Below are positions 1 through 64,000 of a DNA stretch of 64,000 nucleotides, piece after piece. The stretch is from assembly GCA_029851835.1 (NCBI GenBank), contig JARKVD010000021.1, positions 1 through 64,000 of the forward strand, written 5' to 3'. How positions within the stretch are numbered: the stretch's first letter is position 1; the number at the start of each line of letters is the position of its first letter. The stretch comes from Clostridium sp. Its GTDB lineage: Bacteria; Bacillota; Clostridia; Clostridiales; Clostridiaceae. The position numbers and the translations under genes are program-made. Below the pieces are notes generated by a model that was not told the origin of the DNA, searched no databases, and saw nothing but the letters and a program-made list of their open reading frames with translations.

Positions 1-1204
1 TGAGTTTCAGAAGTACCATCCTGTTGATAAGTTAATTTAGCATTTAAAGAATAATCATAGGATAACTTGTTTTCAGTTGAATTATTTCTAAGAGTTAATT
101 TTATATCGCTTACTTGTAAAGTATAGCTGTATTCAGAAGCGGATTGAAGATTTCTTAGTATGTCTGTGTTTGCAATAAGGCGTTCTCCAAAGGCGGGAGT
201 TATATATTCGCTAATATTTCTTAATACAGCATCAGAATATCTCTTTTCTCCTTCCTCAGTCATTGTAATTAAAGTACCATTATCACTTTCGTGTACTACA
301 CCCTTCGACATTTCCTCTTCAAATAAGGCATGTAGATCCTTTAATAAAAGAATATTATCAACTTCATAATAGCCTTTTAAAAAGGCAGTAGCTGTTTCTT
401 CCGCAGTGGAGGATTTTTGTGAATTTTGGCATGCAACTAAAGAAGAACCACATAGAACTAATGCAAAAATAAAAGTAAGGGAAAGAATTCCAACACGTTT
501 TTTTCTGTTATCAAAAATATTTTTAAATCTTTTTTTCATGGTGTCCACACCTCCATTAAAATTGGTTGATAAAATAGAATTGTAATTTGTTTTATTATGC
601 ATTACAGAAAGAATAGCGTTACTGTATTTGGCTTTGCATTCAATATCCATATTTTTAATAACCATCTCATCACAGTAAAATTCTAGGTCTTTATTAGTTT
701 CTTTCACCATAATATATACTGTTGGGTTAAACCAATGAAGGCTGTTAGCTATAGTTAAAAGAAGTTTGTATGAGATGTCATGGCGTTTAATATGAATTAG
801 TTCATGTTTTAAAATTAAAGCTAATTCATCTATAGGAATTTTAACTTCAGGAAGAAGTATAATTGGATGGAATAAGCCAATGGCCATTGGACTTAATGCT
901 CGTTTACATTTCATTATTTTAATGGGCTTCTTAATATTGATTTCATTACATACTTCGATGAAAGTTATTAAAGTAGAGTTATCATTTAAAGGCTTACTCC
1001 AACGAAGTAAGTTTTTCTTAAAGCTAAAATAACCAAGAAACTGATAGATTAAAAATAGAATTGCACCTATAATCCATGCAAGTGACACCATTTTTAGTGG
1101 TGCTGTATTTAAGATCTTAGAAGGAGAAGTTTCTATAAGGGAATTATTATTAAAGAGGTTGAGATTGTAATTTCAATGATGTTAAGAAACAGCTTTTCAA
1201 TCAT
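1..1204 (-). pseudogene. BlaR1/MecR1-like M56 sensor protease, frameshifted and internally deleted; runs off the window
   Basis: BlaR1 proteins are membrane zinc proteases that sense a signal and lead to removal of BlaI. The expected start (1204) overlaps the blaI stop and reads MIEKLFLNIIEITISTSL, a normal first membrane segment, but meets a stop at 1133-1135. The M56 domain continues in another frame from about 1136: one membrane segment, then the zinc motif HELIHIKRHD, HWFNP and a downstream CDE motif. A second hydrophobic segment (near 420-520) resembles a lipoprotein leader, and an unrecognised extracellular domain runs to the window edge. The stretch that normally joins the first and third membrane segments, roughly 60-70 residues, appears to be missing. 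Deletion plus frameshift argue for decay, although the long second frame is still open and could be translated from an internal start at 1091. Confidence 0.75.
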
Positions 1205-1590
1205 TTGTATCCCTCCTGAGTTTTATTAAGAAAATTTCTAAGCTCTGATAACTCTAAATCATCAATTTTTTTTCCATCATAAAGAGCAGAAACAAAGTTT
1301 TTTAAAGAGTTTCCATAGAGCTTTTCAAGCATTGACTTTCCTTCGTTTTGAATGTAATTGTTTTCATTAACCGAAGCAGAGTATAGATTACCTTTACCCT
1401 GTTTTTCAGCATGGACAAAACCTTTGTTTATAAGTCTTGTGAGTAAAGAAAGAATAGTTGTACTAGCAAGGTTCTTTTTTTCATTAATTTGCTTTTCAAT
1501 GTAACTTCTGGATACAGGTTCATTAGCCTCCCAGATAATTAGCATTATATCTAATTCTGAATCAGGTAGTCTTTTAATAGTTTGTATCAT
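1201..1590 (-). CDS. blaI: BlaI/MecI/CopY family transcriptional repressor
   Basis: A winged-helix repressor of 129 residues, the usual length for BlaI/MecI. The DNA-binding domain covers about residues 7-75 and the dimerisation and cleavage region follows. The pair N98-F99, in KNFVSAL, sits where BlaI and MecI are cut during induction. It overlaps the downstream M56 sensor start by a few bases, the classic blaI-blaR1 order. Its own promoter and a TACAnnTGTA operator lie just upstream, implying autoregulation. No beta-lactamase gene is visible, so the regulated target is unknown. Because the partner sensor looks broken, the repressor may no longer be inducible. Confidence 0.88.
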   Translation of the reverse strand: MIQTIKRLPDSELDIMLIIWEANEPVSRSYIEKQINEKKNLASTTILSLLTRLINKGFVHAEKQGKGNLYSASVNENNYIQNEGKSMLEKLYGNSLKNFVSALYDGKKIDDLELSELRNFLNKTQEGYK

Positions 1591-1607
1591 TTAAATACAC
1601 ATCCTTC

Positions 1608-1654
1608 TACAAATGTAGTAGCTATATAATAATCATACAGCAAATATATGTAAA
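1608..1654 (-). promoter_or_regulatory. blaI promoter and BlaI-type operator
   Basis: On the minus strand a TTTACA -35 (1649-1654) and a TATTAT -10 (1626-1631) are separated by 17 bp. Just downstream, 1608-1617 reads TACAAATGTA, matching the TACAnnTGTA core bound by BlaI, MecI and CopY proteins, with a C/G pair extending the inverted repeat on each side. The site lies at the expected transcription start, 18 bp before the blaI start codon. Confidence 0.7.
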
Positions 1655-1825
1655 AATCAATATAAAATTGAATAAAATGTAAAATGAAGCTGGTTAGGTA
1701 TATAAAATAATGGCGTAGAATGTTTTAAAGAAAGATTATACATTTAAAGAAAATATAAATAATATATGGTATAATTTACATGAGAACTTGAATAGGATTC
1801 AATTTAAAATTTAGTTATTATAACA
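1655..1825. other. Intergenic AT-rich stretch, nothing recognised
   Basis: Between the blaI promoter and the first dispersed repeat I see no ORF with a plausible ribosome binding site and no strong hairpin. It may hold the promoter of the following molybdenum cofactor genes. Confidence 0.4.
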
Positions 1826-1937
1826 TAAATGAACATCAAAATTTTGATTTGGTTAATGTGAACTTAAGTGAGAGTCTAAATCTTTGATTTAGTCACTCGA
1901 ACTTACTCCACTGAACGAATGTGAGGCGGAGTCTCCT
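1826..1937 (-). repeat. Dispersed structured repeat, copy R1 (partly duplicated)
   Basis: Contains the family's two modules: an AAATCnnnGATTT-type hairpin (two units, near 1836-1853 and 1876-1892) and the GAACTTACTCC arm with its GGAGT partner (1898-1935). The hairpin unit is repeated, so the copy is longer than the usual 75 bp. It lies between blaI and the mogA/moaB-like gene. Confidence 0.75.
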
Positions 1938-1997
1938 ATAACATATATAACAGTTTAAAATTACAAATAAAAAATAATAATTTTAGGTGGTGTGTTT

Positions 1998-2486
1998 ATG
2001 GTAAAGGCAGCGATCATAACAGTGAGTGATAAGGGATCGAAAGGTCAAAGAATTGATGAAACAGGACAAATATTAAGAAGCTATCTAGAGGACAATGGAT
2101 ATGAAGTTAAATATTATATGGTAATTCCAGATGAGGAAGATTATATTGAGGTAGAGCTTAAATATATAAGTGATGTTCTTCAGTTTCCTCTTATAGTTAC
2201 AAATGGTGGTACAGGCTTTGCAAAACGAGATATAACTCCAGAAGTGACCTTTAAGGTTATTGATAAGTACGTTCCAGGAATTGGAGAAATAATGAGAATG
2301 AAAAATTTACAAAAGACTGATAGGGCCATATTGTCCAGAGGGATATGTGGAATTAGAAAAAATTCCATTATTGTAAATCTTCCAGGAAGTCCAAAGGGAG
2401 CTAAGGAAAATTTAGAGAGTGTTTTACCAACGCTAAAACATGGAATTGATATTTTGACAGGAGATGCTTTTGAGTGTGCAAGATAA
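1998..2486 (+). CDS. MogA/MoaB family molybdenum cofactor protein
   Basis: The 162-residue protein belongs to the family that adenylylates or binds molybdopterin during molybdenum cofactor synthesis. It carries the family signatures NGGTGFAKRDITPEV (residues about 69-83) and LPGSPKGAKENL (about 132-143). I start at the ATG at 1998 because AGGTGG lies 7 bp upstream; a GTG at 1992 is in frame but too close to that site. It is the first gene of a run with moaC and a MOSC protein, consistent with cofactor maturation. The stop codon abuts a dispersed repeat. MoaB and MogA cannot be separated by eye. Confidence 0.88.
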   Translation: MVKAAIITVSDKGSKGQRIDETGQILRSYLEDNGYEVKYYMVIPDEEDYIEVELKYISDVLQFPLIVTNGGTGFAKRDITPEVTFKVIDKYVPGIGEIMRMKNLQKTDRAILSRGICGIRKNSIIVNLPGSPKGAKENLESVLPTLKHGIDILTGDAFECAR

Positions 2487-2567
2487 GTGAGACTCCAAAT
2501 CTATGATTTGGTTAAGTCGAACTTACTCTTTGAATACTCCTTAGAAGAAATGCGAGAAAGAGTTTCT
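2484..2567 (-). repeat. Dispersed structured repeat, copy R2
   Basis: Begins within the stop codon of the upstream mogA/moaB-like gene (TAAGTGAG) and ends GAGTTTCT followed by TA. The CCAAATC-tat-GATTTGG hairpin is intact; the second module is imperfect. Confidence 0.85.
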
Positions 2568-2632
2568 GTATATATAAATAGAAATAGAAAAGATTATATA
2601 TAAAAAACCATTAGAACATACATTGGTGAAGG

Positions 2633-3274
2633 ATGGCGAAAGTAAAAGTCATAGAGCTATGTTTCAGATTGGAGGGTAAAGTGGCTGATTATATGGATAA
2701 GTTTCAAGAAAAAGAAGCTAAAAATATTGTTAACAAAGTGAATAATGAAGAATGCAGAGATTATATTGATATTAATAAACAGACACAAGAACAGTTAACA
2801 CACATTAATCCACAAGGACGGGCTCGAATAGTAGATGTTAGTGAAAAAAAGAAAAACATAAGAGAAGCGGTTGCTTGTGGATCAATTTATATGAAACGAA
2901 ATACCCTTGAAAGAATTGAGTTAGGAGATATACATAAAGGTGATGTTTTATCAGTAGCTCAAGTTGGGGGAATTATGGGAGCAAAAAAAACATCAGATAT
3001 AATTCCAATGTGTCACCCTATCTTAATGACTGGATGTGATATAACCTTTCAAATTGATTATGAAAATAATAAAATTTCTATTACAGCTACGGCTAAAACT
3101 GTTGGAGAAACTGGAATTGAGATGGAAGCTTTAACAGCTGTGACTGTTGCAGCTTTAACCATTTATGATATGTGTAAAGCTGTAGATAAAACCATGACCA
3201 TATCAGATATTAGACTCCTTAGGAAAATTGGCGGAAAGTCAGGGGAGCTTAATTTTGAAGAAAATAAGTGTTAG
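2633..3274 (+). CDS. moaC: Cyclic pyranopterin monophosphate synthase MoaC with N-terminal extension
   Basis: MoaC acts with MoaA in the first committed step of molybdenum cofactor synthesis, forming cyclic pyranopterin monophosphate. The core runs from about residue 55 to the end: LTHINPQGRARIVDVSEK, KKTSDIIPMCHP (119-129), KTVGETGIEMEALTAV and LTIYDMCKAVDK, where D179 and K182 match the catalytic Asp and Lys. The usual family length is about 160 residues; here some 54 extra residues precede the core, with no convincing internal start. moaA and moeA are not in the window. The next gene, a MOSC protein, is 26 bp downstream. Confidence 0.92.
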   Translation: MAKVKVIELCFRLEGKVADYMDKFQEKEAKNIVNKVNNEECRDYIDINKQTQEQLTHINPQGRARIVDVSEKKKNIREAVACGSIYMKRNTLERIELGDIHKGDVLSVAQVGGIMGAKKTSDIIPMCHPILMTGCDITFQIDYENNKISITATAKTVGETGIEMEALTAVTVAALTIYDMCKAVDKTMTISDIRLLRKIGGKSGELNFEENKC

Positions 3275-3300
3275 TAAACTTAAAATAAGGTGGAATAATT

Positions 3301-3732
3301 ATGGCAAAAGTTTTAGGTATTAACTTAAGTGAAGTTAAGGTGGGGGTAAAAACTCCTATAGAAAAGGGTTTTTTGAAGGTGGATTTTGGCCTTGAAGGTG
3401 ATGCTCATGGTGGAGATTGGCATAGGCAAGTGAGTTTACTAGGGATTGAAAGTGTTGATAAGATTAGAGAAAAAGCAATAATAGAATTAACACCGGGGAT
3501 ATTTGCTGAAAATATTACCACTGAGGGAATTATATTATATGAATTGCCAGTTGGAACAAGGCTTTCCATTGGACAGTCTATTTTAGAGATAACCCAAATA
3601 GGGAAAGAGTGTCATAAAGGCTGTACAGTTATGAAAACAGCAGGTGATTGGGTAATGCCAAGAGAAGGAATATTTGCTAAAGTAATTAAAGATGGCTGGA
3701 TAAAGCCAGGTGATGAAATAAAAATTATATAA
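3301..3732 (+). CDS. MOSC domain protein
   Basis: A stand-alone MOSC domain of 143 residues. MOSC domains occur in molybdenum cofactor sulfurases and are thought to carry sulfur or the cofactor on a conserved cysteine. Here the candidate cysteines lie in GKECHKGC near residues 101-108, and the early motif GLEGDAHGG (about 31-39) is typical. AAGGTGG precedes the ATG. Its position behind moaC supports a role in cofactor maturation or transfer; the exact reaction is unknown. Confidence 0.88.
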   Translation: MAKVLGINLSEVKVGVKTPIEKGFLKVDFGLEGDAHGGDWHRQVSLLGIESVDKIREKAIIELTPGIFAENITTEGIILYELPVGTRLSIGQSILEITQIGKECHKGCTVMKTAGDWVMPREGIFAKVIKDGWIKPGDEIKII

Positions 3733-3758
3733 TAAAGGTAGAATGAAGAGGAGAAAAA

Positions 3759-4973
3759 ATGACACAAGAGCAACAAAATAAGAAAAGAACAGTTACTACT
3801 TTTATTGGGATATATATAATATCCTATTTAGCCTTTGCCTTTGGTACAGTACAGATAGTCCCCTATCTGACTAGTATTGGATATTCACCAGTTGAGAGAG
3901 GAATTTTAATTTCATCCATAGCAATTGTAACTATTATTGTTCAGCTTATATTTGGGTATCTTTCAGATAAGTATAAGACAGTAAAAAAAATATTTATTGT
4001 AATAATGATAGTTTTCGCTGCTTCTAGCTGGATATTTTATACTGTAGATTCAAGACAGTTTATTTTACATTTAATTTTGGTAGCTCTATGTGGGGGTTTT
4101 TCAAATCTGGGCATGGGAGTACAGGATAACTGGGTCCTTGAAACAGATGCAAGAACAAGAGATTTGTTTAGTGTTATTAGAGCATTTGGTTCTTTTGGAT
4201 GGGCTATAGGCGGAATCATATTGGGATATTTAATTAATTCCTTTGGATATAAATCATTAAGTGTAACGGTGTTGTTTTTTACAATAGTTACATTAGGGGG
4301 ATGTTTTCTTCTTGGAGATGCGTCTAAAAGCAATGATCCAACAACGAAGGGGATAACTAAAGAGGATGTTATAGAGCTTGTAAAGAATAAATCTTATATT
4401 TTAGTTATAATAATTTTATTTTTACTCAGCTGTATACAAATGTTTAATAACTATACGCTTATAGATAAGATAATGATCTTGGGTGGCACAAGTAAAGATG
4501 TTGGTATAACTGCTACTATAAAGGGATTAGCTGAATTACCTATGTTTTTTGCAGGACCAATGCTTCTTAGAAAATATAAAGCAAAGGCTTTACTTGTAGT
4601 TTCAGCTATTGCTTATACAATTCAATTTATTTTATTTGGATTTACTAATACTGTATCAGTACTTCTATGGCTAATAGGATTGCAAATGCTCACTAATCCA
4701 TGTTTAATAATTGCTTCAAAGGTAATGATTGATGAATTAACCAGTGATGCATGTAAATCAACAGGACAATTAGTGGCAATGAGTATATATACAGGTGGAG
4801 CCTCCCTTTTAATACCTTACCTAAGTGGAGTGCTTACGGAATGGAAAGACGTAAACTTTACATTGTTTTTTGCAGCTTCACTAGGCATAGTAGCTTTAAT
4901 GTTAATCCCTTTAATTAAAAGACCAAGAAGAGTTATATATCTTCATGATAATGATGAAAGTTTAAATGGATAA
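3759..4973 (+). CDS. MFS transporter
   Basis: A 404-residue membrane protein with about twelve predicted membrane segments in two halves and a polar loop near residues 190-205. The cytoplasmic motif GYLSDKYKTVKK after the second segment is the usual MFS motif A. It resembles the LacY/nucleoside-type MFS group more than classical drug pumps. Start chosen at the ATG with GAGGAG upstream. It follows the MOSC gene by 26 bp and ends at a strong terminator, so it may belong to the molybdenum operon, but its substrate cannot be read from the sequence. Confidence 0.85.
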   Translation: MTQEQQNKKRTVTTFIGIYIISYLAFAFGTVQIVPYLTSIGYSPVERGILISSIAIVTIIVQLIFGYLSDKYKTVKKIFIVIMIVFAASSWIFYTVDSRQFILHLILVALCGGFSNLGMGVQDNWVLETDARTRDLFSVIRAFGSFGWAIGGIILGYLINSFGYKSLSVTVLFFTIVTLGGCFLLGDASKSNDPTTKGITKEDVIELVKNKSYILVIIILFLLSCIQMFNNYTLIDKIMILGGTSKDVGITATIKGLAELPMFFAGPMLLRKYKAKALLVVSAIAYTIQFILFGFTNTVSVLLWLIGLQMLTNPCLIIASKVMIDELTSDACKSTGQLVAMSIYTGGASLLIPYLSGVLTEWKDVNFTLFFAASLGIVALMLIPLIKRPRRVIYLHDNDESLNG

Positions 4974-5040
4974 ATATATCTATATAAGAGATAAAGCTTT
5001 AAATGAATGCACTGATTTTTAAAGGAGTTAGATAATAATA

Positions 5041-5067
5041 CCCACGTAGCTTCTATTGCTACGTGGG
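5041..5067. terminator. Bidirectional intrinsic terminator
   Basis: A perfect 10-bp stem (CCCACGTAGC / GCTACGTGGG) with a 7-nt loop lies between the converging MFS and phosphotransferase genes. Confidence 0.9.
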
Positions 5068-5077
5068 TGTTTCATTT

Positions 5078-5932
5078 CTATGCTCTTATGCTTTCAAAGT
5101 TTAACAAATCCTCAAATATCATGTTTGCACCTTTAAAATAATCATATTCACTAGTTGAGTCCTTCGATTTTAAAAGAGACCAGGTAGCATTATATAGCTT
5201 AACTATGTAAAGATAATCTAATAGCTTTTCATAGTATTCATTTTTATACTCTCCGAAGTAACTAGTGACAAGATATTTTCTACATCTAGAGTCCATGAAC
5301 CACCCAACAGTAGCAAGGTCAAAAAAGATATCTCCCATGGATGCATATTCATAATCCACAAAGTAAAGCTTATCTTTATACAAAATCATATTTGATGCAT
5401 TTAAATCATTGTGACAAAGACCTAGGATTTTATTTTTGCTTAATTTAATTTCCAGCTTATTTAGAGTAATTAAAATAGCATCAATTGAAGTAGGAAGTGA
5501 AATTTTATATTCTTTACATAAGTCTATACGAGTTTTTATATGATTATAAGGATGAAATTCAGCATTACAGGTTAAAGAGTGGAGCTTTTTTAAATTTTCA
5601 GTGACCATATCTATAAATTTAAAGGAATCAAATTCTTCTTCACTTGGCATATTACCATAAATCCAAGGACTTACCATAGCTCCTGTTTTAGTCTTATAAT
5701 AATAAGGTTTTTCGCATAAGCCTATGTTAGCAGCTTTATTGATAATTTCAAATTCAAGGGTTCTGTTAGTATGAATATATGTATATGGACATATTCTTAA
5801 AAAGTAGTGTTTATCATTGTAAATAACTTTATAATTCTCGCTGCTTAGACCTCCTAATTTTTCAAGAGACTGAATGCCGGAAGCTTCCCATTTTAAGTTG
5901 TATTTTATAAAATCCTCAGCTGATAAGTTCAT
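5078..5932 (-). CDS. Choline/ethanolamine kinase-like phosphotransferase (APH fold)
   Basis: A 284-residue kinase of the aminoglycoside phosphotransferase/choline kinase superfamily. The catalytic loop CHNDLNASNMILY and the metal-binding FVDYEYASMGDIFFDLA match LicA-type choline kinases, which phosphorylate small alcohols or sugars using ATP. The N-terminal region has the expected nucleotide-binding strands (KVIYNDKHYFLRI). It stands alone, facing the MFS gene. No phosphocholine transfer genes are nearby, so the substrate is open. The family is secure, the substrate is not. Confidence 0.8.
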   Translation of the reverse strand: MNLSAEDFIKYNLKWEASGIQSLEKLGGLSSENYKVIYNDKHYFLRICPYTYIHTNRTLEFEIINKAANIGLCEKPYYYKTKTGAMVSPWIYGNMPSEEEFDSFKFIDMVTENLKKLHSLTCNAEFHPYNHIKTRIDLCKEYKISLPTSIDAILITLNKLEIKLSKNKILGLCHNDLNASNMILYKDKLYFVDYEYASMGDIFFDLATVGWFMDSRCRKYLVTSYFGEYKNEYYEKLLDYLYIVKLYNATWSLLKSKDSTSEYDYFKGANMIFEDLLNFESIRA

Positions 5933-5977
5933 ATTTGTTCACCCTTTTGAATTTAGAATTTAGCCAGTTTAAATTAA

Positions 5978-6155
5978 TGGAAACTCCTTCTCATATTCAT
6001 TGGAAGGAGTGCTCAAAGAGTAAGTTCCAGTAACTAAATCATAGATGCACGCAGTGAAAGTTCTGCTGACCAAATCGTAGATTTGGAGCATCACTTTTAT
6101 ACTGTCACTTAACTTCGTGTGACCAAATCGGAGATTTGGACACTCACTTAAGCTT
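5978..6155 (+). repeat. Dispersed structured repeat, copy R3, with a tandemly expanded hairpin module
   Basis: Starts GGAAACTCCTTC with the partner GGAAGGAGT (6002-6010). Three successive units of the second module follow, two of them with intact CCAAATC/GATTTGG stems (6070-6086 and 6123-6139), and it ends CTCACTTAAG. It occupies most of the gap upstream of the cob operon. Confidence 0.8.
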
Positions 6156-6185
6156 CATTATAGCAAAAAAAGGTTTCATTTCAAA

Positions 6186-6214
6186 TTGATTATTATTTAA
6201 GTAGGATATAAGAT
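6186..6214 (+). promoter_or_regulatory. Candidate sigma-A promoter of the cob operon
   Basis: TTGATT (6186-6191) and TAAGAT (6209-6214) are 17 bp apart, about 40 bp before cobU. No cobalamin riboswitch is visible between this promoter and cobU. Confidence 0.5.
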
Positions 6215-6252
6215 AGAGTTGAAGAAGTTTGTGAAGGAGGTGAAATAAGCCA

Positions 6253-6825
6253 ATGAAGGTATTAGTTATAGGAGGCTCTAAGAGTGGTAAATCTATGGTT
6301 GGTCAGGATATTGCAAAAGCCATTGAGAATAAGGAGGGTGAACTATATTATTTAGCCACCATGAAACCCTATGATAAAGAGGATTTAAATAGAATTGCAA
6401 ATCATCTACAGGATAGGGAAGGCTATGGATTTACAACTATAGAAGAAAGTTTGGATATGAAAAAGGTATCTCAGGAAATAGGCTCAGAGGATACAGTACT
6501 TTTGGACAGCATAACCTCTCTTGTTACAAATTCTATGTTCAGAGGAGGGGATTTTTTTGATAGAATTGTAGAGGAAACCGTTGAAGGGGTAAACAGTATT
6601 TGTGAAAAAGCTAGGAGTATAGTTATTGTTTCAGATTATGTATTTTGTGATAGCATAGTGTATGATTCTTACACTGAAGCTTTTAGAAGGGAGCTTGGCA
6701 CAGTAAATAGACGGTTGTCTGAGCTTTCTGATGTTGTGATTGAGTGTTCCTATGGTAATGTGATTTGCCATAAGGGACAGGGGTTATTAAAGGAAACTCC
6801 TTCTCATATTCATTCGAAGGAGTAA
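6253..6825 (+). CDS. cobU: Adenosylcobinamide kinase / adenosylcobinamide-phosphate guanylyltransferase CobU
   Basis: CobU phosphorylates adenosylcobinamide and attaches GMP to activate it for addition of the lower ligand. The P-loop GGSKSGKS is at residues 7-14, LLDSITSLVTN follows, and the C-terminal third has RRELGTVNRRLSELSDVV, typical of the family. AAGGAGGTGA precedes the ATG. The last 10 residues or so (KETPSHIHSKE) and the TAA stop are encoded by copy R4 of the dispersed repeat, so the natural C-terminus appears to have been replaced. First gene of cobU-cobS-cobU-like-cbiB-cobD. Confidence 0.93.
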   Translation: MKVLVIGGSKSGKSMVGQDIAKAIENKEGELYYLATMKPYDKEDLNRIANHLQDREGYGFTTIEESLDMKKVSQEIGSEDTVLLDSITSLVTNSMFRGGDFFDRIVEETVEGVNSICEKARSIVIVSDYVFCDSIVYDSYTEAFRRELGTVNRRLSELSDVVIECSYGNVICHKGQGLLKETPSHIHSKE

Positions 6826-6865
6826 GTTCGCATAGACCAAATCAAAGATTTGGATGCTTACTTAA
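6791..6865 (+). repeat. Dispersed structured repeat, copy R4
   Basis: Close to the consensus: GGAAACTCCTTC, GAAGGAGTAAGTTCG, CCAAATCaaaGATTTGG, then GCTTACTTAAG. Its first 35 bases are read as the 3' end of cobU including the stop. It is directly followed by copy R5. Confidence 0.92.
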
Positions 6866-6941
6866 GGAAACTCATTTTCATATTCATTCAAATGAGTAAG
6901 CTTCACTAACTAAATATAAAATTTGGATGTTCACTTAAGGA
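6864..6941 (+). repeat. Dispersed structured repeat, copy R5, tandem to R4
   Basis: A diverged second copy (AGGAAACTCATTTTC, AAATGAGTAAGC, CTAAAT/ATTTGG, TTCACTTAAGG). The base changes in the first stem are compensated (CTCATTT with AAATGAG), so pairing is kept. Its end, CTTAAGGAG, contains the Shine-Dalgarno sequence of cobS. Confidence 0.88.
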
Positions 6942-6947
6942 GATATT

Positions 6948-7703
6948 ATGAAAAAATATTTTAAAGGATTTTTAATGGCAGTAAGTATGTTTACAGTTAT
7001 TCCTTTGCCCCATAATATTTGGGATGATGAAGGCGGAAGACATATTATGAAGTTTTATCCCGTGGTTGGTTTCATTGTTGGACTTATATGGTATGGAGTT
7101 TTTAAATTGCTTCAGTTTTTAGGTGCTTCAACTATGATAACTGCAGCAATTACAATGGTTACTCCATTTATACTTACGGGAATGCTTCATCTTGATGGTT
7201 TTATGGATGTTTGTGATGCTCTTCTTTCTAGAAGAAGCAAGGAGGAAAAGTTAAGAATCCTAAAGGATTCTCATACTGGAGCTTTTGCAGTAATTGCTCT
7301 TGCAATGCTTTTTATAGTAAATTTTGCTGCAACTTATACTGTAGTAGATATGAATAGTAATCTTATAGGGCTTATTTTTATTCCTATAATGTCTAGAAGT
7401 ATTATTGGATATCTTTTATTATCAAAGGAATCTATGAAGGGCAGTTCATTAGGTGCTTTTTTTAAGCAGGGTACAGGAGTTATGGATAGGATTATACTTA
7501 TGGCAGCTTTAGTTGTTGCTACAGTTATAGCTATGATATTTGTCAATGTAAAGGCGGGAATTATGGTTTCTGTAATGATAGTTACTGCTCTTTTATTGGT
7601 GGATAACTGCTGTAAGGAATTTGATGGAATGTCAGGGGATACAGCTGGTTTTGGTCTTGTTATGGCAGAGACAGTTGGTATTTTAGTATTAGCTTTAATT
7701 TAA
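6948..7703 (+). CDS. cobS: Adenosylcobinamide-GDP ribazoletransferase CobS
   Basis: CobS joins adenosylcobinamide-GDP with alpha-ribazole (phosphate) at the membrane to complete the cobamide. The 251-residue protein has several hydrophobic segments and the hallmark acidic stretch LHLDGFMDVCDALLSRRSKEEKL (about residues 81-103), followed by LKDSHTGAFAV and near the end DGMSGDTAGF. It follows cobU after two repeat copies, and its ribosome binding site (AAGGAG) lies at the edge of copy R5. No cobT or cobC is present in the window. Confidence 0.94.
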   Translation: MKKYFKGFLMAVSMFTVIPLPHNIWDDEGGRHIMKFYPVVGFIVGLIWYGVFKLLQFLGASTMITAAITMVTPFILTGMLHLDGFMDVCDALLSRRSKEEKLRILKDSHTGAFAVIALAMLFIVNFAATYTVVDMNSNLIGLIFIPIMSRSIIGYLLLSKESMKGSSLGAFFKQGTGVMDRIILMAALVVATVIAMIFVNVKAGIMVSVMIVTALLLVDNCCKEFDGMSGDTAGFGLVMAETVGILVLALI

Positions 7704-7718
7704 AGGAGGTGTAAAGTT

Positions 7719-8099
7719 TTGATTTTAGTCGTTGGTGGTGCTTACAGTGGAAAGTTAGAGTTTGTAAAAGAAACCTATGGAATAGAGAAAAGTGATATTT
7801 TTTATTGCACTGAAGGAAATATAGATTTTTCAAAAAAGGTTATATCTGGGCTTCATAGATTCACTTATGTAAATTCAGTTCATGGGAAAAATTCATTAGA
7901 AATTATTAAAGCAAATTTAGAATTACTTCAAGATAAGATAATAATTTGCGACGAGATTTCCAGTGGAATAGTTCCATTAAAAAAAGAGGAAAGAGTATGG
8001 AGAGAGGATACAGGTCGATGTCTTCAATTTTTAAGTAAAGAAGCATCCAAGGTATATAGGATTTTCTGTGGTATACCTACAGTACTCAAAGACAATTAA
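7719..8099 (+). CDS. Short CobU-like paralogue with a degenerate P-loop
   Basis: A 126-residue relative of CobU starting with TTG, 7 bp after AAAGGAGGTG. It keeps GGAYSGK at residues 6-12, but the residue after Lys is Leu instead of Ser/Thr. It also keeps a CDEISSGIVP motif and the C-terminal ERVWREDTGRCLQFLSKEASKV, the counterpart of the CobU RxxREalGxxN region. About 60 residues of normal CobU are missing. It sits inside the cobalamin operon between cobS and cbiB. It may be an accessory or regulatory subunit or a partly redundant guanylyltransferase; nucleotide binding is uncertain. Confidence 0.75.
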   Translation: MILVVGGAYSGKLEFVKETYGIEKSDIFYCTEGNIDFSKKVISGLHRFTYVNSVHGKNSLEIIKANLELLQDKIIICDEISSGIVPLKKEERVWREDTGRCLQFLSKEASKVYRIFCGIPTVLKDN

Positions 8100-8126
8100 A
8101 TAATAACCAGAAAAGAAGGTGTAAAG

Positions 8127-9074
8127 GTGAAGGAAATTACTATTGGATTTATATTGGATTTAATAATTGGCGACCCGCAAAACCCATATCATCCAATAAG
8201 ATTTATCGGAGCTATATGTAAGAGACTGGAGATTTTTTTCAGAGATAAGTTAAAAAATAATTTAAAGATTGCAGGGCTATTAACTTGGATAATAGCTGTG
8301 TTCAGTGTATATGCTTTAAGTAGTATTTTTTTATGGATAGTTGGATATTTTAGCTGGATCTCGGCAACAATCACTGCTGGAATAATGATTTACTTTTGTA
8401 TTTCTGCTAAAGCTTTAAAGGTAGAAGGACTTAAGGTTGTGTCTTATATTTTAAAAGATGATTTAGAGGGTGCAAGAAAGCAGTTATCTTATATTGTAGG
8501 AAGAGATACAATGAACTTAGATAAAGAAGCAATTTTAAGAGCTGTTATAGAGACAATTGCAGAGAATATGGCAGATGGAGTAATAGCACCGCTATTTTAT
8601 GCAGGAATTGGGGGAGCACCATTAGCTTTTGCATATAAAGCGATAAATACCATGGACTCTATGTTTGGGTATAAAAATGAAGAGTATATGGACTTTGGAT
8701 ATTTTCCAGCAAAGCTTGATGATGTATTTAATTATATTCCAGCAAGAATTGCAGGATATCTTACAGTGGTAGCAGCTTATCTTTTAGGTTTTAATGGAGC
8801 AACATCACTAAAAATTTATAATAGGGATAAGTTCAATCATAGCAGTCCCAATAGTGCGCATCCAGAGGCGGCCTTTGCTGGAGCTTTAGGTGTAAGACTT
8901 GGAGGAGCTAATTATTACTTTGGTAAGTTAGTAGAAAAACCAACCATAGGGGATAACATAGAGGAAATAACTGTTGATAAAGTTAATGCAGCCAATAAAT
9001 TATTATATGGAGCTTCAACTATGGGATTGATTGTAGCATTGCTTATAAATAAACTGATTTATATGTTTATATAA
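8127..9074 (+). CDS. cbiB: Adenosylcobinamide-phosphate synthase CbiB
   Basis: CbiB attaches aminopropanol (phosphate) to adenosylcobyric acid to make adenosylcobinamide (phosphate). Start codon GTG, with AAGAAGGTG upstream. The 315-residue membrane protein opens with LDLIIGDPQNPYHPIRFIG, the family signature, and has AVIETIAENMADGVIAPLFY (about residues 138-157), NTMDSMFGYKNEEY and NSAHPEAAFAGALGVRLGG. Length and motifs are complete. Its product enters the CobU/CobS steps encoded just upstream. Confidence 0.94.
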   Translation: MKEITIGFILDLIIGDPQNPYHPIRFIGAICKRLEIFFRDKLKNNLKIAGLLTWIIAVFSVYALSSIFLWIVGYFSWISATITAGIMIYFCISAKALKVEGLKVVSYILKDDLEGARKQLSYIVGRDTMNLDKEAILRAVIETIAENMADGVIAPLFYAGIGGAPLAFAYKAINTMDSMFGYKNEEYMDFGYFPAKLDDVFNYIPARIAGYLTVVAAYLLGFNGATSLKIYNRDKFNHSSPNSAHPEAAFAGALGVRLGGANYYFGKLVEKPTIGDNIEEITVDKVNAANKLLYGASTMGLIVALLINKLIYMFI

Positions 9075-9114
9075 TTGGTTATGTTAAATGAAAAATTAAA
9101 AAGGCGGAAGATAA

Positions 9115-10188
9115 ATGGCAGTACATGGTGGAAATATTGAAGAAGTAGGAAGAAAGTATAATATAAACCCAGAGGATATCATAGACTTTTCTGCAAATAT
9201 TAATCCTTTAGGAATAAATAAAAAAGTAAAGAAAAGTATGATTCATGCATTAGATTTAGTAGAAAGATATCCAGACATAACTTATTATAATTTGAAGCAT
9301 ACTATATCAGGAAGTGAGGATGTTGAGTTATCTAGTATATTTATTGGTAATGGAGCTGCAGAGGTGATTTTTAATATAGCAAGAGCGTTAAGACCTAAAA
9401 AAGTATTACTTACAGCACCGACTTTTTCAGAATATGAAGAAGCAGTTAGAAGTGTAGATGGGAAAATTAAATATTATCATTTAAAGGAAGAAAATGAATT
9501 TCTAATTGATGATAACTTTATTAATGAGATTGATGAAGAAATTGATTTAATATTTATATGCAATCCCAATAATCCCACAGGAGTTCTTACTGAAAAAGAA
9601 TTCATTGAAAAAGTACTGAAACAAGCCAACAAGTTTAATGTTAAGGTTGTGGTAGATGAATCCTTTTTAGATTTTGTTGAAGATAAAAATAAATATTCTT
9701 CAATGGAATTAACTAAGACTTATAATAATTTAATTATAGTTAAGTCATTAACTAAATTCTTTGCAATGCCTGGAATAAGAATTGGATATGGAATTAGCAG
9801 AAGCAAAGAGGTAATAGATAGAATTAATCAGGTATCGGTGCCTTGGGCTGTTAATATTATAGCTTCAGAAGGAATATGCACTGGACTTAAGGAGATTAGC
9901 TATAAAAGAAAAAGTATTGAATATGTGAAAGAGCAGAGCACTGTTCTATATAAAGGGTTAAATGAACTTGAATTTATTAAAGTTTTTAAACCATCCGTAA
10001 ATTTTATCATGTTTAAAATATTAAAGAATATAGATTTAAAAGAAGAATTAATTTCAAAGGGAATTCTCATTAGAAGCTGTGAAAATTATGAAGGGCTAAA
10101 TGAGAATTTTTATAGAGTAGCTGTTAGAACAGCCAAGGAAAATGAAAAGTTAATTTCTGTAATGAAAACTGTTTCATTTGACAAGTAA
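9115..10188 (+). CDS. cobD: L-threonine-O-3-phosphate decarboxylase CobD (PLP-dependent)
   Basis: CobD makes (R)-1-aminopropan-2-ol phosphate, the side-chain precursor used by CbiB. This 357-residue fold-type I aminotransferase-like enzyme has HGGNIEEVGRKYN at the start, the FSANINPLG motif, ICNPNNPTG (about residues 148-156), VVDESFLDF and the PLP-lysine stretch VKSLTKFFAMPGIRIGYG. It is the last gene of the cob operon; 200 bp later the B12 riboswitch begins a second transcription unit. Confidence 0.92.
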   Translation: MAVHGGNIEEVGRKYNINPEDIIDFSANINPLGINKKVKKSMIHALDLVERYPDITYYNLKHTISGSEDVELSSIFIGNGAAEVIFNIARALRPKKVLLTAPTFSEYEEAVRSVDGKIKYYHLKEENEFLIDDNFINEIDEEIDLIFICNPNNPTGVLTEKEFIEKVLKQANKFNVKVVVDESFLDFVEDKNKYSSMELTKTYNNLIIVKSLTKFFAMPGIRIGYGISRSKEVIDRINQVSVPWAVNIIASEGICTGLKEISYKRKSIEYVKEQSTVLYKGLNELEFIKVFKPSVNFIMFKILKNIDLKEELISKGILIRSCENYEGLNENFYRVAVRTAKENEKLISVMKTVSFDK

Positions 10189-10214
10189 ACAAGTAAGGAA
10201 TATAATTTAAGTTG

Positions 10215-10526
10215 AAAATTCAATATAAATGGTGTTTGTAACTTAATAGGGAATTAGGATGAACCTAAGCTACCCCAGTAACCGTGATACTGACAAAATC
10301 CTAAAAAGCCACTGCAGATTTTTGTGGGAAGGCGTGGAGAGTAGAATGAAGTAGAGCCGGGAGACCTGCCAATTATATTATGAAGCTTATTATCTTCTGA
10401 GGGTGAGATAGTAAATACAAATTGATTTTAAAGTACAAATTATGGAATTGTGTGAATTATTTATAATTTCTGATTTGTTTGAATTGATTAATGTGTATTG
10501 TGGACACCGTCAAGGTGTCTTTTTTA
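10215..10526 (+). promoter_or_regulatory. Cobalamin riboswitch with intrinsic terminator
   Basis: The aptamer shows the expected order of conserved pieces: AATAGGGAA (about 10246-10253), a GCTACCCC-AGTAACCGT region (10270-10288), AAGCCACTGC (10306-10315), GGGAAGGCG and the B12 box AGCCGGGAGACCTGCC (10355-10370). A further hairpin (about 10391-10412) and then a terminator follow: GACACC at 10503-10508 pairs with GGTGTC at 10514-10519, followed by seven T. High adenosylcobalamin should stop transcription before btuF. The downstream genes are cobalamin import and salvage, which fits. Confidence 0.93.
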
Positions 10527-10588
10527 TGTCGAAATACAGATATGTATGAGGCTAACCCCAAATAATTTCTATTTAGGAGGAACAAGAC

Positions 10589-11524
10589 ATGAAAAAATCA
10601 AAAAAATTATTATCATTAATTGCAAGTGCAGCAATGGCTATGATGATTATGGCAGGATGTTCAAAGCAGCCTACTGTAATGCAGGACAGAGAGGGAAATG
10701 AATTTACACTTCCAGAAAATATCAAAACTATAGTTTCAACAGCACCATCTAATACTGAAGTGTTAGTAGGGCTAGGCTTAGCGGATAAGCTTGTTGCTAT
10801 AGATAAATATTCATCAGATGTGGAAGGAATCAATTCAGATTTACCGCAGATAGATTTTAGAAACCCAGATGCGGAGACTTTAATAGGTTTAAATCCAGAT
10901 ATAATAATAGCTTCAGGACATAACAAAGCAGGGGAAGAAGATCCATTTGCTCTTTTGAAGGAAGCTGGAATCACTGTTGTTTATATTCCAAGCAGCTCTA
11001 GCATAGATGGAATTTATGAAGATATTGAGTTTATGGCTGAGGTAACAGGAACAGAGAAAAAAGGAAAAGAAATAGTTGAAACAATGAAAAAAGAAGTAGA
11101 TGCTATTAAAGAAATAGGAAGTAAGATTGAAAATAAGAAAAAGGTATATTTTGAAATTGGTTCAGGTGGTGGACTTTATACCTTTGGTAATGATACTTTC
11201 TTAAATGAAATGATTGAAGTTATTGGAGCTGAAAACATATTTGGTAATGAAAAATCTTGGATCACAGCTACACCAGAGTCTGTTTTAACTGCAAATCCAG
11301 ATGTAATATTATCAAATGATCCTAATTTAACACCAGCAGGAAAAACTGCAATTGAAGATATTAAGAGCCGTGATGGTTGGGACACAATCGCTGCTGTTAA
11401 GAATGGAGATATTTATCCGATAGATATAAATGCTTCTTCAAGAGGATCTCAACATATAGTAAAAGCGTTAAAGGAAATGGCTAAGGCTGTATATCCAAAT
11501 GAATACAAAGACATCCAGGAATAA
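10589..11524 (+). CDS. btuF: Cobalamin ABC transporter substrate-binding lipoprotein BtuF
   Basis: A 311-residue lipoprotein: n-region MKKSKK, hydrophobic core, lipobox MAGC with the acylated Cys at residue 23. It then has two lobes typical of helical-backbone binding proteins: VSTAPSNTEVLVGLGLADKLVAID, PDAETLIGLNPDIIIASG and NPDVILSNDP. It would hand corrinoids to BtuCD at the membrane. Assignment to cobalamin rather than iron rests on the riboswitch upstream and the cob genes around it. AGGAGGAAC lies before the ATG. Confidence 0.9.
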   Translation: MKKSKKLLSLIASAAMAMMIMAGCSKQPTVMQDREGNEFTLPENIKTIVSTAPSNTEVLVGLGLADKLVAIDKYSSDVEGINSDLPQIDFRNPDAETLIGLNPDIIIASGHNKAGEEDPFALLKEAGITVVYIPSSSSIDGIYEDIEFMAEVTGTEKKGKEIVETMKKEVDAIKEIGSKIENKKKVYFEIGSGGGLYTFGNDTFLNEMIEVIGAENIFGNEKSWITATPESVLTANPDVILSNDPNLTPAGKTAIEDIKSRDGWDTIAAVKNGDIYPIDINASSRGSQHIVKALKEMAKAVYPNEYKDIQE

Positions 11525-12530
11525 AATTTTAGCACTTTTATCAATTCCACTGGTTTTATTAATAATCTGTATTGGAACTTCCATTGGAAGTTCCAATATT
11601 GGCATATTTGATGTTTTTTCAATATTAGCTCATAAGATTTTAAGAGTCCCATTAGCAGAAGGAATTGATTCGAAGCAGGTAGCAATCATTTGGAATTTAA
11701 GACTGCCAAGGGTGCTTCTTGCATTTATTGTGGGAGGATCACTTGCAGCCAGTGGTGCAGTGGTGCAGTCAGTATTAAAGAATCAGCTGGCTTCACCTTT
11801 TACATTAGGGTTATCTTCAGGAGCATCCCTAGGAGTTGGACTTGTAATAGTTTCAGGTATATCCATACCTTTCTTAGGAAATTTAACAATGCCTGTAGTT
11901 GGATTTATCTTTAGTTTGGCAACCATGGCAATGGTTCTGAAGTTTTCAGAGAAGGTAGACAGAACCATGTCTAATACAACTATCATTTTGTCAGGGATGG
12001 TTATTTCCTTATTTTTTAGTGCTGCATTAACAACTTTATCAGCATTAATGACTGACAAAATTGAAAGTATAACTATGTGGTCTATGGGGTCTTTCTCAAT
12101 GAGAGGATGGACTTATGTTAAAGCAGGAGCACCATTTTTTATAATAGGTCTTATAGGATTATTTATTTACCTTAAAGAGATGGATGTTTTGACCTTTGGA
12201 GAAGAGCAGGCAAAGGCCATAGGTGTAGATACTGTTAAGGTTAAAAGAAGCTTATTTATTTTTGTTGCCATATTAACGGGGAGTTCAGTTGCCCTTAGTG
12301 GAACTATCGGATTTATAGATTTAATTGCTCCACATGTAGTGAGAAAGATATTCGGATCAAAGCATTCCTATGTAGTTCCAATGTCTGTAGTTTTTGGTGG
12401 ATGTATGATGATAATTACGGATTTAATTGCAAGAACCATTGTGGTGCCTTCAGAATTACCAGTTGGGGCAGTAACGGCTCTTATTGGAGGTCCATTCTTT
12501 GCATATATATATTTTAAGAAATCAAAGTAG
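11499..12530 (+). CDS. btuC: Cobalamin ABC transporter permease BtuC (FecCD family)
   Basis: A 343-residue FecCD permease with about ten membrane segments. Family marks: IWNLRLPRVLLAFIVGGSLAASGAVVQ (about residues 64-90), NPLASP-like KNQLASPFTLGLSSGASLG, SGTIGFIDLIAPHVVRKIFG (about 265-284) and the C-terminal ELPVGAVTALIGGPFF. The start overlaps the end of btuF by 26 bp in another frame, so the two are translationally coupled. An inverted sequence ACTTCCATTGGAAGT lies at 11578-11592 inside the gene. Confidence 0.92.
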   Translation: MNTKTSRNKILALLSIPLVLLIICIGTSIGSSNIGIFDVFSILAHKILRVPLAEGIDSKQVAIIWNLRLPRVLLAFIVGGSLAASGAVVQSVLKNQLASPFTLGLSSGASLGVGLVIVSGISIPFLGNLTMPVVGFIFSLATMAMVLKFSEKVDRTMSNTTIILSGMVISLFFSAALTTLSALMTDKIESITMWSMGSFSMRGWTYVKAGAPFFIIGLIGLFIYLKEMDVLTFGEEQAKAIGVDTVKVKRSLFIFVAILTGSSVALSGTIGFIDLIAPHVVRKIFGSKHSYVVPMSVVFGGCMMIITDLIARTIVVPSELPVGAVTALIGGPFFAYIYFKKSK

Positions 12531-12539
12531 GTGAGACAT

Positions 12540-13295
12540 ATGTTAGAAGTTAAAGATTTGTGCTGTGGGTATGATGGAGTTGACGTGGTTAAGGGTGTTG
12601 GCTTTAAGATTACTAGAGGTAAAAATCTTTGTATAGTAGGTCCAAATGGATGTGGGAAAAGTACACTTTTAAAATCCATTGCAAACCTTCTTGATTATAG
12701 AGGAAGCATAACCTTAGACTCTAAAGAAGTAAAAAAGTTAAATAGAAAAGAGTTGGCAAAAAAGGTAGCTTTAATGTCTCAATCAAGTTCAATTCATTTT
12801 CCATACACTGTTTATGAAACGGTAGCTTTAGGAAGATATGCACATCTTAAGGGTGTATTTGCACAATTAGGCAAAGAAGATTATGAAATAATAGAAAAGA
12901 GCTTAAAGAATGCAGGAGTCTTAGACATAAAAGATAAACTCATAAGTGAGCTCTCGGGGGGGCAGCTTCAAAGGGTATATTTAGCTAGAGCTTTTGCACA
13001 GGACCCAGAAATAATTCTATTAGATGAGCCTACAAATCATTTAGATTTGAAATGTCAAATTGAGATCCTAGAATACTTAAATAAATGGACAAAAGAAAAT
13101 GATAAAATTGTAGTAGCGGTACTCCATGACTTGAATTTAGTTCAAGCTTTTGGTGAAGAAGTTGTGATGATAGATGACGGTAAGATTGTAAGTGAAGGTC
13201 CTCCATCTGTTGTTTTTAGAGATAAAAAGCTAGAAGAGGTCTATGGGATAGATGTAAAAGGATTTATGGTAGAGACTCTTGAAAAATGGAGGTAG
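12540..13295 (+). CDS. btuD: Cobalamin ABC transporter ATP-binding protein BtuD
   Basis: The ATPase of the corrinoid importer. With the ATG at 12540 it has 251 residues; a GTG at 12531 is in frame but lies inside the AGGTGAG ribosome binding site. Walker A GPNGCGKST is at residues 34-42, the signature ELSGGQLQRVYLARA starts near 136, Walker B IILLDEPTNHLDL near 158-170, and the switch His is in VLHDLN. The last bases overlap the in-frame upstream ATG of the next gene. Confidence 0.93.
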   Translation: MLEVKDLCCGYDGVDVVKGVGFKITRGKNLCIVGPNGCGKSTLLKSIANLLDYRGSITLDSKEVKKLNRKELAKKVALMSQSSSIHFPYTVYETVALGRYAHLKGVFAQLGKEDYEIIEKSLKNAGVLDIKDKLISELSGGQLQRVYLARAFAQDPEIILLDEPTNHLDLKCQIEILEYLNKWTKENDKIVVAVLHDLNLVQAFGEEVVMIDDGKIVSEGPPSVVFRDKKLEEVYGIDVKGFMVETLEKWR

Positions 13296-13300
13296 ATGGT

Positions 13301-13957
13301 ATGGGGGAAAAATTTATAATGTCCTATAGTTGCGGCAAGGATAGTACATTAGCCTTATATAGAATGGTACAGCTTGGGCATAAGCCTGCTGCACTATTAG
13401 TTACAGTAGATAAAAATGCAGGAAGGTCTTGGTTCCATGGAGTTCCACAGCAGCTTTTAGATCAGGTATCAAAGGCTCTGGAGATTCCACTAATGATAGT
13501 TGAATCTAATGGAACGAATTATGAAGCAACCTTTAGAGAGGCTTTAATCGATGCAAAGGAAAACTTAGGCATAGACAGCTGTGTTTATGGAGATATAGAT
13601 TTAGAAGGACATAGAGAGTGGTGCACAGAAAGATGTGATGAAGCTGGCATAAAGGCTGTTTTCCCTTTATGGCAGGAAGGAAGAGAAGACTTAGTTTATG
13701 AGTTTATAGATTTAGGATTCAAAACAGTTATTAAGAATGTTAAGCTAGAGTGTCTTGGTGAAGATTTCTTAGGAAAAACTTTAACAAGAGACCTAGTTCA
13801 GGATATTAAGGCTACAGGTTCAGATGCCTGCGGTGAAAATGGTGAATATCATAGCTTTGTTTATGATGGACCACTATTTAAAAATCCAATAGACTTTGAA
13901 ACAGCTGGTATAGTAAAAACTGAAACTCACGGCTATTTAGATATAAGAGGTAAGTAA
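13301..13957 (+). CDS. DUF71/Dph6-like ATP-pyrophosphatase (predicted B12 salvage type)
   Basis: A 218-residue member of the DUF71/COG2102 family of adenine nucleotide alpha hydrolases, relatives of diphthamide synthetase Dph6. The PP-loop SYSCGKDSTLAL is at residues 8-19, and VYGDIDLEGHREWCTERCDEAG and ATGSDACGENGEYHSFVYDGP are family marks. I prefer the ATG at 13301, because GGAGGT lies 7 bp before it; the ATG at 13286 would overlap btuD. Bacteria do not make diphthamide. Comparative genomics has linked part of this family to B12 salvage, and its place between btuD and cbiP agrees, perhaps as an amide-forming step. The exact reaction is unproven. Confidence 0.85.
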   Translation: MGEKFIMSYSCGKDSTLALYRMVQLGHKPAALLVTVDKNAGRSWFHGVPQQLLDQVSKALEIPLMIVESNGTNYEATFREALIDAKENLGIDSCVYGDIDLEGHREWCTERCDEAGIKAVFPLWQEGREDLVYEFIDLGFKTVIKNVKLECLGEDFLGKTLTRDLVQDIKATGSDACGENGEYHSFVYDGPLFKNPIDFETAGIVKTETHGYLDIRGK

Positions 13958-13958
13958 G

Positions 13959-15443
13959 ATGAAGAAGATTATGGTACTGGGAACGGCATCTTCCGTTGGA
14001 AAAAGCACAGTTGCAACAGCAATCTGCAGATACTATAGAAAAAAAGGTTTTAAGGTTGCACCCTTTAAAGCCATGAATATTTCATTAAACTCATTTGTAA
14101 CTGAGGATGGACTTGAAATGGGAAGGTCACAGGTGGTCCAAGCAGAGGCCTGTGAAATTAAGCCTTTAGCTACAATGAATCCAGTACTTCTTAAACCAGG
14201 TGGAAATAATAAAACCCAGGTTATTGTTAATGGTAAAGTTCATTGCACTATGGATGCGTATAAATATAAGGATTTGAATAAAGAGTTAAAAGAGATTGTT
14301 AAAGAAAGCTTTCATGACCTTTCTAAGGATTATGATGTGATGGTTCTTGAAGGTTCAGGAAGCTGTGCAGAGATTAACCTTAGAGATACTGATATTGCAA
14401 ATATGTCCATGGCTAAGGCTGCAGGGGCAGATGTAATTTTAGTAGCGGATATTGATAGAGGTGGAGTTTTTGCTTCAGTGGTAGGAACTTTAATGCTTTT
14501 AAGGTCAGAAGAAAGAGCTTTAGTTAAAGGTGTAATCATCAATAAATTTAGAGGAAAAGCAGAATTCTTTACAGATGCAATGAAGCAGCTTGAAGATATA
14601 ATTAAGGTGCCAGTTCTAGGAGTGCTACCTTACTTTAATCTTGATATTGAGGATGAGGATAGCGTTACTGAAAGAATAAAAGAAAAGTCAAAGACAGAGG
14701 GCTTTGACATCGCGGTTATAAGACTGCCGCATATGTCTAACTTTACAGATTTTAATGCCCTTGAGCTTATGAAGGACGTATCAGTGAGGTATGTATCAGA
14801 TCCTTCTGAACTTAATAATCCAGATTTATTAATAATACCAGGGAGCAAAAATACTATTTATGATTTAAAGGCAATTAAAGAAATGGGCTTTTATGATAAA
14901 GTATTGGAGCTTCAAAAAAGTGGTACTATCATCTTTGGAATCTGTGGTGGATATCAAATTCTTGGTGAGCTAGTTGATGATTCACAGGGGGTTGAAGGTG
15001 ATCCAATCATTGAAAAAGGACTGGGGCTTTTAAATATAAAGACTATATTTAACGATGCAAAAAGAACTTGTCAGGCTAAAGGAATAGTAGAATGCAGCAG
15101 TGATATTATTAAAGATTGCTCTGGAAGGACAGTTACTGGATATGAAATCCATAATGGTGTAACTGAAGTTTTAGAAGGCGCAGAAGGCTTTATAATCAGT
15201 ACTGAAGGTGAACCATTAGGTGTCTGCAATAAAGATGGAAATGTATTTGGAACCTATCTTCATGGGATATTTGATGAAGGTGAATTTGCTAAAGATTTTA
15301 TAAATGCTTTAAGAAAATATAAAGGGCAGTCTGTTGTTGAAAGTGAAGTCCTTGATTATAGAAAATATAAAATGAGCCAGTATGATGAACTAGCAAAGCT
15401 TTTTGAAGAGAATATAGATATAAAGAGAATTAATAAATTATAA
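13959..15443 (+). CDS. cbiP: Adenosylcobyric acid synthase CbiP/CobQ
   Basis: CbiP uses glutamine and ATP to amidate four carboxyl groups of adenosylcobyrinic acid a,c-diamide. The 494-residue enzyme has an N-terminal synthetase domain (GTASSVGKSTVATAICRYY, residues 7-25; FKAMNISLNSFV) and a C-terminal glutamine amidotransferase domain. The nucleophile is in FGICGGYQILG (Cys at about 331) and the catalytic His in GTYLHGIFD. It is the last gene of the riboswitch operon, starting one base after the DUF71 gene stop. Genes for corrin ring synthesis itself are not in the window. Confidence 0.94.
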   Translation: MKKIMVLGTASSVGKSTVATAICRYYRKKGFKVAPFKAMNISLNSFVTEDGLEMGRSQVVQAEACEIKPLATMNPVLLKPGGNNKTQVIVNGKVHCTMDAYKYKDLNKELKEIVKESFHDLSKDYDVMVLEGSGSCAEINLRDTDIANMSMAKAAGADVILVADIDRGGVFASVVGTLMLLRSEERALVKGVIINKFRGKAEFFTDAMKQLEDIIKVPVLGVLPYFNLDIEDEDSVTERIKEKSKTEGFDIAVIRLPHMSNFTDFNALELMKDVSVRYVSDPSELNNPDLLIIPGSKNTIYDLKAIKEMGFYDKVLELQKSGTIIFGICGGYQILGELVDDSQGVEGDPIIEKGLGLLNIKTIFNDAKRTCQAKGIVECSSDIIKDCSGRTVTGYEIHNGVTEVLEGAEGFIISTEGEPLGVCNKDGNVFGTYLHGIFDEGEFAKDFINALRKYKGQSVVESEVLDYRKYKMSQYDELAKLFEENIDIKRINKL

Positions 15444-15457
15444 TAGAATTTGTTGAG

Positions 15458-15488
15458 AACACTACTCTTGAAGGGGTAGTGTTTTTGT
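15458..15488 (+). terminator. Intrinsic terminator of the btuF-cbiP operon
   Basis: AACACTAC (15458-15465) pairs with GTAGTGTT (15476-15483), followed by a T-rich tract, 14 bp after cbiP. Confidence 0.85.
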
Positions 15489-15562
15489 ATTAAAAAAACT
15501 ATGATAAAGTATAAGAAATATATTACAATAAGCTGCTTTGGCAAGTGATTACATTGGTTAAG

Positions 15563-16018
15563 TGGTAAGACGTGGAACACCTACTGCACAAAAAATTCAA
15601 CCTCACAATAAATATGTGAAGCTGATTTTTTTATAGAATCCCTCTTTGGCAATGTTTCAAATATATATTCAATATATTTGTACGTATCCAATTATTAGAT
15701 GATGTTGTATTTATAATGCTAAATATAATAGCGGATAATTTTGCTCTATCAGTTGAATCTGAAAATAATGAATTTTTTCGGGAGATTGCTACAGGATTTA
15801 CAGCAAGCTTTGATAAATTATTAGATAGTGGATTTTTCCATTGTGGTTCTAGTTTAAGGAGTTTATCACAATAGCTCGTCCAATGACTCCGTATGACCAG
15901 AGAATTTATTTTTACTAAAATCCAGAGGAATGGTTTCAAGAGAATATTGTCTTGAATGACTGAAGCAAAGACATCATGTAATTCCTTCTGCCTTTTTATA
16001 CCCAACATAAGTATCACT
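15563..16018 (-). mobile_element. IS66-family element remnant (right end and 3' part of the transposase)
   Basis: Read on the minus strand, about 16018-15900 encodes DTYVGYKKAEGIT, a stop, then CLCFSHSRQYSLETIPLDF, matching the IS66 transposase block that in intact copies reads like GYxxxxGVTRCxCWAHxRR. After a frameshift, 15900-15631 gives NPLSNNLSKLAVNPVAISRK, NSLFSDSTDRAKLSAIIFSI, the family's conserved C-terminal block. The outer end, GTAAGACGTGGAACACC at 15564-15580, resembles IS66 inverted repeats, which begin GTAAG. A stop, a frameshift and loss of the 5' two thirds show it is dead. Recognition is by motif memory, not by search. Confidence 0.7.
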
Positions 16019-16448
16019 TATGTGAAAACCTTGCTTCCCTATCTTTATTAATATAAAAATTGGCCATTGTGTATGCGGTTTTTGAATCTACCTTTACACC
16101 ATCTACGTTACTAAGTTTATTAGTTCTTTATCAAAAAAATAAATTCTCGCGTGATTATATAAAATATATATAATCACGCTAACAATTCCCAAAAAAATAT
16201 ATGTATATATATTTACCGAAAAAGAAGATATTTGTTTAATCATGCAAATCAAAAGGTAACATTGATTTTTACATTTTAAATTCTTAAGAAACTAATCTTA
16301 CGGTCTGAATACTGATATTTTAATAAAAAGTAATTTTTTTTACAAAATTTCAAATGGAAATATTTACAGTAAAATAATGCATGTTAGAATATATATGTAA
16401 TTACCGGTAAATTATAAATATGTATATCAGGAAAGGAGAATAAAATGG
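16019..16448. other. AT-rich decayed intergenic region with a long inverted repeat
   Basis: No gene is supported. A 13-bp perfect inverted repeat lies at 16149-16161 / 16167-16179 (GCGTGATTATATA and its complement, 5-nt loop) without a clear T-run. A short open stretch on the minus strand (about 16110-16022) is unrecognised. The region lies between the IS66 remnant and the ABC-ATPase stub and looks like degraded mobile DNA. Confidence 0.5.
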
Positions 16449-16585
16449 CAGATATTATTATTAGTAAATTTAATTAATTCCTTAAAACATGATAGGATTA
16501 TAATAATAATTACTCATGATGATTATTTTGATAAGATAATGGATATAAAAATAGATTTAGATACTATGAGTACAAGCTATTAAAA
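16445..16585 (+). pseudogene. Remnant of the C-terminal end of an ABC transporter ATPase
   Basis: An ATG at 16445 with GGAAAGGAG upstream opens only a 10-codon frame. In the neighbouring frame, codons up to a TAA at 16580-16582 read LVNLINSLKHDRIIIIITHD followed by DYFDKIMDIKIDL, the end of an ABC ATPase with the H-loop His (THDD). The P-loop, signature and Walker B are absent. The gene was probably the ATPase of an exporter next to the S41 peptidase and has been deleted down to its tail. Confidence 0.55.
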
Positions 16586-16601
16586 TCGGAGGAGTATATG
16601 T

Positions 16602-18116
16602 ATGAAGAGAAAAATATTAATTAGTGGATTAACTATCATATCTTTTATTGTAATACTGTATTTGTGCATAGGGCTCAGGGATACAAATGATTTTAATGAA
16701 TTAAAAGACAAAATAGCTATGGAAAGAGAAGAATTTAGAAATACTAAGTCAGAATTGAAACCTGAATATTTGGATTGGTTTCAAGAGGGGGAAGATGATT
16801 TTTCAGAAGAAGAAATATTAGAAGTTATAGATTATGAAAAAAACTACTACAAAGATAGCTTAATGTTTAGAAATACCAATACCTGCGATAACAATAAAAG
16901 TCTTACAGTAGAAGAAGCTATTGATGATGTAAATCAACTATTTAAGTATTTTAGATACTGTTATGGTGGATATGGATACTTTGGAGGGGATACAGTATTT
17001 AATGAAGCAAAAGAAGAAATAATCAAGGATATTAACAATAATAATTCAATAAAGACTTCAGAATTAAAAGGATTGTTAGAAAAAAATCTTTCCTTTATTC
17101 TAGATGGACATCTTAAGTTTGAAACTGATTCATCTCATGTAAATTATACCGATGAAAGATTTAATTATTTATATGTTTATGATGAAGAAATTTATAGGGA
17201 TGATAATGGATATTACAAGGTGAAGAATAAGGATAAATATTATATTAAAGCAATAAATGAAGAAGAAGCTTTTGAAAAATATATATATCCAGGCATTGAT
17301 AATAATGGAAAGTTAATTTTTAAAATTGCTGATTTAGATAATTATTCAAGTAATTCTCATAAACAATTTCACATTCTATATAAGTTCAATGATGAAGAAT
17401 ATAGTGAGGATGCTACATTGATTTGTTCACAGCCAATGAAGCAGGATTATTCTAAGAACTTTGAACTAAATATTGAAGAGAATATACCTGTAATAAAAAT
17501 AAATATGTTTTCTATTTCTAGTGAAGTAGACACATCTCTTGAGGATTTTGCTTCATCAGCTATAGATTTAAAGAATGAAAAAGCTATAATTATGGATCTT
17601 AGGGGTAATTTAGGTGGAAGAACTGATGCTGGTGAAACCTGGATAGAAAACTATACTGGTACAAAAGTTACTAACAGAGGAGCTTTTCAATATGTAAATA
17701 GTAGTCTCATGAAAAAAGTAAAGGAAGAGCTTTATGGTAGCAACACTAATTTTTCGATTTTTGCTTATAATAAGTTTATAGGTGAGATAGGAGAAAAAAT
17801 TGAAAATGATAATTATATTTTTGTTTTAATGGATAAGTATACTTGTTCTGCTGCAGAGCTTTTTATTGAAGATTTAATGGAGCTAGACAATGTGATATTA
17901 GTGGGTACTAATACCTATGGAGCAACATTATGCTTTGATTTAAATCATTATAATTTAAGGAATTCTAATATAGATGTGAGTTTTGGAAACAGATTATATT
18001 TATCACCATACAGTGAACATTTTGATTGTAATGGATTTATGCCTGATATATTAGTGGATTCAAGCTCTTCCCTCGATAAGGTTAAAAAGTTTATAAAGTA
18101 TTATAAGTTAAATTGA
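16602..18116 (+). CDS. S41 family peptidase, membrane-anchored
   Basis: The 504-residue protein has an N-terminal membrane anchor (residues about 5-25), a long acidic region and a C-terminal S41 protease domain. IPVIKINMFSIS begins the domain, IIMDLRGNLGG (about 328-338) is the family's second motif, and the nucleophile is Ser416 in YTCSAAELFIED. The CtpA catalytic Lys position reads VGTNTYGATLCF, without Lys, as in the tricorn/IRBP-like branch that uses other residues. No PDZ domain is visible. It lies between IS66 remnants, directly after the ABC-ATPase stub. It could process a secreted peptide, but no partner is left. Confidence 0.82.
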   Translation: MKRKILISGLTIISFIVILYLCIGLRDTNDFNELKDKIAMEREEFRNTKSELKPEYLDWFQEGEDDFSEEEILEVIDYEKNYYKDSLMFRNTNTCDNNKSLTVEEAIDDVNQLFKYFRYCYGGYGYFGGDTVFNEAKEEIIKDINNNNSIKTSELKGLLEKNLSFILDGHLKFETDSSHVNYTDERFNYLYVYDEEIYRDDNGYYKVKNKDKYYIKAINEEEAFEKYIYPGIDNNGKLIFKIADLDNYSSNSHKQFHILYKFNDEEYSEDATLICSQPMKQDYSKNFELNIEENIPVIKINMFSISSEVDTSLEDFASSAIDLKNEKAIIMDLRGNLGGRTDAGETWIENYTGTKVTNRGAFQYVNSSLMKKVKEELYGSNTNFSIFAYNKFIGEIGEKIENDNYIFVLMDKYTCSAAELFIEDLMELDNVILVGTNTYGATLCFDLNHYNLRNSNIDVSFGNRLYLSPYSEHFDCNGFMPDILVDSSSSLDKVKKFIKYYKLN

Positions 18117-18225
18117 TAAGCGGTGGAACATACACCGTGGCTAAAAGAATCAGACCCACAATAAATATGTTGAGTTGATTTTTTCATCTAAATACTGTAT
18201 TTTAAAGCTCCTTTCTGGTTAATCT
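18117..18225 (-). mobile_element. Second IS66-family end remnant
   Basis: The sequence from 18117 (ATAAGCGGTGGAACA) is clearly related to the IS66 end at 15564: about 75 bp share GTGGAACA, ACAATAAATATGT and TGATTTTTT in the same order and spacing. It begins at the stop codon of the S41 gene. Beyond it a short piece compatible with the last residues of the transposase can be read on the minus strand; the rest is gone. Confidence 0.55.
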
Positions 18226-18394
18226 TACACTTATATTATACCGCAAAATAGCTATTTCCCTAGTATTTGGGGGGGATTAAAAGATCACTTTTTCAGTATT
18301 AATGCTTTATGTAAGTGGCGCGATAATTCATTTTTGGGGATATAATAGGATAATATTGTTAAATTATCAGTAAACAATTATTATCATAAAAGTA
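18226..18394. other. Intergenic, nothing recognised
   Basis: AT-rich DNA with a run of seven G at 18270-18276. No supported gene. Confidence 0.4.
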
Positions 18395-18423
18395 TTGACG
18401 TTTTAAATAAAATATATTAAAAT
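18395..18423 (+). promoter_or_regulatory. Sigma-A promoter of the T-box leader
   Basis: TTGACG (18395-18400) and TAAAAT (18418-18423), 17 bp apart, immediately before the T-box stem I. Confidence 0.7.
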
Positions 18424-18439
18424 CAAAAACATCAAAATG

Positions 18440-18796
18440 AAAATAAAGCATTGATGAGGTAAAGTAACTATTAGGAGTTTTCACAGAGAAGGTTAGTTTG
18501 GTGAGATAACCTATGACAAATTTTAGTGAAGTGCGCCTTTGAGCTGAAAAGCCGAAATTAATGAAACTCCGCCCTCTTCGTTTGGGGTAGTGAGTTCGAA
18601 GGATTAAATCACGGGTGCCCTAGGGGTATGGATTTAGATTCTCACTTAAGTAGGTTTTTATGGAGTCTCCCATTATAGAGATATGGTATTTAAGTACCAG
18701 AATTGAGATGGGCATTTGATGCTTAATCAGAGTGGAACCGTGGAAGATTTATACCTTCTGCCTCTGTGTTTGTACAGGGGTAGGAGGTTTTTTGTA
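18440..18796 (+). promoter_or_regulatory. T-box riboswitch, specificity cysteine
   Basis: Stem I is recognisable: AGTAACTATTAGGAG, ACAGAGAAGG, the apical GGTTAGTTTGGTGAGATAACC, then TAGTGAAG, TGC, GCCTTTGAGC. I read TGC (18532-18534, Cys) as specifier because it is followed by the usual purine. The T-box sequence AGAGTGGAACCGTGG is at 18729-18743. Its TGGA should pair with a tRNA whose discriminator base is U, as in tRNA-Cys, while tRNA-Val (alternative codon GTG) has A. The terminator is 18753-18767 with 18774-18788 plus six T. Uncharged tRNA-Cys would allow transcription of the symporter. Between stem I and the antiterminator lies copy R6 of the dispersed repeat. Confidence 0.9.
18562..18650 (+). 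repeat. Dispersed structured repeat, copy R6, inside the T-box leader
   Basis: Reads TGAAACTCCgcc, GGTAGTGAGTTCG, ATTAAATC then a longer loop and GGATTTAGA, and ends TTCTCACTTAAG. It is more diverged than most copies but has all landmarks in order, with TA flanks (aaatTAatgaaac and cacTTAag). It sits exactly between stem I and the stem III/antiterminator part of the T-box. Confidence 0.75.
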
Positions 18797-18886
18797 TTTA
18801 AAGATTTTGCTAGCTGGCAATTAATATATAGGAGTATCACTTTTGAGCAAAATTTTTGGATCGTTATTTACAAAGGAGGAAAAAAG

Positions 18887-20161
18887 ATGAATACACAATT
18901 AATTTTAGCTATAGTTTTATCGATAGCATCAGCTTTTATAATTTTTAAGGTTAAAGAAAAAACAGGAAAACTATCACTAGCCTCTTTATCAGCTTTAGCT
19001 CTAGGATTAGGGATAGGGAGTATTTTTAAGGAGAATAGCAGTTTCTTAGGGACAGTTGGAACGGGATATATGTCTTTAGTTAAGATGATTGTTATGCCTT
19101 TAGTAATACTGGCCATAACTACAAGTAGTGCTAGATTAAAGGATTTAAGAACTTTAAAAAATATAGGGATTAAGACCGTTGGCCTACTTTTAGGAACAAC
19201 AGGAATCGCAGCTTTACTTGGAATTATTGTTGCAAATTTATTTAATTTAGGAGCTGGATTAGCCTTTAATGGAGCAGTGGATTTCACGGCTAAAGAGATA
19301 CCGGCATTTTCACAGGTTTTATTGGACATGCTACCAGCAAATCCAGCAGGAGCAATTGTGGATGGAAAAATAATCCCGGTTGTTATCTTTTCAGTATTTA
19401 TTGCTATAGCTTTAGTTATTTTAGATAACAGAGAACCAGAGAAAGTTAAATACTTCAAAGGCTTTTTATTAGGAGCAAGCGAGATAGTTCAAGAAATAAC
19501 TAGATGGATTTTAAAGTTAATGCCATACGGAGTGTTTGCTTTAATTGCAACTGCAGCAAGCCAGAATGGAATTAATACACTAGGTTCTTTATCCATTGTT
19601 ATAATAGCAGTGTATCTTACATGTCTTCTACAAATGCTGTTAGTTCACACACCATTGCTTGCATTTGTTGCAAAGGTAAATCCACTAAAATTCTTTAAGG
19701 CTATCTTCCCAGCACAGGTTGTTGCTTTTACAAGCCAAAGCAGCTATGGAACCTTACCAGTAACCATAGAGAGCCTTGTAGATGGATCAGAGGTTTCAGA
19801 GGAAGTTGCAGGCTTTGTAGCACCAATTGGAGCGACAGTTGGAATGAATGCGTGTGGAGGATTATATCCAGCTATAGTAGCAGTTTTTGTTGCTAACATG
19901 TTCAACATAGATTTATCGCTATATCATTATGGCTTAATAGTTTTAACAACTATGATTTCATCCTTAGGAATAGCAGGGGTTCCAGGAGCCGCCACCATGT
20001 CAACAACTGTAATTTTATCTACATTAGGATTACCAGTTGAGGGAATGGCAATGATTATAGCTGTTGATTCTGTAATTGATATGATGAGAACAGCAACAAA
20101 TGTTACAGGAGCTGCAGTTGTTGCAAAAGTTGTAGATGCAACAGAAAAAAGAAGAAAATAG
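18887..20161 (+). CDS. tcyP: L-cystine/dicarboxylate:cation symporter, TcyP-like (DAACS family)
   Basis: A 424-residue symporter of the glutamate/dicarboxylate family, related to the B. subtilis cystine importer TcyP. It has the expected hydrophobic segments, the QSSYGTLPVTIESL region (serine-rich loop), GATVGMNACGGLYPAIVAVFVANMF and GIAGVPGAATMSTTVILSTLGLPVEGMAMIIAVDSVIDMMRTATNV. I start at the ATG at 18887, 8 bp after AAAGGAGG; an upstream in-frame ATG falls inside the T-box. Control by a cysteine T-box supports cystine as substrate. Confidence 0.88.
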   Translation: MNTQLILAIVLSIASAFIIFKVKEKTGKLSLASLSALALGLGIGSIFKENSSFLGTVGTGYMSLVKMIVMPLVILAITTSSARLKDLRTLKNIGIKTVGLLLGTTGIAALLGIIVANLFNLGAGLAFNGAVDFTAKEIPAFSQVLLDMLPANPAGAIVDGKIIPVVIFSVFIAIALVILDNREPEKVKYFKGFLLGASEIVQEITRWILKLMPYGVFALIATAASQNGINTLGSLSIVIIAVYLTCLLQMLLVHTPLLAFVAKVNPLKFFKAIFPAQVVAFTSQSSYGTLPVTIESLVDGSEVSEEVAGFVAPIGATVGMNACGGLYPAIVAVFVANMFNIDLSLYHYGLIVLTTMISSLGIAGVPGAATMSTTVILSTLGLPVEGMAMIIAVDSVIDMMRTATNVTGAAVVAKVVDATEKRRK

Positions 20162-20243
20162 TTTTACTATCTAAACTTATCTTGAATAAGAAAAATAACC
20201 ATGTTAACAATAAAGGTATGAAGCTCGAAAGCGAGGTTTAATA

Positions 20244-21680
20244 ATGGCAATATTCACATGGAAACAAATTTTAAATAAAAATCGTATTAGAGATTATAAA
20301 GGCTCTAGAAAAGTTGTGAGTTGCAGAGATGAATTTGAAAATGATTATGACAGGATTTTGTTTAGCGCATCTTTTAGAAGGCTTCAAGATAAAGCACAGG
20401 TTTTTCCTTTAGAGAAACTAGATTTTGTAAGAACAAGACTTACACATTCCTTAGAGGTTTCATCCATTGCAAAATCTCTTGGAAAAAGCATTGGCTGCAG
20501 ACTTTTAAAAGTTACGGAGAACAATGAAGATAAGCTGACCATGGAAATGGTGGAGGATATGAGCAATATATTAGCCTGTGCAGGGCTGATACATGATCTT
20601 GGGAATCCGCCCTTTGGTCATTTTGGTGAAGTGGCAATTAGGGAATGGTTTGAGGATAGATTAAAAAGCAATGCCGATGGTTCTTTTACCTTTGAAGATG
20701 ATAAATATGAATTTCAATTGGATAAGCAAGAGGGCCTAGATTTATTAAATTTTGAAGGAAATGCCCAAGGACTTAGAATTTTGACTAAGCTCCACTTTGT
20801 AATTGATAGGTTTGGAATGAATTTAACCACTGGAGTTTTAAGTTCAGTTATTAAATATCCTATATCATCTATAGAACTTGAGAAAAGTGGCTTAAAGAAA
20901 ATTGGATACTTTAAATCGGAAAATAAGGTTTTTCAGGATATTGCAGAAAACACAAATATCTATTGCTGTAGAAATCCTTTAGTTTATATTTTAGAGGCAG
21001 CGGACGATATAGCTTATCTTTTAGGGGATTTAGAGGATGCTTTTAATAAAAATATAATATCCCATGATATATTCAAAAAAAGATATGAAGCCTTTATAAA
21101 AGAAGAAGGATATGAGGAGAAAACCTTAGAGGAAAGTTTATCTTTCTATTTATCAAAGAATTATGATATAGCTAAGGAAGAGTATGGATATGAAGATCCA
21201 GGGGAATATGCTTTAAAATCTTTTATTATAAGGCTTAATAACTATTTAAAGGAAGCTGTTATTGAGGAGTTTATTTCTTCCTATGAAGCAATAATGAATG
21301 GTAAATATAAGGGCGATATAATAGGAAATTCTAAGGCTAATAATATTTCCTTATTCTTAAGAAAAATATCTAAAGAGTACGTATATACCAATGAAAGGAT
21401 AGTTTCAAATGAAATAGTGGGATATAACATTATCCATAGTTTATTAGATATATTTATACCAGCTGCTTTAAACAAAGAGGTTAAGCCATTTAAGGGATAT
21501 GATGGGAAATTGTATTCTTTGATTTCTAAAAACTATAGATTTGTTTGTGAGAATAATTTAGAACAGCAGGAATGCAGTGAGGAATATTCAAGGATTTTAT
21601 TAGTCACAGACTTTATCTGTGGTATGACGGATTCCTATGCTGCACAGCTTTATCATGATTTAAAAGGAATGAATGTGTAA
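20244..21680 (+). CDS. dgt: dGTPase-like deoxynucleoside triphosphate triphosphohydrolase
   Basis: An HD-domain enzyme of 478 residues that releases triphosphate from dGTP or other dNTPs. Family marks: SASFRRLQDKAQVFPLE (residues about 41-57), RTRLTHSLEVSSIAKSLG with the first metal His, and ACAGLIHDLGNPPFGHFGE with the HD pair, followed by the dGTPase-type NFEGNAQGLRILTKL. GCGAGG lies before the ATG. It stands alone downstream of the cystine symporter and ends before a strong terminator. Confidence 0.9.
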   Translation: MAIFTWKQILNKNRIRDYKGSRKVVSCRDEFENDYDRILFSASFRRLQDKAQVFPLEKLDFVRTRLTHSLEVSSIAKSLGKSIGCRLLKVTENNEDKLTMEMVEDMSNILACAGLIHDLGNPPFGHFGEVAIREWFEDRLKSNADGSFTFEDDKYEFQLDKQEGLDLLNFEGNAQGLRILTKLHFVIDRFGMNLTTGVLSSVIKYPISSIELEKSGLKKIGYFKSENKVFQDIAENTNIYCCRNPLVYILEAADDIAYLLGDLEDAFNKNIISHDIFKKRYEAFIKEEGYEEKTLEESLSFYLSKNYDIAKEEYGYEDPGEYALKSFIIRLNNYLKEAVIEEFISSYEAIMNGKYKGDIIGNSKANNISLFLRKISKEYVYTNERIVSNEIVGYNIIHSLLDIFIPAALNKEVKPFKGYDGKLYSLISKNYRFVCENNLEQQECSEEYSRILLVTDFICGMTDSYAAQLYHDLKGMNV

Positions 21681-21729
21681 ATTTAAATTAAGAATTAAGA
21701 AGAAAACTCCTTAGGGGTTTATATTAAAA

Positions 21730-21770
21730 AATCTATAAGAATTCCAGATGGAATCTTATAGATTTTTCTT
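21730..21770. terminator. Bidirectional intrinsic terminator
   Basis: AATCTATAAGaATTCC (21730-21745) pairs with GGAATCTTATAGATT (21750-21764) around a 4-nt loop, flanked by T- and A-runs. It separates dgt from the convergent EEP gene. Confidence 0.92.
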
Positions 21771-21794
21771 TTTTTATTAATAAAAATACTAAAT

Positions 21795-22856
21795 TTATTT
21801 TAGTTTAAAGGTAATTGTTACTGGATTATGGTCTGAGTTTTTAAACGCTAAATCTGAACCTACTGTTGATATAATTTCAACATTATCAGATACTAAGAAA
21901 CCATCAATTACAGAAAGAAGATTTTCACCAGGAGTATATGACTTTTCAACGGTTCTATTTGATGGAACTGTTTTATCATATGCCCAGGTAAAGTTTTCAG
22001 GAATAAGCTCCTGTGGTATATCCTGAAGCCACTCAGGCCACTGCTCCGTAGTTGGGAAATCAAAGGCATTTGTACCAGGAATCTGTTGATTCCAATCGCC
22101 ACCAATGATTACATAGTTACCTTTAGCGTACTCTGATTCAAGAAACTGTTTAATATAACCAAGTTGAACCTTACGAACAGCGCCACCCTTATCATAGGCA
22201 GAAAGGTGAGCATTTACTGCCACAAGCTCCTTACCATTGTCCACAGGCATTCTATTAACAGTCATGGCTCTATCTAAATCTCCTAATTGCACAAAGAAGG
22301 AAGACTTACCAGGAAGGTCGTATCTAGTTGCAGAAGCAATATCATATTTTGATAAAGTTAAAAGACCAGACAGAACATTTCCATGGGGTTTTAAAATTGG
22401 AATTGGAACCCAAGGAACCTTATAGTTTATGGCAAAGTTACTGCTGTAATCTCTAAACTCGTCTTTAATCATTTGAAGTTCATTAACTTTATAGCTTCGA
22501 GTTGCTTTAATATCAACTTCTTGTAAAAGTATTAAATCAGAGTTTAAGCCCTTAAGAGCGTTTATAATAGCATCCATATTCTCTAGAGTTTTTTCTTTGC
22601 TGAGACCTCTAGACATTACGCCACCATCCATAAAAAAGTCCACATTTTCATCCATGGTTCCATAACCTATGTTAAAGGTAGTAATTTTTATTTCATCCTT
22701 AGTGTTTAATACTTCAGCTTTGTTATTTTTAACTTCCAGTGAAACTTGTTCCTCAGGTTTATAGTCGGTAATAATCATAAAGCCAACGTATCCAGCTGCA
22801 ATTATTATGATAGCTGCTAAGAGACCGATGATGATTTTAAGTGTTTTTTTATCCAT
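21795..22856 (-). CDS. Endonuclease/exonuclease/phosphatase family protein, membrane-anchored
   Basis: The 353-residue protein has an N-terminal membrane anchor (residues about 7-28) and an outward-facing EEP domain. KITTFNIGYG starts the domain, LILLQEVDIKATRS holds the metal-binding Glu, VNAHLSAYD and VIIGGDWNQ follow, and the C-terminal NSDHNPVTITF carries the catalytic Asp-His. The fold covers nucleases, sphingomyelinases and inositol phosphatases. The extracytoplasmic position suggests a phosphodiesterase on phospholipid or nucleic acid outside the cell; the substrate is unknown. Confidence 0.83.
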   Translation of the reverse strand: MDKKTLKIIIGLLAAIIIIAAGYVGFMIITDYKPEEQVSLEVKNNKAEVLNTKDEIKITTFNIGYGTMDENVDFFMDGGVMSRGLSKEKTLENMDAIINALKGLNSDLILLQEVDIKATRSYKVNELQMIKDEFRDYSSNFAINYKVPWVPIPILKPHGNVLSGLLTLSKYDIASATRYDLPGKSSFFVQLGDLDRAMTVNRMPVDNGKELVAVNAHLSAYDKGGAVRKVQLGYIKQFLESEYAKGNYVIIGGDWNQQIPGTNAFDFPTTEQWPEWLQDIPQELIPENFTWAYDKTVPSNRTVEKSYTPGENLLSVIDGFLVSDNVEIISTVGSDLAFKNSDHNPVTITFKLK

Positions 22857-22864
22857 AATATCCT

Positions 22865-23012
22865 CCTTAAATGAACGTCCATAGAGTACATCTTTGATTT
22901 GGTTAATGTTGAAATTAAGTTAGAGTCTAAAAGTGATGCTTCAAATATATGGTTTAGTTACTTGAACTTACTCCTCGAGTATTCCTTCCAATGAATATAA
23001 GAAGAAACTTCA
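22865..23012 (-). repeat. Dispersed structured repeat, copy R7 (degenerate, expanded)
   Basis: Contains two diverged hairpin units (CATCTTTGATTTGGTTAATG near 22890 and TCAAATATATGGTTTAG near 22941) and the GAACTTACTCC / GAAGAAACTT module. It lies directly upstream of the EEP gene and begins near its ribosome binding site. Confidence 0.65.
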
Positions 23013-23107
23013 TATATATGAATATATTATCATAGAAATTAGATAATGTATTATAATTTAGACTTTACAAATTAATGTATAACACTGGAATTGTACTGTT
23101 TTGTTGG

Positions 23108-23204
23108 ACTACAATATAATAAATGTAATTATGTAACGTTATAACAGGTTTTCTTATAATATCATAACTAGTACTACAATATAATAAATGTAATTATGTA
23201 ACGT
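23108..23204. repeat. Pair of exact 32-bp direct repeats
   Basis: The 32-bp unit beginning ACTACAATATAATAAATG occurs at 23108-23139 and 23173-23204 without mismatch, 65 bp apart start to start. The second copy ends about 30 bp before the start of a small membrane protein. There are only two units, so it is not a CRISPR array. It may be a duplicated promoter or operator. Confidence 0.9.
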
Positions 23205-23236
23205 ATATTTAAATTAATGATTGGGGGATTAGAACT

Positions 23237-23398
23237 ATGAGTGATTTTAGTGCAATTTATTTTTTATCGGGAGCTATAATGCTTCTTATATGGCCAGTTA
23301 TAGTTGGGCTTGGGATATATTCCTTAATACTATTTATAAAGCTTGCTAGAAGAGGCATAAAGGCTTTGGATATTTATATCAATGAAAAGGGAAATTGA
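23237..23398 (+). CDS. Small membrane protein, 53 residues
   Basis: Starts at an ATG with TTGGGGGATT upstream and reads one long hydrophobic segment (about residues 5-35) followed by a basic, then polar tail (KLARRGIKALDIYINEKGN). I do not recognise a family. It is followed by a terminator and preceded by two 32-bp direct repeats, so it is probably its own transcription unit. Confidence 0.6.
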   Translation: MSDFSAIYFLSGAIMLLIWPVIVGLGIYSLILFIKLARRGIKALDIYINEKGN

Positions 23399-23422
23399 AA
23401 ACCACAATAATAAAGATAGGTG

Positions 23423-23460
23423 AAAGTCAGATAATAGTTAATTATTCTGGCTTTTATTTT
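23423..23460 (+). terminator. Intrinsic terminator after the 53-residue gene
   Basis: AAAGTCAGATAAT (23423-23435) pairs with ATTATTCTGGCTTT (23441-23454), followed by T-rich sequence. Confidence 0.7.
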
Positions 23461-23481
23461 AAAGAAAGTTTGGTGAAGTAG

Positions 23482-23676
23482 ATGGATTAAAAAAAAGCTG
23501 AAGTGAAGGATTATAAGGAGGTCACAAAACTTGCTTTATTATTGTGGCCAGATAATGAGTTACAGTGTTTTGAAGAAGAATTTAAAAGTATGTTGGTGTC
23601 TAAGGAAGCATTAATATTATCATCATCTAATTCAGCTTCAATTTGTATTGTAATTTGTTTGGTAAAAAATGTATAG
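23482..23676 (+). pseudogene. Truncated GNAT (aminoglycoside 6'-acetyltransferase-like) fragment
   Basis: After ATG GAT a stop precedes an A-run. The frame continues AEVKDYKEVTKLALLLWPDN, ELQCFEEEFKSMLVSKEALI and stops at 23674-23676. This resembles the first 50-60 residues of aminoglycoside N6'-acetyltransferases, which share a YxEvxxLaLxLWPD motif. The acetyl-CoA site and the rest of the domain are missing, so it cannot confer acetylation. Confidence 0.6.
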
Positions 23677-23790
23677 ATGTTGATATTTGCAAAAAAAAGG
23701 AATATAATATAAATATAGTAAATAAAGTATTTTATACATGTAAATATTTTTAATGAAATTGCATTTTTATATTAAATGGAGGTGTAAATT

Positions 23791-23964
23791 ATGGCATCAA
23801 GATTACGATTATTTAAAATTGCTAGTAGCAGAGATTCTGAATTTGATGGGAAAGGTGCAGATACAGAAAAATATACAAGGAAGCATCCGGTTATTGTGAA
23901 TATTATAGCTATTGGAATTATAGCTATTTTAGCTTGTGGAGTGCTTTATATATGCTTTAAATAA
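23791..23964 (+). CDS. Small membrane protein, 57 residues
   Basis: ATG preceded by TGGAGGTG. The N-terminal half is polar and charged (LFKIASSRDSEFDGKGADTE), the C-terminal part is a single membrane helix (about residues 34-55). No family recognised. A very strong terminator follows directly. Confidence 0.6.
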   Translation: MASRLRLFKIASSRDSEFDGKGADTEKYTRKHPVIVNIIAIGIIAILACGVLYICFK

Positions 23965-23965
23965 T

Positions 23966-24013
23966 AAAAGTTTAGAGAGAGAACTAGATTATTAGTTCTC
24001 TCTCTAAACTTTT
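23966..24013 (+). terminator. Strong intrinsic terminator
   Basis: A stem of about 20 bp: AAAAGTTTAGAGAGAGAACT (from 23966) pairs with AGTTCTCTCTCTAAACTTTT (ending 24013), with a short A/T loop. Confidence 0.9.
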
Positions 24014-24104
24014 ATTATTTTATCAACATATATCTTAAACATAGCACAATATCAAATTAGAATAAGTTCCAGGGGATAAAAGAAAAGGTAAGGAGATGGA
24101 TGCA

Positions 24105-25448
24105 ATGAAGAAGCATAAAATAATAACAATGATAGCAGTGGTATCTTCAATATTATTAATTGCCGTGGGCTGTGAAGCTAAACCACTGTCTGAAGCAGAG
24201 TATATAAAAAAATATGCAGTAGAGTTCAATATAGACGAAATTAAGAATAATTCAGAGCTAGACTCAATTAAAGAAAGCATTAAAGATAAAAAGATTATAT
24301 TTACAAATGAAATGCATGGAGTTAAGGAGAATGCAACAATTCAAACTAAAATGGCACAGTATTTAATTGATAATTGGGAACTAAAAAATGTTTTAATTGA
24401 AGCTGGTTATGCCGCAGGTACAATTTTGAATACTTATATTCAAACAGGAGATGAAGAACTTCTAGAAGAATATAAGAATAATCATTTGATGAGCAAAGCT
24501 AATTATGATTTATATTATGATTATCTAAAGTCATTATATGAGAAGAATAAGGAGCTGCCAGAAGAGAATAAGATTAGGTTAATTGGAATTGATAGCATGG
24601 AAAGTGGTCCTGGTGTTAAAATGTTTATTGACTTACTTATTAAAAATAATTCTAATCTGTCACCTGAACAAATAAATGCATTAAATACCTTCAATGCTGA
24701 AATTGGAGAAACTGAAATAATTAATAGTACTCAAGTTTATGATGTGGAAGAAAATAAAAAGAATGTATTGAATGCAGTTAATAAATTAGAAGGTCATATT
24801 GCTTCAAATAAATCTCTATATGAAGCTAATCTAGGAGATTCACTTTTTGATCTTCAGGTTGTTTTAAATAATATTAAAAACGATCAAGATTTTGGAGGAG
24901 AACCATTAACTACTGTTTATGACGATAAAGAATTCTATGAAATAAGGGATAAGTATACCTATGATAATTATAAAATGCTAGATGACAAATTAAATTTAGA
25001 CAAGTCTTATATGCATTATGGAGTAGCTCATGCCTATCAGAAAGAGTTTAATGGTGTAAAGTTTTTAGCAGCATATATGAATGAAGATGAAGAGCTGAAG
25101 GGGAAGATTTATTCTTTCAGCACAGTCTATAATCAGGGTGGCATATTCCAGCATAATACCTGCTCAAAGGAAACATTTTCAACTATTTCAGAGGAGTTGA
25201 AAGGTATAATTAAAGGGTCAAACTTAGAAGGGAAAAGCTTCATAATAGATTTAAATAAGACTAATAGTCCATTTAAAAATGAAATGTCTAAAATACCATT
25301 TAGTGAATATGATACTAATTATACATGGGAAGAAGCCTTTAAGAATAATGAAGGGGTAGCCACAGATTATGTACAGGGTATAATATTTATAGATTATCCA
25401 AATCCCATAGAATGGATTTCTTTAGAAATATTAAAAGGGAAACGTTAA
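24105..25448 (+). CDS. Lipoprotein with erythromycin-esterase/TIKI-like domain
   Basis: A secreted lipoprotein of about 447 residues: basic start MKKHK, hydrophobic core, lipobox AVGC. The main domain resembles EreA/ChaN-type proteins: IIFTNEMHGVKENATIQTKM (the EmHG motif corresponds to the EatHG of erythromycin esterases) and VLIEAGYAAGTILNTYIQTGDEELL, then MHYGVAHAYQKEF. I prefer the ATG at 24105; an in-frame ATG at 24096 is only one base from the AAGGAG site. The family also includes proteins with no known esterase activity, so drug hydrolysis is not established. It stands alone between terminators. Confidence 0.7.
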   Translation: MKKHKIITMIAVVSSILLIAVGCEAKPLSEAEYIKKYAVEFNIDEIKNNSELDSIKESIKDKKIIFTNEMHGVKENATIQTKMAQYLIDNWELKNVLIEAGYAAGTILNTYIQTGDEELLEEYKNNHLMSKANYDLYYDYLKSLYEKNKELPEENKIRLIGIDSMESGPGVKMFIDLLIKNNSNLSPEQINALNTFNAEIGETEIINSTQVYDVEENKKNVLNAVNKLEGHIASNKSLYEANLGDSLFDLQVVLNNIKNDQDFGGEPLTTVYDDKEFYEIRDKYTYDNYKMLDDKLNLDKSYMHYGVAHAYQKEFNGVKFLAAYMNEDEELKGKIYSFSTVYNQGGIFQHNTCSKETFSTISEELKGIIKGSNLEGKSFIIDLNKTNSPFKNEMSKIPFSEYDTNYTWEEAFKNNEGVATDYVQGIIFIDYPNPIEWISLEILKGKR

Positions 25449-25466
25449 ATTTTACGTTTCCCTTTT
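25433..25466. terminator. Bidirectional intrinsic terminator
   Basis: AAAAGGGAAACGT (25433-25445) pairs with ACGTTTCCCTTTT (25454-25466); overlaps the end of the lipoprotein gene and serves the convergent ABC gene. Confidence 0.9.
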
Positions 25467-25486
25467 AATTATCTTTAAAATATTTT

Positions 25487-28129
25487 TTATTCAGTTCGTA
25501 ATGCTTCCACAGGGTCCTTTTTAGCAGCCATTTTTGAAGGAATTAATCCAGAAATAACTGTTAATACCATGCTTATTACAACTAATATTATAGCTGCATT
25601 TACTGGTAAGGAAGCAATGTTCTCTATACCAAAGGCATTATATACGATATTGTTAATTGGTATATCAAGAAGTACTGTTACCCCAATTCCAAGTAACCCT
25701 GCGCATAAGCCTATAATGAAGGTTTCAGCGTTAAATACTCTTGAGATATCCTTTTTAGAAGCACCAATTGCACGAAGGATACCAATTTCCTTAGTTCTTT
25801 CAAGTACAGAAATGTAGGTTATAATTCCTATCATTATACAAGATACCACTAGGGATATAGCCACGAAGCCTACTAATATATAAGTTATGGCGTTGATAAT
25901 TGTAGTTACTGAAGACATCATTAAGGCTACAAAGTCTGTGTATCTTAAAGCCTCATTTTCATCTCTTCCACTGTTATACTCATCTATAAAGTCTGCAATT
26001 TTCTCTTTAGCTTCAAAATCGCTTGGATAAATTAATATAGTTGATGGTTCATCCATATGGGCTACACCAAGTAATTCTAGGTTTTCTTCATAGGTAGCAT
26101 CAGTTTTTAAAGCCTTTAGATAATCCTTAAACTGATCAAGGACCATTTCGTCAGTAGCACCTTGGGCTTTCATTTGTTGAATAGCACCCTGCATTTGCTG
26201 TTGCTCGGCTTCTGGACGAGTTGCTATATAGGCTTGTAAATCCTCCATAGTCATATCTTCATCCTTGTTTTCAGTTTCAAAGGCAATACCTGTTAAAATA
26301 TCTGTATTAGGGTCTGCCATCTGTTCCTTAACTATTTCACTTTCTTGAATAGTTTCTACAGCGTATTTAGTAAGATCTGTTGAGTATCCAACTCCACCAT
26401 AGGCAGCGACGCTGCTAGAGGAGGTTCCACTTTTCTGTTTTATAATACCTACGACCTTCACTTCTAAAGCATCTTGAAGTTTATTTAAAATATAATCTTC
26501 ATTATCGGACATATCCTTCCAAGTACCATTTTCATCTTTTTCGTAGTAATCAGTATTAAGTAATAGCTTAAATTTAAGATTCATTAAATCATCATAACTA
26601 TATTTTATTATTTCTTTAGCTTCTAGTTCTTCACCATTCATAGCACTCTTTAGCATATCTTTTAACTCTGTTTGGTCAAGAAGTCCAAGGGCATATAAAG
26701 CATAGTCACTTATTGTTCCGTTACCATCAGTAATTAGAACAACTTCATCATGACTTTCAGGGAATCTTCCATCTACAAGCTCATACTGTGTATCAAGGAG
26801 ATTCTTTTCAGCTGGAAGCTGGCTCCAAATGTCATAGTTGGTGCCACCCATTGGGCTCATTGGTGCGATCTCTGCCATGTTTCCCATGGAAACCCCCATG
26901 GAATCCATAACCTGTGAAGGGTTTACCTGTATAAGGTCTTCACTATCATCAGCTTTATAAAGGTTCAGCTGTGTTTTATATTGATATTCAATACCAGAAG
27001 TATATTGGCTTAGTGTATCACTGTTAGTTTCTAGATACTCTTTAAAGTCCTTTAAATCATTAGTTGTTGTGCCTGCTGCCATAGATGAAATCATAGAAGA
27101 CATCATGTTATTAGAAATAATCTCATTGTCTCCTGATTCTGCTTCATTTTGCTTTGTCTGGCTTTCCATCATATTAGTCATGAAACCTGTTAAGTCGGCA
27201 CTTTCTCGTTCTATTTGTAGAGGATAACTTCCTAGTGTTTCCTCTTCAACACTGTCAATGTAATTTTGAACCCCGTTTGATAGGGAAAGAATTAAGGCAA
27301 TTCCTATTATCCCTATGGAACCTGCAAAGGCAGTTAAGAAGGTTCTTCCCTTTTTAGTCATAAGATTGTTTAAGCTTAGGGAAAGGGCTGTAGTAAAGGA
27401 CATAGATTTCTTTTTCTTATTCTCATAATTAACTACTGCCTCTGAATTTTTATCATAGGGCATGCTGTCGTCAATTACTTCTCCATCTAATAGCTTTATA
27501 ATACGAGTAGAGTACTCTTCTGCTAAGGATGGATTATGGGTAACCATTATTACTAGACGTTCCTTTGCGATTTCCTTTAGAATATTCATTATCTGAATAC
27601 TTGTTTTTGTATCTAAAGCTCCCGTAGGCTCATCTGCTAAGATAATATCTGGATTATTAACTAAGGCTCTGGCAATTGCCACCCTTTGCATCTGTCCACC
27701 AGACATTTGATTAGGTCTTTTGTTAAGCTGATCTCCAAGACCTACTTTTTCTAAGGCATCAATGGCACGCTGTCTTCTTTCTTGCTTTGATACTCCTGAT
27801 AGTGTCATTGCCAGCTCAACATTGGCTAAAACCGTTTGATGGGAGATTAAGTTGTAGCTTTGAAAAACAAAGCCGATAGAGTGATTTCTATAGGTATCCC
27901 AGTCGCTATCTTTAAATTTCTTTGTTGACTTACCGTTGATAATTAGGTCTCCACTGGTATATTGGTCAAGACCTCCTATGATATTTAGTAAGGTAGTTTT
28001 TCCACATCCAGATTGTCCTAAGATTGAAACTAATTCATTTTCTCTAAATTCAATATTAACACCGCGTAAAGCGTGTACCTTGGTATCACCTGTAATATAT
28101 TCTTTTTTAATATTACTAAGTTTAAGCAT
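25487..28129 (-). CDS. ABC transporter with fused ATPase and FtsX-like permease (MacB type)
   Basis: An 880-residue protein. Residues 1-225 are a MacB/LolD-type ATPase: Walker A GQSGCGKTT at 39-47, signature MSGGQMQRVAIARAL, Walker B IILADEPTGALD. After a linker, one membrane segment near 290, a long extracellular region (about 310-760, rich in Gln and Met, with QQQMQGAIQQMKAQ), then three C-terminal FtsX segments. Such proteins export or resist antimicrobial peptides or lipophilic drugs. I start at the ATG at 28129, which follows GGGGGG; the longer frame lacks a ribosome binding site. It diverges from a TetR gene whose candidate operators lie between. Confidence 0.88.
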   Translation of the reverse strand: MLKLSNIKKEYITGDTKVHALRGVNIEFRENELVSILGQSGCGKTTLLNIIGGLDQYTSGDLIINGKSTKKFKDSDWDTYRNHSIGFVFQSYNLISHQTVLANVELAMTLSGVSKQERRQRAIDALEKVGLGDQLNKRPNQMSGGQMQRVAIARALVNNPDIILADEPTGALDTKTSIQIMNILKEIAKERLVIMVTHNPSLAEEYSTRIIKLLDGEVIDDSMPYDKNSEAVVNYENKKKKSMSFTTALSLSLNNLMTKKGRTFLTAFAGSIGIIGIALILSLSNGVQNYIDSVEEETLGSYPLQIERESADLTGFMTNMMESQTKQNEAESGDNEIISNNMMSSMISSMAAGTTTNDLKDFKEYLETNSDTLSQYTSGIEYQYKTQLNLYKADDSEDLIQVNPSQVMDSMGVSMGNMAEIAPMSPMGGTNYDIWSQLPAEKNLLDTQYELVDGRFPESHDEVVLITDGNGTISDYALYALGLLDQTELKDMLKSAMNGEELEAKEIIKYSYDDLMNLKFKLLLNTDYYEKDENGTWKDMSDNEDYILNKLQDALEVKVVGIIKQKSGTSSSSVAAYGGVGYSTDLTKYAVETIQESEIVKEQMADPNTDILTGIAFETENKDEDMTMEDLQAYIATRPEAEQQQMQGAIQQMKAQGATDEMVLDQFKDYLKALKTDATYEENLELLGVAHMDEPSTILIYPSDFEAKEKIADFIDEYNSGRDENEALRYTDFVALMMSSVTTIINAITYILVGFVAISLVVSCIMIGIITYISVLERTKEIGILRAIGASKKDISRVFNAETFIIGLCAGLLGIGVTVLLDIPINNIVYNAFGIENIASLPVNAAIILVVISMVLTVISGLIPSKMAAKKDPVEALRTE

Positions 28130-28160
28130 ATAATTATTCCCCCCTAACATCTGTATCACC

Positions 28161-28243
28161 TAAGTGACACAGTGTTCCTTGTTGCTAAATTAATTTTAAG
28201 TGACACAGTGTTCCTTGTCAATAAAAATAAAAAATGTTATAAT
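28161..28243. promoter_or_regulatory. Divergent promoter region with two 22-bp operator repeats
   Basis: The exact sequence beginning TAAGTGACACAGTGTTCC (22 bp) occurs at 28161-28182 and 28197-28218, 36 bp apart. Its core ACACAGTGT is an inverted repeat. The second copy overlaps the -35 (TTGTCA, 28215-28220) of a sigma-A promoter with TATAAT at 28238-28243 and 17 bp spacing, reading into tetR. The first lies on the ABC gene side. Likely TetR operators controlling both genes. Confidence 0.75.
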
Positions 28244-28278
28244 TCCGTTAAAATCTATTAATATTTGGAGGTGAAAGT

Positions 28279-28941
28279 ATGGAATTTGTAAGAGCCCGCA
28301 GTGATGCACAAAAGGATCTTAGAATACAGCAGATTAAGGATATTGCTATAAAACAATATGAAATTCATGGTTATGATAAAATCTCCATGAAATCAATTTC
28401 ATCAGAATTGGACTTTTCACGCTCAAATTTATATAAATATTACACCTCTAAAGAGCTCATTTTCACTGACATTCTTTATGATGATTTTCTCCTTTGGACT
28501 GATGAATTATGCACTAGGTTAGAAAAGGAAGAAAAGATGTCTCATAGGGCTTTATGTGCCTTTATAGCGGAAGTTACTGCAAGGCATATGAGGATGATTG
28601 GGTTAATGACATTTCTGCCACCAATTTTAAGCAAAAGTGTTGATATAAAAGACTTAATGGTTTATAAAGAAAAGATTTCTGCAAAAATGGATTACTTTTT
28701 ATCTTTACTTCAAAAGCATATTCCAGAATTAAGTCTCCGTGAAATATGTCTTTTTGGAGAATATCAATTCCGATTTTCAATGAGCTCCTATCAAACTATG
28801 ATTAGAGAACCAATTGAAGAGCTTATGCCTGAGGCAGATGAGTTATGCCAAATAAATTTTGATTTCGAATCTTCCTATAAGGAATATGTTTACATAATTT
28901 TAAAAGGTATAATTGCTAGCAGAGATGAGGATAAAAGGTAA
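28279..28941 (+). CDS. TetR/AcrR family transcriptional regulator
   Basis: A 220-residue TetR repressor. The helix-turn-helix is at about residues 17-62 (IKDIAIKQYEIHGYDKISMKSISSELDFSRSNLYKYYTSKEL), and the rest is a helical ligand domain with no recognised ligand. GGAGGTGA precedes the ATG. Divergent from the MacB-type ABC gene, with two identical operator candidates between them, so it probably represses itself and the ABC gene until an inducer binds. Confidence 0.9.
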   Translation: MEFVRARSDAQKDLRIQQIKDIAIKQYEIHGYDKISMKSISSELDFSRSNLYKYYTSKELIFTDILYDDFLLWTDELCTRLEKEEKMSHRALCAFIAEVTARHMRMIGLMTFLPPILSKSVDIKDLMVYKEKISAKMDYFLSLLQKHIPELSLREICLFGEYQFRFSMSSYQTMIREPIEELMPEADELCQINFDFESSYKEYVYIILKGIIASRDEDKR

Positions 28942-28947
28942 AGGTAA

Positions 28948-28992
28948 ATAAGTACAACCTTCTGTATTAGTAACAGAGGGTTGTACTTATTT
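28948..28992. terminator. Bidirectional intrinsic terminator
   Basis: AATAAGTACAACCTTCTGT pairs with ACAGAGGGTTGTACTTATT around a 7-nt loop, between tetR and the convergent membrane protein gene. Confidence 0.9.
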
Positions 28993-29021
28993 TTATTAGA
29001 GAAAAAATATGTGGAATTTAT

Positions 29022-29489
29022 TTACTCATCAATTTCTTCTTCATCAAGTTCAGCTTCAATTTTCTTTATTTTACGTTGGTTTAATTTCCTTATTGTATAT
29101 AGGCTAAAGAAAGAACCCACAGTGGCAATAATAAAGATCAATACTAGGGTAAAAATTTTCTCCTTTAGATTCATAGAATCTTTTACCATTTGAAATGCAG
29201 TAACTGCAGTTATAACAACACCATTAACTAAACTATTTGTTATTAGAAGTTTCTTAGAAAGGTTTGGCGTGAAGTTATTACCTGATGAAATATTCCTTAT
29301 TAAGATATACGCAGAGGCACCAAAGAAACACACTATTTCAGTTGCATATTCTTCAGGGGCAGCTTTAAAGATAAACTGTTGTATTAACATTGAAGCTAGT
29401 AGAAAAAACATTACTAAAGAAAAAGCTTCATTAGTTATTTTACGTCTTTCGTTAATTTCTCTTTCATCATGGATAACATTTCTTTTCAT
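29022..29489 (-). CDS. Four-helix membrane protein paired with an XRE regulator
   Basis: A 155-residue protein with about four membrane segments (near residues 22-40, 48-66, 85-105, 118-140) and a charged C-terminus ending EAELDEEEIDE. The N-terminal DEREINERRKITNEAF is a motif I associate with small membrane proteins encoded beside short XRE regulators in Firmicutes. It follows the XRE gene by 4 bp on the same strand. Function unknown; possibly senses membrane stress. Confidence 0.65.
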   Translation of the reverse strand: MKRNVIHDEREINERRKITNEAFSLVMFFLLASMLIQQFIFKAAPEEYATEIVCFFGASAYILIRNISSGNNFTPNLSKKLLITNSLVNGVVITAVTAFQMVKDSMNLKEKIFTLVLIFIIATVGSFFSLYTIRKLNQRKIKKIEAELDEEEIDE

Positions 29490-29493
29490 ATCT

Positions 29494-29688
29494 CTATTCC
29501 TCCCAAAATAATTGATCTAAGGTTTTATTTAGTGCTTTGCATATTGCTATGCAGAGATTAAGTGTTGGATTATAGTTTCCAGATTCGATTAGCCCTATGG
29601 TTTGTCTTGTAACTCCTACGGCTTTAGCTAGATCGTCCTGTTTCATGTCTAGCTCTAATCTTGCTATTTTCATACGTTTATTTTTCAT
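29494..29688 (-). CDS. Small XRE-family regulator (64 residues)
   Basis: A minimal Cro/CI-type DNA-binding protein: MKIARLELDMKQDDLAKAVG, VTRQTIGLIESGNYNPTLNL, AIKALNKTLDQLFW-like end. I start at the ATG at 29688, 7 bp after GGAGG; the longer open frame has no ribosome binding site. It resembles YozG-type regulators that are co-transcribed with a membrane protein, as here. A second such pair is at 42.1-42.7 kb. Confidence 0.88.
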   Translation of the reverse strand: MKNKRMKIARLELDMKQDDLAKAVGVTRQTIGLIESGNYNPTLNLCIAICKALNKTLDQLFWEE

Positions 29689-29986
29689 GGAAAAACCTCC
29701 TTGCAAATATACTATAAAATATAATTTGCATAATGTCAAATATATATTACATTTAGTAGATGAAATATTGCATTAATAATAAAATGATGGAGATAATAGG
29801 GAAAGCAAAAATAATATAAAAAATAGAAAGTTAAATGAATAATCAATAGAGTTTTTTAACATTTTGTTTAAGAAGTTTCGCTTATAGGATATAATAAAGA
29901 AAGTTAGATTTTTATTTTTTATGAAAAAGTGATATATTTATTAGAGGCTTTCGAGCGTAAATATAAATGAGTAAGGGTGAGATATA

Positions 29987-32218
29987 GTGGCTAAAGTTAT
30001 TATTGCGGAAAAACCATCCGTGGCAAAGAATATTGCAGAGGCTTTAAACATTAAAACTAGAAAAGATGGATATTTTGAAGGTGAAGATTATTTAGTTACA
30101 TGGGCTTTTGGTCACTTATTACAGCTATATGATGCTAAGGATTATGATGAAAGTATGAAGGGCTGGGAGTTTTCTAAGTTTCCTTTTATACCAGATAATT
30201 TTAAGTATAAGATCAAAAGTGACTCACTAAATAGAAATATAGTTGATAAGGGTGCTGAAAAACAGCTTAGAATTATAAAAAGCTTAATAGATAGAGACAA
30301 TGTGGATGGAGTTATATCTGCAACGGACTTTGACCGTGAAGGACAAGTTATTGCCGATGAACTCTTTATATATTTTAATGAGAAAAAACCAGTTTATAGA
30401 CTGCTTTTAAATGAATGGACACCTGATGAGGTTAAAAAGGGAATGGCTGATTTAAAGCCAAATGAGGAAATGCAGTCTCTTCAAGATGCTGGAATAGGAA
30501 GACAATGGGCAGACTGGGTTATTGGAATTAATCTTACCTCTGTAGCAACTCTAAGATATAAATTTGAGGATGTTAAGTTACTTAACATTGGAAGGGTTCT
30601 TCTTCCAACATTAAAGATTATTTATGATAGGGATAAAGAAATAAGGGAGTTCGTAGCAACAACCTATCACAAACTTAATGTAACCTTTAAAACTCAGAAC
30701 AATGAAGAGTATGATGGGATGTATTATGAAACAAAGAATTTTGAAGGCGAAGAAAAGCTGGATGAGAAATTTGATGAAAAGGACTATCTGAAAAATATTG
30801 CAAAGGTTCTTGATGGAAAGTCAGCAGAGGTTGTTGAGAAGCAGACAGAGAAGAAAAAGGAATATCCTCCATATCTATTCAACCTGTCAAACCTGCAGGG
30901 ATATGTTACAAGTAAGTATAAGGGATGGACTTCTGATAAGGTTTTAAAGGTTGCTCAGTCTTTATATGAGAAAAAGTTAATTACCTATCCAAGAACTGCA
31001 AGTATAGTTCTAGAGGAAAGCTTAGTAGATAGAACTAAAAAGGTTTTAGAGACTTTAAAAAGAGGTTTGCCTTATGAAAATGAAATAAAATTTGCCAAGA
31101 CTAAGAGAATTTTTGATAATTCAAAAGTTGAAAGCCATAGTGCCATAGTTCCTACATATATTATTCCAAAGGGACTTTCGCCAGATGAGACTATTGTATA
31201 TAAAGCAGTTAAAAATAGATTTATAATGCAGTTCATGCCTATTGCAGAGTTTGAGGAAACAAAGATTACATCTAAGGTTTATGATGAAAAAGTTAAAGGT
31301 GTGTTTGTCTCTAAAGGAAAGGTTCAGATAGTGGAAGGCTGGCGTAAGGTTGAAAAGATAGAAACAAAGGATACTATTCTTCCTCTAGTTATGGAAAAGG
31401 AAATGGTAGACGTAGTTGGAACAAAGGTTAATACAGTTACAAAGAAGCCGCCAAAGTATCATTCAGAGAAAACGCTTCTTAGGGTTATGGAGACTTGTGG
31501 TAAGAGTATGGGAAAAGAAACGGTTAATGATGAGGAGGATGAAGAAAATACTTCATCGGAATCACAAGAGGAAACTTCAGAAGAGTTAATGAAGGCAATC
31601 CTTAGTGGATTTAGCATAGGAACTCCTGCCACAAGGGCAGAAACTATTAAGAAGCTTAAGGATATAGGATATATAACAACTAAAGGTAAAAACTTAACTT
31701 GTACAGAGCTTGGAACTACCATGGTAGAGATGTTCCCAGTGAGAGAGCTCTTTGACCTTGAATATACAGGACGACTAGAGAAAACTCTATCGGATATAGA
31801 AAAAGGTACCGTAAAAAAGGAAACTTTCATTAATCATATTTGTGATTTTACAAGAAGCTCTGTTGAAGCCATAAAAAATGATACCTCCATGCTTTCTAAA
31901 ATTAAGGTTGAATTGCCTGAAGGTGTAGAAAGTGTAGGGAACTGTCCTATATGTGGCAATCCAGTAATAGAAGGCACTAAAGGCTTTGGCTGCTCAAACT
32001 GGAAAAATGGCTGTAAGTATACTATATGGAAAAATGATAAGTATATAGAGTCCTTAGGGAAAACAGTTACCAAGGAAATGGTAGAGCTGCTTCTTAAAAA
32101 TGGCAAGGTAGGCTTTAGAAATTTAAAAAGTAAAAAGGGAAATACCTTTGCAGCTTACTTAAGATATGAAAAAGATGAAGAAACAGGATATTTTAATTGG
32201 AAGCTGGAGTTTATCTAG
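29987..32218 (+). CDS. topB: DNA topoisomerase III
   Basis: A type IA topoisomerase of 743 residues that passes single strands and decatenates DNA. The TOPRIM domain has the acidic triad in ATDFDREGQ (the last residue is Gln where Glu is common). The active-site Tyr is about residue 334 in LITYPRTAS. FSIGTPATRAETIKKL is typical of topo III. A C-terminal zinc-binding segment CPICGNPVIEGTKGFGCSNW carries Cys residues near 648-662. The start is GTG, with AAGGGTGAG upstream. An acidic insertion (EEDEENTSSESQEETSEE) lies near residues 516-533. Confidence 0.93.
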   Translation: MAKVIIAEKPSVAKNIAEALNIKTRKDGYFEGEDYLVTWAFGHLLQLYDAKDYDESMKGWEFSKFPFIPDNFKYKIKSDSLNRNIVDKGAEKQLRIIKSLIDRDNVDGVISATDFDREGQVIADELFIYFNEKKPVYRLLLNEWTPDEVKKGMADLKPNEEMQSLQDAGIGRQWADWVIGINLTSVATLRYKFEDVKLLNIGRVLLPTLKIIYDRDKEIREFVATTYHKLNVTFKTQNNEEYDGMYYETKNFEGEEKLDEKFDEKDYLKNIAKVLDGKSAEVVEKQTEKKKEYPPYLFNLSNLQGYVTSKYKGWTSDKVLKVAQSLYEKKLITYPRTASIVLEESLVDRTKKVLETLKRGLPYENEIKFAKTKRIFDNSKVESHSAIVPTYIIPKGLSPDETIVYKAVKNRFIMQFMPIAEFEETKITSKVYDEKVKGVFVSKGKVQIVEGWRKVEKIETKDTILPLVMEKEMVDVVGTKVNTVTKKPPKYHSEKTLLRVMETCGKSMGKETVNDEEDEENTSSESQEETSEELMKAILSGFSIGTPATRAETIKKLKDIGYITTKGKNLTCTELGTTMVEMFPVRELFDLEYTGRLEKTLSDIEKGTVKKETFINHICDFTRSSVEAIKNDTSMLSKIKVELPEGVESVGNCPICGNPVIEGTKGFGCSNWKNGCKYTIWKNDKYIESLGKTVTKEMVELLLKNGKVGFRNLKSKKGNTFAAYLRYEKDEETGYFNWKLEFI

Positions 32219-32375
32219 ATTTAGAGTTTTACATGTGACTTTAATTATCAATTGAGAAAGTGTTTTTTTTAAAAAGTTTATTTGGTTACTCACAAGTTGG
32301 CGTAATCTGTATATTATGTTATTAAACTTAATAAAAAACATTATAAGGTAAATTCAATTGATAATGGAGGTAACT

Positions 32376-33242
32376 ATGAAGGATAGAGTTAAAGTCGGAA
32401 CTAAAGTAAGCATAAATACTATAATCGCCAATATAATATTAGGTTTAATAAAAGTTATTGCTGGAATTATTGCCAGTAGCAATGCTATGATAGCAGATGG
32501 AGTTCATTCTTTTTCGGATGTTATTACTACCTTTGGGGTTATTATAGGGTTAAAACTTTCTAATAAGCCTGACGATAAGTGTCATCCCTATGGCCATGAA
32601 AAAATAGAAAGTATATCAGCTTTATTTTTAGCTATGATTTTATTTGCAGTTGCTATAGGAATCGGCTTTGGAGGCATTGTAAGTATTATAAATGGAGATG
32701 TTAAAAAACCAGGTGTATTAGCAATATTGGCTGCTATAATTTCTATAATCGTTAAAGAATGGATGTATTTTTACACAATAAAATATGCTAAGAAGCTGAA
32801 TAGTTCTTCACTTAGAGCAGATGCATGGCATCATAGGTCAGACTCATTATCTTCTTTGGGAGCTTTGGTTGGAATAATTGCTGCGAGAATGGGCTTTCCT
32901 ATATTTGATTCTGCAGTAGCTGTAATTATATCCACAATCATTATGAAAGTTGCTTATGATGTTATACAAGAGAGTATAGGTCAGCTTATTGATTCATCAG
33001 CTAAAGAAGAGAATGTAAGAGAGTTTTATAGTAGATTAAAAGGGATTGATGGAATAAGAAGGATAGACAGCCTTAAGACAAGACAACATGCTAATAAAAT
33101 TTATGTAGATGTGGAAGTTTCCGTTGATTCTATATTAACTGTAGAGGAAGGTCACCATATAGCCGTACTTATTCATAATTCTATAGAAGAAAATCCACTT
33201 GTGAAGCACTGTATGGTTCATATTAATCCATTTAATAAATAA
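32376..33242 (+). CDS. Cation diffusion facilitator (CDF) metal transporter
   Basis: A 288-residue CDF exporter. ATG at 32376 follows ATGGAGGT; a longer TTG-started frame is less likely. Six membrane segments are followed by a cytoplasmic domain. Metal-site residues are visible in MIADGVHSFSDVIT (HxxxD, helix 2) and ADAWHHRSDSLSS (helix 5), then the C-terminal ferredoxin-like domain with VDVEVSVDSILTVEEGHHIA. Substrates in the family are Zn, Mn, Fe or Co; which one applies cannot be told. Confidence 0.9.
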   Translation: MKDRVKVGTKVSINTIIANIILGLIKVIAGIIASSNAMIADGVHSFSDVITTFGVIIGLKLSNKPDDKCHPYGHEKIESISALFLAMILFAVAIGIGFGGIVSIINGDVKKPGVLAILAAIISIIVKEWMYFYTIKYAKKLNSSSLRADAWHHRSDSLSSLGALVGIIAARMGFPIFDSAVAVIISTIIMKVAYDVIQESIGQLIDSSAKEENVREFYSRLKGIDGIRRIDSLKTRQHANKIYVDVEVSVDSILTVEEGHHIAVLIHNSIEENPLVKHCMVHINPFNK

Positions 33243-33246
33243 GTTT

Positions 33247-33320
33247 CATAAGTGATGCTCCAAATCTATGATTTGGTAAGCAGAACTTACTCCTTCGAAC
33301 AAAGAGAGAAGGAGTTTCAT
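33247..33320 (-). repeat. Dispersed structured repeat, copy R8
   Basis: TAAGTGATGC, CCAAATCtatGATTTGG, GAACTTACTCCTTCGAAC, GAAGGAGTTTC, flanked by TA on both sides. Lies just downstream of the CDF gene. Confidence 0.92.
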
Positions 33321-33340
33321 AATAATATTATTATATTTTT

Positions 33341-33443
33341 ATTAAGCATAAGAATAACACTATATTCTTATGCTTTGTTTTCTAAACATTTAAAAGCATA
33401 AGAAAGCACTAAGCTGCTTAGTACAGCTTAGTGCCCCTTTTTT
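33341..33443. terminator. Terminator cluster with AAGCATAAG hairpins
   Basis: Two neighbouring inverted repeats use AAGCATAAG / CTTATGCTT (about 33341-33375 and 33367-33402). Then a GCACTAAGCTG stem (33406-33416 / 33424-33434) is followed by CCCC and a T-run. It ends transcription of the CDF gene and probably also of the small ORF on the other strand. Confidence 0.75.
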
Positions 33444-33479
33444 AACCATATTAATTTGTAAGGAATGAATTTAATGAAG

Positions 33480-33545
33480 TTAAATTACTTTTGGTCCAAC
33501 CACCTTTCCTAAATCTAGTTCTGCGTTGACAGCTAAATTTTCCAA
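33480..33545 (-). CDS. Candidate 21-residue small protein with structured leader
   Basis: TTG start 8 nt after AAGGAGGG on the minus strand. The peptide reads MENLAVNAELDLGKVVGPKV plus Ile and stop. Upstream, AGCGGTTTCCCGCT (33581-33594) is a small perfect hairpin, and downstream is a strong terminator, giving a compact unit of about 200 nt. No homologue recognised. It could instead be a small RNA with an incidental ORF. Confidence 0.4.
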   Translation of the reverse strand: MENLAVNAELDLGKVVGPKVI

Positions 33546-33761
33546 TGGTGTACCCTCCTTATAATTAAATAATGGTAAATAGCGGTTTCCCGCTCCATGT
33601 AATCTTATAACTTCTTCGATTTAATCGATTCAGTAACTTGATTACAATATTATTATGTCACGCTATGAAAAAAATATTCCTATTAATTTTTTATTTTTAA
33701 AATTTATTTAGGTGATATAATAAATAGGGACATTAAAGTATAAGTAGATAGGAGATACACA
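33546..33761. other. Intergenic region between the small ORF and the dUTPase gene
   Basis: Contains the leader of the minus-strand small ORF and, near 33714-33720, a GATATAATAAAT sequence that probably is the -10 region of the dUTPase promoter on the plus strand. Otherwise AT-rich without recognised features. Confidence 0.4.
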
Positions 33762-34217
33762 ATGAGAGTAAGAGGATTTGAAATAGTTACAGATGAAAAA
33801 AGAAAACATCCAGAAGTAGATGTTCAGCTGCCAACAAGAGGAAGCAAGCACGCTATTGCTTATGATATTTATTCACCAATAGATACTGTAATTCAGCCAA
33901 TGGAGAAAGAGTTAATTTGGACTGATGTTAAAGCATATTTTCAACCAAGTGAGGCTTTACTTATCAATGTAAGAAGCTCAATGGGAAGTCATCCAGTAAT
34001 AATGGGAAATGCCCAAGGATGGGTTGAATGTGATTATTATAATAATCCTAAAAATGATGGTAATCTTGGGATAAATCTTTTAAACCTAGGTAAAGAGCCA
34101 TATGTAATAAAAAAAGGAGATAGAATAGCTCAAGCTATGTTTATACCTTTCTTAGTAAGTGATAACTGTAATTCTAATGAAGAAAGAGTTGGAGGCTTCG
34201 GAAGCACAGGTAAATAG
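33762..34217 (+). CDS. dut: dUTPase family protein (dUTP diphosphatase)
   Basis: A 151-residue trimeric-type dUTPase, which hydrolyses dUTP to dUMP and keeps uracil out of DNA. Visible motifs: AIAYDIYSP (motif 1, with the catalytic Asp), INVRSSMG (motif 2), the DGNLGINLLN region, KKGDRIAQAMFIPF (motif 4) and the C-terminal RVGGFGSTGK (motif 5, which closes over the nucleotide). Motif 3 is diverged (GWVECDYYNNPKNDG instead of GVIDxDYRG), so a dCTP deaminase/dUTPase-like variant is possible. Own terminator downstream. Confidence 0.85.
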   Translation: MRVRGFEIVTDEKRKHPEVDVQLPTRGSKHAIAYDIYSPIDTVIQPMEKELIWTDVKAYFQPSEALLINVRSSMGSHPVIMGNAQGWVECDYYNNPKNDGNLGINLLNLGKEPYVIKKGDRIAQAMFIPFLVSDNCNSNEERVGGFGSTGK

Positions 34218-34222
34218 AAAAT

Positions 34223-34265
34223 AAATAAAAGTACTTTTAGTATTTCTCTAAAAGTACTTTTATTT
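34223..34265. terminator. Intrinsic terminator after dut
   Basis: AAATAAAAGTACTTTTAG and CTAAAAGTACTTTTATTT form an 18-bp stem with a 7-nt loop. Confidence 0.9.
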
Positions 34266-34350
34266 ATTCTGCATTTATTGTTTTTGGACAGGGCATCCTA
34301 GAATAAGAGGTTTTTATTTTACAAGATGTTATTTCAGAAGGGAAATGCTT

Positions 34351-34902
34351 ATGAAAAAATACGTTATATTGCTATTTTTAGCTTGTTTAATATTTGTTGG
34401 AGTTTTAGTGGTTTTTAACACAAAGAATGGAGAACCTCACACAAGTAATATTTCAGATGAACAAGCCACTTCAAAAGAAATTGAAACTGAAAAGTATAGT
34501 TCTAATCAAGAAACTATGAATAATCTCTTGAAGCATATTGGCTTTGCTGAAGAAGCTTTAGGTAAATTTAAAATAACCGACCCAGAAGAAGCTCTTAATT
34601 TATGGTTAGCAGGTACGAAAAGTGGAAATGGAGTTCTTCAGTATTCAGTAATGGATTCAATGCTTCAACAAGAGTTTAAAACATTTCTTCAGCATAAAGA
34701 AAATATCTCTTGGGATACACGGGTTGAGGGGTTGAATATAGACAAATATGAAGTTGTTGAAAATATAGATGTAAGCGAAAAGGTGAAAATTTATAAGGTT
34801 AGATTTGATTATATTAATTCACAAGGCGAAACAAAAGAGCGGTTTAATAAGTTAACCATAGTAGAAGAGCAAGGGAAATGGGTTATTTCATCAATACGAT
34901 AA
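34351..34902 (+). CDS. Exported or membrane-anchored protein of unknown function
   Basis: A 183-residue protein when started at the ATG at 34351, 8 bp after AGAAGGGA. Residues 2-22 form a hydrophobic anchor or signal peptide without a lipobox Cys. A polar linker (about 25-55) precedes a globular domain with ITDPEEALNLWLAGTKSGNG and a final strand-rich part ending TIVEEQGKWVISSIR, a layout common in small NTF2-like domains of secreted clostridial proteins. Family not recognised. Confidence 0.6.
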   Translation: MKKYVILLFLACLIFVGVLVVFNTKNGEPHTSNISDEQATSKEIETEKYSSNQETMNNLLKHIGFAEEALGKFKITDPEEALNLWLAGTKSGNGVLQYSVMDSMLQQEFKTFLQHKENISWDTRVEGLNIDKYEVVENIDVSEKVKIYKVRFDYINSQGETKERFNKLTIVEEQGKWVISSIR

Positions 34903-35006
34903 GAATTAATAATATATACATATTACATCCACATTTAGCAGTAGTATCTTAACTTTAAAAATAGTATAATTAAATGGCTTATTAACTAAATTTATGGAGG
35001 GGTACT

Positions 35007-36191
35007 ATGAAGTTAAATTTTAGCTCCAATACTGTTAAGAATACTATTTCTAACATTATAGTATTGTCTATAGCCATTATTTTATATTTTGTTATAAAGA
35101 ATATTGGTATATTTTTTGTAGGTGCAAAAGAGATTATGAGAATATTAATGCCATTTGTATATGGATTTGCTATAGCGTATATTTTAGATATTCCAATGAA
35201 GGTTTGCGAGAGAACACTTTTGAAACCTTTAGATAAAAAGGGAAAATATCAATTAAAAAGAACATTGGCTATTACAATTACATATATTTTAGCTGGAATA
35301 ATTATTGCTATTGTAATTGCAATATTAATACCTGAGTTAGCTAGAAGTATAGGAACATTAATTGAAAATATACCAGATTACGCTCGTTCCTTAGAAATGT
35401 TTTTTACTGATTTAGTTACAAAGTTGAAGTTAGACACAAATATGGTTAATGAGATAATAGAGGATTTTAATAGTATTTCAGGCTATATAACATCAATAGG
35501 TGGAGCAGTTGTTGGGGGTTTGTTACAATTCTCAGCAGGTATGACTCAATCTGTTTTAAATCTATTTATAGCAACGATTATTTCTATATATATGCTTTCC
35601 GGCAAAGAGAGATTTTTCGCTCAAATAAAAAAAGTATTATATGCAGTGTTACCAGAAAAAACAGTTAATTATTTAATAGAACTTAGTGATCATAGTAATA
35701 GAACATTTAAAGGGTTTTTAAGTGGGAAATTATTAGATTCATTAATAATAGCTATTATTTGCTTTGTAGGTATGAATATATTTAATATGCCATACACACT
35801 TCTTGTAAGTTTTATTATAGGAATAACTAATATTGTGCCTGTTTTTGGACCATTTATAGGTGCTATTCCTAGTGTTGTAATAATATTTATTGCAAGTCCA
35901 ATTAAGGCTCTATGGTTTATATTATTTGTATTTTTATTGCAGCAGTTTGATGGGAATATTCTCGGACCCAAAATACTTGGAAATTCAACAGGTCTTTCAG
36001 CATTCTGGGTTATGTTTGCAATTCTATTGGGAAATGGACTATTTGGATTCATTGGTATGATTATTGGTGTACCAGCCTTTGCGGTTATTTACTCTATTAT
36101 TAGAGGAGCTGTAGAGATAAGTTTGGAAAAGAAAGGTATGGCAACAAGAACTGAAGATTATGCATCTCCGGATCAGCAAATTATAGATTGA
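35007..36191 (+). CDS. AI-2E family (PerM/UPF0118) transporter
   Basis: A 394-residue permease of the AI-2E exporter family: two initial membrane segments, an amphipathic/coiled middle (about residues 105-155), then five to six helices including NIVPVFGPFIGAIPSVVIIFI (about 272-292), LQQFDGNILGPKILGNSTGLSAFWVMFAILLG and GFIGMIIGVPAFAVIY. Members have been linked to autoinducer-2 export, Na+/H+ exchange or unknown substrates, so the substrate is open. TGGAGGGG precedes the ATG. Confidence 0.9.
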   Translation: MKLNFSSNTVKNTISNIIVLSIAIILYFVIKNIGIFFVGAKEIMRILMPFVYGFAIAYILDIPMKVCERTLLKPLDKKGKYQLKRTLAITITYILAGIIIAIVIAILIPELARSIGTLIENIPDYARSLEMFFTDLVTKLKLDTNMVNEIIEDFNSISGYITSIGGAVVGGLLQFSAGMTQSVLNLFIATIISIYMLSGKERFFAQIKKVLYAVLPEKTVNYLIELSDHSNRTFKGFLSGKLLDSLIIAIICFVGMNIFNMPYTLLVSFIIGITNIVPVFGPFIGAIPSVVIIFIASPIKALWFILFVFLLQQFDGNILGPKILGNSTGLSAFWVMFAILLGNGLFGFIGMIIGVPAFAVIYSIIRGAVEISLEKKGMATRTEDYASPDQQIID

Positions 36192-36201
36192 TATAATTCT
36201 T

Positions 36202-36240
36202 ATCTCTCTAAATAAGTAAGCTTGTTTAGGGAGATTTTTT
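36202..36240 (+). terminator. Intrinsic terminator
   Basis: ATCTCTCTAAA (36202-36212) pairs with TTTAGGGAGAT (36225-36235), followed by six T. Confidence 0.85.
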
Positions 36241-36414
36241 CATGAAATTTATTAGAAGTTAACAAATAAGGTATAAAGTTTCTAAAGATTAAGTCGATAT
36301 CTTAAAGGAAATGGGAAAAAGCAGTGTTTTGGTAAATAATGCACTAAATATGTTGTTTAAGTCACCATTTTGAGGTATAATTTAACTGAAAAAGTAAGGT
36401 AGAGGTGTTAAAAT

Positions 36415-37029
36415 ATGGATTTTAGGTCTTTTCAAGATGTTATAATGAAAATACAAGGGGTTACTCATGCTAAGGTTGTAGCTGACGATAATGGTCTTAG
36501 AGAAGTTCACGTAATTGCTGGTACTTCAAGATCAGCCAAACAAATTGTAAGAGATATAGAATCCGCGCTTTTTGCGATTTTTGGATATAGAGTAGATAGA
36601 AAAATAATTAGTATTGCGCAAATAGATACTGGAGAGATGAAAAAAACTATAAATAGAATAATCTATCAAGGAATTTCAGTACATGTAGAAGATAATAATG
36701 TTGAGTGTGAAGTAAGGTTATCCTGCGGAGATGAAGAGTTTGTATCAACAAAGAGTGCAATAAGTACAAGTGCAAATAGAAAAAAAGTAGTAGCTCGAGC
36801 AACCATATCAGCTGTAGAAAAAGTAATTGGACGAGCGTCCATATTTGATATAGAAGATGTAGTTTTAAATAAGAGTAGAGACATCAATTTTGTTAATGTA
36901 GTTACAAATATGATTACAAGAGATAATGAAGAAATACTTATTGGAACGGCTATAGTAAGAAGTGATGTAAATGAAGCTATAGCAAAGGCTACACTGGATG
37001 CCCTTAATAGAAGGGTAATGAAGCAATAA
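36415..37029 (+). CDS. Conserved hypothetical protein, two-part alpha/beta layout
   Basis: A 204-residue soluble protein. The first 65 residues (IMKIQGVTHAKVVADDNGLREVHVIAG followed by IVRDIESALFAIFGYRVD) look like a small ACT/ferredoxin-like fold. The second part has a strand-rich domain with EVRLSCGDEEFVST and IGTAIVRSDVNEAIAKATLDALNR, resembling a repeat of VxxALL-type helices. I have seen similar clostridial proteins near HD-GYP or membrane proteins but cannot name the function. Weak upstream site AGGTGT before the ATG. Confidence 0.6.
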   Translation: MDFRSFQDVIMKIQGVTHAKVVADDNGLREVHVIAGTSRSAKQIVRDIESALFAIFGYRVDRKIISIAQIDTGEMKKTINRIIYQGISVHVEDNNVECEVRLSCGDEEFVSTKSAISTSANRKKVVARATISAVEKVIGRASIFDIEDVVLNKSRDINFVNVVTNMITRDNEEILIGTAIVRSDVNEAIAKATLDALNRRVMKQ

Positions 37030-37140
37030 CTTTGGTTTAATGACCGATTATATTAAATTTTTCTTCCTTTAAGCGGAGTGGAAAATATGACGATTTTTTA
37101 GCGGAACGTTGTTAATTCACTTATAAGGGGGAATTTTCAA

Positions 37141-37230
37141 TGAAAAACATGAAGAAATTAGTTCCTGCTATAGTTGCTTTATTTGCATTAGCTATGGTTG
37201 GCGGTTCAAGCATGACTTGGATTTGGTAAT
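37141..37230 (+). CDS. 29-residue signal-peptide-like peptide ending in TWIW
   Basis: ATG 8 nt after AAGGGGG. The peptide has a basic start (MKNMKK), a hydrophobic core (LVPAIVALFALAMVGG) and a short tail SSMTWIW before the stop. A terminator follows 20 bp later, so it is an independent short transcript. The layout is like precursors of short secreted peptide signals. No receptor gene of the RRNPP or Agr type is next to it; the next gene is an HD-GYP protein. Confidence 0.55.
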
Positions 37231-37250
37231 TTATAGTTTAAACTAAAATT

Positions 37251-37276
37251 AGAACGTTTTAATTAAAACGTTCTTT
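37251..37276 (+). terminator. Intrinsic terminator of the 29-residue peptide gene
   Basis: AGAACGTTTT and AAAACGTTCT form a perfect 10-bp stem around AATT, followed by TT. Confidence 0.8.
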
Positions 37277-37316
37277 AAAATATATAATCGGTCTTAAATA
37301 TTTTAGGAGGATAAGG

Positions 37317-38636
37317 ATGAAGAGGTTACCTAAGGAACAAAGAATATATGTATTGTCAGTTTATGTATTGACAGTTTTCTTTATAATTAGATTAATTAGT
37401 AGTACCAATATATATGTTAACGAAATAAGTTATGCTGACATAATACTATTTATAGTGCTTACTAGTTTAACAGAATCTCTTACTGTTGCGTTTAGGAGTA
37501 TTTCGTTTAGCACTAGTTTTGCAGTAACAATTGCATCGTATATACTGTTTGGACCAGTAATTTCAATTATAATAGTTACGATTGGTTTTTTAATAAGAGT
37601 ACTAAAGGTAGATGGAAGAGGTTATATACACATTTTTAATACTCCATGGTTTGGAACAATTTTTAATTGCTGTGCTTTAATTTTACCAATGATTATTGCA
37701 AATTATTTTTATAAGTTGTTAGGTGGAGTTTCAGGTATAGATAGTGTATCGAACAGCATTTTTCAACTTATTGTTTTTGTATTTATATATCTTATTATTA
37801 ATAACGGAATTATGTCTATTTTAATGGCTTTAAAAATAAAGAAGAGTGTTACATTTTGTTTTATAGGAAATATAAAAATTGGGCTTTTAAATTCAGTAGT
37901 TATGCTACCAATAGGTATTTTTTTAGCAATAGTATTTGCTGAATATAATTACTGGGCACTAATATTTGTAATGTTGACAATTATTTTACTCAGATATACC
38001 CTGCTTTTATATTCTAATACAAAGGAGCAGCTTGCAGATACAGTTGATGCCTTAATGAATGCTATAGATGCTAGGGATATGTATACTGAAGGACATTCCA
38101 GAAGAGTTGCAGAAATATCAGTGGAGATTGCAAGAGAATTAAAGCTTAGTCAGTGGGAAATTGAGAAGCTTCATATAGCGGCAATGCTTCATGACGTTGG
38201 AAAGATTGGTATTAGCGATAATATTTTAAATAAGCCAGGAAAGCTTACTGAAGAAGAATATAACATAATTAAGGAGCATCCAACTATAGGGGTGAAAATT
38301 CTTAAGAAAATTAAACATATAGATTATGTACATAAAATTGTTGAACATCATCATGAAAGATATGATGGAAAGGGGTATCCTCACGGATTAAAGGGGGATG
38401 AAGTAGATATACAGGTATATATTGTTCATCTTGCTGATACTGTTGATGCAATGACTTCAGACAGACCTTACAGAAAAGGAATGTCAAAGGAAGTTGTTAA
38501 GGCAGAAATAGAAAAATATTCAGGAACACAGTTCCATCCAAAGGTTGCAAGTGCTTATTTAAATATACTAAAAAGAGAAGAACAAATGAAAGCAAAGGCG
38601 CAAGCTGGAATGGAAGAAAGTAGTATAACCCAATAG
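37317..38636 (+). CDS. Membrane HD-GYP domain protein (predicted c-di-GMP phosphodiesterase)
   Basis: The 439-residue protein has six to seven N-terminal membrane helices (to about residue 230), unrecognised as a named sensor, then an HD-GYP domain. It shows DMYTEGHSRRVAEIS, the HD pair in AMLHDVGKIGI (His near 292), the second metal cluster EHHHERYDGKGYP (about 343-355, the GYP motif is intact) and DRPYRKGMS. The complete set of metal and GYP residues argues for activity on cyclic di-GMP. It may sense a membrane or extracellular cue. AGGAGG precedes the ATG, and the DUF5317 gene follows by a few bases. Confidence 0.9.
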   Translation: MKRLPKEQRIYVLSVYVLTVFFIIRLISSTNIYVNEISYADIILFIVLTSLTESLTVAFRSISFSTSFAVTIASYILFGPVISIIIVTIGFLIRVLKVDGRGYIHIFNTPWFGTIFNCCALILPMIIANYFYKLLGGVSGIDSVSNSIFQLIVFVFIYLIINNGIMSILMALKIKKSVTFCFIGNIKIGLLNSVVMLPIGIFLAIVFAEYNYWALIFVMLTIILLRYTLLLYSNTKEQLADTVDALMNAIDARDMYTEGHSRRVAEISVEIARELKLSQWEIEKLHIAAMLHDVGKIGISDNILNKPGKLTEEEYNIIKEHPTIGVKILKKIKHIDYVHKIVEHHHERYDGKGYPHGLKGDEVDIQVYIVHLADTVDAMTSDRPYRKGMSKEVVKAEIEKYSGTQFHPKVASAYLNILKREEQMKAKAQAGMEESSITQ

Positions 38637-38645
38637 GAGGGCATG

Positions 38646-39212
38646 ATGTTTGCAGTTTCAATAGTAATAGCGATTATAATAGGGTATTTATTCAAAGGTA
38701 AGTTGCAAAATATAACGGAGTTTAATTATAGAGGAATATGGTTTATTGTAGTAGGATTTCTTTTGGAGATAGGTATGAAGATACTACTTGCAAAAGGTGT
38801 TTTAGAAATTGGAGCAATTACATTTGGTATAAATGTAATAATGTATGCTCTCATTATGACTTTTATATTCCTAAATATAAAGGACAAATTCATTTTAACA
38901 ATAGGAATTGGATTTGTGTTAAATATTATTGTTATATTTGCTAATAACTGTACTATGCCTGTGGGAGCTAAAGCTGTGGAATTATTGAATTTTAGTGGTG
39001 AGATTAATAAATTAGGCTTATATTCTACGGTTAATAACAATACATTATTTGTTTTTTTAGCAGATATTATTCCTTATAAGGTTGGACCTTTAAATGGTAT
39101 AGCTAGTGTTGGAGATGTATTTATATGTATTGGTATAATGGGAATTATTATTAGAGAAATGCGAAAAAAGCCTTCTAAATCATATAAAGAAATAAACATG
39201 AATAATTATTAA
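38646..39212 (+). CDS. DUF5317 family membrane protein
   Basis: A 188-residue protein with about five to six membrane segments. The NNCTMPVGAKAVELLNFSG motif (residues about 100-118) and the loop ADIIPYKVGPLNGIASVGDVFICIGI are typical of DUF5317. It starts 9 bp after the HD-GYP gene with AGGAGGG between them (ATG at 38646; an ATG at 38643 is also possible), so the two are co-transcribed. Function unknown; the pairing suggests a membrane partner of the sensor. Confidence 0.8.
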   Translation: MFAVSIVIAIIIGYLFKGKLQNITEFNYRGIWFIVVGFLLEIGMKILLAKGVLEIGAITFGINVIMYALIMTFIFLNIKDKFILTIGIGFVLNIIVIFANNCTMPVGAKAVELLNFSGEINKLGLYSTVNNNTLFVFLADIIPYKVGPLNGIASVGDVFICIGIMGIIIREMRKKPSKSYKEINMNNY

Positions 39213-39218
39213 ATTTAC

Positions 39219-39250
39219 AGAACTTCATTTATGAAGTTCTTTTTTTATTT
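39219..39250 (+). terminator. Intrinsic terminator
   Basis: AGAACTTCAT (39219-39228) pairs with ATGAAGTTCT (39231-39240), then seven T. Confidence 0.9.
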
Positions 39251-39270
39251 TCAGAAATGTGTAAGAACAG

Positions 39271-39317
39271 TTGACAATAGGATAATACTACTGTACTATT
39301 TAAGTAGTACAGTAGTA
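39271..39317 (+). promoter_or_regulatory. Promoter with perfect 13-bp-arm palindrome (YtrA-type operator)
   Basis: TTGACA (39271-39276) and TACTAT (39294-39299) are 17 bp apart. TACTACTGTACTA (39286-39298) and TAGTACAGTAGTA (39305-39317) form a perfect inverted repeat with a 6-bp spacer, covering the -10 and the start site. It lies 50 bp before the GntR gene and is almost certainly its operator. Confidence 0.85.
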
Positions 39318-39364
39318 CGGTTTGCAATACAGTGATATTTGCACTAAGGGAGGTGAAAGGAAAG

Positions 39365-39733
39365 TTGAATATAAAGGATTTTGAGTTTAATGATAATGAG
39401 CCCATATATCTTCAAATTATAGAGCTCATAAGGAGAGCAATTGCAACTGGAGAATTAATGCCAGGAGATAAGCTTCCATCTGTAAGAGAAATGTCCTCAT
39501 CTTTAGGGGTTAATCCTAATACACTTCAAAGAGCATATGGAGAATTAGAGAGATTAGGAATCACCTATACGAGAAGAGGAATGGGATCTTTTGTAAGTGA
39601 AGAGCAAAATGAACCAGATAAGATGCAGGAGCAGATGGGAATAGAAATAAGTGAAAAATATTTAAGAGATATGAATGGTATAGGGATAGATAAAGCTAAA
39701 GCATTAAAAATTCTTGAGAATATAGATGTTTAA
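39365..39733 (+). CDS. GntR family regulator, YtrA subfamily
   Basis: A 122-residue repressor with a GntR winged helix (IYLQIIELIRRAIATGELMPGDKLPSVREMSSSLGVNPNTLQRAYGELE as consecutive pieces, residues about 14-62) and the short two-helix C-terminal domain of YtrA. I start at the TTG at 39365, 9 bp after GGGAGGTG; upstream starts lie inside that site. YtrA proteins repress ABC operons that respond to cell-wall antibiotics, and an ABC operon follows after 20 bp. Confidence 0.88.
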   Translation: MNIKDFEFNDNEPIYLQIIELIRRAIATGELMPGDKLPSVREMSSSLGVNPNTLQRAYGELERLGITYTRRGMGSFVSEEQNEPDKMQEQMGIEISEKYLRDMNGIGIDKAKALKILENIDV

Positions 39734-39753
39734 ATAGATGGGAGATAGGTGGA

Positions 39754-40449
39754 ATGATTAAATTAGTTAATTTAAATAAAAGATATGGAGAAAAAGTTAT
39801 TTTAGATAATGTTAATCTAACTATTAATAAAGGTGAGATTATTGGGATTTTAGCACCAAATGGAGAAGGAAAGAGTACACTACTTAAAATATTAGGTGGA
39901 CAGATTGTTTTTGATTCAGGAAACTACTACCTTGAAGATAAAGAGTTTAATTATAAAGATAAAGGTAGAATTGGATATATGAGCGATAGTCCATTAATGC
40001 CAGGTGGATGGTATGTTAAGGATTGTGTAGCTTATTATGCAAGATACTTTGAGAAGTTTAATAAAGAAAAATGTTTAACAATGTTAAAGGATTTCGGATT
40101 AAAACAGGATGATAAGGTAAAAAAGCTTTCTAAGGGACAGAATGAAAAACTACATTTGGCTTTAGCTCTTGCCATAGATGGGATACTTTATATAATGGAT
40201 GAGCCTTTAGCTGCCATTGATTTAATAGCAAGGGAAGAAATAATTGGAATGATTTTAGAAAATTTTAGTCCAGAAAGCACCATGATAATTTCAAGTCATT
40301 TAGTAGGTGATATAGAGAAGATGTTAGATAGAGTTATTCTTTTAAAGAGTGGAAAGATAATTCACAATGAATTAGTTGAAAATTTAAGAGCTAATGGGAA
40401 ATCACTAGTAAAGCTTTATAAAGAGGTGTACAGGAATGAAGTTAATTAA
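39754..40449 (+). CDS. ABC transporter ATPase (YtrB-like)
   Basis: A 231-residue ATPase: Walker A APNGEGKST at residues 34-42 (Ala replaces the usual first Gly), signature KLSKGQNEKLHLALALA, Walker B ILYIMDEPLAAIDLIAR, and the H-loop in MIISSHLVGDIEKML. It has the features of ABC-2 exporters governed by YtrA regulators. The stop overlaps the start of the following permease gene by 14 bp, indicating coupling. Confidence 0.9.
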   Translation: MIKLVNLNKRYGEKVILDNVNLTINKGEIIGILAPNGEGKSTLLKILGGQIVFDSGNYYLEDKEFNYKDKGRIGYMSDSPLMPGGWYVKDCVAYYARYFEKFNKEKCLTMLKDFGLKQDDKVKKLSKGQNEKLHLALALAIDGILYIMDEPLAAIDLIAREEIIGMILENFSPESTMIISSHLVGDIEKMLDRVILLKSGKIIHNELVENLRANGKSLVKLYKEVYRNEVN

Positions 40450-41128
40450 AAATAAAAAAGATTGGATGTATGATTTTAAATGCGCAGGTTATATTATAGG
40501 CGTAGCTTTAGCTGGTATATCAATAATGTTTCTATTGATTTCTCGGATGGTTCCAGAGTCTAGATATTATTTTAAGGAAGGCTATGAAGAGTTGTATACC
40601 ATGGCTATTGGAATCATGAGTATATATCCACTATGGGCATTTGCAGCAATTTCACCACAAATAAAAAATGGTAAGGTTTATTTAAATACGACAAATCTGC
40701 CCTTAAGTAAGAAGAGCTTGTTTTTTAAAGGACTTAAACCCTGGTTTATAGTTTATCCAGTTGTAATTTTAGCTTCTTCTGCCGTGATGGCAGCGCTAAA
40801 TGAACCTACTCACAGCTTTGGAATTTTATTTTTACTCTCACTGGTGAGACCAGCAGCAGTTTTTGTATTTATGATATTAATGACTGTGCAGGTTATAGCA
40901 GGAATTATATTTTGCTTAGTTAAGAAAATTAAATGGTACAAGGTTATTATTACAATGCTGATTTTCAATGGTGTTTTAATTGGGTTATGTGTTTTAGTAG
41001 GATTAATACTCCCAATAGATACTGATAACAACATTTGGTTTGCTGCAGGTGTGGTTTTAACCTTGATTTTAGGTTCCTTAGGGGTGTTTCTTGTGGCTTG
41101 GAAGGATGTTGAGAGAATACACCAATAA
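40436..41128 (+). CDS. ABC-2 type permease, first paralogue
   Basis: A 230-residue integral membrane protein with six predicted segments. It shares its layout and local motifs with the next gene, for example LPLSKKSLFFKGLKPWFIVYP against LPMSRKEVFFKGLKPWLIIS, so the two are a duplicated pair that probably form a heterodimer with the upstream ATPase. No residues identify a substrate. The start overlaps the ATPase gene. Confidence 0.8.
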   Translation: MKLIKNKKDWMYDFKCAGYIIGVALAGISIMFLLISRMVPESRYYFKEGYEELYTMAIGIMSIYPLWAFAAISPQIKNGKVYLNTTNLPLSKKSLFFKGLKPWFIVYPVVILASSAVMAALNEPTHSFGILFLLSLVRPAAVFVFMILMTVQVIAGIIFCLVKKIKWYKVIITMLIFNGVLIGLCVLVGLILPIDTDNNIWFAAGVVLTLILGSLGVFLVAWKDVERIHQ

Positions 41129-41184
41129 TAGAGTATAAAGCATTGATGTAATAAGAAATAGAGAGTTTAGAAAGGAAATTTATA

Positions 41185-41874
41185 ATGAAATTTTTAAAGA
41201 AGGATTGGTTATTTGATGCAAAAATTACAGGTGTAATAGTACTTACAATTTTAACTGTTGTTACAGCTTTAATTCTTGTTTTTGTTAAGGTTCTAAATAA
41301 AATGCCAGTTGAAAATGGAGTGGTGGTATACAATAAGATTTATTCCATATTGGCATTTGGAATATCCTTTTATCCTATGTTTGCATTTAAGGCTGTATGT
41401 CCACAGATGGGCAGTGATAAATTGTATTTAAGTACAGCAAATCTTCCAATGAGTAGGAAAGAGGTATTCTTTAAGGGACTTAAGCCTTGGCTAATAATTT
41501 CTCCAATAGTTATAATCGTTGGAGCTCTTGGGAATATAGTCCTTAGTAGTAGTGCAGAATCTTTAAAGGAAGTAATTTTTGTAATTACATTTACACCAAT
41601 AGTTATATTAAGTTTTGGAGCAATTATACAGTTTCAAATAATTTCAGGAATTATTTTTACTTTAGTCAAAGGAATTAAAGGTTATACGGTTGTAGGTGTA
41701 ATATTTACTTTTGATTGTATACTAATAGCTATATGCAGTGTAGGAATAAGAGTATTGAAGATTGATACAGCTCATGATCCATGGTGGATGACTTGGTGTG
41801 GCTTATTTATTTTAATTGTCAGCTTGATAATGTTTCTTATAGCATGGAGAGATATAGAAAAAGTTTATCAATAG
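41185..41874 (+). CDS. ABC-2 type permease, second paralogue
   Basis: A 229-residue membrane protein, paralogous to the preceding one over its whole length, with six predicted segments and a matching C-terminus (WRDIEKVYQ against WKDVERIHQ). AGAAAGGAAA lies before the ATG, after a 56-bp gap. Last gene of the GntR-ABC operon; a dispersed repeat starts at its stop codon. Confidence 0.8.
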   Translation: MKFLKKDWLFDAKITGVIVLTILTVVTALILVFVKVLNKMPVENGVVVYNKIYSILAFGISFYPMFAFKAVCPQMGSDKLYLSTANLPMSRKEVFFKGLKPWLIISPIVIIVGALGNIVLSSSAESLKEVIFVITFTPIVILSFGAIIQFQIISGIIFTLVKGIKGYTVVGVIFTFDCILIAICSVGIRVLKIDTAHDPWWMTWCGLFILIVSLIMFLIAWRDIEKVYQ

Positions 41875-41946
41875 GAAACTCCTCTTCGCTTTACTCAGAG
41901 GAGTAAGCTCGAATAACTAAATGAAAGATTTACATTTTCACTTAAG
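41873..41946 (+). repeat. Dispersed structured repeat, copy R9
   Basis: Starts at the stop codon of the second permease gene (TAGGAAACTCCTCTTC), with CAGAGGAGTAAGCTCG, a weakened CTAAATgaaAGATTTA hairpin, and TTCACTTAAG. TA at both ends. Confidence 0.88.
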
Positions 41947-42006
41947 ATATAAACGTAGATATAGGAAAACTCTACCCTTCACAATTGGAAAATATTTTAA
42001 AAATAT

Positions 42007-42071
42007 TGCAAAGTATGCTTGACAGAAAATGCAAAGCAAACTATACTTAAATTGCAAAGTAAACTTTGCAA
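42007..42071 (+). promoter_or_regulatory. Promoter of the XRE pair with three TTGCAAAG-type operator boxes
   Basis: TTGACA (42019-42024) and TATACT (42042-42047) with 17 bp spacing. TTGCAAAGTAAACTTTGCAA at 42052-42071 is a near-perfect palindrome just after the start site. Further boxes ATTGCAAAGTATGCTTG (from 42006) and ATGCAAAGCAAAC (42029-42041) flank and fill the promoter. Probably bound by the XRE protein encoded next. Confidence 0.8.
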
Positions 42072-42085
42072 AAGGGGATGAGTAA

Positions 42086-42292
42086 GTGAATACAAAAATA
42101 AAAGAGCTGCGAAAAAGCAGAAAATTATCGCAAGAAGAATTAGCTCTGGCAGTTGGAACTACTCGACAAACCATTACTTCAATTGAGTGTGGTAAGTATA
42201 CAGCATCTTTAGTTTTAGCATATAAAATAGCAAGATACTTTGGACTTAGCATTGAGGAAGTATTTGATTTTTCAGATGTGGAGGAGTTTTAA
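42086..42292 (+). CDS. Small XRE-family regulator (68 residues)
   Basis: GTG start. The sequence [40 protein letters not shown], then [18 protein letters not shown], is a complete Cro/CI-type DNA-binding domain of YozG type. It begins 14 bp after a palindromic operator and is followed after 2 bp by a membrane protein gene, the same arrangement as the pair at 29.0-29.7 kb. Confidence 0.88.
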
Positions 42293-42294
42293 TT

Positions 42295-42747
42295 ATGGAA
42301 AATTTTAAAAAGACAATTAGAAAAAGATTGAATTTTTTTACGGGAGTTATATTACTATTTAGCTTATTGTTCGGAGGAAATATGCTTCATTGGTTTACAC
42401 CAATTGTTAAAAATCCACATTATGTAGATTTCTTCAGTGGTGTTCAAGTGGGAATGTTCATAGGAATTGAAATATATCTTGTATATCGTGTTGCTTATTA
42501 TATGGCGATTTTAAAAGATGATAAGGCTCTTAGAACCTTATATATAAAAGAGAATGACGAAAGAAATATGGAAATTGCTAAGAGATCAGGAATTGAGAGC
42601 TATAAATTTGTTATTGTAATCTTATTAGCCGGAGCAATTATTGTTGGATACTTTAGCATGGAGGGATTCATTGCTTTAATGGGAGCTGCATTAGTTGAAA
42701 TATTAGTGAGAGCAGGTTTATACGCTTATTATTCAAGAACAATATAA
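42295..42747 (+). CDS. Membrane protein partner of the XRE regulator
   Basis: A 150-residue protein with about four membrane segments and a conserved-looking middle loop YIKENDERNMEIAKRSG. That loop corresponds to the NDER-type motif in membrane proteins encoded with small XRE regulators. It begins 2 bp after the XRE stop. The function is unknown; it is analogous to the 155-residue protein at 29.0 kb but only weakly similar. Confidence 0.68.
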   Translation: MENFKKTIRKRLNFFTGVILLFSLLFGGNMLHWFTPIVKNPHYVDFFSGVQVGMFIGIEIYLVYRVAYYMAILKDDKALRTLYIKENDERNMEIAKRSGIESYKFVIVILLAGAIIVGYFSMEGFIALMGAALVEILVRAGLYAYYSRTI

Positions 42748-42864
42748 ATTTTAATTATGTTGCTAATTTTATAATTAAAATTTACAGATGATTATGAATT
42801 ATTGAATAAGGGATTAGTATAATGTAAAGTGGTAGAATGGGATAAAAGAAAGGGAGGGATTATT

Positions 42865-43755
42865 ATGTCACTAAAAGTTGAAGGCCTAGTTAAAAATTAT
42901 GGAGATAAAAGAGTAGTAAATAATTTAAGCTTTTCAATGGAAAAACCAGGTGTTTTTGGACTGTTAGGAACAAATGGAGCTGGTAAAACAACTACAATAA
43001 GAATGATGCTTGGTATGTTAAAGAGGGATGGAGGAAGAGTTACTTGGAATGATAAACCATTCAACACAAAGACCGTATCAATCGGATATCTAGCAGAAGA
43101 AAGAGGCATATATTCAAAGTTTACAGTTTTGGATCAATTAATATACTTTGGTGAGTTAAAGGGTATGAGCCGTAAGGATGCTATAAAAAGTATAGATTAC
43201 TGGCTAGATAGATTAGAAGCTGCGGAATATAAAAATAAAAGAGCAGAGCAGTTATCTAAGGGGAATCAACAAAAGATTCAATTTATAGCCGCACTTATAT
43301 CAAATCCAGAGATTCTTATATTAGATGAGCCTTTAAGTGGTTTAGACCCTGTTAATACGGACTTGTTTAAGGATGTTATTAAGGAAGAAATTGCAAGAGG
43401 AAAGTACATTATAATGTCTAGTCATCAGATGTCAACCATAGAAGAGTTCTGTGAGAATCTTGTGATTTTAAATAAGGGTAATATAGTTTTAAGTGGTAAT
43501 TTAAATGAGATTAAGAAGTCTTACGGAAGAAATCACCTAGTATTAAAATGTGAAGGTGATGTGGAAGATCTAATTAAGGCTTCAAATATGAAGTTAATAA
43601 ACGACAATTTAGATTACAAGGAGCTTTTAGCTCCAAGTGAAGAAGAAGCAACAAATCTTCTGAAGTCTATTTTAGAAAAGGGAATTCAAGTAATTAGATT
43701 TGAGTTAAGAGAGCCAACACTTCATGAGATATTTATTGAAAAGGTAGGTGAGTAA
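42865..43755 (+). CDS. ABC transporter ATPase (NatA-like)
   Basis: A 296-residue ATPase of the NatA/drug exporter group. Walker A GTNGAGKTT is at residues 35-43, the signature QLSKGNQQKIQFIAAL has Asn-Gln where Gly-Gln is usual, Walker B is ILILDEPLSGLDP and the H-loop is in IMSSHQMSTIEEF. A C-terminal domain of about 80 residues is typical of NatA. I start at the ATG at 42865 with GGGAGGG upstream. It overlaps or abuts the permease gene that follows. Confidence 0.9.
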   Translation: MSLKVEGLVKNYGDKRVVNNLSFSMEKPGVFGLLGTNGAGKTTTIRMMLGMLKRDGGRVTWNDKPFNTKTVSIGYLAEERGIYSKFTVLDQLIYFGELKGMSRKDAIKSIDYWLDRLEAAEYKNKRAEQLSKGNQQKIQFIAALISNPEILILDEPLSGLDPVNTDLFKDVIKEEIARGKYIIMSSHQMSTIEEFCENLVILNKGNIVLSGNLNEIKKSYGRNHLVLKCEGDVEDLIKASNMKLINDNLDYKELLAPSEEEATNLLKSILEKGIQVIRFELREPTLHEIFIEKVGE

Positions 43756-43756
43756 A

Positions 43757-45085
43757 ATGGATATGAAAAATTTTGGGAAGGTAACGAAGTTTACAGTAGC
43801 TCAACAAGTGAAGGGAAAATCCTTTAAAATATCAACTGCCATTATATTAATAGCTGTTTTAATATTAACTTCTCTTATAAACTTTGTACCTGCTTTTATG
43901 AATAAATCAAAAGCAGAAGAGCCAGCAGGACAAGGAAATCAGAATCAAGTGGAGTTTACCATTGAAAAGGCTTATTATATTGATGAGTCAGACTTGGGAT
44001 TAGATATAGCATCAACAGTTACAACGGCATTGCCAGGGATGAAATATGAGAAGGCGTCAGAATCAAGGGATGATTTAATTAAGAAGCTTGATACTACAGA
44101 TGAAGCAATGGCACTAGTGTATATATCACAAAATCCTGGTGGCTATAATGTTGAGGTTGTAACTCCAACTAATAAGGATGTTGTTAAAGAAGATGATGGG
44201 TACATGCTTTCACAAATTGTTGCATCTAGTCTTGAGAATGGAAGATTATTATCAGCTGGATTATCACAGGAGCAGGTTACAAAATTATCATTACCGATAA
44301 ATTCTCATGTTGTAATAGCAGGAGATGAGGGACAAGGTATTGAAGACATGGTAATCAAAATGATTCTTCCAATGGTAATGTGTATGTTATTATTCTATTT
44401 GATTTATTTCTATGGATATTGGGTAGCAAACTCAATAGTTGCAGAAAAAACCTCAAGGGTTATGGAACTTTTATTAACATCAACTAAACCATTAGAACTA
44501 GTTGTAGGTAAATGTGTTGGAATGGGCTTCTTAGCCATAACACAATTTATTTCAATTTTAGTTGTAGCATTTATTTCCTTTGTAGGAAGTGGAGCAATTG
44601 TAAAGAGTGTTATAGATCCTAATGCAAATATATTTAATTTGGGTGCAATTTTTAGTAAGGTACCTCCAATTCAATGGATTTTAATAATATTATTCTTTAT
44701 CCTTGGATATGTAGTATATGCGGTTCTTAACGCTTTAGTTGGAGCAACTGTAAGTAAGCTTGAGGATTTAAATACTGCTATAATGCCAGTATCATTTATT
44801 TCAATCATTGGATTTTATTTAGCATATATGGGAACAATGACACCAGATTCTATTGTAGGAACAATTGCGACTTACGTGCCATTCTCATGTGCATTCTTTA
44901 TTCCTTCAGTGATTTTATCAGGTACTATAAGTACAGTTTCAATGTTGATATCATTACTGATATTAATCGCAACAATAGTTCTTCTTGTATTATTTACATC
45001 TAGAGTTTATTCAGTTGTAATATTACAAACTGGAAATAGAGTTAAAATAAAAGATTTATTTTCTATTTACAGAAGAGAAAAATAA
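43757..45085 (+). CDS. ABC-2 permease (NatB-like)
   Basis: About 442 residues: one N-terminal membrane segment (residues about 22-42), a large extracellular domain with a Gln/Asn-rich start (AEEPAGQGNQNQ), then six membrane segments from about residue 205, including SIVAEKTSRVMELLLTSTKPLELVVGK, the NatB/YhaP-type motif. The ATG at 43757 is used, since the GTG at 43748 lies within the upstream gene and its ribosome binding site. NatAB pumps export Na+; related pumps export drugs or peptides. Confidence 0.88.
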   Translation: MDMKNFGKVTKFTVAQQVKGKSFKISTAIILIAVLILTSLINFVPAFMNKSKAEEPAGQGNQNQVEFTIEKAYYIDESDLGLDIASTVTTALPGMKYEKASESRDDLIKKLDTTDEAMALVYISQNPGGYNVEVVTPTNKDVVKEDDGYMLSQIVASSLENGRLLSAGLSQEQVTKLSLPINSHVVIAGDEGQGIEDMVIKMILPMVMCMLLFYLIYFYGYWVANSIVAEKTSRVMELLLTSTKPLELVVGKCVGMGFLAITQFISILVVAFISFVGSGAIVKSVIDPNANIFNLGAIFSKVPPIQWILIILFFILGYVVYAVLNALVGATVSKLEDLNTAIMPVSFISIIGFYLAYMGTMTPDSIVGTIATYVPFSCAFFIPSVILSGTISTVSMLISLLILIATIVLLVLFTSRVYSVVILQTGNRVKIKDLFSIYRREK

Positions 45086-45098
45086 AATAATACTTTAT

Positions 45099-45142
45099 AA
45101 TAAGGACATATAGACTTCCCATGATGTCATATGTTCTTATTT
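45099..45142. terminator. Intrinsic terminator after the NatAB-like operon
   Basis: ATAAGGACATATaGAC pairs with GTCATATGTTCTTAT with one bulge, followed by a T-rich tract. Confidence 0.75.
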
Positions 45143-45260
45143 ATATTTTTGTGGTAAAATGTATGAGTTGAACAAAAAAAAGAATTATTATGAATAATAA
45201 ATTAAAAGAGAAAAATCATAATAAAAACTAATGATTTGAAAATTACTAAGGAGGGTTAAT

Positions 45261-46631
45261 ATGTCAGCTAAAAATTTTGATTTGGGCAAAGATAATGTTG
45301 GTAAATTATTGGTAAAATTAGCAGTTCCAGCAATTATAGCTCAATTAGTCAATGTATTATATAATATCGTTGACAGAATGTTCATAGGAAGAATGGCCAG
45401 TGGGGATTTAGCAATGGCAGGTGTTGGGGTTGCATTTCCAATCATAATACTTGTATCAGCATTTAGTGCACTTATAGGTTTTGGTGGAGCACCATTAGTT
45501 GCAATTAAAATGGGAGAAAAGGATAATGACGGAGCTGAGAAGCTTCTAAGTAATAGCTTTTCTGTATTAATCATTTTATCAGTTATTTTAACAGTAGGAT
45601 TTTTAATGTTTAAAACTCCAATATTAAAGGCCTTTGGAGCAAGTGAAAATATAATTGGTTATGCAAATGACTATATAACAATATACCTTATAGGAACAAT
45701 ATTTGTTCTTATAGCTGTTGGAATGAATCCATTTATTAATACACAAGGTTTTGCTAAAATTGGTATGTATACAGTATTAATCGGGGCTATAATCAATATA
45801 GTTTTAGACCCAATTTTAATCTTTGGATTTAATATGGGAGTTAAAGGGGCAGCCCTTGCCACAGTTATAGCACAATGTGTATCGGCAGTATGGGTATTAT
45901 TCTTCTTATTTGGTAAGAAGAGTATATTAAAAATAAGAAAAAAATACATGATTCCAGATTTAAAATTAGTAGGTAAGATTATGGCTTTAGGTATATCACC
46001 ATTTATTATGCAAGCTACAGAAAGCTTAGTTTTAATTTCTTTAAATACTCAGTTAATGAAGTTTGGTGGAGACTTAGCAGTTAGTGCTATGACTATCATG
46101 AGTAGTATAATGCAGATAATAACATTGCCAATTATGGGATTATGTCAAGGTGGGCAGCCTATAGTGAGCTATAATTTTGGAGCTAAAAATTTAGATAGAG
46201 TTAAAAAGGCATTTAAATTAGTTCTTATATATTCAGTAACATTTACAACAGTAATATGTGGAGCGCTTATGATAAAGCCAGATATGTTTGTAAGAATATT
46301 TAATAATGACCCTGTTTTAATGGAGATTACTTGCTGGAGTATTAGAATTTACTTCGCTGGAATTTTTATCTTTGGAGCACAGATGGCATGTCAGCAGACA
46401 TTCCTTGCTTTAGGTCAAGCAAAAATCTCATTGGTACTTGCACTGTTAAGAAAAGTTATTCTTCTAGTGCCGTTAATATTTATCATTCCTAACTTTATGG
46501 ATGATAAGCTTAAGGGAGTACTTTTAGCAGAGCCGATCGCAGATATTCTTGCTGCTACAACTACAATAATAGTATTTACATTTTTCTATAAGAAAACATT
46601 AAGCGGTATTGATGAAAAAGTTTCAGAATAA
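45261..46631 (+). CDS. MATE family efflux transporter
   Basis: A 456-residue multidrug/cation antiporter with twelve membrane segments. The first half begins VGKLLVKLAVPAIIAQLVNVLYNIVDRMFIGRM and the second half starts about residue 230, with LCQGGQPIVSYNFGAKNLDRVKKAFK, the usual MATE motif between helices 7 and 8 (QPIxSYNfGA). It resembles MepA-type pumps of Firmicutes. AGGAGGG precedes the ATG. It is alone between terminators. Confidence 0.9.
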   Translation: MSAKNFDLGKDNVGKLLVKLAVPAIIAQLVNVLYNIVDRMFIGRMASGDLAMAGVGVAFPIIILVSAFSALIGFGGAPLVAIKMGEKDNDGAEKLLSNSFSVLIILSVILTVGFLMFKTPILKAFGASENIIGYANDYITIYLIGTIFVLIAVGMNPFINTQGFAKIGMYTVLIGAIINIVLDPILIFGFNMGVKGAALATVIAQCVSAVWVLFFLFGKKSILKIRKKYMIPDLKLVGKIMALGISPFIMQATESLVLISLNTQLMKFGGDLAVSAMTIMSSIMQIITLPIMGLCQGGQPIVSYNFGAKNLDRVKKAFKLVLIYSVTFTTVICGALMIKPDMFVRIFNNDPVLMEITCWSIRIYFAGIFIFGAQMACQQTFLALGQAKISLVLALLRKVILLVPLIFIIPNFMDDKLKGVLLAEPIADILAATTTIIVFTFFYKKTLSGIDEKVSE

Positions 46632-46688
46632 GTAGTTGAAAAGTCCTGTAGCTAAATAAAATTAGTAAATCAAGATAGCAATATAGAT

Positions 46689-46723
46689 AAATTATCCATA
46701 GCATGAAGCTATGGATAATTTTT
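46689..46723. terminator. Bidirectional intrinsic terminator
   Basis: AAATTATCCATAGC and GCTATGGATAATTT form a perfect 14-bp stem with loop ATGAA. It ends the MATE gene and the small gene on the opposite strand. Confidence 0.92.
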
Positions 46724-46724
46724 G

Positions 46725-46880
46725 TTATTTAAATGTAGTATTAGTAGATGGCTCAGGCTCACCATATGGTGTATGTTCATTGGCCTTGCTTTTAAGTCTG
46801 CGAGAATAATCGGGACCGTTTGGGTTATTTTTCAAATCGGTTGATTGGATATTTTTTTGTTTACTGCGGTCTTTAGTCAT
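46725..46880 (-). CDS. Small hydrophilic protein, 51 residues
   Basis: ATG at 46880 (minus strand), 8 nt after AAGGAGG. The product is highly polar with no membrane segment: MTKDRSKQKNIQSTDLKNNP, NGPDYSRRLKSKANEHTPYG and a short tail. It has its own terminator. The low-complexity, basic, Asn-rich make-up resembles small proteins made in sporulation, but I cannot assign it to a family. Confidence 0.6.
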   Translation of the reverse strand: MTKDRSKQKNIQSTDLKNNPNGPDYSRRLKSKANEHTPYGEPEPSTNTTFK

Positions 46881-47073
46881 GTGAATACCTCCTTAAATTT
46901 AAGCTAATTTAGGTTATGTCTATTTTTGAAAAATAATTCACAAAATCAATAGATATAGATGAAAAATGTGTATAAAAATTTTAAAAATATGGTACATTTG
47001 TGGACAATATACAAAAATTGCTATAAGATAATAATTAATAAGTGTATACATAAGTATGAGTGGAGGGATTAAA
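46881..47073. other. Divergent intergenic region
   Basis: AT-rich. On the plus strand TGGACA and TAAGAT near 47001-47029 could be the promoter of the oxidoreductase gene. No other feature recognised. Confidence 0.35.
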
Positions 47074-48369
47074 ATGGCAGAAAAAATTAAAGTTATTATT
47101 TTAGGTGCTGGAGACAGAGGGACAATTTATGCAAATTACATAAAGAGAAATAATGATGAAATCGATGTTGTAGCTGTAGCCGAACCTATAAAAGAAAGAA
47201 GAGAGAACATAGTTAATATGTTTAACTTAAGTGAAGATAGTGCTTTTTTATCTTGGGATGAAGCTTTAGCTGCTGGAAAAATAGGTGATGTAGCAATTGT
47301 AACAACACAAGACCAAATGCACTATGAGCCAACGATGAAGGCCTTAGAGTTAGGATATCATGTGCTTTTAGAGAAACCTATGTCACCTAGTTTAAAGGAA
47401 TGTATTGAGATGGTTAATAAAGCAGAAGAGAAGAAGCGTCATCTGTTGGTCTGCCATGTACTTAGATATACAGAATTCTTTAAGGAACTGAAAAAGGTTT
47501 TAGATAGTGGAGAAATTGGTGAATTAGTTACTATCCAACATATTGAGAATGTAGGATATTATCATCAAGCACACAGCTTTGTAAGAGGAAACTGGAGAAA
47601 TAAAGAAGAGTCTGCTCCAATGATTTTAGCAAAATGTTGCCATGACTTGGATTTAATGTACTGGTATGCAGGAGCAAAATGTGAAAGCTTATCATCCTTT
47701 GGAAGCTTGAAACATTTTAAACCAGAAGGTGCACCAGAAGGAGCTGCTAAAAGATGTTTGGACTGCGAGATAAAAGATTGTCCATATGATGGAAGAAAAA
47801 TATATTTTAAATGCTTGGAGAATATAAATAAAGCTGATACAGGAAATGTTACTTCCACAAGACATTGGCCAACTAGTGCAATCACTGAAGATATCACTTT
47901 AGAAGGAATAACAAAGGCATTAAAAGAAGGACCTTATGGAAGATGTGTTTACTACTGTGATAATGATGTTGTTGATAATCAGGTTGTAAGTTTAAACTTT
48001 GAAAATGCAGTTACAGTAGCATTTACAATGACTGCTTTTACTGATAAGGTCTCAAGAATAACAAGATTTATGGGAACTAAGGGTGAAGTTAGAGCAAATA
48101 CTGAAACTAATATAATCGAAGTATATGACTTTGATTCAAGGAAAGTAAAAACTATAGAAGTTAAAGAGCCAGATAGTGGTCATGGTGGTGGCGACAATGG
48201 TATTATGGAAGACTTCTTTAATCTTGTAAAAACAGGTGTTACGGAAAAAAGGTATACAACAGGAAAGGTATCTGTAATGAGCCATGCTATGGCAATGGCT
48301 GCAGAAGAAGCAAGGCTTTCTAAGAAAACTATAAATGTACAAGAATTCATGGAAGACATCATGAAATAA
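47074..48369 (+). CDS. Gfo/Idh/MocA family NAD(P)-dependent oxidoreductase
   Basis: A 431-residue enzyme acting on sugars or cyclitols. N-terminal Rossmann fold: KVIILGAGDRGTIYANYI (residues about 5-22), VAVAEP, IVTTQDQMHYEPTMKALELG, and the sugar-binding signature LLEKPMSPS with the catalytic Lys. The C-terminal domain carries AKCCHDLDLMYWY. An insertion with four Cys (RCLDCEIKDCPYDGRKIYFKC, about residues 235-255) is unusual and could bind zinc or iron. ATG at 47074 follows GGAGGG. No pathway partners are adjacent, so the substrate is unknown. Confidence 0.85.
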   Translation: MAEKIKVIILGAGDRGTIYANYIKRNNDEIDVVAVAEPIKERRENIVNMFNLSEDSAFLSWDEALAAGKIGDVAIVTTQDQMHYEPTMKALELGYHVLLEKPMSPSLKECIEMVNKAEEKKRHLLVCHVLRYTEFFKELKKVLDSGEIGELVTIQHIENVGYYHQAHSFVRGNWRNKEESAPMILAKCCHDLDLMYWYAGAKCESLSSFGSLKHFKPEGAPEGAAKRCLDCEIKDCPYDGRKIYFKCLENINKADTGNVTSTRHWPTSAITEDITLEGITKALKEGPYGRCVYYCDNDVVDNQVVSLNFENAVTVAFTMTAFTDKVSRITRFMGTKGEVRANTETNIIEVYDFDSRKVKTIEVKEPDSGHGGGDNGIMEDFFNLVKTGVTEKRYTTGKVSVMSHAMAMAAEEARLSKKTINVQEFMEDIMK

Positions 48370-48460
48370 TTATAATAATTTAGAAATAGATAGAAGCTTC
48401 TTTGAAAATATTTGTACTGCCCATATTAAAAAATAAGAATTTTCATATAACAAGTATAGA

Positions 48461-48488
48461 AAAAGCTCCATTTTATTGGAGCTTTTTT
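48461..48488. terminator. Bidirectional intrinsic terminator
   Basis: AAAAGCTCCA and TGGAGCTTTT with a 6-nt loop and T-run; between the convergent oxidoreductase and MATE genes. Confidence 0.9.
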
Positions 48489-49802
48489 TTATTTATTTTT
48501 ATGGTGCAGAGAATAAAACATAAATAGAATAATTACTGAGACGATAAACTCAGTTAGTGGTAGTGACATCCATACTCCATTTATTCCTAAAAGTGAAGCT
48601 AATAATAAGGTTATTGGGATAATTAAAATAAATCCACGTAGTATAGAGATTATGAAAGAGTGTTTAGGTTTATCTATGGAGCTGAAATATATTGAAGTAA
48701 CTATGTTTACACCGGTAAAGATGAATGCAGTAAAATATATATGCATTCCATTTATTGCAATCTCTTCTAAGGCTAAGTTATGCTCTCCATTAAATATAGA
48801 TACAATTGGATTAGAAAAAACAAATATTATGATATAGATAATAAGAGCACAAATCAGCGCAGTTATAATTCCATAGGAATAGATTTTTCTCACGTTATTC
48901 TTATTTGAACTACCGTAGTTTTCACTTATTATGGGCTGAATCCCTTGAGAAATACCAGTGAATATTGCAGTTATAACCAGTGCAATATTAGCAAGGATAC
49001 CGTAAGCAGCTACTCCAATATTTCCTAGAAGACTTAATATAATACCATTAAAAATAATCATTACAACGCCAGAGGAAACCTCCGTAATTAAAGCTGATAT
49101 ACCAAGGACACAGATATCTTTAATAGATTCCATTTTGAGCTTAGACTTTACATATATAAATGAATTTTTCTTTTTAAGAAAATGCAGAGATAAAATCATC
49201 AAACTAATTATTGGTGCAATTGCTGTAGCTAGTGCAGCACCGAATATTCCCATATCTAAAGGAAATATAAAAATGTAATCAAGAATAACATTTGAAAAGC
49301 TACCGATAAGCATTGCATACATAGAGAGCTTTGGATTATTATCATTACGGACAAAGCAAATAAAGAGATTATTCAGCATAAATATAGGTGCAAATACTAG
49401 AATAGTCTTCAAATATGTAGCTGTCATTGAGTGTGTAGTATCACTAGAACCAAGTAATGTTGCAATATTACTTGAAAAGAATAATCCAATGGTCAATAAA
49501 ATCAGTGATAGGATTATTGTAAATTTAAGAGCTTGAGTGAAGATTATTGAAGAACTATTTTTCCTATGGCTTGATTTAGATATAGAGTAACGAGTTGAGC
49601 CACCCATACCAATCATTAGACCAAGTCCATGAATAAAGCTGTATATAGGGATAGCAAGATTTAAGGAAGTTAAGCCATTAACTCCCATACCTCTTGCAAC
49701 AAAAAATGTATCAGCTAGAATGTAGCAGGAAAGTCCTAGCATTCCTAATACATTTAGAGTTGAATATTTCATAAAAGTGTAAAAGATATTATTTTGTTTC
49801 AT
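48489..49802 (-). CDS. MATE family efflux transporter, MepA-like
   Basis: A 437-residue antiporter with twelve membrane segments. It has MLGLSCYILADTFFVARGMG near the start and GISQGIQPIISENYGSSNKNNVRKI, the MATE motif after helix 7. I start at the ATG at 49802, 8 bp after GGGGAGG on the minus strand; the upstream in-frame start lies inside that site. Between hisS and this gene is a structured leader ending in a terminator hairpin that resembles the guanidine-IV (mepA) riboswitch; if so the pump exports guanidine or related cations. Confidence 0.9.
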   Translation of the reverse strand: MKQNNIFYTFMKYSTLNVLGMLGLSCYILADTFFVARGMGVNGLTSLNLAIPIYSFIHGLGLMIGMGGSTRYSISKSSHRKNSSSIIFTQALKFTIILSLILLTIGLFFSSNIATLLGSSDTTHSMTATYLKTILVFAPIFMLNNLFICFVRNDNNPKLSMYAMLIGSFSNVILDYIFIFPLDMGIFGAALATAIAPIISLMILSLHFLKKKNSFIYVKSKLKMESIKDICVLGISALITEVSSGVVMIIFNGIILSLLGNIGVAAYGILANIALVITAIFTGISQGIQPIISENYGSSNKNNVRKIYSYGIITALICALIIYIIIFVFSNPIVSIFNGEHNLALEEIAINGMHIYFTAFIFTGVNIVTSIYFSSIDKPKHSFIISILRGFILIIPITLLLASLLGINGVWMSLPLTEFIVSVIILFMFYSLHHKNK

Positions 49803-49819
49803 TATTATTTTCCTCCCCA

Positions 49820-49925
49820 AAATAAAAAGCGTACGGAAGTTTCATACCTTCAAAGGCCTACAGTATGAAATCCGAACGCTTCTATAAGTTTCTTTATCCG
49901 GCGACAAAGAAAAAAGCTTATTTAT
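49820..49925 (-). promoter_or_regulatory. Structured leader with terminator, candidate guanidine-IV (mepA motif) riboswitch
   Basis: On the minus strand the leader reads TTTCTTTGTCGCCGGATAAAGAAA (as a hairpin closing on CGCCGG). Next comes a long terminator-like stem: GCGTTCGGA-TTTCATAC pairs with GTATGAAA-CTTCCGTACGC around a loop of about 15 nt and ends in TTTTTATTTT, right before the ribosome binding site of the MATE gene. Guanidine-IV riboswitches are known mainly upstream of MepA-type MATE genes in clostridia and act on a terminator; the CCGGATAAAG loop and the layout fit my memory of that motif. The assignment needs a covariance model. Confidence 0.55.
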
Positions 49926-49944
49926 ATATTTAATTTAATATAGT

Positions 49945-51261
49945 CTATTTATTAGTTAATATATTTATTCCTTCTTCTATAGTAACTAATGATTGCTCTC
50001 CAGTTACCATATTCTTAACTACTATTTTGTTTTCAGCTTTTTCAGTTTCTCCTATAATAATAACATTTGGAACGCTAAGTTTATTAGCATATTTCATCTT
50101 TTTAGGGAACTTACCGCCTTCAACATATATGTCAACCTTAAGGCCTGCTTCTCTTAACTTGCTGCAAACCTCAATACCGTAATCGAAATCGTCATCCATT
50201 GGGATAACCATAGCATCCATAACAGAATTTTTATTTAAATCTATAATGTTACTCTCCATGAAGCTCCAGAATAATCTTGTTAATCCGATAGATATACCAA
50301 CTCCAGGAAGTTTCTTTTCTGTGTAGTATTGTGCTAGATTATCATATCTTCCACCAGAGCAAACGGATCCGAACTCTGGATAATCGTCTAGGAATGTTTC
50401 ATAAACCGTTCCAGTATAATAATCAAGTCCTCTAGTGATTTTAAAGTCGATGATATAGTTTTTATCAGGAACTCCAAGAACTTTTATATACTTATTTACA
50501 GTTTCAAGCTCTTCAACACCTTCAACAAATTTTTCATGAGTAACACCTAGATTTTTAAGCATTTCGATTTTTTCATCATTGCTTCCAGTGGTTGTAATGA
50601 AGCTGATAAGAGAATTCATTGCTTCTTCAGAAGAAACATAGTTTTTAAGCTCTTCTCTAACTTTCTCTTCTCCGATTTTTTCGATTTTATCTACAATTCT
50701 AAGCACTTCTATGTAGCTATCTATATTTAAGCTTCTTAAGAAACCATCTAATATTTTTCTGTTATTTAATCTTATTTTGAAGTTTTCAAATCCTAGTTCT
50801 TTAAAGATTTTATAGATTATGCTTGGAATTTGTGCATCATTAACTATACTTAAAGACCCATTTCCAATTACATCAACATCACATTGATAGAATTCTCTAA
50901 AACGACCTCTTTGATTTCTCTCTCCTCTATAAACCTTACCTATTTGGTATCTCTTAAAAGGAAATGCTAACTCTTCCATGTGCTGTGCAACATAACGAGC
51001 TAGAGGCACTGTAAGGTCAAACCTTAAAGCCATGTCAGTACTTCCTTTAGTTAAGGTATAGATTTGTTTTTCAGTATCCCCACCAGTTTTAGCAAGTAAA
51101 ACCTCACTTTTTTCTATAATTGGGGTGTCTATTGGTAGAAACCCGAAGGATTCATAGTTTCTTCTAATAACATCAGAAACGTGGTTGAATGCTACTTGCT
51201 CTCTTGGCGTAAGCTCCATAAATCCAGGTAGTATGCTAGGTTTAGTAATTTTTATACTCAT
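49945..51261 (-). CDS. hisS: Histidyl-tRNA synthetase
   Basis: A class II tRNA synthetase of 438 residues that charges tRNA-His. Motif 1 region: FGFLPIDTPIIEKSEVL. Motif 2: RYQIGKVYRGERNQRGRFREFYQCDVDVIG (read in two parts, about residues 103-132). The histidine-specific loop is DFKITRGLDYYTGTVYET and motif 3 lies around GVGISIGLTRLFW. A C-terminal anticodon domain (VMDAMVIPMDDDFDYGIEVC onward) completes it. The start is preceded by AAAGGAGAGA. The gene lies behind a leader with a His-rich peptide and a terminator. Confidence 0.95.
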   Translation of the reverse strand: MSIKITKPSILPGFMELTPREQVAFNHVSDVIRRNYESFGFLPIDTPIIEKSEVLLAKTGGDTEKQIYTLTKGSTDMALRFDLTVPLARYVAQHMEELAFPFKRYQIGKVYRGERNQRGRFREFYQCDVDVIGNGSLSIVNDAQIPSIIYKIFKELGFENFKIRLNNRKILDGFLRSLNIDSYIEVLRIVDKIEKIGEEKVREELKNYVSSEEAMNSLISFITTTGSNDEKIEMLKNLGVTHEKFVEGVEELETVNKYIKVLGVPDKNYIIDFKITRGLDYYTGTVYETFLDDYPEFGSVCSGGRYDNLAQYYTEKKLPGVGISIGLTRLFWSFMESNIIDLNKNSVMDAMVIPMDDDFDYGIEVCSKLREAGLKVDIYVEGGKFPKKMKYANKLSVPNVIIIGETEKAENKIVVKNMVTGEQSLVTIEEGINILTNK

Positions 51262-51319
51262 GTTTATCTCTCCTTTTCCTCTTAGTAATAGAAGGCGTAT
51301 TATTTGAAAATCCTTACCA

Positions 51320-51387
51320 TAAGTGAGTGTCCAAATCTATGATTAGGATAACACGAACTTACTCCTTTGAATGAAAAGGAGTTTCCT
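51320..51387 (-). repeat. Dispersed structured repeat, copy R10
   Basis: TAAGTGAGTG, CCAAATCtatGATTAGG, GAACTTACTCCTTTG, AAAGGAGTTTCCT, TA on both sides. It lies between the hisS attenuator terminator and the hisS start codon, so it is part of the hisS mRNA. Confidence 0.92.
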
Positions 51388-51445
51388 TATTTATTGCAAG
51401 GAGCAAATTATACTTAAATTAAGTTATTTTTTAATATTATATTGT

Positions 51446-51619
51446 AAAAATAAAAAATCTCTAAAGACTGATATCCTTAGAGATTTAAACTTCTATAATC
51501 TCCATAGATACCTTGCCACATGCAAATAGGCCTATATCTATGGCTTCATTTTTAAACCATAATTATAAGGCCGTTAATCTATGATGATGAATATGTAATT
51601 CGTTTAGTGTATTTCTCAT
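51446..51619 (-). promoter_or_regulatory. Histidine leader-peptide attenuator of hisS
   Basis: The leader ORF (51619-51563) is followed by possible alternative stems. GGCCTTATA, which overlaps the end of the ORF, can pair with TATAGGCC (about 51528-51535). CCATAGATA can pair with TATCTATGG (51535-51543 with 51502-51510). GAGATT (around 51498) can pair with AATCTC, the 5' arm of the terminator. The terminator stem is AATCTCTAAGG / CTTTAGAGATT (51486-51456) and ends in TTTTTTATTTTT. Which pairings are mutually exclusive was judged by eye only. Confidence 0.75.
51563..51619 (-). CDS. His-rich leader peptide of hisS (18 residues)
   Basis: ATG at 51619, 9 nt after AGGAG. The peptide is MRNTLNELHIHHHRLTAL: four His codons within five positions (CAT ATT CAT CAT CAT). 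This is the layout of amino-acid biosynthesis leader peptides such as hisL, where ribosome stalling at His codons signals low charged tRNA-His. The gene downstream is histidyl-tRNA synthetase, which makes chance unlikely. Clostridial hisS genes are more often controlled by T-boxes; no T-box sequence is present here. Confidence 0.8.
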   Translation of the reverse strand: MRNTLNELHIHHHRLTAL

Positions 51620-51634
51620 TATAATCATCTCCTA

Positions 51635-51709
51635 TAAGTGAACATCCAAATCTTTGATTTGGTTAATGAAACTTACTCCTTAGAATGAATATGAAAAGGA
51701 GTTTCCTTA
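51635..51709 (-). repeat. Dispersed structured repeat, copy R11
   Basis: TAAGTGAACATCCAAATC, GATTTGGTTAATG, AACTTACTCCTTAG, AAAGGAGTTTCCTTA. It fills the 5' leader between the hisS promoter and the ribosome binding site of the His-rich peptide. Confidence 0.92.
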
Positions 51710-51715
51710 ATAAAT

Positions 51716-51744
51716 AATCTATCACTTTCTAAAATATCTGTCAA
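51716..51744 (-). promoter_or_regulatory. Sigma-A promoter of the hisS leader
   Basis: On the minus strand TTGACA (51744-51739) and TAGATT (51721-51716) with 17 bp between. The predicted start site is at about 51709, the edge of repeat copy R11. Confidence 0.75.
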
Positions 51745-51987
51745 TAAGTTTAGTTTTTAGTAACTGATGAATAAGAAATTTTGTCTTTTTGCGAGTAGAC
51801 GAAGGTAAGAAATTACATGTGTAAATAATAGAAGCAGATTTAAGGCGAATTAATAAAAAAAATCATATTCTATGACAGAAATTTTCAATTGAAAAATACC
51901 TGAAACATAGTTAATATAACATTAACGGAATGGTAAAAATTTACACTGGATTTACTGTTTTAATTTTTATTTTTAGGGGGGAACGGA
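51745..51987. other. Promoter region of the subtilisin gene
   Basis: AT-rich. TTTTCAATTGAAAA at 51882-51895 is a perfect palindrome and a possible regulator site. No clear promoter was fixed, although TTAATATAAC near 51910 could be a -10 region. GGGGGGAA precedes the subtilisin start. Confidence 0.4.
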
Positions 51988-54900
51988 ATGAATCTAAAAA
52001 AAGTCATGGCTATTGGAATTGCACTTTCAATAGTAACTGGGTCTAGCGGATCTGCATTTGCTTCAGAAACTAAGCTATTGCAAACTTTAAATGCAGAGAA
52101 AAATAAGGTTACAAAACTGGAGACACAGATTTCTGCGGAAGAAGGTCTACAGAGCATTAATGACTCTGACACAGTTAGAGTTATAGTTGAACTAGAGGAG
52201 CAGCCAGTAATAGAAAGGGCTACAGCCGAAGGTATAAAAATTCAAGATATGAGTGCGTCTCAACTTGAAGGATTCCAAAAAGCAATATTAAGTCAGCAGA
52301 AATCAGTTCAAAAGACTATTAAATCAAAGGGTGTAAGTCTTAATGTCCTTAATAGTTTTACAAATGTAGTTAATGGATTTAGTGCTGAGACTACATTGGC
52401 AGAGGCTAAGAAGATTGAAGGTATGTCAGGGGTTAAGTCAGTTACTATTGCTAACGAATATGAAAGACCTGAACCAGAAATGAACTACAGTGGAGATATT
52501 ACTGATACAGTGCCTACTTGGAACCTTGGTTATAAGGGAGAAGGTACAGTAATTTCAATTATTGATACAGGTGTAGATTCATCTCATAGAGATATGACAC
52601 TTACAAAGCCTAAAAAGGCTGAACTTCAAATTGACGAAGTAGAAGAGATAGTAGCAGAAAAGAATTTACCAGGTACTTATAGAACTTCAAAGGTTCCATA
52701 TGGATACAACTATATGGATAATAACCAGGAGATTCTAGATTTAGGACCAGATGCAAGCGAGCATGGAATGCATGTTGCAGGTATTGCAGCTGCCAATGGA
52801 AATGTTGAAAAAGGCGGTATAAAGGGAACAGCACCAGAGGCTCAAGTCCTTGCCATGAAAGTATTTGGAAACAATCCTTCAATGCCATCAACTTTTGGAG
52901 ATGTAATAATTAAAGCTATAGACGATTCAGTTATTCTTGGAGCAGATGTTATTAACATGAGTTTAGGTTCAACGGCTGCTTTTGTTAATGATGAAGATCC
53001 AGAACAAATGGCTGTAAATAGAGCTGTTGATAATGGCGTTGTAGTAGCTGTATCTGCAGGAAACTCTAATGTTTTTGGTAGTGGACATGATAATCCATAT
53101 GCTGAAAATCCAGATTACGGTGTAGTTGGAGCACCAGGGCTTGCTACTGATTCACTTCAAGTGGCATCTATAGAAAATAGTAAAATGACTGGATACGGTG
53201 TTGAATTTACCATTGATGGAGTAAATAAGGTGTATCCATATACTAGTTCAGGAACAGATGTATTATCAGTTTTAAAAGGTAAGGAACTTAAAGTTGTAGA
53301 TTGTGGATTAGGTGGTCTTCCAGAGCACTTCCCAGCAGAGGTGGCAGGAAATGTTGCATTAATTGAGCGTGGTACCTATGATTTTACATCTAAAATTATC
53401 AATGCAGAGAAGGCAGGAGCAGTTGCAGTCATAGTATATAATAATGCTGGTGGTGGAGATGAACTTATCAATATGATGTACCCAGAGGGCGGAAAGATTC
53501 CAGCTATGTTTGTTGGAAATACTGCAGGAGTTGAAATTAGAGAAAATTCAACTGAGAGTGGGTTCACAGTAGCGTTCAAGGGCACACAAGCAATAGCTAA
53601 TAATCCAGCAGCAGGAAGCATGTCATCATTTACATCTTGGGGAACAACTCCAAACTTAGAAATCAAGCCTGAAATTACAGGCGTTGGTGGAAATGTATGG
53701 TCAACTGCTCAAAATAATGGATATCAAAATATGAGTGGTACTTCTATGGCATCTCCAAACGTAGCTGGTGGTGCAGCATTAATCGTTGAGAGAGTTGAAA
53801 AAGACTTCCCAGAATTAACAGGCGAAGCTAAGGCAAAGCTGATTAAGAAAATCATGATGAGTACAGCAACACCACATGTGGATAATGGTAATTATCAATC
53901 TTTAGCAGCTCCAAGTGGTGCTAACTATACATCACCAAGAAGACAGGGTGCTGGAGTTATGAATTTATATAATGCAGCTACTACGCCAGCGATAGTTACA
54001 GATAACACAAGTGACGAATGTAAAGTTAACTTAAAAGAGATTACAGGTGATTCAGCAACATTTACAATCACTGTCACAAACTTTAGCAATAAAGAATTAA
54101 CTTATGTACCTAAGGGAACTGTTCAAACAGATTTAACTGATGGTGAATATAGCTATCTTCAAGCACAAAATATAGTTGATGCAGAAACTAAATCATTCCC
54201 AATGAGCTTTAGTTCAAATGAGCTTGTAGTACCAGCTAATGGAACTGCAGATTTAACTATAACTGTTGATTTAAGTAATGCTGTAACTGGATTTGGTGGA
54301 GCTGCTTTAGAAGAAGTATTTGCAAATGGAGCATATGTTGAAGGATTTGTAACTTTAACAGATAAGGCTGATAATAGTGGACAGTTAAGCATTCCATATA
54401 TGGGATTCAAGGGACAATGGGATAAGGCTCCAGCTATAGATGCTTCTATTTACGATGAAGATAGAGCTACCTTCTACGGCTTTACTTCTATAGCTACTCA
54501 TACTGGAGGCGGAAACTACGATTTCTTAGGTGTTAACCAACCAGGTAAGGTTGCAGATGCAACTAAAATTGGATTCTCACCAAATAAAGATAACTCAATC
54601 GATACAATAACCCCTGTACTTTCTTATTTAAGAAATGTAAAAGAGTTACAGATTGAAATCCTTGATGAAAATGGTGGAGTAATTAGAAACCTAGCAGAGG
54701 AGTTTAATTTAAGAAAGCATTACTATGATGGAAATCCTAAAAATCCTAAATATCATATTATAGAGGCGGCTACTTGGGATGGAGTTGCTAATAATAAGCT
54801 TGTTAAGGATGGGGATTACACTTACAGGGTAAAAGCTTTAGTAGATTATGAAGGAGCAGAGTGGCAAACCTATGATTTCCCAGTTAAGGTTGATACTGTT

Positions 54901-57048
54901 GCACCAACAGTTGATGAGGATAGCATAGAGTATGATGATAAAGCCCAAACGCTAACTGTAGTTGCAGAGGATAATAATGAAGACTTTATCTATAAGTATG
55001 CCTTAGTTGCAGATGGTAAAGTTGTATTAGAAAATGAAACAGGCGCATTTAAGCTTGGGGATATTAAACCAAATCAATGTACTTTAGAGGTTTATGATTA
55101 TGCTGGAAATAAGACTGTTGTTGATTTAACAGATGTGGTTCCAGGTAAATATCAAGAGCCAACAGGACCAGCAGAAGGAGATAAGACAATTCCAACAGTA
55201 ATGGTTACTGGACCAGAATTCTTTGGAATAATAAACACTAGTGAAGCTGTAGTTACAGGTACTATAAAAGATGTTTCAGCTATATCACAATTTAAAGTTA
55301 ATGGTGTTAATACTCCTATTAAATTCAATAAGAGTACAGGAGTATGGGAATTCTCTACTACAGTAACATTAGAGGATGGATATCACAGCATAGATGTTTA
55401 TGCTAGGGATGCAGCAGGAAATGAAATAGATTTTGCTCATAAGTTATTTGTTGATACAACAGCTCCAGTTGTTGTGCTTGGAGACATTCCAACAGAAACA
55501 ACAGATGATAAAGTATTAGTTAAAGCTTTAGTTAGTGATAATTTACCGAGCTTAAAAGTTAAGGTTAATGGAAATGTGGTTAAGACTATAGCTCCAGATT
55601 GGGAGTATATGGATAGTTTAGAGCCAGCAAGTTATGACTTAGCTTATGAAGTTAGCTTAGTAGATGGTGAAAACTTAATTATAATTGAAGCAGCAGATGA
55701 CGCTGGACATCTTACAACTGTACAATTAGTTGTAAATAAGGTTGATGAAGTTGTTGATACAGAGGCACCAGCAGCACCAATAGTTACAGTGGTTGATGAT
55801 ATGCTAACAATAGTAGCAGCTGATGAAAATACAACGACATTACAATATAGTCTTGATGGTATAACTTGGAATGAATATACAGAGGCTATTAAGGTTCCAC
55901 AAAACACAACTATCTATGTTAGAGCTTTAAATGCAGCAGGAAATCCAAGTCAAGTTTTAGAGTATAAGTCTTCTGAAATAGAAAAGCCAGATACAGTAGC
56001 TCCTAATAAACCAACAATGTCATTGAAGGATGGGTTAGTAGTAATTGAGTCTGCTGATGAGGATACAGCTAAAATAGAATATAGTTTAGATAAAGAAAAT
56101 TGGAAAGAATATACTGGACCAGTAGAAGTTAAAGAAAATGCAACAATCTATGCTGTAGCTAAAGATTCAGCAGGAAATGTTAGTGAAATATCAGAGTTTA
56201 AGGTTCCTGAAACAGAAAAACCAGATACAGAGGCTCCCAAGGCACCAGTAGTATCATTTAAGGATGGTGCAGTAGTAATGGTAGCGGCTGATGAAGATAC
56301 AGTTAAGATAGAATATAGCTTAGATAAGGAAAATTGGAAGGAATATGTTAACCCAATAAAGGTTGATGCAAAAGCTGAGTTCTATGTAAGAGCTATAGAT
56401 GCAGCTGGAAATGTTAGTGAAATTTCAGAATATATTATGCCAGATGGAGAGAATCAAAATCCAGATCCAGAAAAACCAACACCAGAAAAACCAGCAATGC
56501 CAGAGATAGCTGAAAAAGATGGGGTTGTAACAATTACTGCTTCAGATGAGCTTACAGATAAGCTTGAATATAGCTTAGATGGTGGTAAAACATGGGTACC
56601 TTATACTGAAGCTGTAAAAGTAGCAGAAAAGGCGACAATTCAAGTTAGAGCTATAAATGTTATAGGTGATCAAATAGCTATCAGTGATGTGGATGAATAC
56701 ACAGTACCAGATAGAACAGCTCCTAAGGCTCCTAGGATGTCTGCTAATAAGAATATGGTAACAATAACAGCTAAAGATGAGGATGTTGTTAAGATTGAGT
56801 ATAGCTTCGATAAGGAAACTTGGACAGAGTACAAGGATCCAGTAAAACTTGCTGCTAAGAAGACTATGTATGCTAGAGCAATCGATGAAGCAGGTAATGT
56901 AAGTGAAATTTCTAAATTCACTATGCCTTCATCAGGAAACAGCTTACCACAAACAGGTGCAATGGTTGGTTCTGGATTAATGGCAGTAGGCGGAATTGTT
57001 GCTGCAGCATTTGGAGTTATAATGCTTAAAAAGAGAAACAGAAAATAA
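51988..57048 (+). CDS. Cell-wall-anchored S8 subtilisin (C5a peptidase/lactocepin type)
   Basis: A 1686-residue surface protease: signal peptide (residues 1-26, ending AFA), an I9-type propeptide (about 55-155), and an S8 domain with Asp193 in IIDTGVDS, His259 in EHGMHVAGIAAANG and Ser586 in SGTSMASPNVAGG. A PA domain is inserted near 410-530. Fn3-like and FlgD-like domains follow (to about 1100), then Ig-like domains. Five repeats of about 75 residues start near 1259, 1337, 1416, 1501 and 1578 (core IEYSLDKENWKEY). The sortase motif LPQTG is at about 1653-1657, then a membrane segment and KKRNRK. No sortase gene is in the window. It probably degrades extracellular proteins. Confidence 0.93.
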   Translation: MNLKKVMAIGIALSIVTGSSGSAFASETKLLQTLNAEKNKVTKLETQISAEEGLQSINDSDTVRVIVELEEQPVIERATAEGIKIQDMSASQLEGFQKAILSQQKSVQKTIKSKGVSLNVLNSFTNVVNGFSAETTLAEAKKIEGMSGVKSVTIANEYERPEPEMNYSGDITDTVPTWNLGYKGEGTVISIIDTGVDSSHRDMTLTKPKKAELQIDEVEEIVAEKNLPGTYRTSKVPYGYNYMDNNQEILDLGPDASEHGMHVAGIAAANGNVEKGGIKGTAPEAQVLAMKVFGNNPSMPSTFGDVIIKAIDDSVILGADVINMSLGSTAAFVNDEDPEQMAVNRAVDNGVVVAVSAGNSNVFGSGHDNPYAENPDYGVVGAPGLATDSLQVASIENSKMTGYGVEFTIDGVNKVYPYTSSGTDVLSVLKGKELKVVDCGLGGLPEHFPAEVAGNVALIERGTYDFTSKIINAEKAGAVAVIVYNNAGGGDELINMMYPEGGKIPAMFVGNTAGVEIRENSTESGFTVAFKGTQAIANNPAAGSMSSFTSWGTTPNLEIKPEITGVGGNVWSTAQNNGYQNMSGTSMASPNVAGGAALIVERVEKDFPELTGEAKAKLIKKIMMSTATPHVDNGNYQSLAAPSGANYTSPRRQGAGVMNLYNAATTPAIVTDNTSDECKVNLKEITGDSATFTITVTNFSNKELTYVPKGTVQTDLTDGEYSYLQAQNIVDAETKSFPMSFSSNELVVPANGTADLTITVDLSNAVTGFGGAALEEVFANGAYVEGFVTLTDKADNSGQLSIPYMGFKGQWDKAPAIDASIYDEDRATFYGFTSIATHTGGGNYDFLGVNQPGKVADATKIGFSPNKDNSIDTITPVLSYLRNVKELQIEILDENGGVIRNLAEEFNLRKHYYDGNPKNPKYHIIEAATWDGVANNKLVKDGDYTYRVKALVDYEGAEWQTYDFPVKVDTVAPTVDEDSIEYDDKAQTLTVVAEDNNEDFIYKYALVADGKVVLENETGAFKLGDIKPNQCTLEVYDYAGNKTVVDLTDVVPGKYQEPTGPAEGDKTIPTVMVTGPEFFGIINTSEAVVTGTIKDVSAISQFKVNGVNTPIKFNKSTGVWEFSTTVTLEDGYHSIDVYARDAAGNEIDFAHKLFVDTTAPVVVLGDIPTETTDDKVLVKALVSDNLPSLKVKVNGNVVKTIAPDWEYMDSLEPASYDLAYEVSLVDGENLIIIEAADDAGHLTTVQLVVNKVDEVVDTEAPAAPIVTVVDDMLTIVAADENTTTLQYSLDGITWNEYTEAIKVPQNTTIYVRALNAAGNPSQVLEYKSSEIEKPDTVAPNKPTMSLKDGLVVIESADEDTAKIEYSLDKENWKEYTGPVEVKENATIYAVAKDSAGNVSEISEFKVPETEKPDTEAPKAPVVSFKDGAVVMVAADEDTVKIEYSLDKENWKEYVNPIKVDAKAEFYVRAIDAAGNVSEISEYIMPDGENQNPDPEKPTPEKPAMPEIAEKDGVVTITASDELTDKLEYSLDGGKTWVPYTEAVKVAEKATIQVRAINVIGDQIAISDVDEYTVPDRTAPKAPRMSANKNMVTITAKDEDVVKIEYSFDKETWTEYKDPVKLAAKKTMYARAIDEAGNVSEISKFTMPSSGNSLPQTGAMVGSGLMAVGGIVAAAFGVIMLKKRNRK

Positions 57049-57074
57049 TAACTTTAATTATTAATTTCTAAATA

Positions 57075-57113
57075 AAAAAGGATATTTCGGAGCTAGTCCG
57101 AAATATCCTTTTT
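57075..57113. terminator. Bidirectional intrinsic terminator
   Basis: A perfect 17-bp stem AAAAAGGATATTTCGGA / TCCGAAATATCCTTTTT with loop GCTAG, between the subtilisin and MerR genes. Confidence 0.95.
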
Positions 57114-57147
57114 CAATCATTTTTAATTCTAAATTTTCAATTTTACA

Positions 57148-57933
57148 TTAATTTAAGTTATCACAATAAATTATCATGGCATCACTTAAAAACTGTGCAA
57201 GACCGTCACCATACTTATCAATATTTTCAGTAAAGCGTTCATCAGCAGTATACATTAGAGCCAGACCTCTGAAGATTTCAGGAGTACAGTTGTAGAAGTT
57301 TTTTGTAATGTGATTTCTCCACTGTTCTACTAAAATTTGAACCTCTTTGTCAGATGGATCTCTGTCCATTAATTTAGCTAAGCCGCTGTATATTTCACCA
57401 GCTTCACCCATTATATTTTCCCAATCAGCTTTGCCATATTTGGCAGTTTTCTTTTGTGATTCTTTGTAGGCATCACTATTTCCATAACGTTCTTTAGTTT
57501 CCTGTGCATATTTAGCTTTATGATTCTCTATATCTTTCATATCAAATGGTTTAAACATTTCTTTTTTATTCATTTCTTTTCCTCCTTCAAGAGATAATAA
57601 TGTTTTATCTAGGGAAGCTATTATATTGTCAAGTCTTTGTCTTTTTTCTATAAGCAGCTGACGGTGAACTCCAAGGCAGTGAGCTTTATCAAAGTCAGGA
57701 CTATTTAATATATTTTTTATTTCGTCCAATGAAAAATCTAGTTCTCTAAAAAAGAGAATCTGCTGCAGCTTTTCTAATTCTTCATTACCGTAAAATCTAT
57801 AGCCTGAATCACTTATATAGCATGGTTTTAGTAAATTAATAGCATCATAATGATGGAGTGTGCGCACTGTTACTCCAGCCATGTTTGATACTTCTTTGAT
57901 TTTATAAAGTTTAGCTTTAGATGTTCCTGCCAT
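57148..57933 (-). CDS. MerR family regulator with TipAS ligand domain
   Basis: A 261-residue activator. Residues about 10-80 are the MerR winged helix (YKIKEVSNMAGVTVRTLHHY, DAINLLKPCYISDSGYRFYG), followed by a coiled-coil dimer helix with LLIEKRQRLDNIIASLDKTL. From about 120 to the end is a TipAS domain, which in TipAL and Mta binds thiopeptides or other antibiotics and triggers transcription of pump genes. An ATG with GAAGGTGATT upstream is the start. The divergent neighbours (lipoprotein fragment, GNAT) or the ABC exporter may be targets, but no 19-bp MerR promoter was found. Confidence 0.9.
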   Translation of the reverse strand: MAGTSKAKLYKIKEVSNMAGVTVRTLHHYDAINLLKPCYISDSGYRFYGNEELEKLQQILFFRELDFSLDEIKNILNSPDFDKAHCLGVHRQLLIEKRQRLDNIIASLDKTLLSLEGGKEMNKKEMFKPFDMKDIENHKAKYAQETKERYGNSDAYKESQKKTAKYGKADWENIMGEAGEIYSGLAKLMDRDPSDKEVQILVEQWRNHITKNFYNCTPEIFRGLALMYTADERFTENIDKYGDGLAQFLSDAMIIYCDNLN

Positions 57934-58160
57934 TAAATCACCTTCTTTTATTTATTTAGAATTGAAAAAAGTTATGAAAAAATTTTATTACTAGCTTTCC
58001 CTTAATTTAATAATAAACTATGACGTAATGTTAGAGTCAACTGTAAATAGTAATTTATATATATTAATTTAATGGGAAAAATAGGATAAAATTAAATATA
58101 TATAACTTGAGGCTACAAGTGATACAGTAATATAAAAATTAAATTATAAGGAGGGTTTTC

Positions 58161-58375
58161 ATGAAAAGCTAATGATATGTATGTTTTTAACTTTATGGAT
58201 TCTTTGTTTAGGTGATTGTGACAATAAAGGTACTGCTGATGTGAAAATTCGAATAGGAGAATCACCACACTTTACTGAAGAAGAGATAGCTGAAGTAATA
58301 AATCTAGTGAAGAAAGCATTAAAGGGGGAAATTAAATATGTCAAAGGTTATAAGCACAAAGATTCAAGGATTTAA
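58161..58375 (+). pseudogene. Fragment of a small secreted protein family, frameshifted and truncated
   Basis: ATG at 58161 after AAGGAGGG opens only MKS and a stop. In another frame from 58172 a signal-like sequence (MICMFLTLWILCLGDCDNKG) and DVKIRIGESPHFTEEEIAEV follow. The latter resembles the start of the mature part of clostridial lipoproteins with a KFTEEEIxxAV motif, whose C-terminal domain is absent here. The frame runs into the GNAT gene and stops there. Frameshift at the start and loss of the end suggest decay. Confidence 0.5.
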
Positions 58376-58844
58376 TTTGAGATTTGCCACAGAAGAAGAT
58401 GTACCACTAATTTTAAAATTCATAAAAGAGTTGGCAGGTTATGAAAAACTTCTTCATGAGGTTCAGGCCACAGAGAAAATTTTGATGAACTCTTTATTTG
58501 TACGTAAAGGGGCAGAAGTAGTTATTGGAGAATTTGAGGGAGAGCCAGTTGGATTTGCGCTATTCTTCCATAATTTCTCAACCTTCACAGGAAAGCCAGG
58601 ATTATACTTAGAGGATTTATATGTTAGACCGGAAATGAGAGGAAAAGGACTTGGAAAGGCACTTTTATCATTTTTAGCTCATTTAGCAGTAGAAAGAGAC
58701 TGTGGTAGGTTTGAATGGTGGTGCATAGATTGGAATGAACCATCAATAAAATTTTATAAGAGCTTAGGTGCAATACCAATGGATGAGTGGACTGTGTATA
58801 GAGTTTGTGATGAGGCTTTAACTAATTTGGCTAAGGAATTTTAG
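58338..58844 (+). CDS. GNAT N-acetyltransferase, SSAT-like
   Basis: A 168-residue GNAT. The acetyl-CoA loop is EDLYVRPEMRGKGLGKALLS (residues about 94-113), preceded by strands with EGEPVGFALFFHNFSTFTGKPGLYL, a stretch typical of diamine/spermidine acetyltransferases (SSAT/thialysine type). WCIDWNEPSIKFYKSLGA gives the last core motif. It probably acetylates a polyamine or lysine analogue. AAGGGGGAA lies before the ATG, inside the decayed upstream ORF. Confidence 0.87.
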   Translation: MSKVISTKIQGFNLRFATEEDVPLILKFIKELAGYEKLLHEVQATEKILMNSLFVRKGAEVVIGEFEGEPVGFALFFHNFSTFTGKPGLYLEDLYVRPEMRGKGLGKALLSFLAHLAVERDCGRFEWWCIDWNEPSIKFYKSLGAIPMDEWTVYRVCDEALTNLAKEF

Positions 58845-58880
58845 AAAGTTAAAAAATTTCAAGAATTATCAAAAAAGTCG

Positions 58881-58910
58881 TTGACACCTTTTGGAAAAAA
58901 TGTTTATAAT
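58881..58910 (+). promoter_or_regulatory. Sigma-A promoter
   Basis: TTGACA (58881-58886) and TATAAT (58905-58910), both consensus, 18 bp apart, about 65 bp before a 50-codon ORF. Confidence 0.85.
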
Positions 58911-58975
58911 AAATTATAGTAAAAAACTTGAAGTGATAAATAAATTTAGAAATGAAAGAAAGGGAGGTAGGAATT

Positions 58976-59128
58976 ATGTTAAATAATACAAGATTAAATG
59001 GCATGACAATTTGTAATAGACAACTTGAAGGCAATCTTTTTGTCAATGGCATAGGTGCGTCCATTTTTAATAGTAATCAATTTAATAAAAATTATAATAG
59101 TACCCTACCTCAAAATATAGATTTTTAA
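58976..59128 (+). CDS. Orphan small protein, 50 residues
   Basis: ATG 7 nt after AGGGAGGTAGG, behind a consensus promoter and before a terminator. The product is polar and Asn-rich (12 Asn): MLNNTRLNGMTICNRQLEGN, LFVNGIGASIFNSNQFNKNY and a short tail. No membrane segment and no family recognised. In B. subtilis a 54-codon leader ORF (bmrB) precedes the bmrCD exporter genes; position and size are comparable here, but similarity was not established. Confidence 0.6.
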   Translation: MLNNTRLNGMTICNRQLEGNLFVNGIGASIFNSNQFNKNYNSTLPQNIDF

Positions 59129-59155
59129 ATTCGTTTAATTAACTATTTTGTGAGC

Positions 59156-59185
59156 AAAGTCCTAGGGTAACTTAGGACTTTTTTA
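59156..59185 (+). terminator. Intrinsic terminator after the 50-residue ORF
   Basis: AAGTCCTA (from 59157) pairs with TTAGGACTT (to 59180) around GGGTAAC, with six T at the end. Confidence 0.85.
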
Positions 59186-59197
59186 TATTTATTAAGG

Positions 59198-59270
59198 CTT
59201 AAGTGACACTCCGAATCTTTGATTTGGTTAGTGAAACTTACTCCTTCAACCAATGGTGAAGGAGTTTCCT
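59198..59270 (-). repeat. Dispersed structured repeat, copy R12
   Basis: TTAAGTGACACTCC, GAATCtttGATTTGG, AACTTACTCCTTCAACC, GGTGAAGGAGTTTCC, TA at both ends. Confidence 0.92.
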
Positions 59271-59304
59271 AAAGTGAGATTTTAAATCTTCAACTAAAAG
59301 GATA

Positions 59305-59388
59305 ATGAGTTTACTTATGCCTATATATATAACTCATGGCAGCAGTCATGGCTTACCGATGTTAACTAGCCGTAATCTATACCTTTGA
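59305..59388 (+). CDS. Candidate 27-residue leader peptide overlapping a terminator
   Basis: ATG with AAAAGGAT just before it. The peptide begins MSLLMPIYITHGSSHGLP and ends SRNLYL. The last five or six codons form the 5' arm of the terminator hairpin and the TGA stop (59386-59388) lies in its loop. A translating ribosome would therefore control folding of the terminator. The gene downstream is a heterodimeric multidrug ABC exporter, as in drug-inducible ribosome-mediated attenuation. The ribosome binding site is short, so translation is a prediction. Confidence 0.55.
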   Translation: MSLLMPIYITHGSSHGLPMLTSRNLYL

Positions 59389-59412
59389 TGGTATGGATTA
59401 CGGCTTTATTTT
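59368..59412 (+). terminator. Intrinsic terminator/attenuator upstream of the ABC exporter
   Basis: AGCCGTAATCTATACC (59368-59383) pairs with GGTATGGATTACGGCT (59390-59405), one mismatch, loop TTTGAT, followed by a T-rich tract. It lies 130 bp before the exporter gene with no other promoter recognised in between. Confidence 0.9.
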
Positions 59413-59486
59413 ATAAGTGAGCATCCAAATCTATGATTTGGTTAATGCGAACTTACTCCTTCGACCAAAAGGAGAAGGAGTTTCCA
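59413..59486 (-). repeat. Dispersed structured repeat, copy R13
   Basis: TAAGTGAGCATCC, AAATCtatGATTTGG, GAACTTACTCCTTCGACC, GAGAAGGAGTTTCC. It lies between the attenuator and the first exporter gene. Confidence 0.92.
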
Positions 59487-59541
59487 TTGAGGTAGGGTAA
59501 TGACTGCATTAACTTTGGCAGAATTTAGGGAGGGAAAAGAA

Positions 59542-61287
59542 GTGAAAAAAATTTTTAGTTACACAAAACAGCACAAATTCGTTACCATTATGGGAGCAAT
59601 TTCAATGCTTTTATGTGTTTCAGCAGACCTAGTTGTTCCGTATATTACGGAAATATTTATCGACGATGTATTAACAGCTGGTAAGTATGAAATCTTAACC
59701 ACAATTATTTGGGTTGTAGTTGGACTTACTGCCACAAAGTTTGCATTTGGATTTTTAAGAGAGTTTTTATTTGACTATTTAGGGATTACAATCTCTAGAA
59801 AGATTAAGGAGGAATTATTCAATCATATTGAAGGTTTATCTTTTTCATATTTTGATAAAGTAAACACTGGAGAATTAATGTCAAGGGTAGGTGAAGATGC
59901 TGATAATATTCTAGAAATCATGGGTTTTGGACTTAGACTTACCATTGAGGACGGAATCTATTTCATAATGGCAGCAGTGCTTTTATTTAGAATCAGTGTA
60001 CCACTTACTTTAGTAGCATTAGCTACAATGCCAATCATTGCAATTTTAGCGCTAAAGTCAGAGAAGCAACTAAATGATGTTTATGAGAGAATCAGTGATC
60101 ATATTGCGGAGCTTAACACAACAGCTCAAGAAAATATTGCAGGAGTTAAGCTTGTAAAAGCTTTTGGAAGAGAGAAGCATGAGATATTAAAGTTCCTACG
60201 ATATAACTCAAAGAACTATGATTTACAGATGGAGCACAACAAAATATGGGTTAAATTCTTCCCATTAGAAGAGTTCTTAACCAACTTATCAACAGTACTT
60301 GTTATAAGTATTGGAGGAATTCTTGCCATCTATGATCAAATTACGGTTGGACAATTAGTTGGATTTACAAGCTATCTTTGGATGCTTACTTGGCCAATGA
60401 GAGATTTAGGATGGCTAATAAATCTTCTATCAAGAGGAAAGGCTTCCATTGGAAAAATAAATAAGATATTAGCCATAGAGCCTAAGGTAAATGACTGTGA
60501 AAATCCAGAGGAATTAAAAGAAATTAATGAAGGTATTGTTTTTGAAAATGTATCCTTCAATTATGGAGAAAAGGATGTATTAAAAAATATTAACTTAAAC
60601 ATTCCAGCTGGGTCCACAGTAGCAGTTATGGGAACTACAGGTTCTGGTAAGTCAACTTTAATAAGTCTTTTAGGAAGAAACTATGATGTAACACAAGGTT
60701 CAATAAAGCTAGATGGTAAAGATATTAGAAATCTTAAGTTGAAGTCCTTAAGAGATAATATTGCTTTAATTCCACAGGACTCATTCCTGTTTTCAGACAC
60801 AGTAGAAAGCAACTTGAAGTATGGAAAGCTTGATGCTTCTATGGATGAGATGGAAAAAGTAGTAGAACTTGCTTGTGCAAAGGAATTTGTGGATGAACTT
60901 GAGAAGGGCTATGATACCTTAATTGGAGAAAGAGGTGTTGGTTTATCTGGTGGTCAGAAGCAAAGATTATGTATAGCAAGAGCTCTTTTAAGAGATTCAA
61001 AGATATTAATCTTAGATGACTCTACGTCAGCTTTAGATATGGATACTGAATATCAGCTATTGAAGAATTTATATGAAGAGGAAGATAAGAAAACAACCTT
61101 TATCATAGCTCACAGAATTTCAGCAGTAAAGAATGCAGACTTAATTCTTTACATGGAGGATGGAGAAATTGTTGAACAAGGTAATCATCAACAGCTTCTA
61201 GATAAAAGAGGTAAATACTTTGAGATCTATGAAACTCAATTTAAGGATTTCTTAGATTTATCAGATGATAAAGCAGCAAACTTTTAA
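59542..61287 (+). CDS. Heterodimeric ABC exporter, subunit with degenerate ATPase site
   Basis: A type IV half-exporter of about 581 residues: six membrane helices then the ATPase. Walker A GTTGSGKST is near residue 364 and the signature is GLSGGQKQRL, but Walker B reads ILILDDST, with Asp (about 493) where the catalytic Glu is expected. I prefer the GTG at 59542, 7 bp after AGGGAGGG; an ATG at 59500 in frame would add 14 residues. With the next gene it forms an asymmetric BmrC/BmrD or TM287/288-like pump. Its Gly-rich signature would complete the active site of the partner. Confidence 0.9.
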   Translation: MKKIFSYTKQHKFVTIMGAISMLLCVSADLVVPYITEIFIDDVLTAGKYEILTTIIWVVVGLTATKFAFGFLREFLFDYLGITISRKIKEELFNHIEGLSFSYFDKVNTGELMSRVGEDADNILEIMGFGLRLTIEDGIYFIMAAVLLFRISVPLTLVALATMPIIAILALKSEKQLNDVYERISDHIAELNTTAQENIAGVKLVKAFGREKHEILKFLRYNSKNYDLQMEHNKIWVKFFPLEEFLTNLSTVLVISIGGILAIYDQITVGQLVGFTSYLWMLTWPMRDLGWLINLLSRGKASIGKINKILAIEPKVNDCENPEELKEINEGIVFENVSFNYGEKDVLKNINLNIPAGSTVAVMGTTGSGKSTLISLLGRNYDVTQGSIKLDGKDIRNLKLKSLRDNIALIPQDSFLFSDTVESNLKYGKLDASMDEMEKVVELACAKEFVDELEKGYDTLIGERGVGLSGGQKQRLCIARALLRDSKILILDDSTSALDMDTEYQLLKNLYEEEDKKTTFIIAHRISAVKNADLILYMEDGEIVEQGNHQQLLDKRGKYFEIYETQFKDFLDLSDDKAANF

Positions 61288-61296
61288 ATTTTTAAT

Positions 61297-61371
61297 TGAA
61301 ACTCCGCCTCACATGCGTTCGGTGGAGTAAGTTCGCCTTACCAAATGTAAAATTTGGAGGCTCACTTAAGG
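61297..61371 (+). repeat. Dispersed structured repeat, copy R14
   Basis: TTGAAACTCCGCC, GGTGGAGTAAGTTCG, CCAAATgtaAAATTTGG, GCTCACTTAAG. Changes in the first stem are compensated (CTCCGCC, GGTGGAG). It joins the two exporter genes and its end merges with the GGAGGG site of the second. Confidence 0.93.
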
Positions 61372-61381
61372 AGGGAAATTA

Positions 61382-63169
61382 ATGGCAAAGAACACGATAA
61401 ATCAAGATGAAAAAGTTATTGCCCTTAAAGGGAAAGATATTCTTTTCAGGCTTGTTAAATATATGAAACCCTACGGTGCAAAAATAGCAGCAGTTCTGTT
61501 TCTGATGCTGGTAGTTACGGGAGTTGGACTTTTAAGTCCAATGCTTTTAAAAATTGCTATCGATGATTTTATTGGTGCAAAGAATGTTAAGGGGCTTGCT
61601 CTTATTGGAGCAGGGCTTATAGGTTTAAATTTAATCAGTATGTTTGCAAGTAAATATTCAACCTTTAACATGAACAAAATAACCCATAACATTTTAAGAA
61701 CTATAAGACAGGAATTATATGAACACATTCAAAAGCTCTCCTTCTCTTTCTTTGATGAAAGACCAGTAGGGAAGATATTAGCCAGAGTTGTGGGAGATGT
61801 AAACTCTCTATCAGAGCTATTTAATAAATCAGTAACAACAGTAATACCACAGGTTTTAACATTAATATTCGTTACTGTAATAATGTTTTCTATGAATGTG
61901 AAGCTGGCTTTAGTTTCAATGGTAATGCTTCCACCTTTATGTATCGGTTTAGCTGGTATACAAATTATTTCAAGAAAGCGCTGGCAGGTATTTAGACAGA
62001 AGCGTTCTAACTTGAATGGTTTTACACATGAGTCTTTTTCAGGAATGAAGATTATTCAAAACTTTACCTTTGAGAAGGAATCAAGGAAGAGATTTAGAAA
62101 TTCTGTTGGAGAAATGAGATCAGGCTTTATTAACGCCGTTAAGCTAAATGACTGGTTATGGCCAATAGTAGAAGTATCCTTTGGAGCAAGTACCTTAATA
62201 GTATTTTTAGTGGGAGCAAACCTTGCAAAAAGTGGAGAAGTATCAATTGGTACAATTACAGCCTTTATTTCTTACACAAGCATGTTCTGGAGACCAATTT
62301 TAAATATTGCATCTTATTACAACACTTTAATCACAAACTTTGCAGCAGCAGAGAGAATCTTTGAGATTATGGATGTTAAGCCTGGGATTGATGAGCTTGA
62401 AAGTGCAGATGTAATGCCTAAAATTAAAGGTCGCGTTGAATTTGAAAATGTATCCTTTGCCTATGAAAAAGATACACAAGTTCTACGCAATGTAAGCTTT
62501 AAGGTAAAACCAGGAGAAAATATTGCTTTAGTTGGTCCAACAGGAGCTGGTAAGACAACAATTACAAGCTTAATAAGCCGCTTCTATGATACTACTGAAG
62601 GAAGAGTTTTAATTGATGGAAAGGATGTATCAAAGGTAAATCTTAATTCTTTAAGAAGCCAGATGGGGGTAATGCTTCAGGATACCTTCCTATTCTCTGA
62701 TTCAATTAAGGAAAATATAAGATACGGTAGGCTAGATGCTACTGATGAAGAAATCATAGCAGCAGCAAAGGCAGTTAGTGCTCATGACTTTATAGTGAAG
62801 CTAGAAAATGGATATAACACTCAGGTTAATGAAAGAGGTTCAAGACTTTCTGTAGGACAAAGACAGTTAATATCCTTTGCAAGGGCACTTCTTGCTAATC
62901 CAAGGATATTAATCTTAGACGAAGCAACTTCCAATATTGATACAGCTACAGAGATTCTTGTTCAAAAAGGAATCAACAAACTTTTATCAGGAAGAACTTC
63001 CTTTGTTATCGCACACAGACTTTCAACAATACGTGACTGCGATAGAATCATGGTAATTGAGGATGGTGAAATTGTTGAAGCAGGAACCCATGAGGAGTTA
63101 TTAAACTTAAGAGGAGCTTATTACAAGTTGTATATGGCTCAATATAGTTTCCTTCGTGAAGGAGCCTAG
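61382..63169 (+). CDS. Heterodimeric ABC exporter, catalytic subunit
   Basis: A 595-residue half-exporter with six membrane helices and an ATPase: Walker A GPTGAGKTT (about residue 384), Walker B ILILDEATSNIDT with the catalytic Glu514, H-loop in VIAHRLSTIRD. The signature is RLSVGQRQ (about 488-494) rather than LSGGQ. This matches heterodimeric pumps, where one site pairs this signature with the Asp-bearing Walker B of the other subunit and is non-catalytic. Likely substrates are drugs or lipids. AAGGAGGG lies 7 bp before the ATG. Confidence 0.92.
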   Translation: MAKNTINQDEKVIALKGKDILFRLVKYMKPYGAKIAAVLFLMLVVTGVGLLSPMLLKIAIDDFIGAKNVKGLALIGAGLIGLNLISMFASKYSTFNMNKITHNILRTIRQELYEHIQKLSFSFFDERPVGKILARVVGDVNSLSELFNKSVTTVIPQVLTLIFVTVIMFSMNVKLALVSMVMLPPLCIGLAGIQIISRKRWQVFRQKRSNLNGFTHESFSGMKIIQNFTFEKESRKRFRNSVGEMRSGFINAVKLNDWLWPIVEVSFGASTLIVFLVGANLAKSGEVSIGTITAFISYTSMFWRPILNIASYYNTLITNFAAAERIFEIMDVKPGIDELESADVMPKIKGRVEFENVSFAYEKDTQVLRNVSFKVKPGENIALVGPTGAGKTTITSLISRFYDTTEGRVLIDGKDVSKVNLNSLRSQMGVMLQDTFLFSDSIKENIRYGRLDATDEEIIAAAKAVSAHDFIVKLENGYNTQVNERGSRLSVGQRQLISFARALLANPRILILDEATSNIDTATEILVQKGINKLLSGRTSFVIAHRLSTIRDCDRIMVIEDGEIVEAGTHEELLNLRGAYYKLYMAQYSFLREGA

Positions 63170-63280
63170 GATTGAATTAAGAATGCAGAATGAGGGATGC
63201 TTCCCCTCATTGCCATTGGAGAAGCTTTAAATTTTATTTTAGAAGAATAAAAAGGCAAGATAAAGAATTGAGGTAAGTGA

Positions 63281-63901
63281 ATGTTAGATAAAGAGGGATT
63301 TGATATTTGGTCAAAGGATTATGATAAAAGTGTTGAGGCTAGTTCAAGGGAGTATCCTTTTGATGGATATTATGAGGTGCTAAACCACGTTTATAATTCT
63401 ATAGATTGTAAAGCAGGAAGAAGAATTTTAGATGTTGGTTTTGGTACTGGGGTTTTGACTAATAAGCTTTATGAAGAGGGAGCAAGGATATATGGCATGG
63501 ACTTTTCCCAGGGAATGATTGATATTGCTCAGGAAAAAATGCCAGAAGGAACCTTTATACGGTGGGATTTCAATGATGGAGTCCCACCTATGTTAAAAGA
63601 GATAACTTTTGATTATATTATATCTTCTTATGCAATTCATCACTTGAATGATGATAAGAAGGTGGAGTTTATAGAAGAATTAAAGCAATTGCTTAATCCA
63701 GGAGGAAAAATAATAGTTGCAGATGTGGCTTTCGAAAATCAGCAGGACTTGAAGGATTGCAGAGCTTTAAGTGGAGATAGCTGGGATGAGGATGAAGTCT
63801 ATATTGTGGCAGATAAACTTACTAAAATGCTTAGAGATAAAGGGGTTAACTGTTTTTATAAACAAATTTCATCTTGTGCAGGAATTTTAGAAATTATTTA
63901 A
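63281..63901 (+). CDS. Class I SAM-dependent methyltransferase
   Basis: A 206-residue methyltransferase. Motif I RRILDVGFGTGVLTNKL (residues about 47-63) binds S-adenosylmethionine, the acidic end of strand 2 is in IYGMDFSQGMIDIA, FDYIISSYAIHHLNDDKKVEF is motif post-I/II, and LLNPGGKIIVADVAF is motif III. It resembles the YrrT/UbiE-like group. GAGGTAAGTG precedes the ATG. Located 110 bp after the exporter genes; the substrate is unknown, small molecule more likely than protein. Confidence 0.88.
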   Translation: MLDKEGFDIWSKDYDKSVEASSREYPFDGYYEVLNHVYNSIDCKAGRRILDVGFGTGVLTNKLYEEGARIYGMDFSQGMIDIAQEKMPEGTFIRWDFNDGVPPMLKEITFDYIISSYAIHHLNDDKKVEFIEELKQLLNPGGKIIVADVAFENQQDLKDCRALSGDSWDEDEVYIVADKLTKMLRDKGVNCFYKQISSCAGILEII

Positions 63902-64000
63902 AGAAAGTCCATTGTATGAATGGGATAACGATAAGGCATAGGAGCTTGATAAATTATTTCAGGAATAGAGAGGTAGAAGATGTGGAGATTGATTTATTAG
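63902..64000. other. Window end, no gene recognised
   Basis: A short ATG frame at 63980 stops after six codons. No feature supported. Confidence 0.4.

Follow-up and report, generated by a model that had tools for sequence, protein, structure and literature searches.

Known leader-peptide systems

The his operon leader of enterobacteria (RF00514) contains a run of His codons and alternately pairing segments that are read by the ribosome. A hisS leader in Clostridium sp., located in a 64,000-nucleotide stretch of DNA (the window), has a logic in common with this leader, but the RF00514 model gives no match to it at E ≤ 5.

In Bacilli, His leader peptides are found before hisS* and hisZ (Naville and Gautheret, 2010; PMC2965389). 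Compared by description, these leaders and the window leader share a His-codon leader ORF, a premature terminator, a target of the hisS family, and a Firmicute host. Whereas the target in Bacilli is a second paralogue, hisS*, beside a T-box hisS, the window target is the only HisRS found, and its host is a Clostridium. His attenuators also precede the his operon in the B. cereus group, C. difficile and its relatives, and Erysipelotrichales (Ashniev et al., 2022; PMC9413887). Like the window leader, they combine a leader peptide (theirs with three to five His codons) with an antiterminator and a terminator. Their target, in contrast, is a biosynthetic operon, and hisS is absent from the main text of that study; one match (in G153) to the covariance model R1 described below precedes a hisZ-like gene. 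In C. difficile, hisZ is preceded by a His leader peptide (PMC4833913).

In five genomes, C. novyi among them, candidate uORFs with Phe/Tyr codons have been reported before shikimate genes (Stav et al., 2019; PMC6429828). By description, these would represent aromatic amino-acid leader-peptide control, as would the Tyr/Phe leaders considered below, but the target genes differ. Finally, a 2024 publication described RF04312 (the trpB motif, SRC-39-1) as a strong candidate riboswitch; of its two conserved hairpins, the second is a terminator (PMC11109978). Its authors count more than 900 representatives, place it upstream of trpB and of uncharacterized amino-acid ABC transporters, and could not exclude a classic attenuator (PMC11109978).

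Organization of the hisS leader

The list below gives the leader parts in the direction of transcription, every one of them on the minus strand of the window, with the basis of the assignment in brackets where one applies.

51716–51744 (−): promoter of the sigma-70 type, TTGACA at 51744–51739, 17-nt spacer, extended −10 TG-A-TAGATT ending at 51716 (sequence)
51634–51709 (−): repeat copy A, between the promoter and the leader Shine-Dalgarno (SD), outside the switch
51629–51633 (−): SD of the leader ORF, AGGAG (sequence)
51563–51619 (−): leader ORF MRNTLNELHIHHHRLTAL, 18 codons, ATG at 51619, stop codon TAA at 51565–51563
51557–51572 (−): segment b, GGCCTTATAATTATGG, spanning the leader stop codon; predicted partner c (ribosome-constrained folding, swap test)
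51529–51543 (−): segment c, CCATAGATATAGGCC; predicted partner b or d (folding, c:d covariation)
51496–51512 (−): segment d, GGTATCTATGGAGATTA; predicted partner c, or e as antiterminator (duplex energy, swap test)
51455–51486 (−): intrinsic terminator, arms e and f, followed by the T run TTTATTTTTA
51315–51400 (−): repeat copy B, between the attenuator and hisS, outside the switch
49945–51261 (−): hisS, histidyl-tRNA synthetase, 438 aa, the regulated gene (TIGR00442)

The His codons of the leader ORF occupy positions 9, 11, 12, and 13 (HIHHH; 51595–51593 and 51589–51581), and the terminator stem (51486–51455) comprises 14 pairs with an energy of −15 kcal/mol. The hisS product scores 408 bits against the TIGR00442 equivalog, for which the cut-off is 287. 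The full 479-nt leader folds with a z of −5.9. An earlier note on this DNA had described a consensus promoter, an AGGAG-led ORF with four His in five codons, a terminator, and then hisS; every one of these parts was found, on the minus strand. The interval that it gave, 51446–51744, holds the attenuator parts and ends short of the 193 nt that separate the terminator from hisS, where repeat copy B and a weak second promoter-like site are located. The latter (51434–51407, minus strand) lies 3′ of the attenuator terminator and has a TATAAT-like element at 51412–51407 and a poor −35. It could bypass the switch and allow attenuation-independent transcription of hisS.

No Rfam family reaches its cut-off in the hisS leader in a scan to E ≤ 5. 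The best weak match is RF04312, with 37.1 bits and an E of 0.002 over the whole model, below the gathering cut-off of 59 bits. Scores for L10_leader, PyrD_leader, and CRISPR-DR5 in the leader were attributed to chance or to generic A/T-rich hairpins. Elsewhere in the window, a cobalamin riboswitch is present at 10213–10387 (+), and a T-box at 18442–18768 (+) overlaps the start annotated for a 481-aa ORF resembling a dicarboxylate/amino-acid symporter.

The ~75-nt element of copies A and B is a dispersed palindromic intergenic repeat, often in tandem, with two hairpins, one of which pairs AGGAG with CTCCT; a further copy lies at 59413–59485 (−). Genome searches gave 58–67 matches in the 2.19 Mb genome of the window strain, 21 in G006, and 13 in G005, and none in the four other congeners searched. 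The two closest congeners lack copy A at the equivalent position, and the hisS leader is framed by the repeat solely in the window strain among the strains compared. The duplicated element was considered as a second regulatory RNA and rejected because it is dispersed in the genome and absent at the hisS leader of the congeners. With copy A present, the leader SD is predicted by folding to be only ~45% unpaired.

Alternative pairings and the proposed switch

The earlier note mentioned possible alternative stems. These could be located as two pairing sets among segments b, c, and d and terminator arms e and f: either b:c with d:e (the antiterminator) or c:d with e:f (the terminator). The d:e duplex of the window has an energy of −14.7 kcal/mol, against −7.0 ± 1.7 for shuffles (p = 0.003); the b:c duplex of the window alone does not differ significantly from shuffles (p = 0.10). 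Folding was then constrained by the ribosome, with the covered bases kept single-stranded and the transcript extending up to arm e. With a His codon in the A site, the window leader is predicted to form b:c (0.91) and d:e (0.97). With the stop codon in the A site, c:d rises to 0.86, d:e is 0.47, and b:c is 0. In the model, the alternative-structure analysis that the note had called for thus favors b:c and d:e while the ribosome occupies the His codons, and c:d once it has reached the stop. Across 60 leaders, the stall and stop states differ significantly, though only to a modest degree (26 up, 14 down, p = 0.008); the closest relatives show a clear difference and the HHHY group a faint one, and the modelled d:e antiterminator is weak in many HHHY-type relatives.

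Comparison among leaders supports these pairings. In an alignment of 65 leaders that had been fitted to the same structure, 62 c:d cells have changed on both sides versus 29 in shuffles, and 87% of the c:d cells are paired versus at most 54% when the arms are slid. A single MAFFT alignment that ran through the terminators was unsuited to counts of terminator pairs. In 59 leaders, each leader's own b:c and own d:e segments pair better than swapped partners (p = 0.0002 each, a value inflated by the relatedness of the sequences).

According to the proposed mechanism, plentiful charged tRNA(His) would let the ribosome reach the stop codon within b and cover that segment, whereupon c:d would pair, the terminator e:f would form, and transcription would end before hisS. 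When charged tRNA(His) is scarce, the ribosome would stall on the CAT codons and leave b free; b:c and d:e would then pair, no terminator would form, and hisS would be transcribed. In the absence of a ribosome, the window transcript ending at arm e is predicted to prefer the antiterminator; therefore, the leader would have to be translated for hisS to be shut off. For the full-length transcript without a ribosome, the minimum free energy structure forms the terminator. We infer the translation of the leader, the stalling at His codons when charged tRNA(His) is short, and the resulting readthrough.

The locus has the parts of an attenuator: a short SD-led ORF, a codon run that fits the gene, and an intrinsic terminator before the gene. 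To these, computation adds a predicted antiterminator that excludes the terminator and is chosen by ribosome position. Sequence and modelled folding together make it very probable that hisS is under ribosome-mediated transcription attenuation by a His leader peptide. The same stall/stop logic operates in the enterobacterial his and trp leaders.

Conservation of the His leader

Within the genus, the leader is present in six of seven genomes (that of the window strain, G002, G003, G004, G005, and G006); the seventh, G001, lacks it and has only another type of hisS. The leader-controlled hisS is the sole HisRS match in the window strain's genome (82.7% complete) and in G005 and G006 (both 99%). 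Upstream of the leader, two congeners have the same promoter arrangement (TTGACA, 17 nt, TGaTAAATT). The leader peptides of congeners differ (VKYLSNRKYEHHHRCKVL, MSTLNRNKVYFMHHHH, MRVLSIVKQNNIHHHY, and others), and the His run, the SD, and the general layout are kept.

The covariance model R1 was built from nine leaders, with L029 left out because of bad alignment. R1 matches occur in 74 of 207 genomes of the family, including 62 of the 173 of good quality, and in 20 of 46 genera. Sixty of the 70 matches inspected lie upstream of hisS (59 by BLAST and L141 by reading). The other targets are an SNF symporter (five cases), a family-3 solute-binding protein, the hisZ-like gene of G153, and an ABC permease (one each); of the remaining two matches, one has no convincing leader and one is at a contig edge. 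All 60 distinct His-group leaders contain an SD-led ORF in which His codons, adjacent or alternate, occur close to the end, and none of the shuffles does (dinucleotide shuffles, 40 rounds); the count is biased in codons but not in reading frame, start, SD, or stop, since R1 includes CAT codons and its matches therefore favor His leaders. The comparison with relatives proposed in the earlier note thus shows the ORF, its His codons, and the terminator kept together in six of the seven genomes of the genus and in dozens of genomes elsewhere in the family.

A strict His-ORF scan was passed by only 5 of 78 named hisS loci, one of them doubtful, although the scan missed the HYH form; control of this kind therefore appears patchy among hisS genes. 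Very short His attenuators precede hisS in two loci from uncultured Clostridia (L121, 1335–1468; L123, 1317–1436), which match R1 weakly (E of 0.42 and 0.007, respectively). This type may represent His leaders beyond the window's family.

RF04312 and a probable modular leader family

The RF04312 model consists of the c:d hairpin and the terminator, and holds neither codons nor the leader ORF nor segment b. The window leader and RF04312 have in common the P1 hairpin (c:d), an antiterminator in its right shoulder, a terminator (segments c, d, e, and f), and leader ORFs. They differ in that RF04312 is classed as a riboswitch candidate with the leader ORF and segment b outside the model, and that the window leader falls below its cut-off. 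A search of 195 genomes of the window's family found sub-threshold RF04312 matches in 68, including His and Tyr leaders.

Above-threshold members were taken from the order of G473, which would be that of the lactic-acid bacteria, judging from a Lactococcus control and gene content; a second set came from several families. A leader ORF was accepted if it had an ATG, an SD with at least four of six matches, and an end 10–45 nt before P1. Such an ORF precedes P1 in 51 of 52 distinct matches of the first set (shuffles 3.1, maximum 8) and in 57 of 58 matches of the second (shuffles 5.0, maximum 10). In the second set, the last nine residues include at least one Trp in 56 leaders and two Trp in 34. 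The model holds no codons, and these sets are therefore free of the His-codon bias of R1.

The codon run changes with the downstream gene. Peptides ending in WQNWRR or WQSR stand before a PF04392 substrate-binding protein (TrpX-like) or trpB, the names TrpX and TrpB being assigned by protein family and Pfam. HHH endings stand before hisS or hisZ, and a His run also precedes a solute-binding protein. YYYNYYR and FFFSFFR are found before SNF symporters (PF00209), YYFSYFS before a PF05525 transporter, FFFNSQFR before a PF02653 permease, and NLLLLANL before another SNF symporter. In constrained folding of 50 leaders of the RF04312 set, the terminator arm is predicted to be bound by d at 0.54 when the ribosome is stalled versus 0.23 at the stop (39 up, 5 down, p = 1e-9), and at 0.58 versus 0.13 in the Trp group alone.

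The window strain itself has a Tyr version, MNNCTTFNFIKLNSYYYNYYR, before an SNF symporter (G000:C14:132356–132441, minus strand, equal to L191 2057–2142, minus strand). It has two successive terminators and an RF04312 score of 52.2 bits, and the symporter is predicted to be a tyrosine-regulated transporter. The leaders of L204, L215, and L220 carry five or six Leu codons close to the end and precede an SNF symporter, which suggests a leucine or branched-chain substrate. Tyr/Phe leaders precede PF05525-type 'branched-chain' transporters in L197, L206, L212, L216, and L217 (Pfam checked for L206), which suggests an aromatic instead of a branched-chain substrate.

Taken as a whole, RF04312 is most probably a ribosome-read attenuator, namely the c-d-e-f part of the Trp version, rather than a riboswitch. 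With similarly good confidence, a single homologous family of modular attenuators would extend from Clostridiaceae to lactic-acid bacteria, with the codon run (His, Trp, Tyr/Phe, or Leu) swapped per gene and RF04312 as its Trp version.

Alternative explanations

T-boxes control many Firmicute aminoacyl-tRNA synthetase genes, and one lies in the same window, so that a diverged T-box before hisS deserves consideration. The earlier note held that none was present. RF00230 has no match in the leader, either in the window at gathering level or in 51200–52000 at E ≤ 5, nor was a T-box found upstream of the other hisS genes sampled from relatives, yet the same scans do detect T-boxes elsewhere (18442–18768 in the window and L012 2990–3249, downstream of its hisS). 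Moreover, the components of the leader already have another explanation, and a T-box is extremely improbable here. A small gene followed by a constitutive terminator, with hisS transcribed from its own promoter beyond it, would fit the TATAAT-like site with its poor −35 and the presence of repeat copy B between attenuator and hisS in the window strain. However, the peptide diverges outside the His run, unlike a functional small protein, the terminator arm co-varies with segment d, and the terminators of congeners stand 73–75 nt from hisS without the repeat. This explanation is very unlikely.

The leader could instead be a metabolite-binding riboswitch, as proposed for RF04312, with the short ORF there by coincidence. 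This reading has behind it the published status of RF04312 as a strong candidate, with its two conserved hairpins, and the sequence conservation of the P1 core AUAGAUAC...GUAUCUAU, but the authors of RF04312 themselves left an attenuator possible (PMC11109978). Ligand binding explains neither the SD-led ORF 10–45 nt before P1 in nearly every match of both sets (51/52 and 57/58) nor the way in which the codon run varies between target genes, and the alternate pairing of c, d, and e may account for the conservation of the P1 core. The chance that the leader acts as such a riboswitch is slight indeed. Attenuation by the His leader peptide, as the earlier note proposed, is the reading that sequence and folding models support: relatives retain the ORF with its His codons, and no T-box model scores in the leader.

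Implications

The earlier note suggested an undescribed regulatory class. Published work already covers his genes under leader-peptide control in Firmicutes (PMC2965389; PMC9413887), and the class is therefore not entirely undescribed; the membership of the leader in a modular family to which RF04312 also belongs makes the phenomenon larger than first supposed. A search of the open-access literature, with few subscription journals covered, found no hisS leader in Clostridium and no account of RF04312 as a leader-peptide attenuator. Priority for the two is not certain. The single hisS leader belongs to a known kind, and the codon-swapped modular family and the reassignment of RF04312 are the new part.

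These results indicate that many clostridia control a housekeeping tRNA synthetase gene by classical ribosome-read attenuation, a mechanism familiar mainly from proteobacteria, instead of by a T-box. For RF04312, a widespread orphan RNA filed as a candidate riboswitch, they offer a direct, testable answer. If this is true, the codon run would predict the substrate of uncharacterized SNF, PF05525, and ABC transporters.
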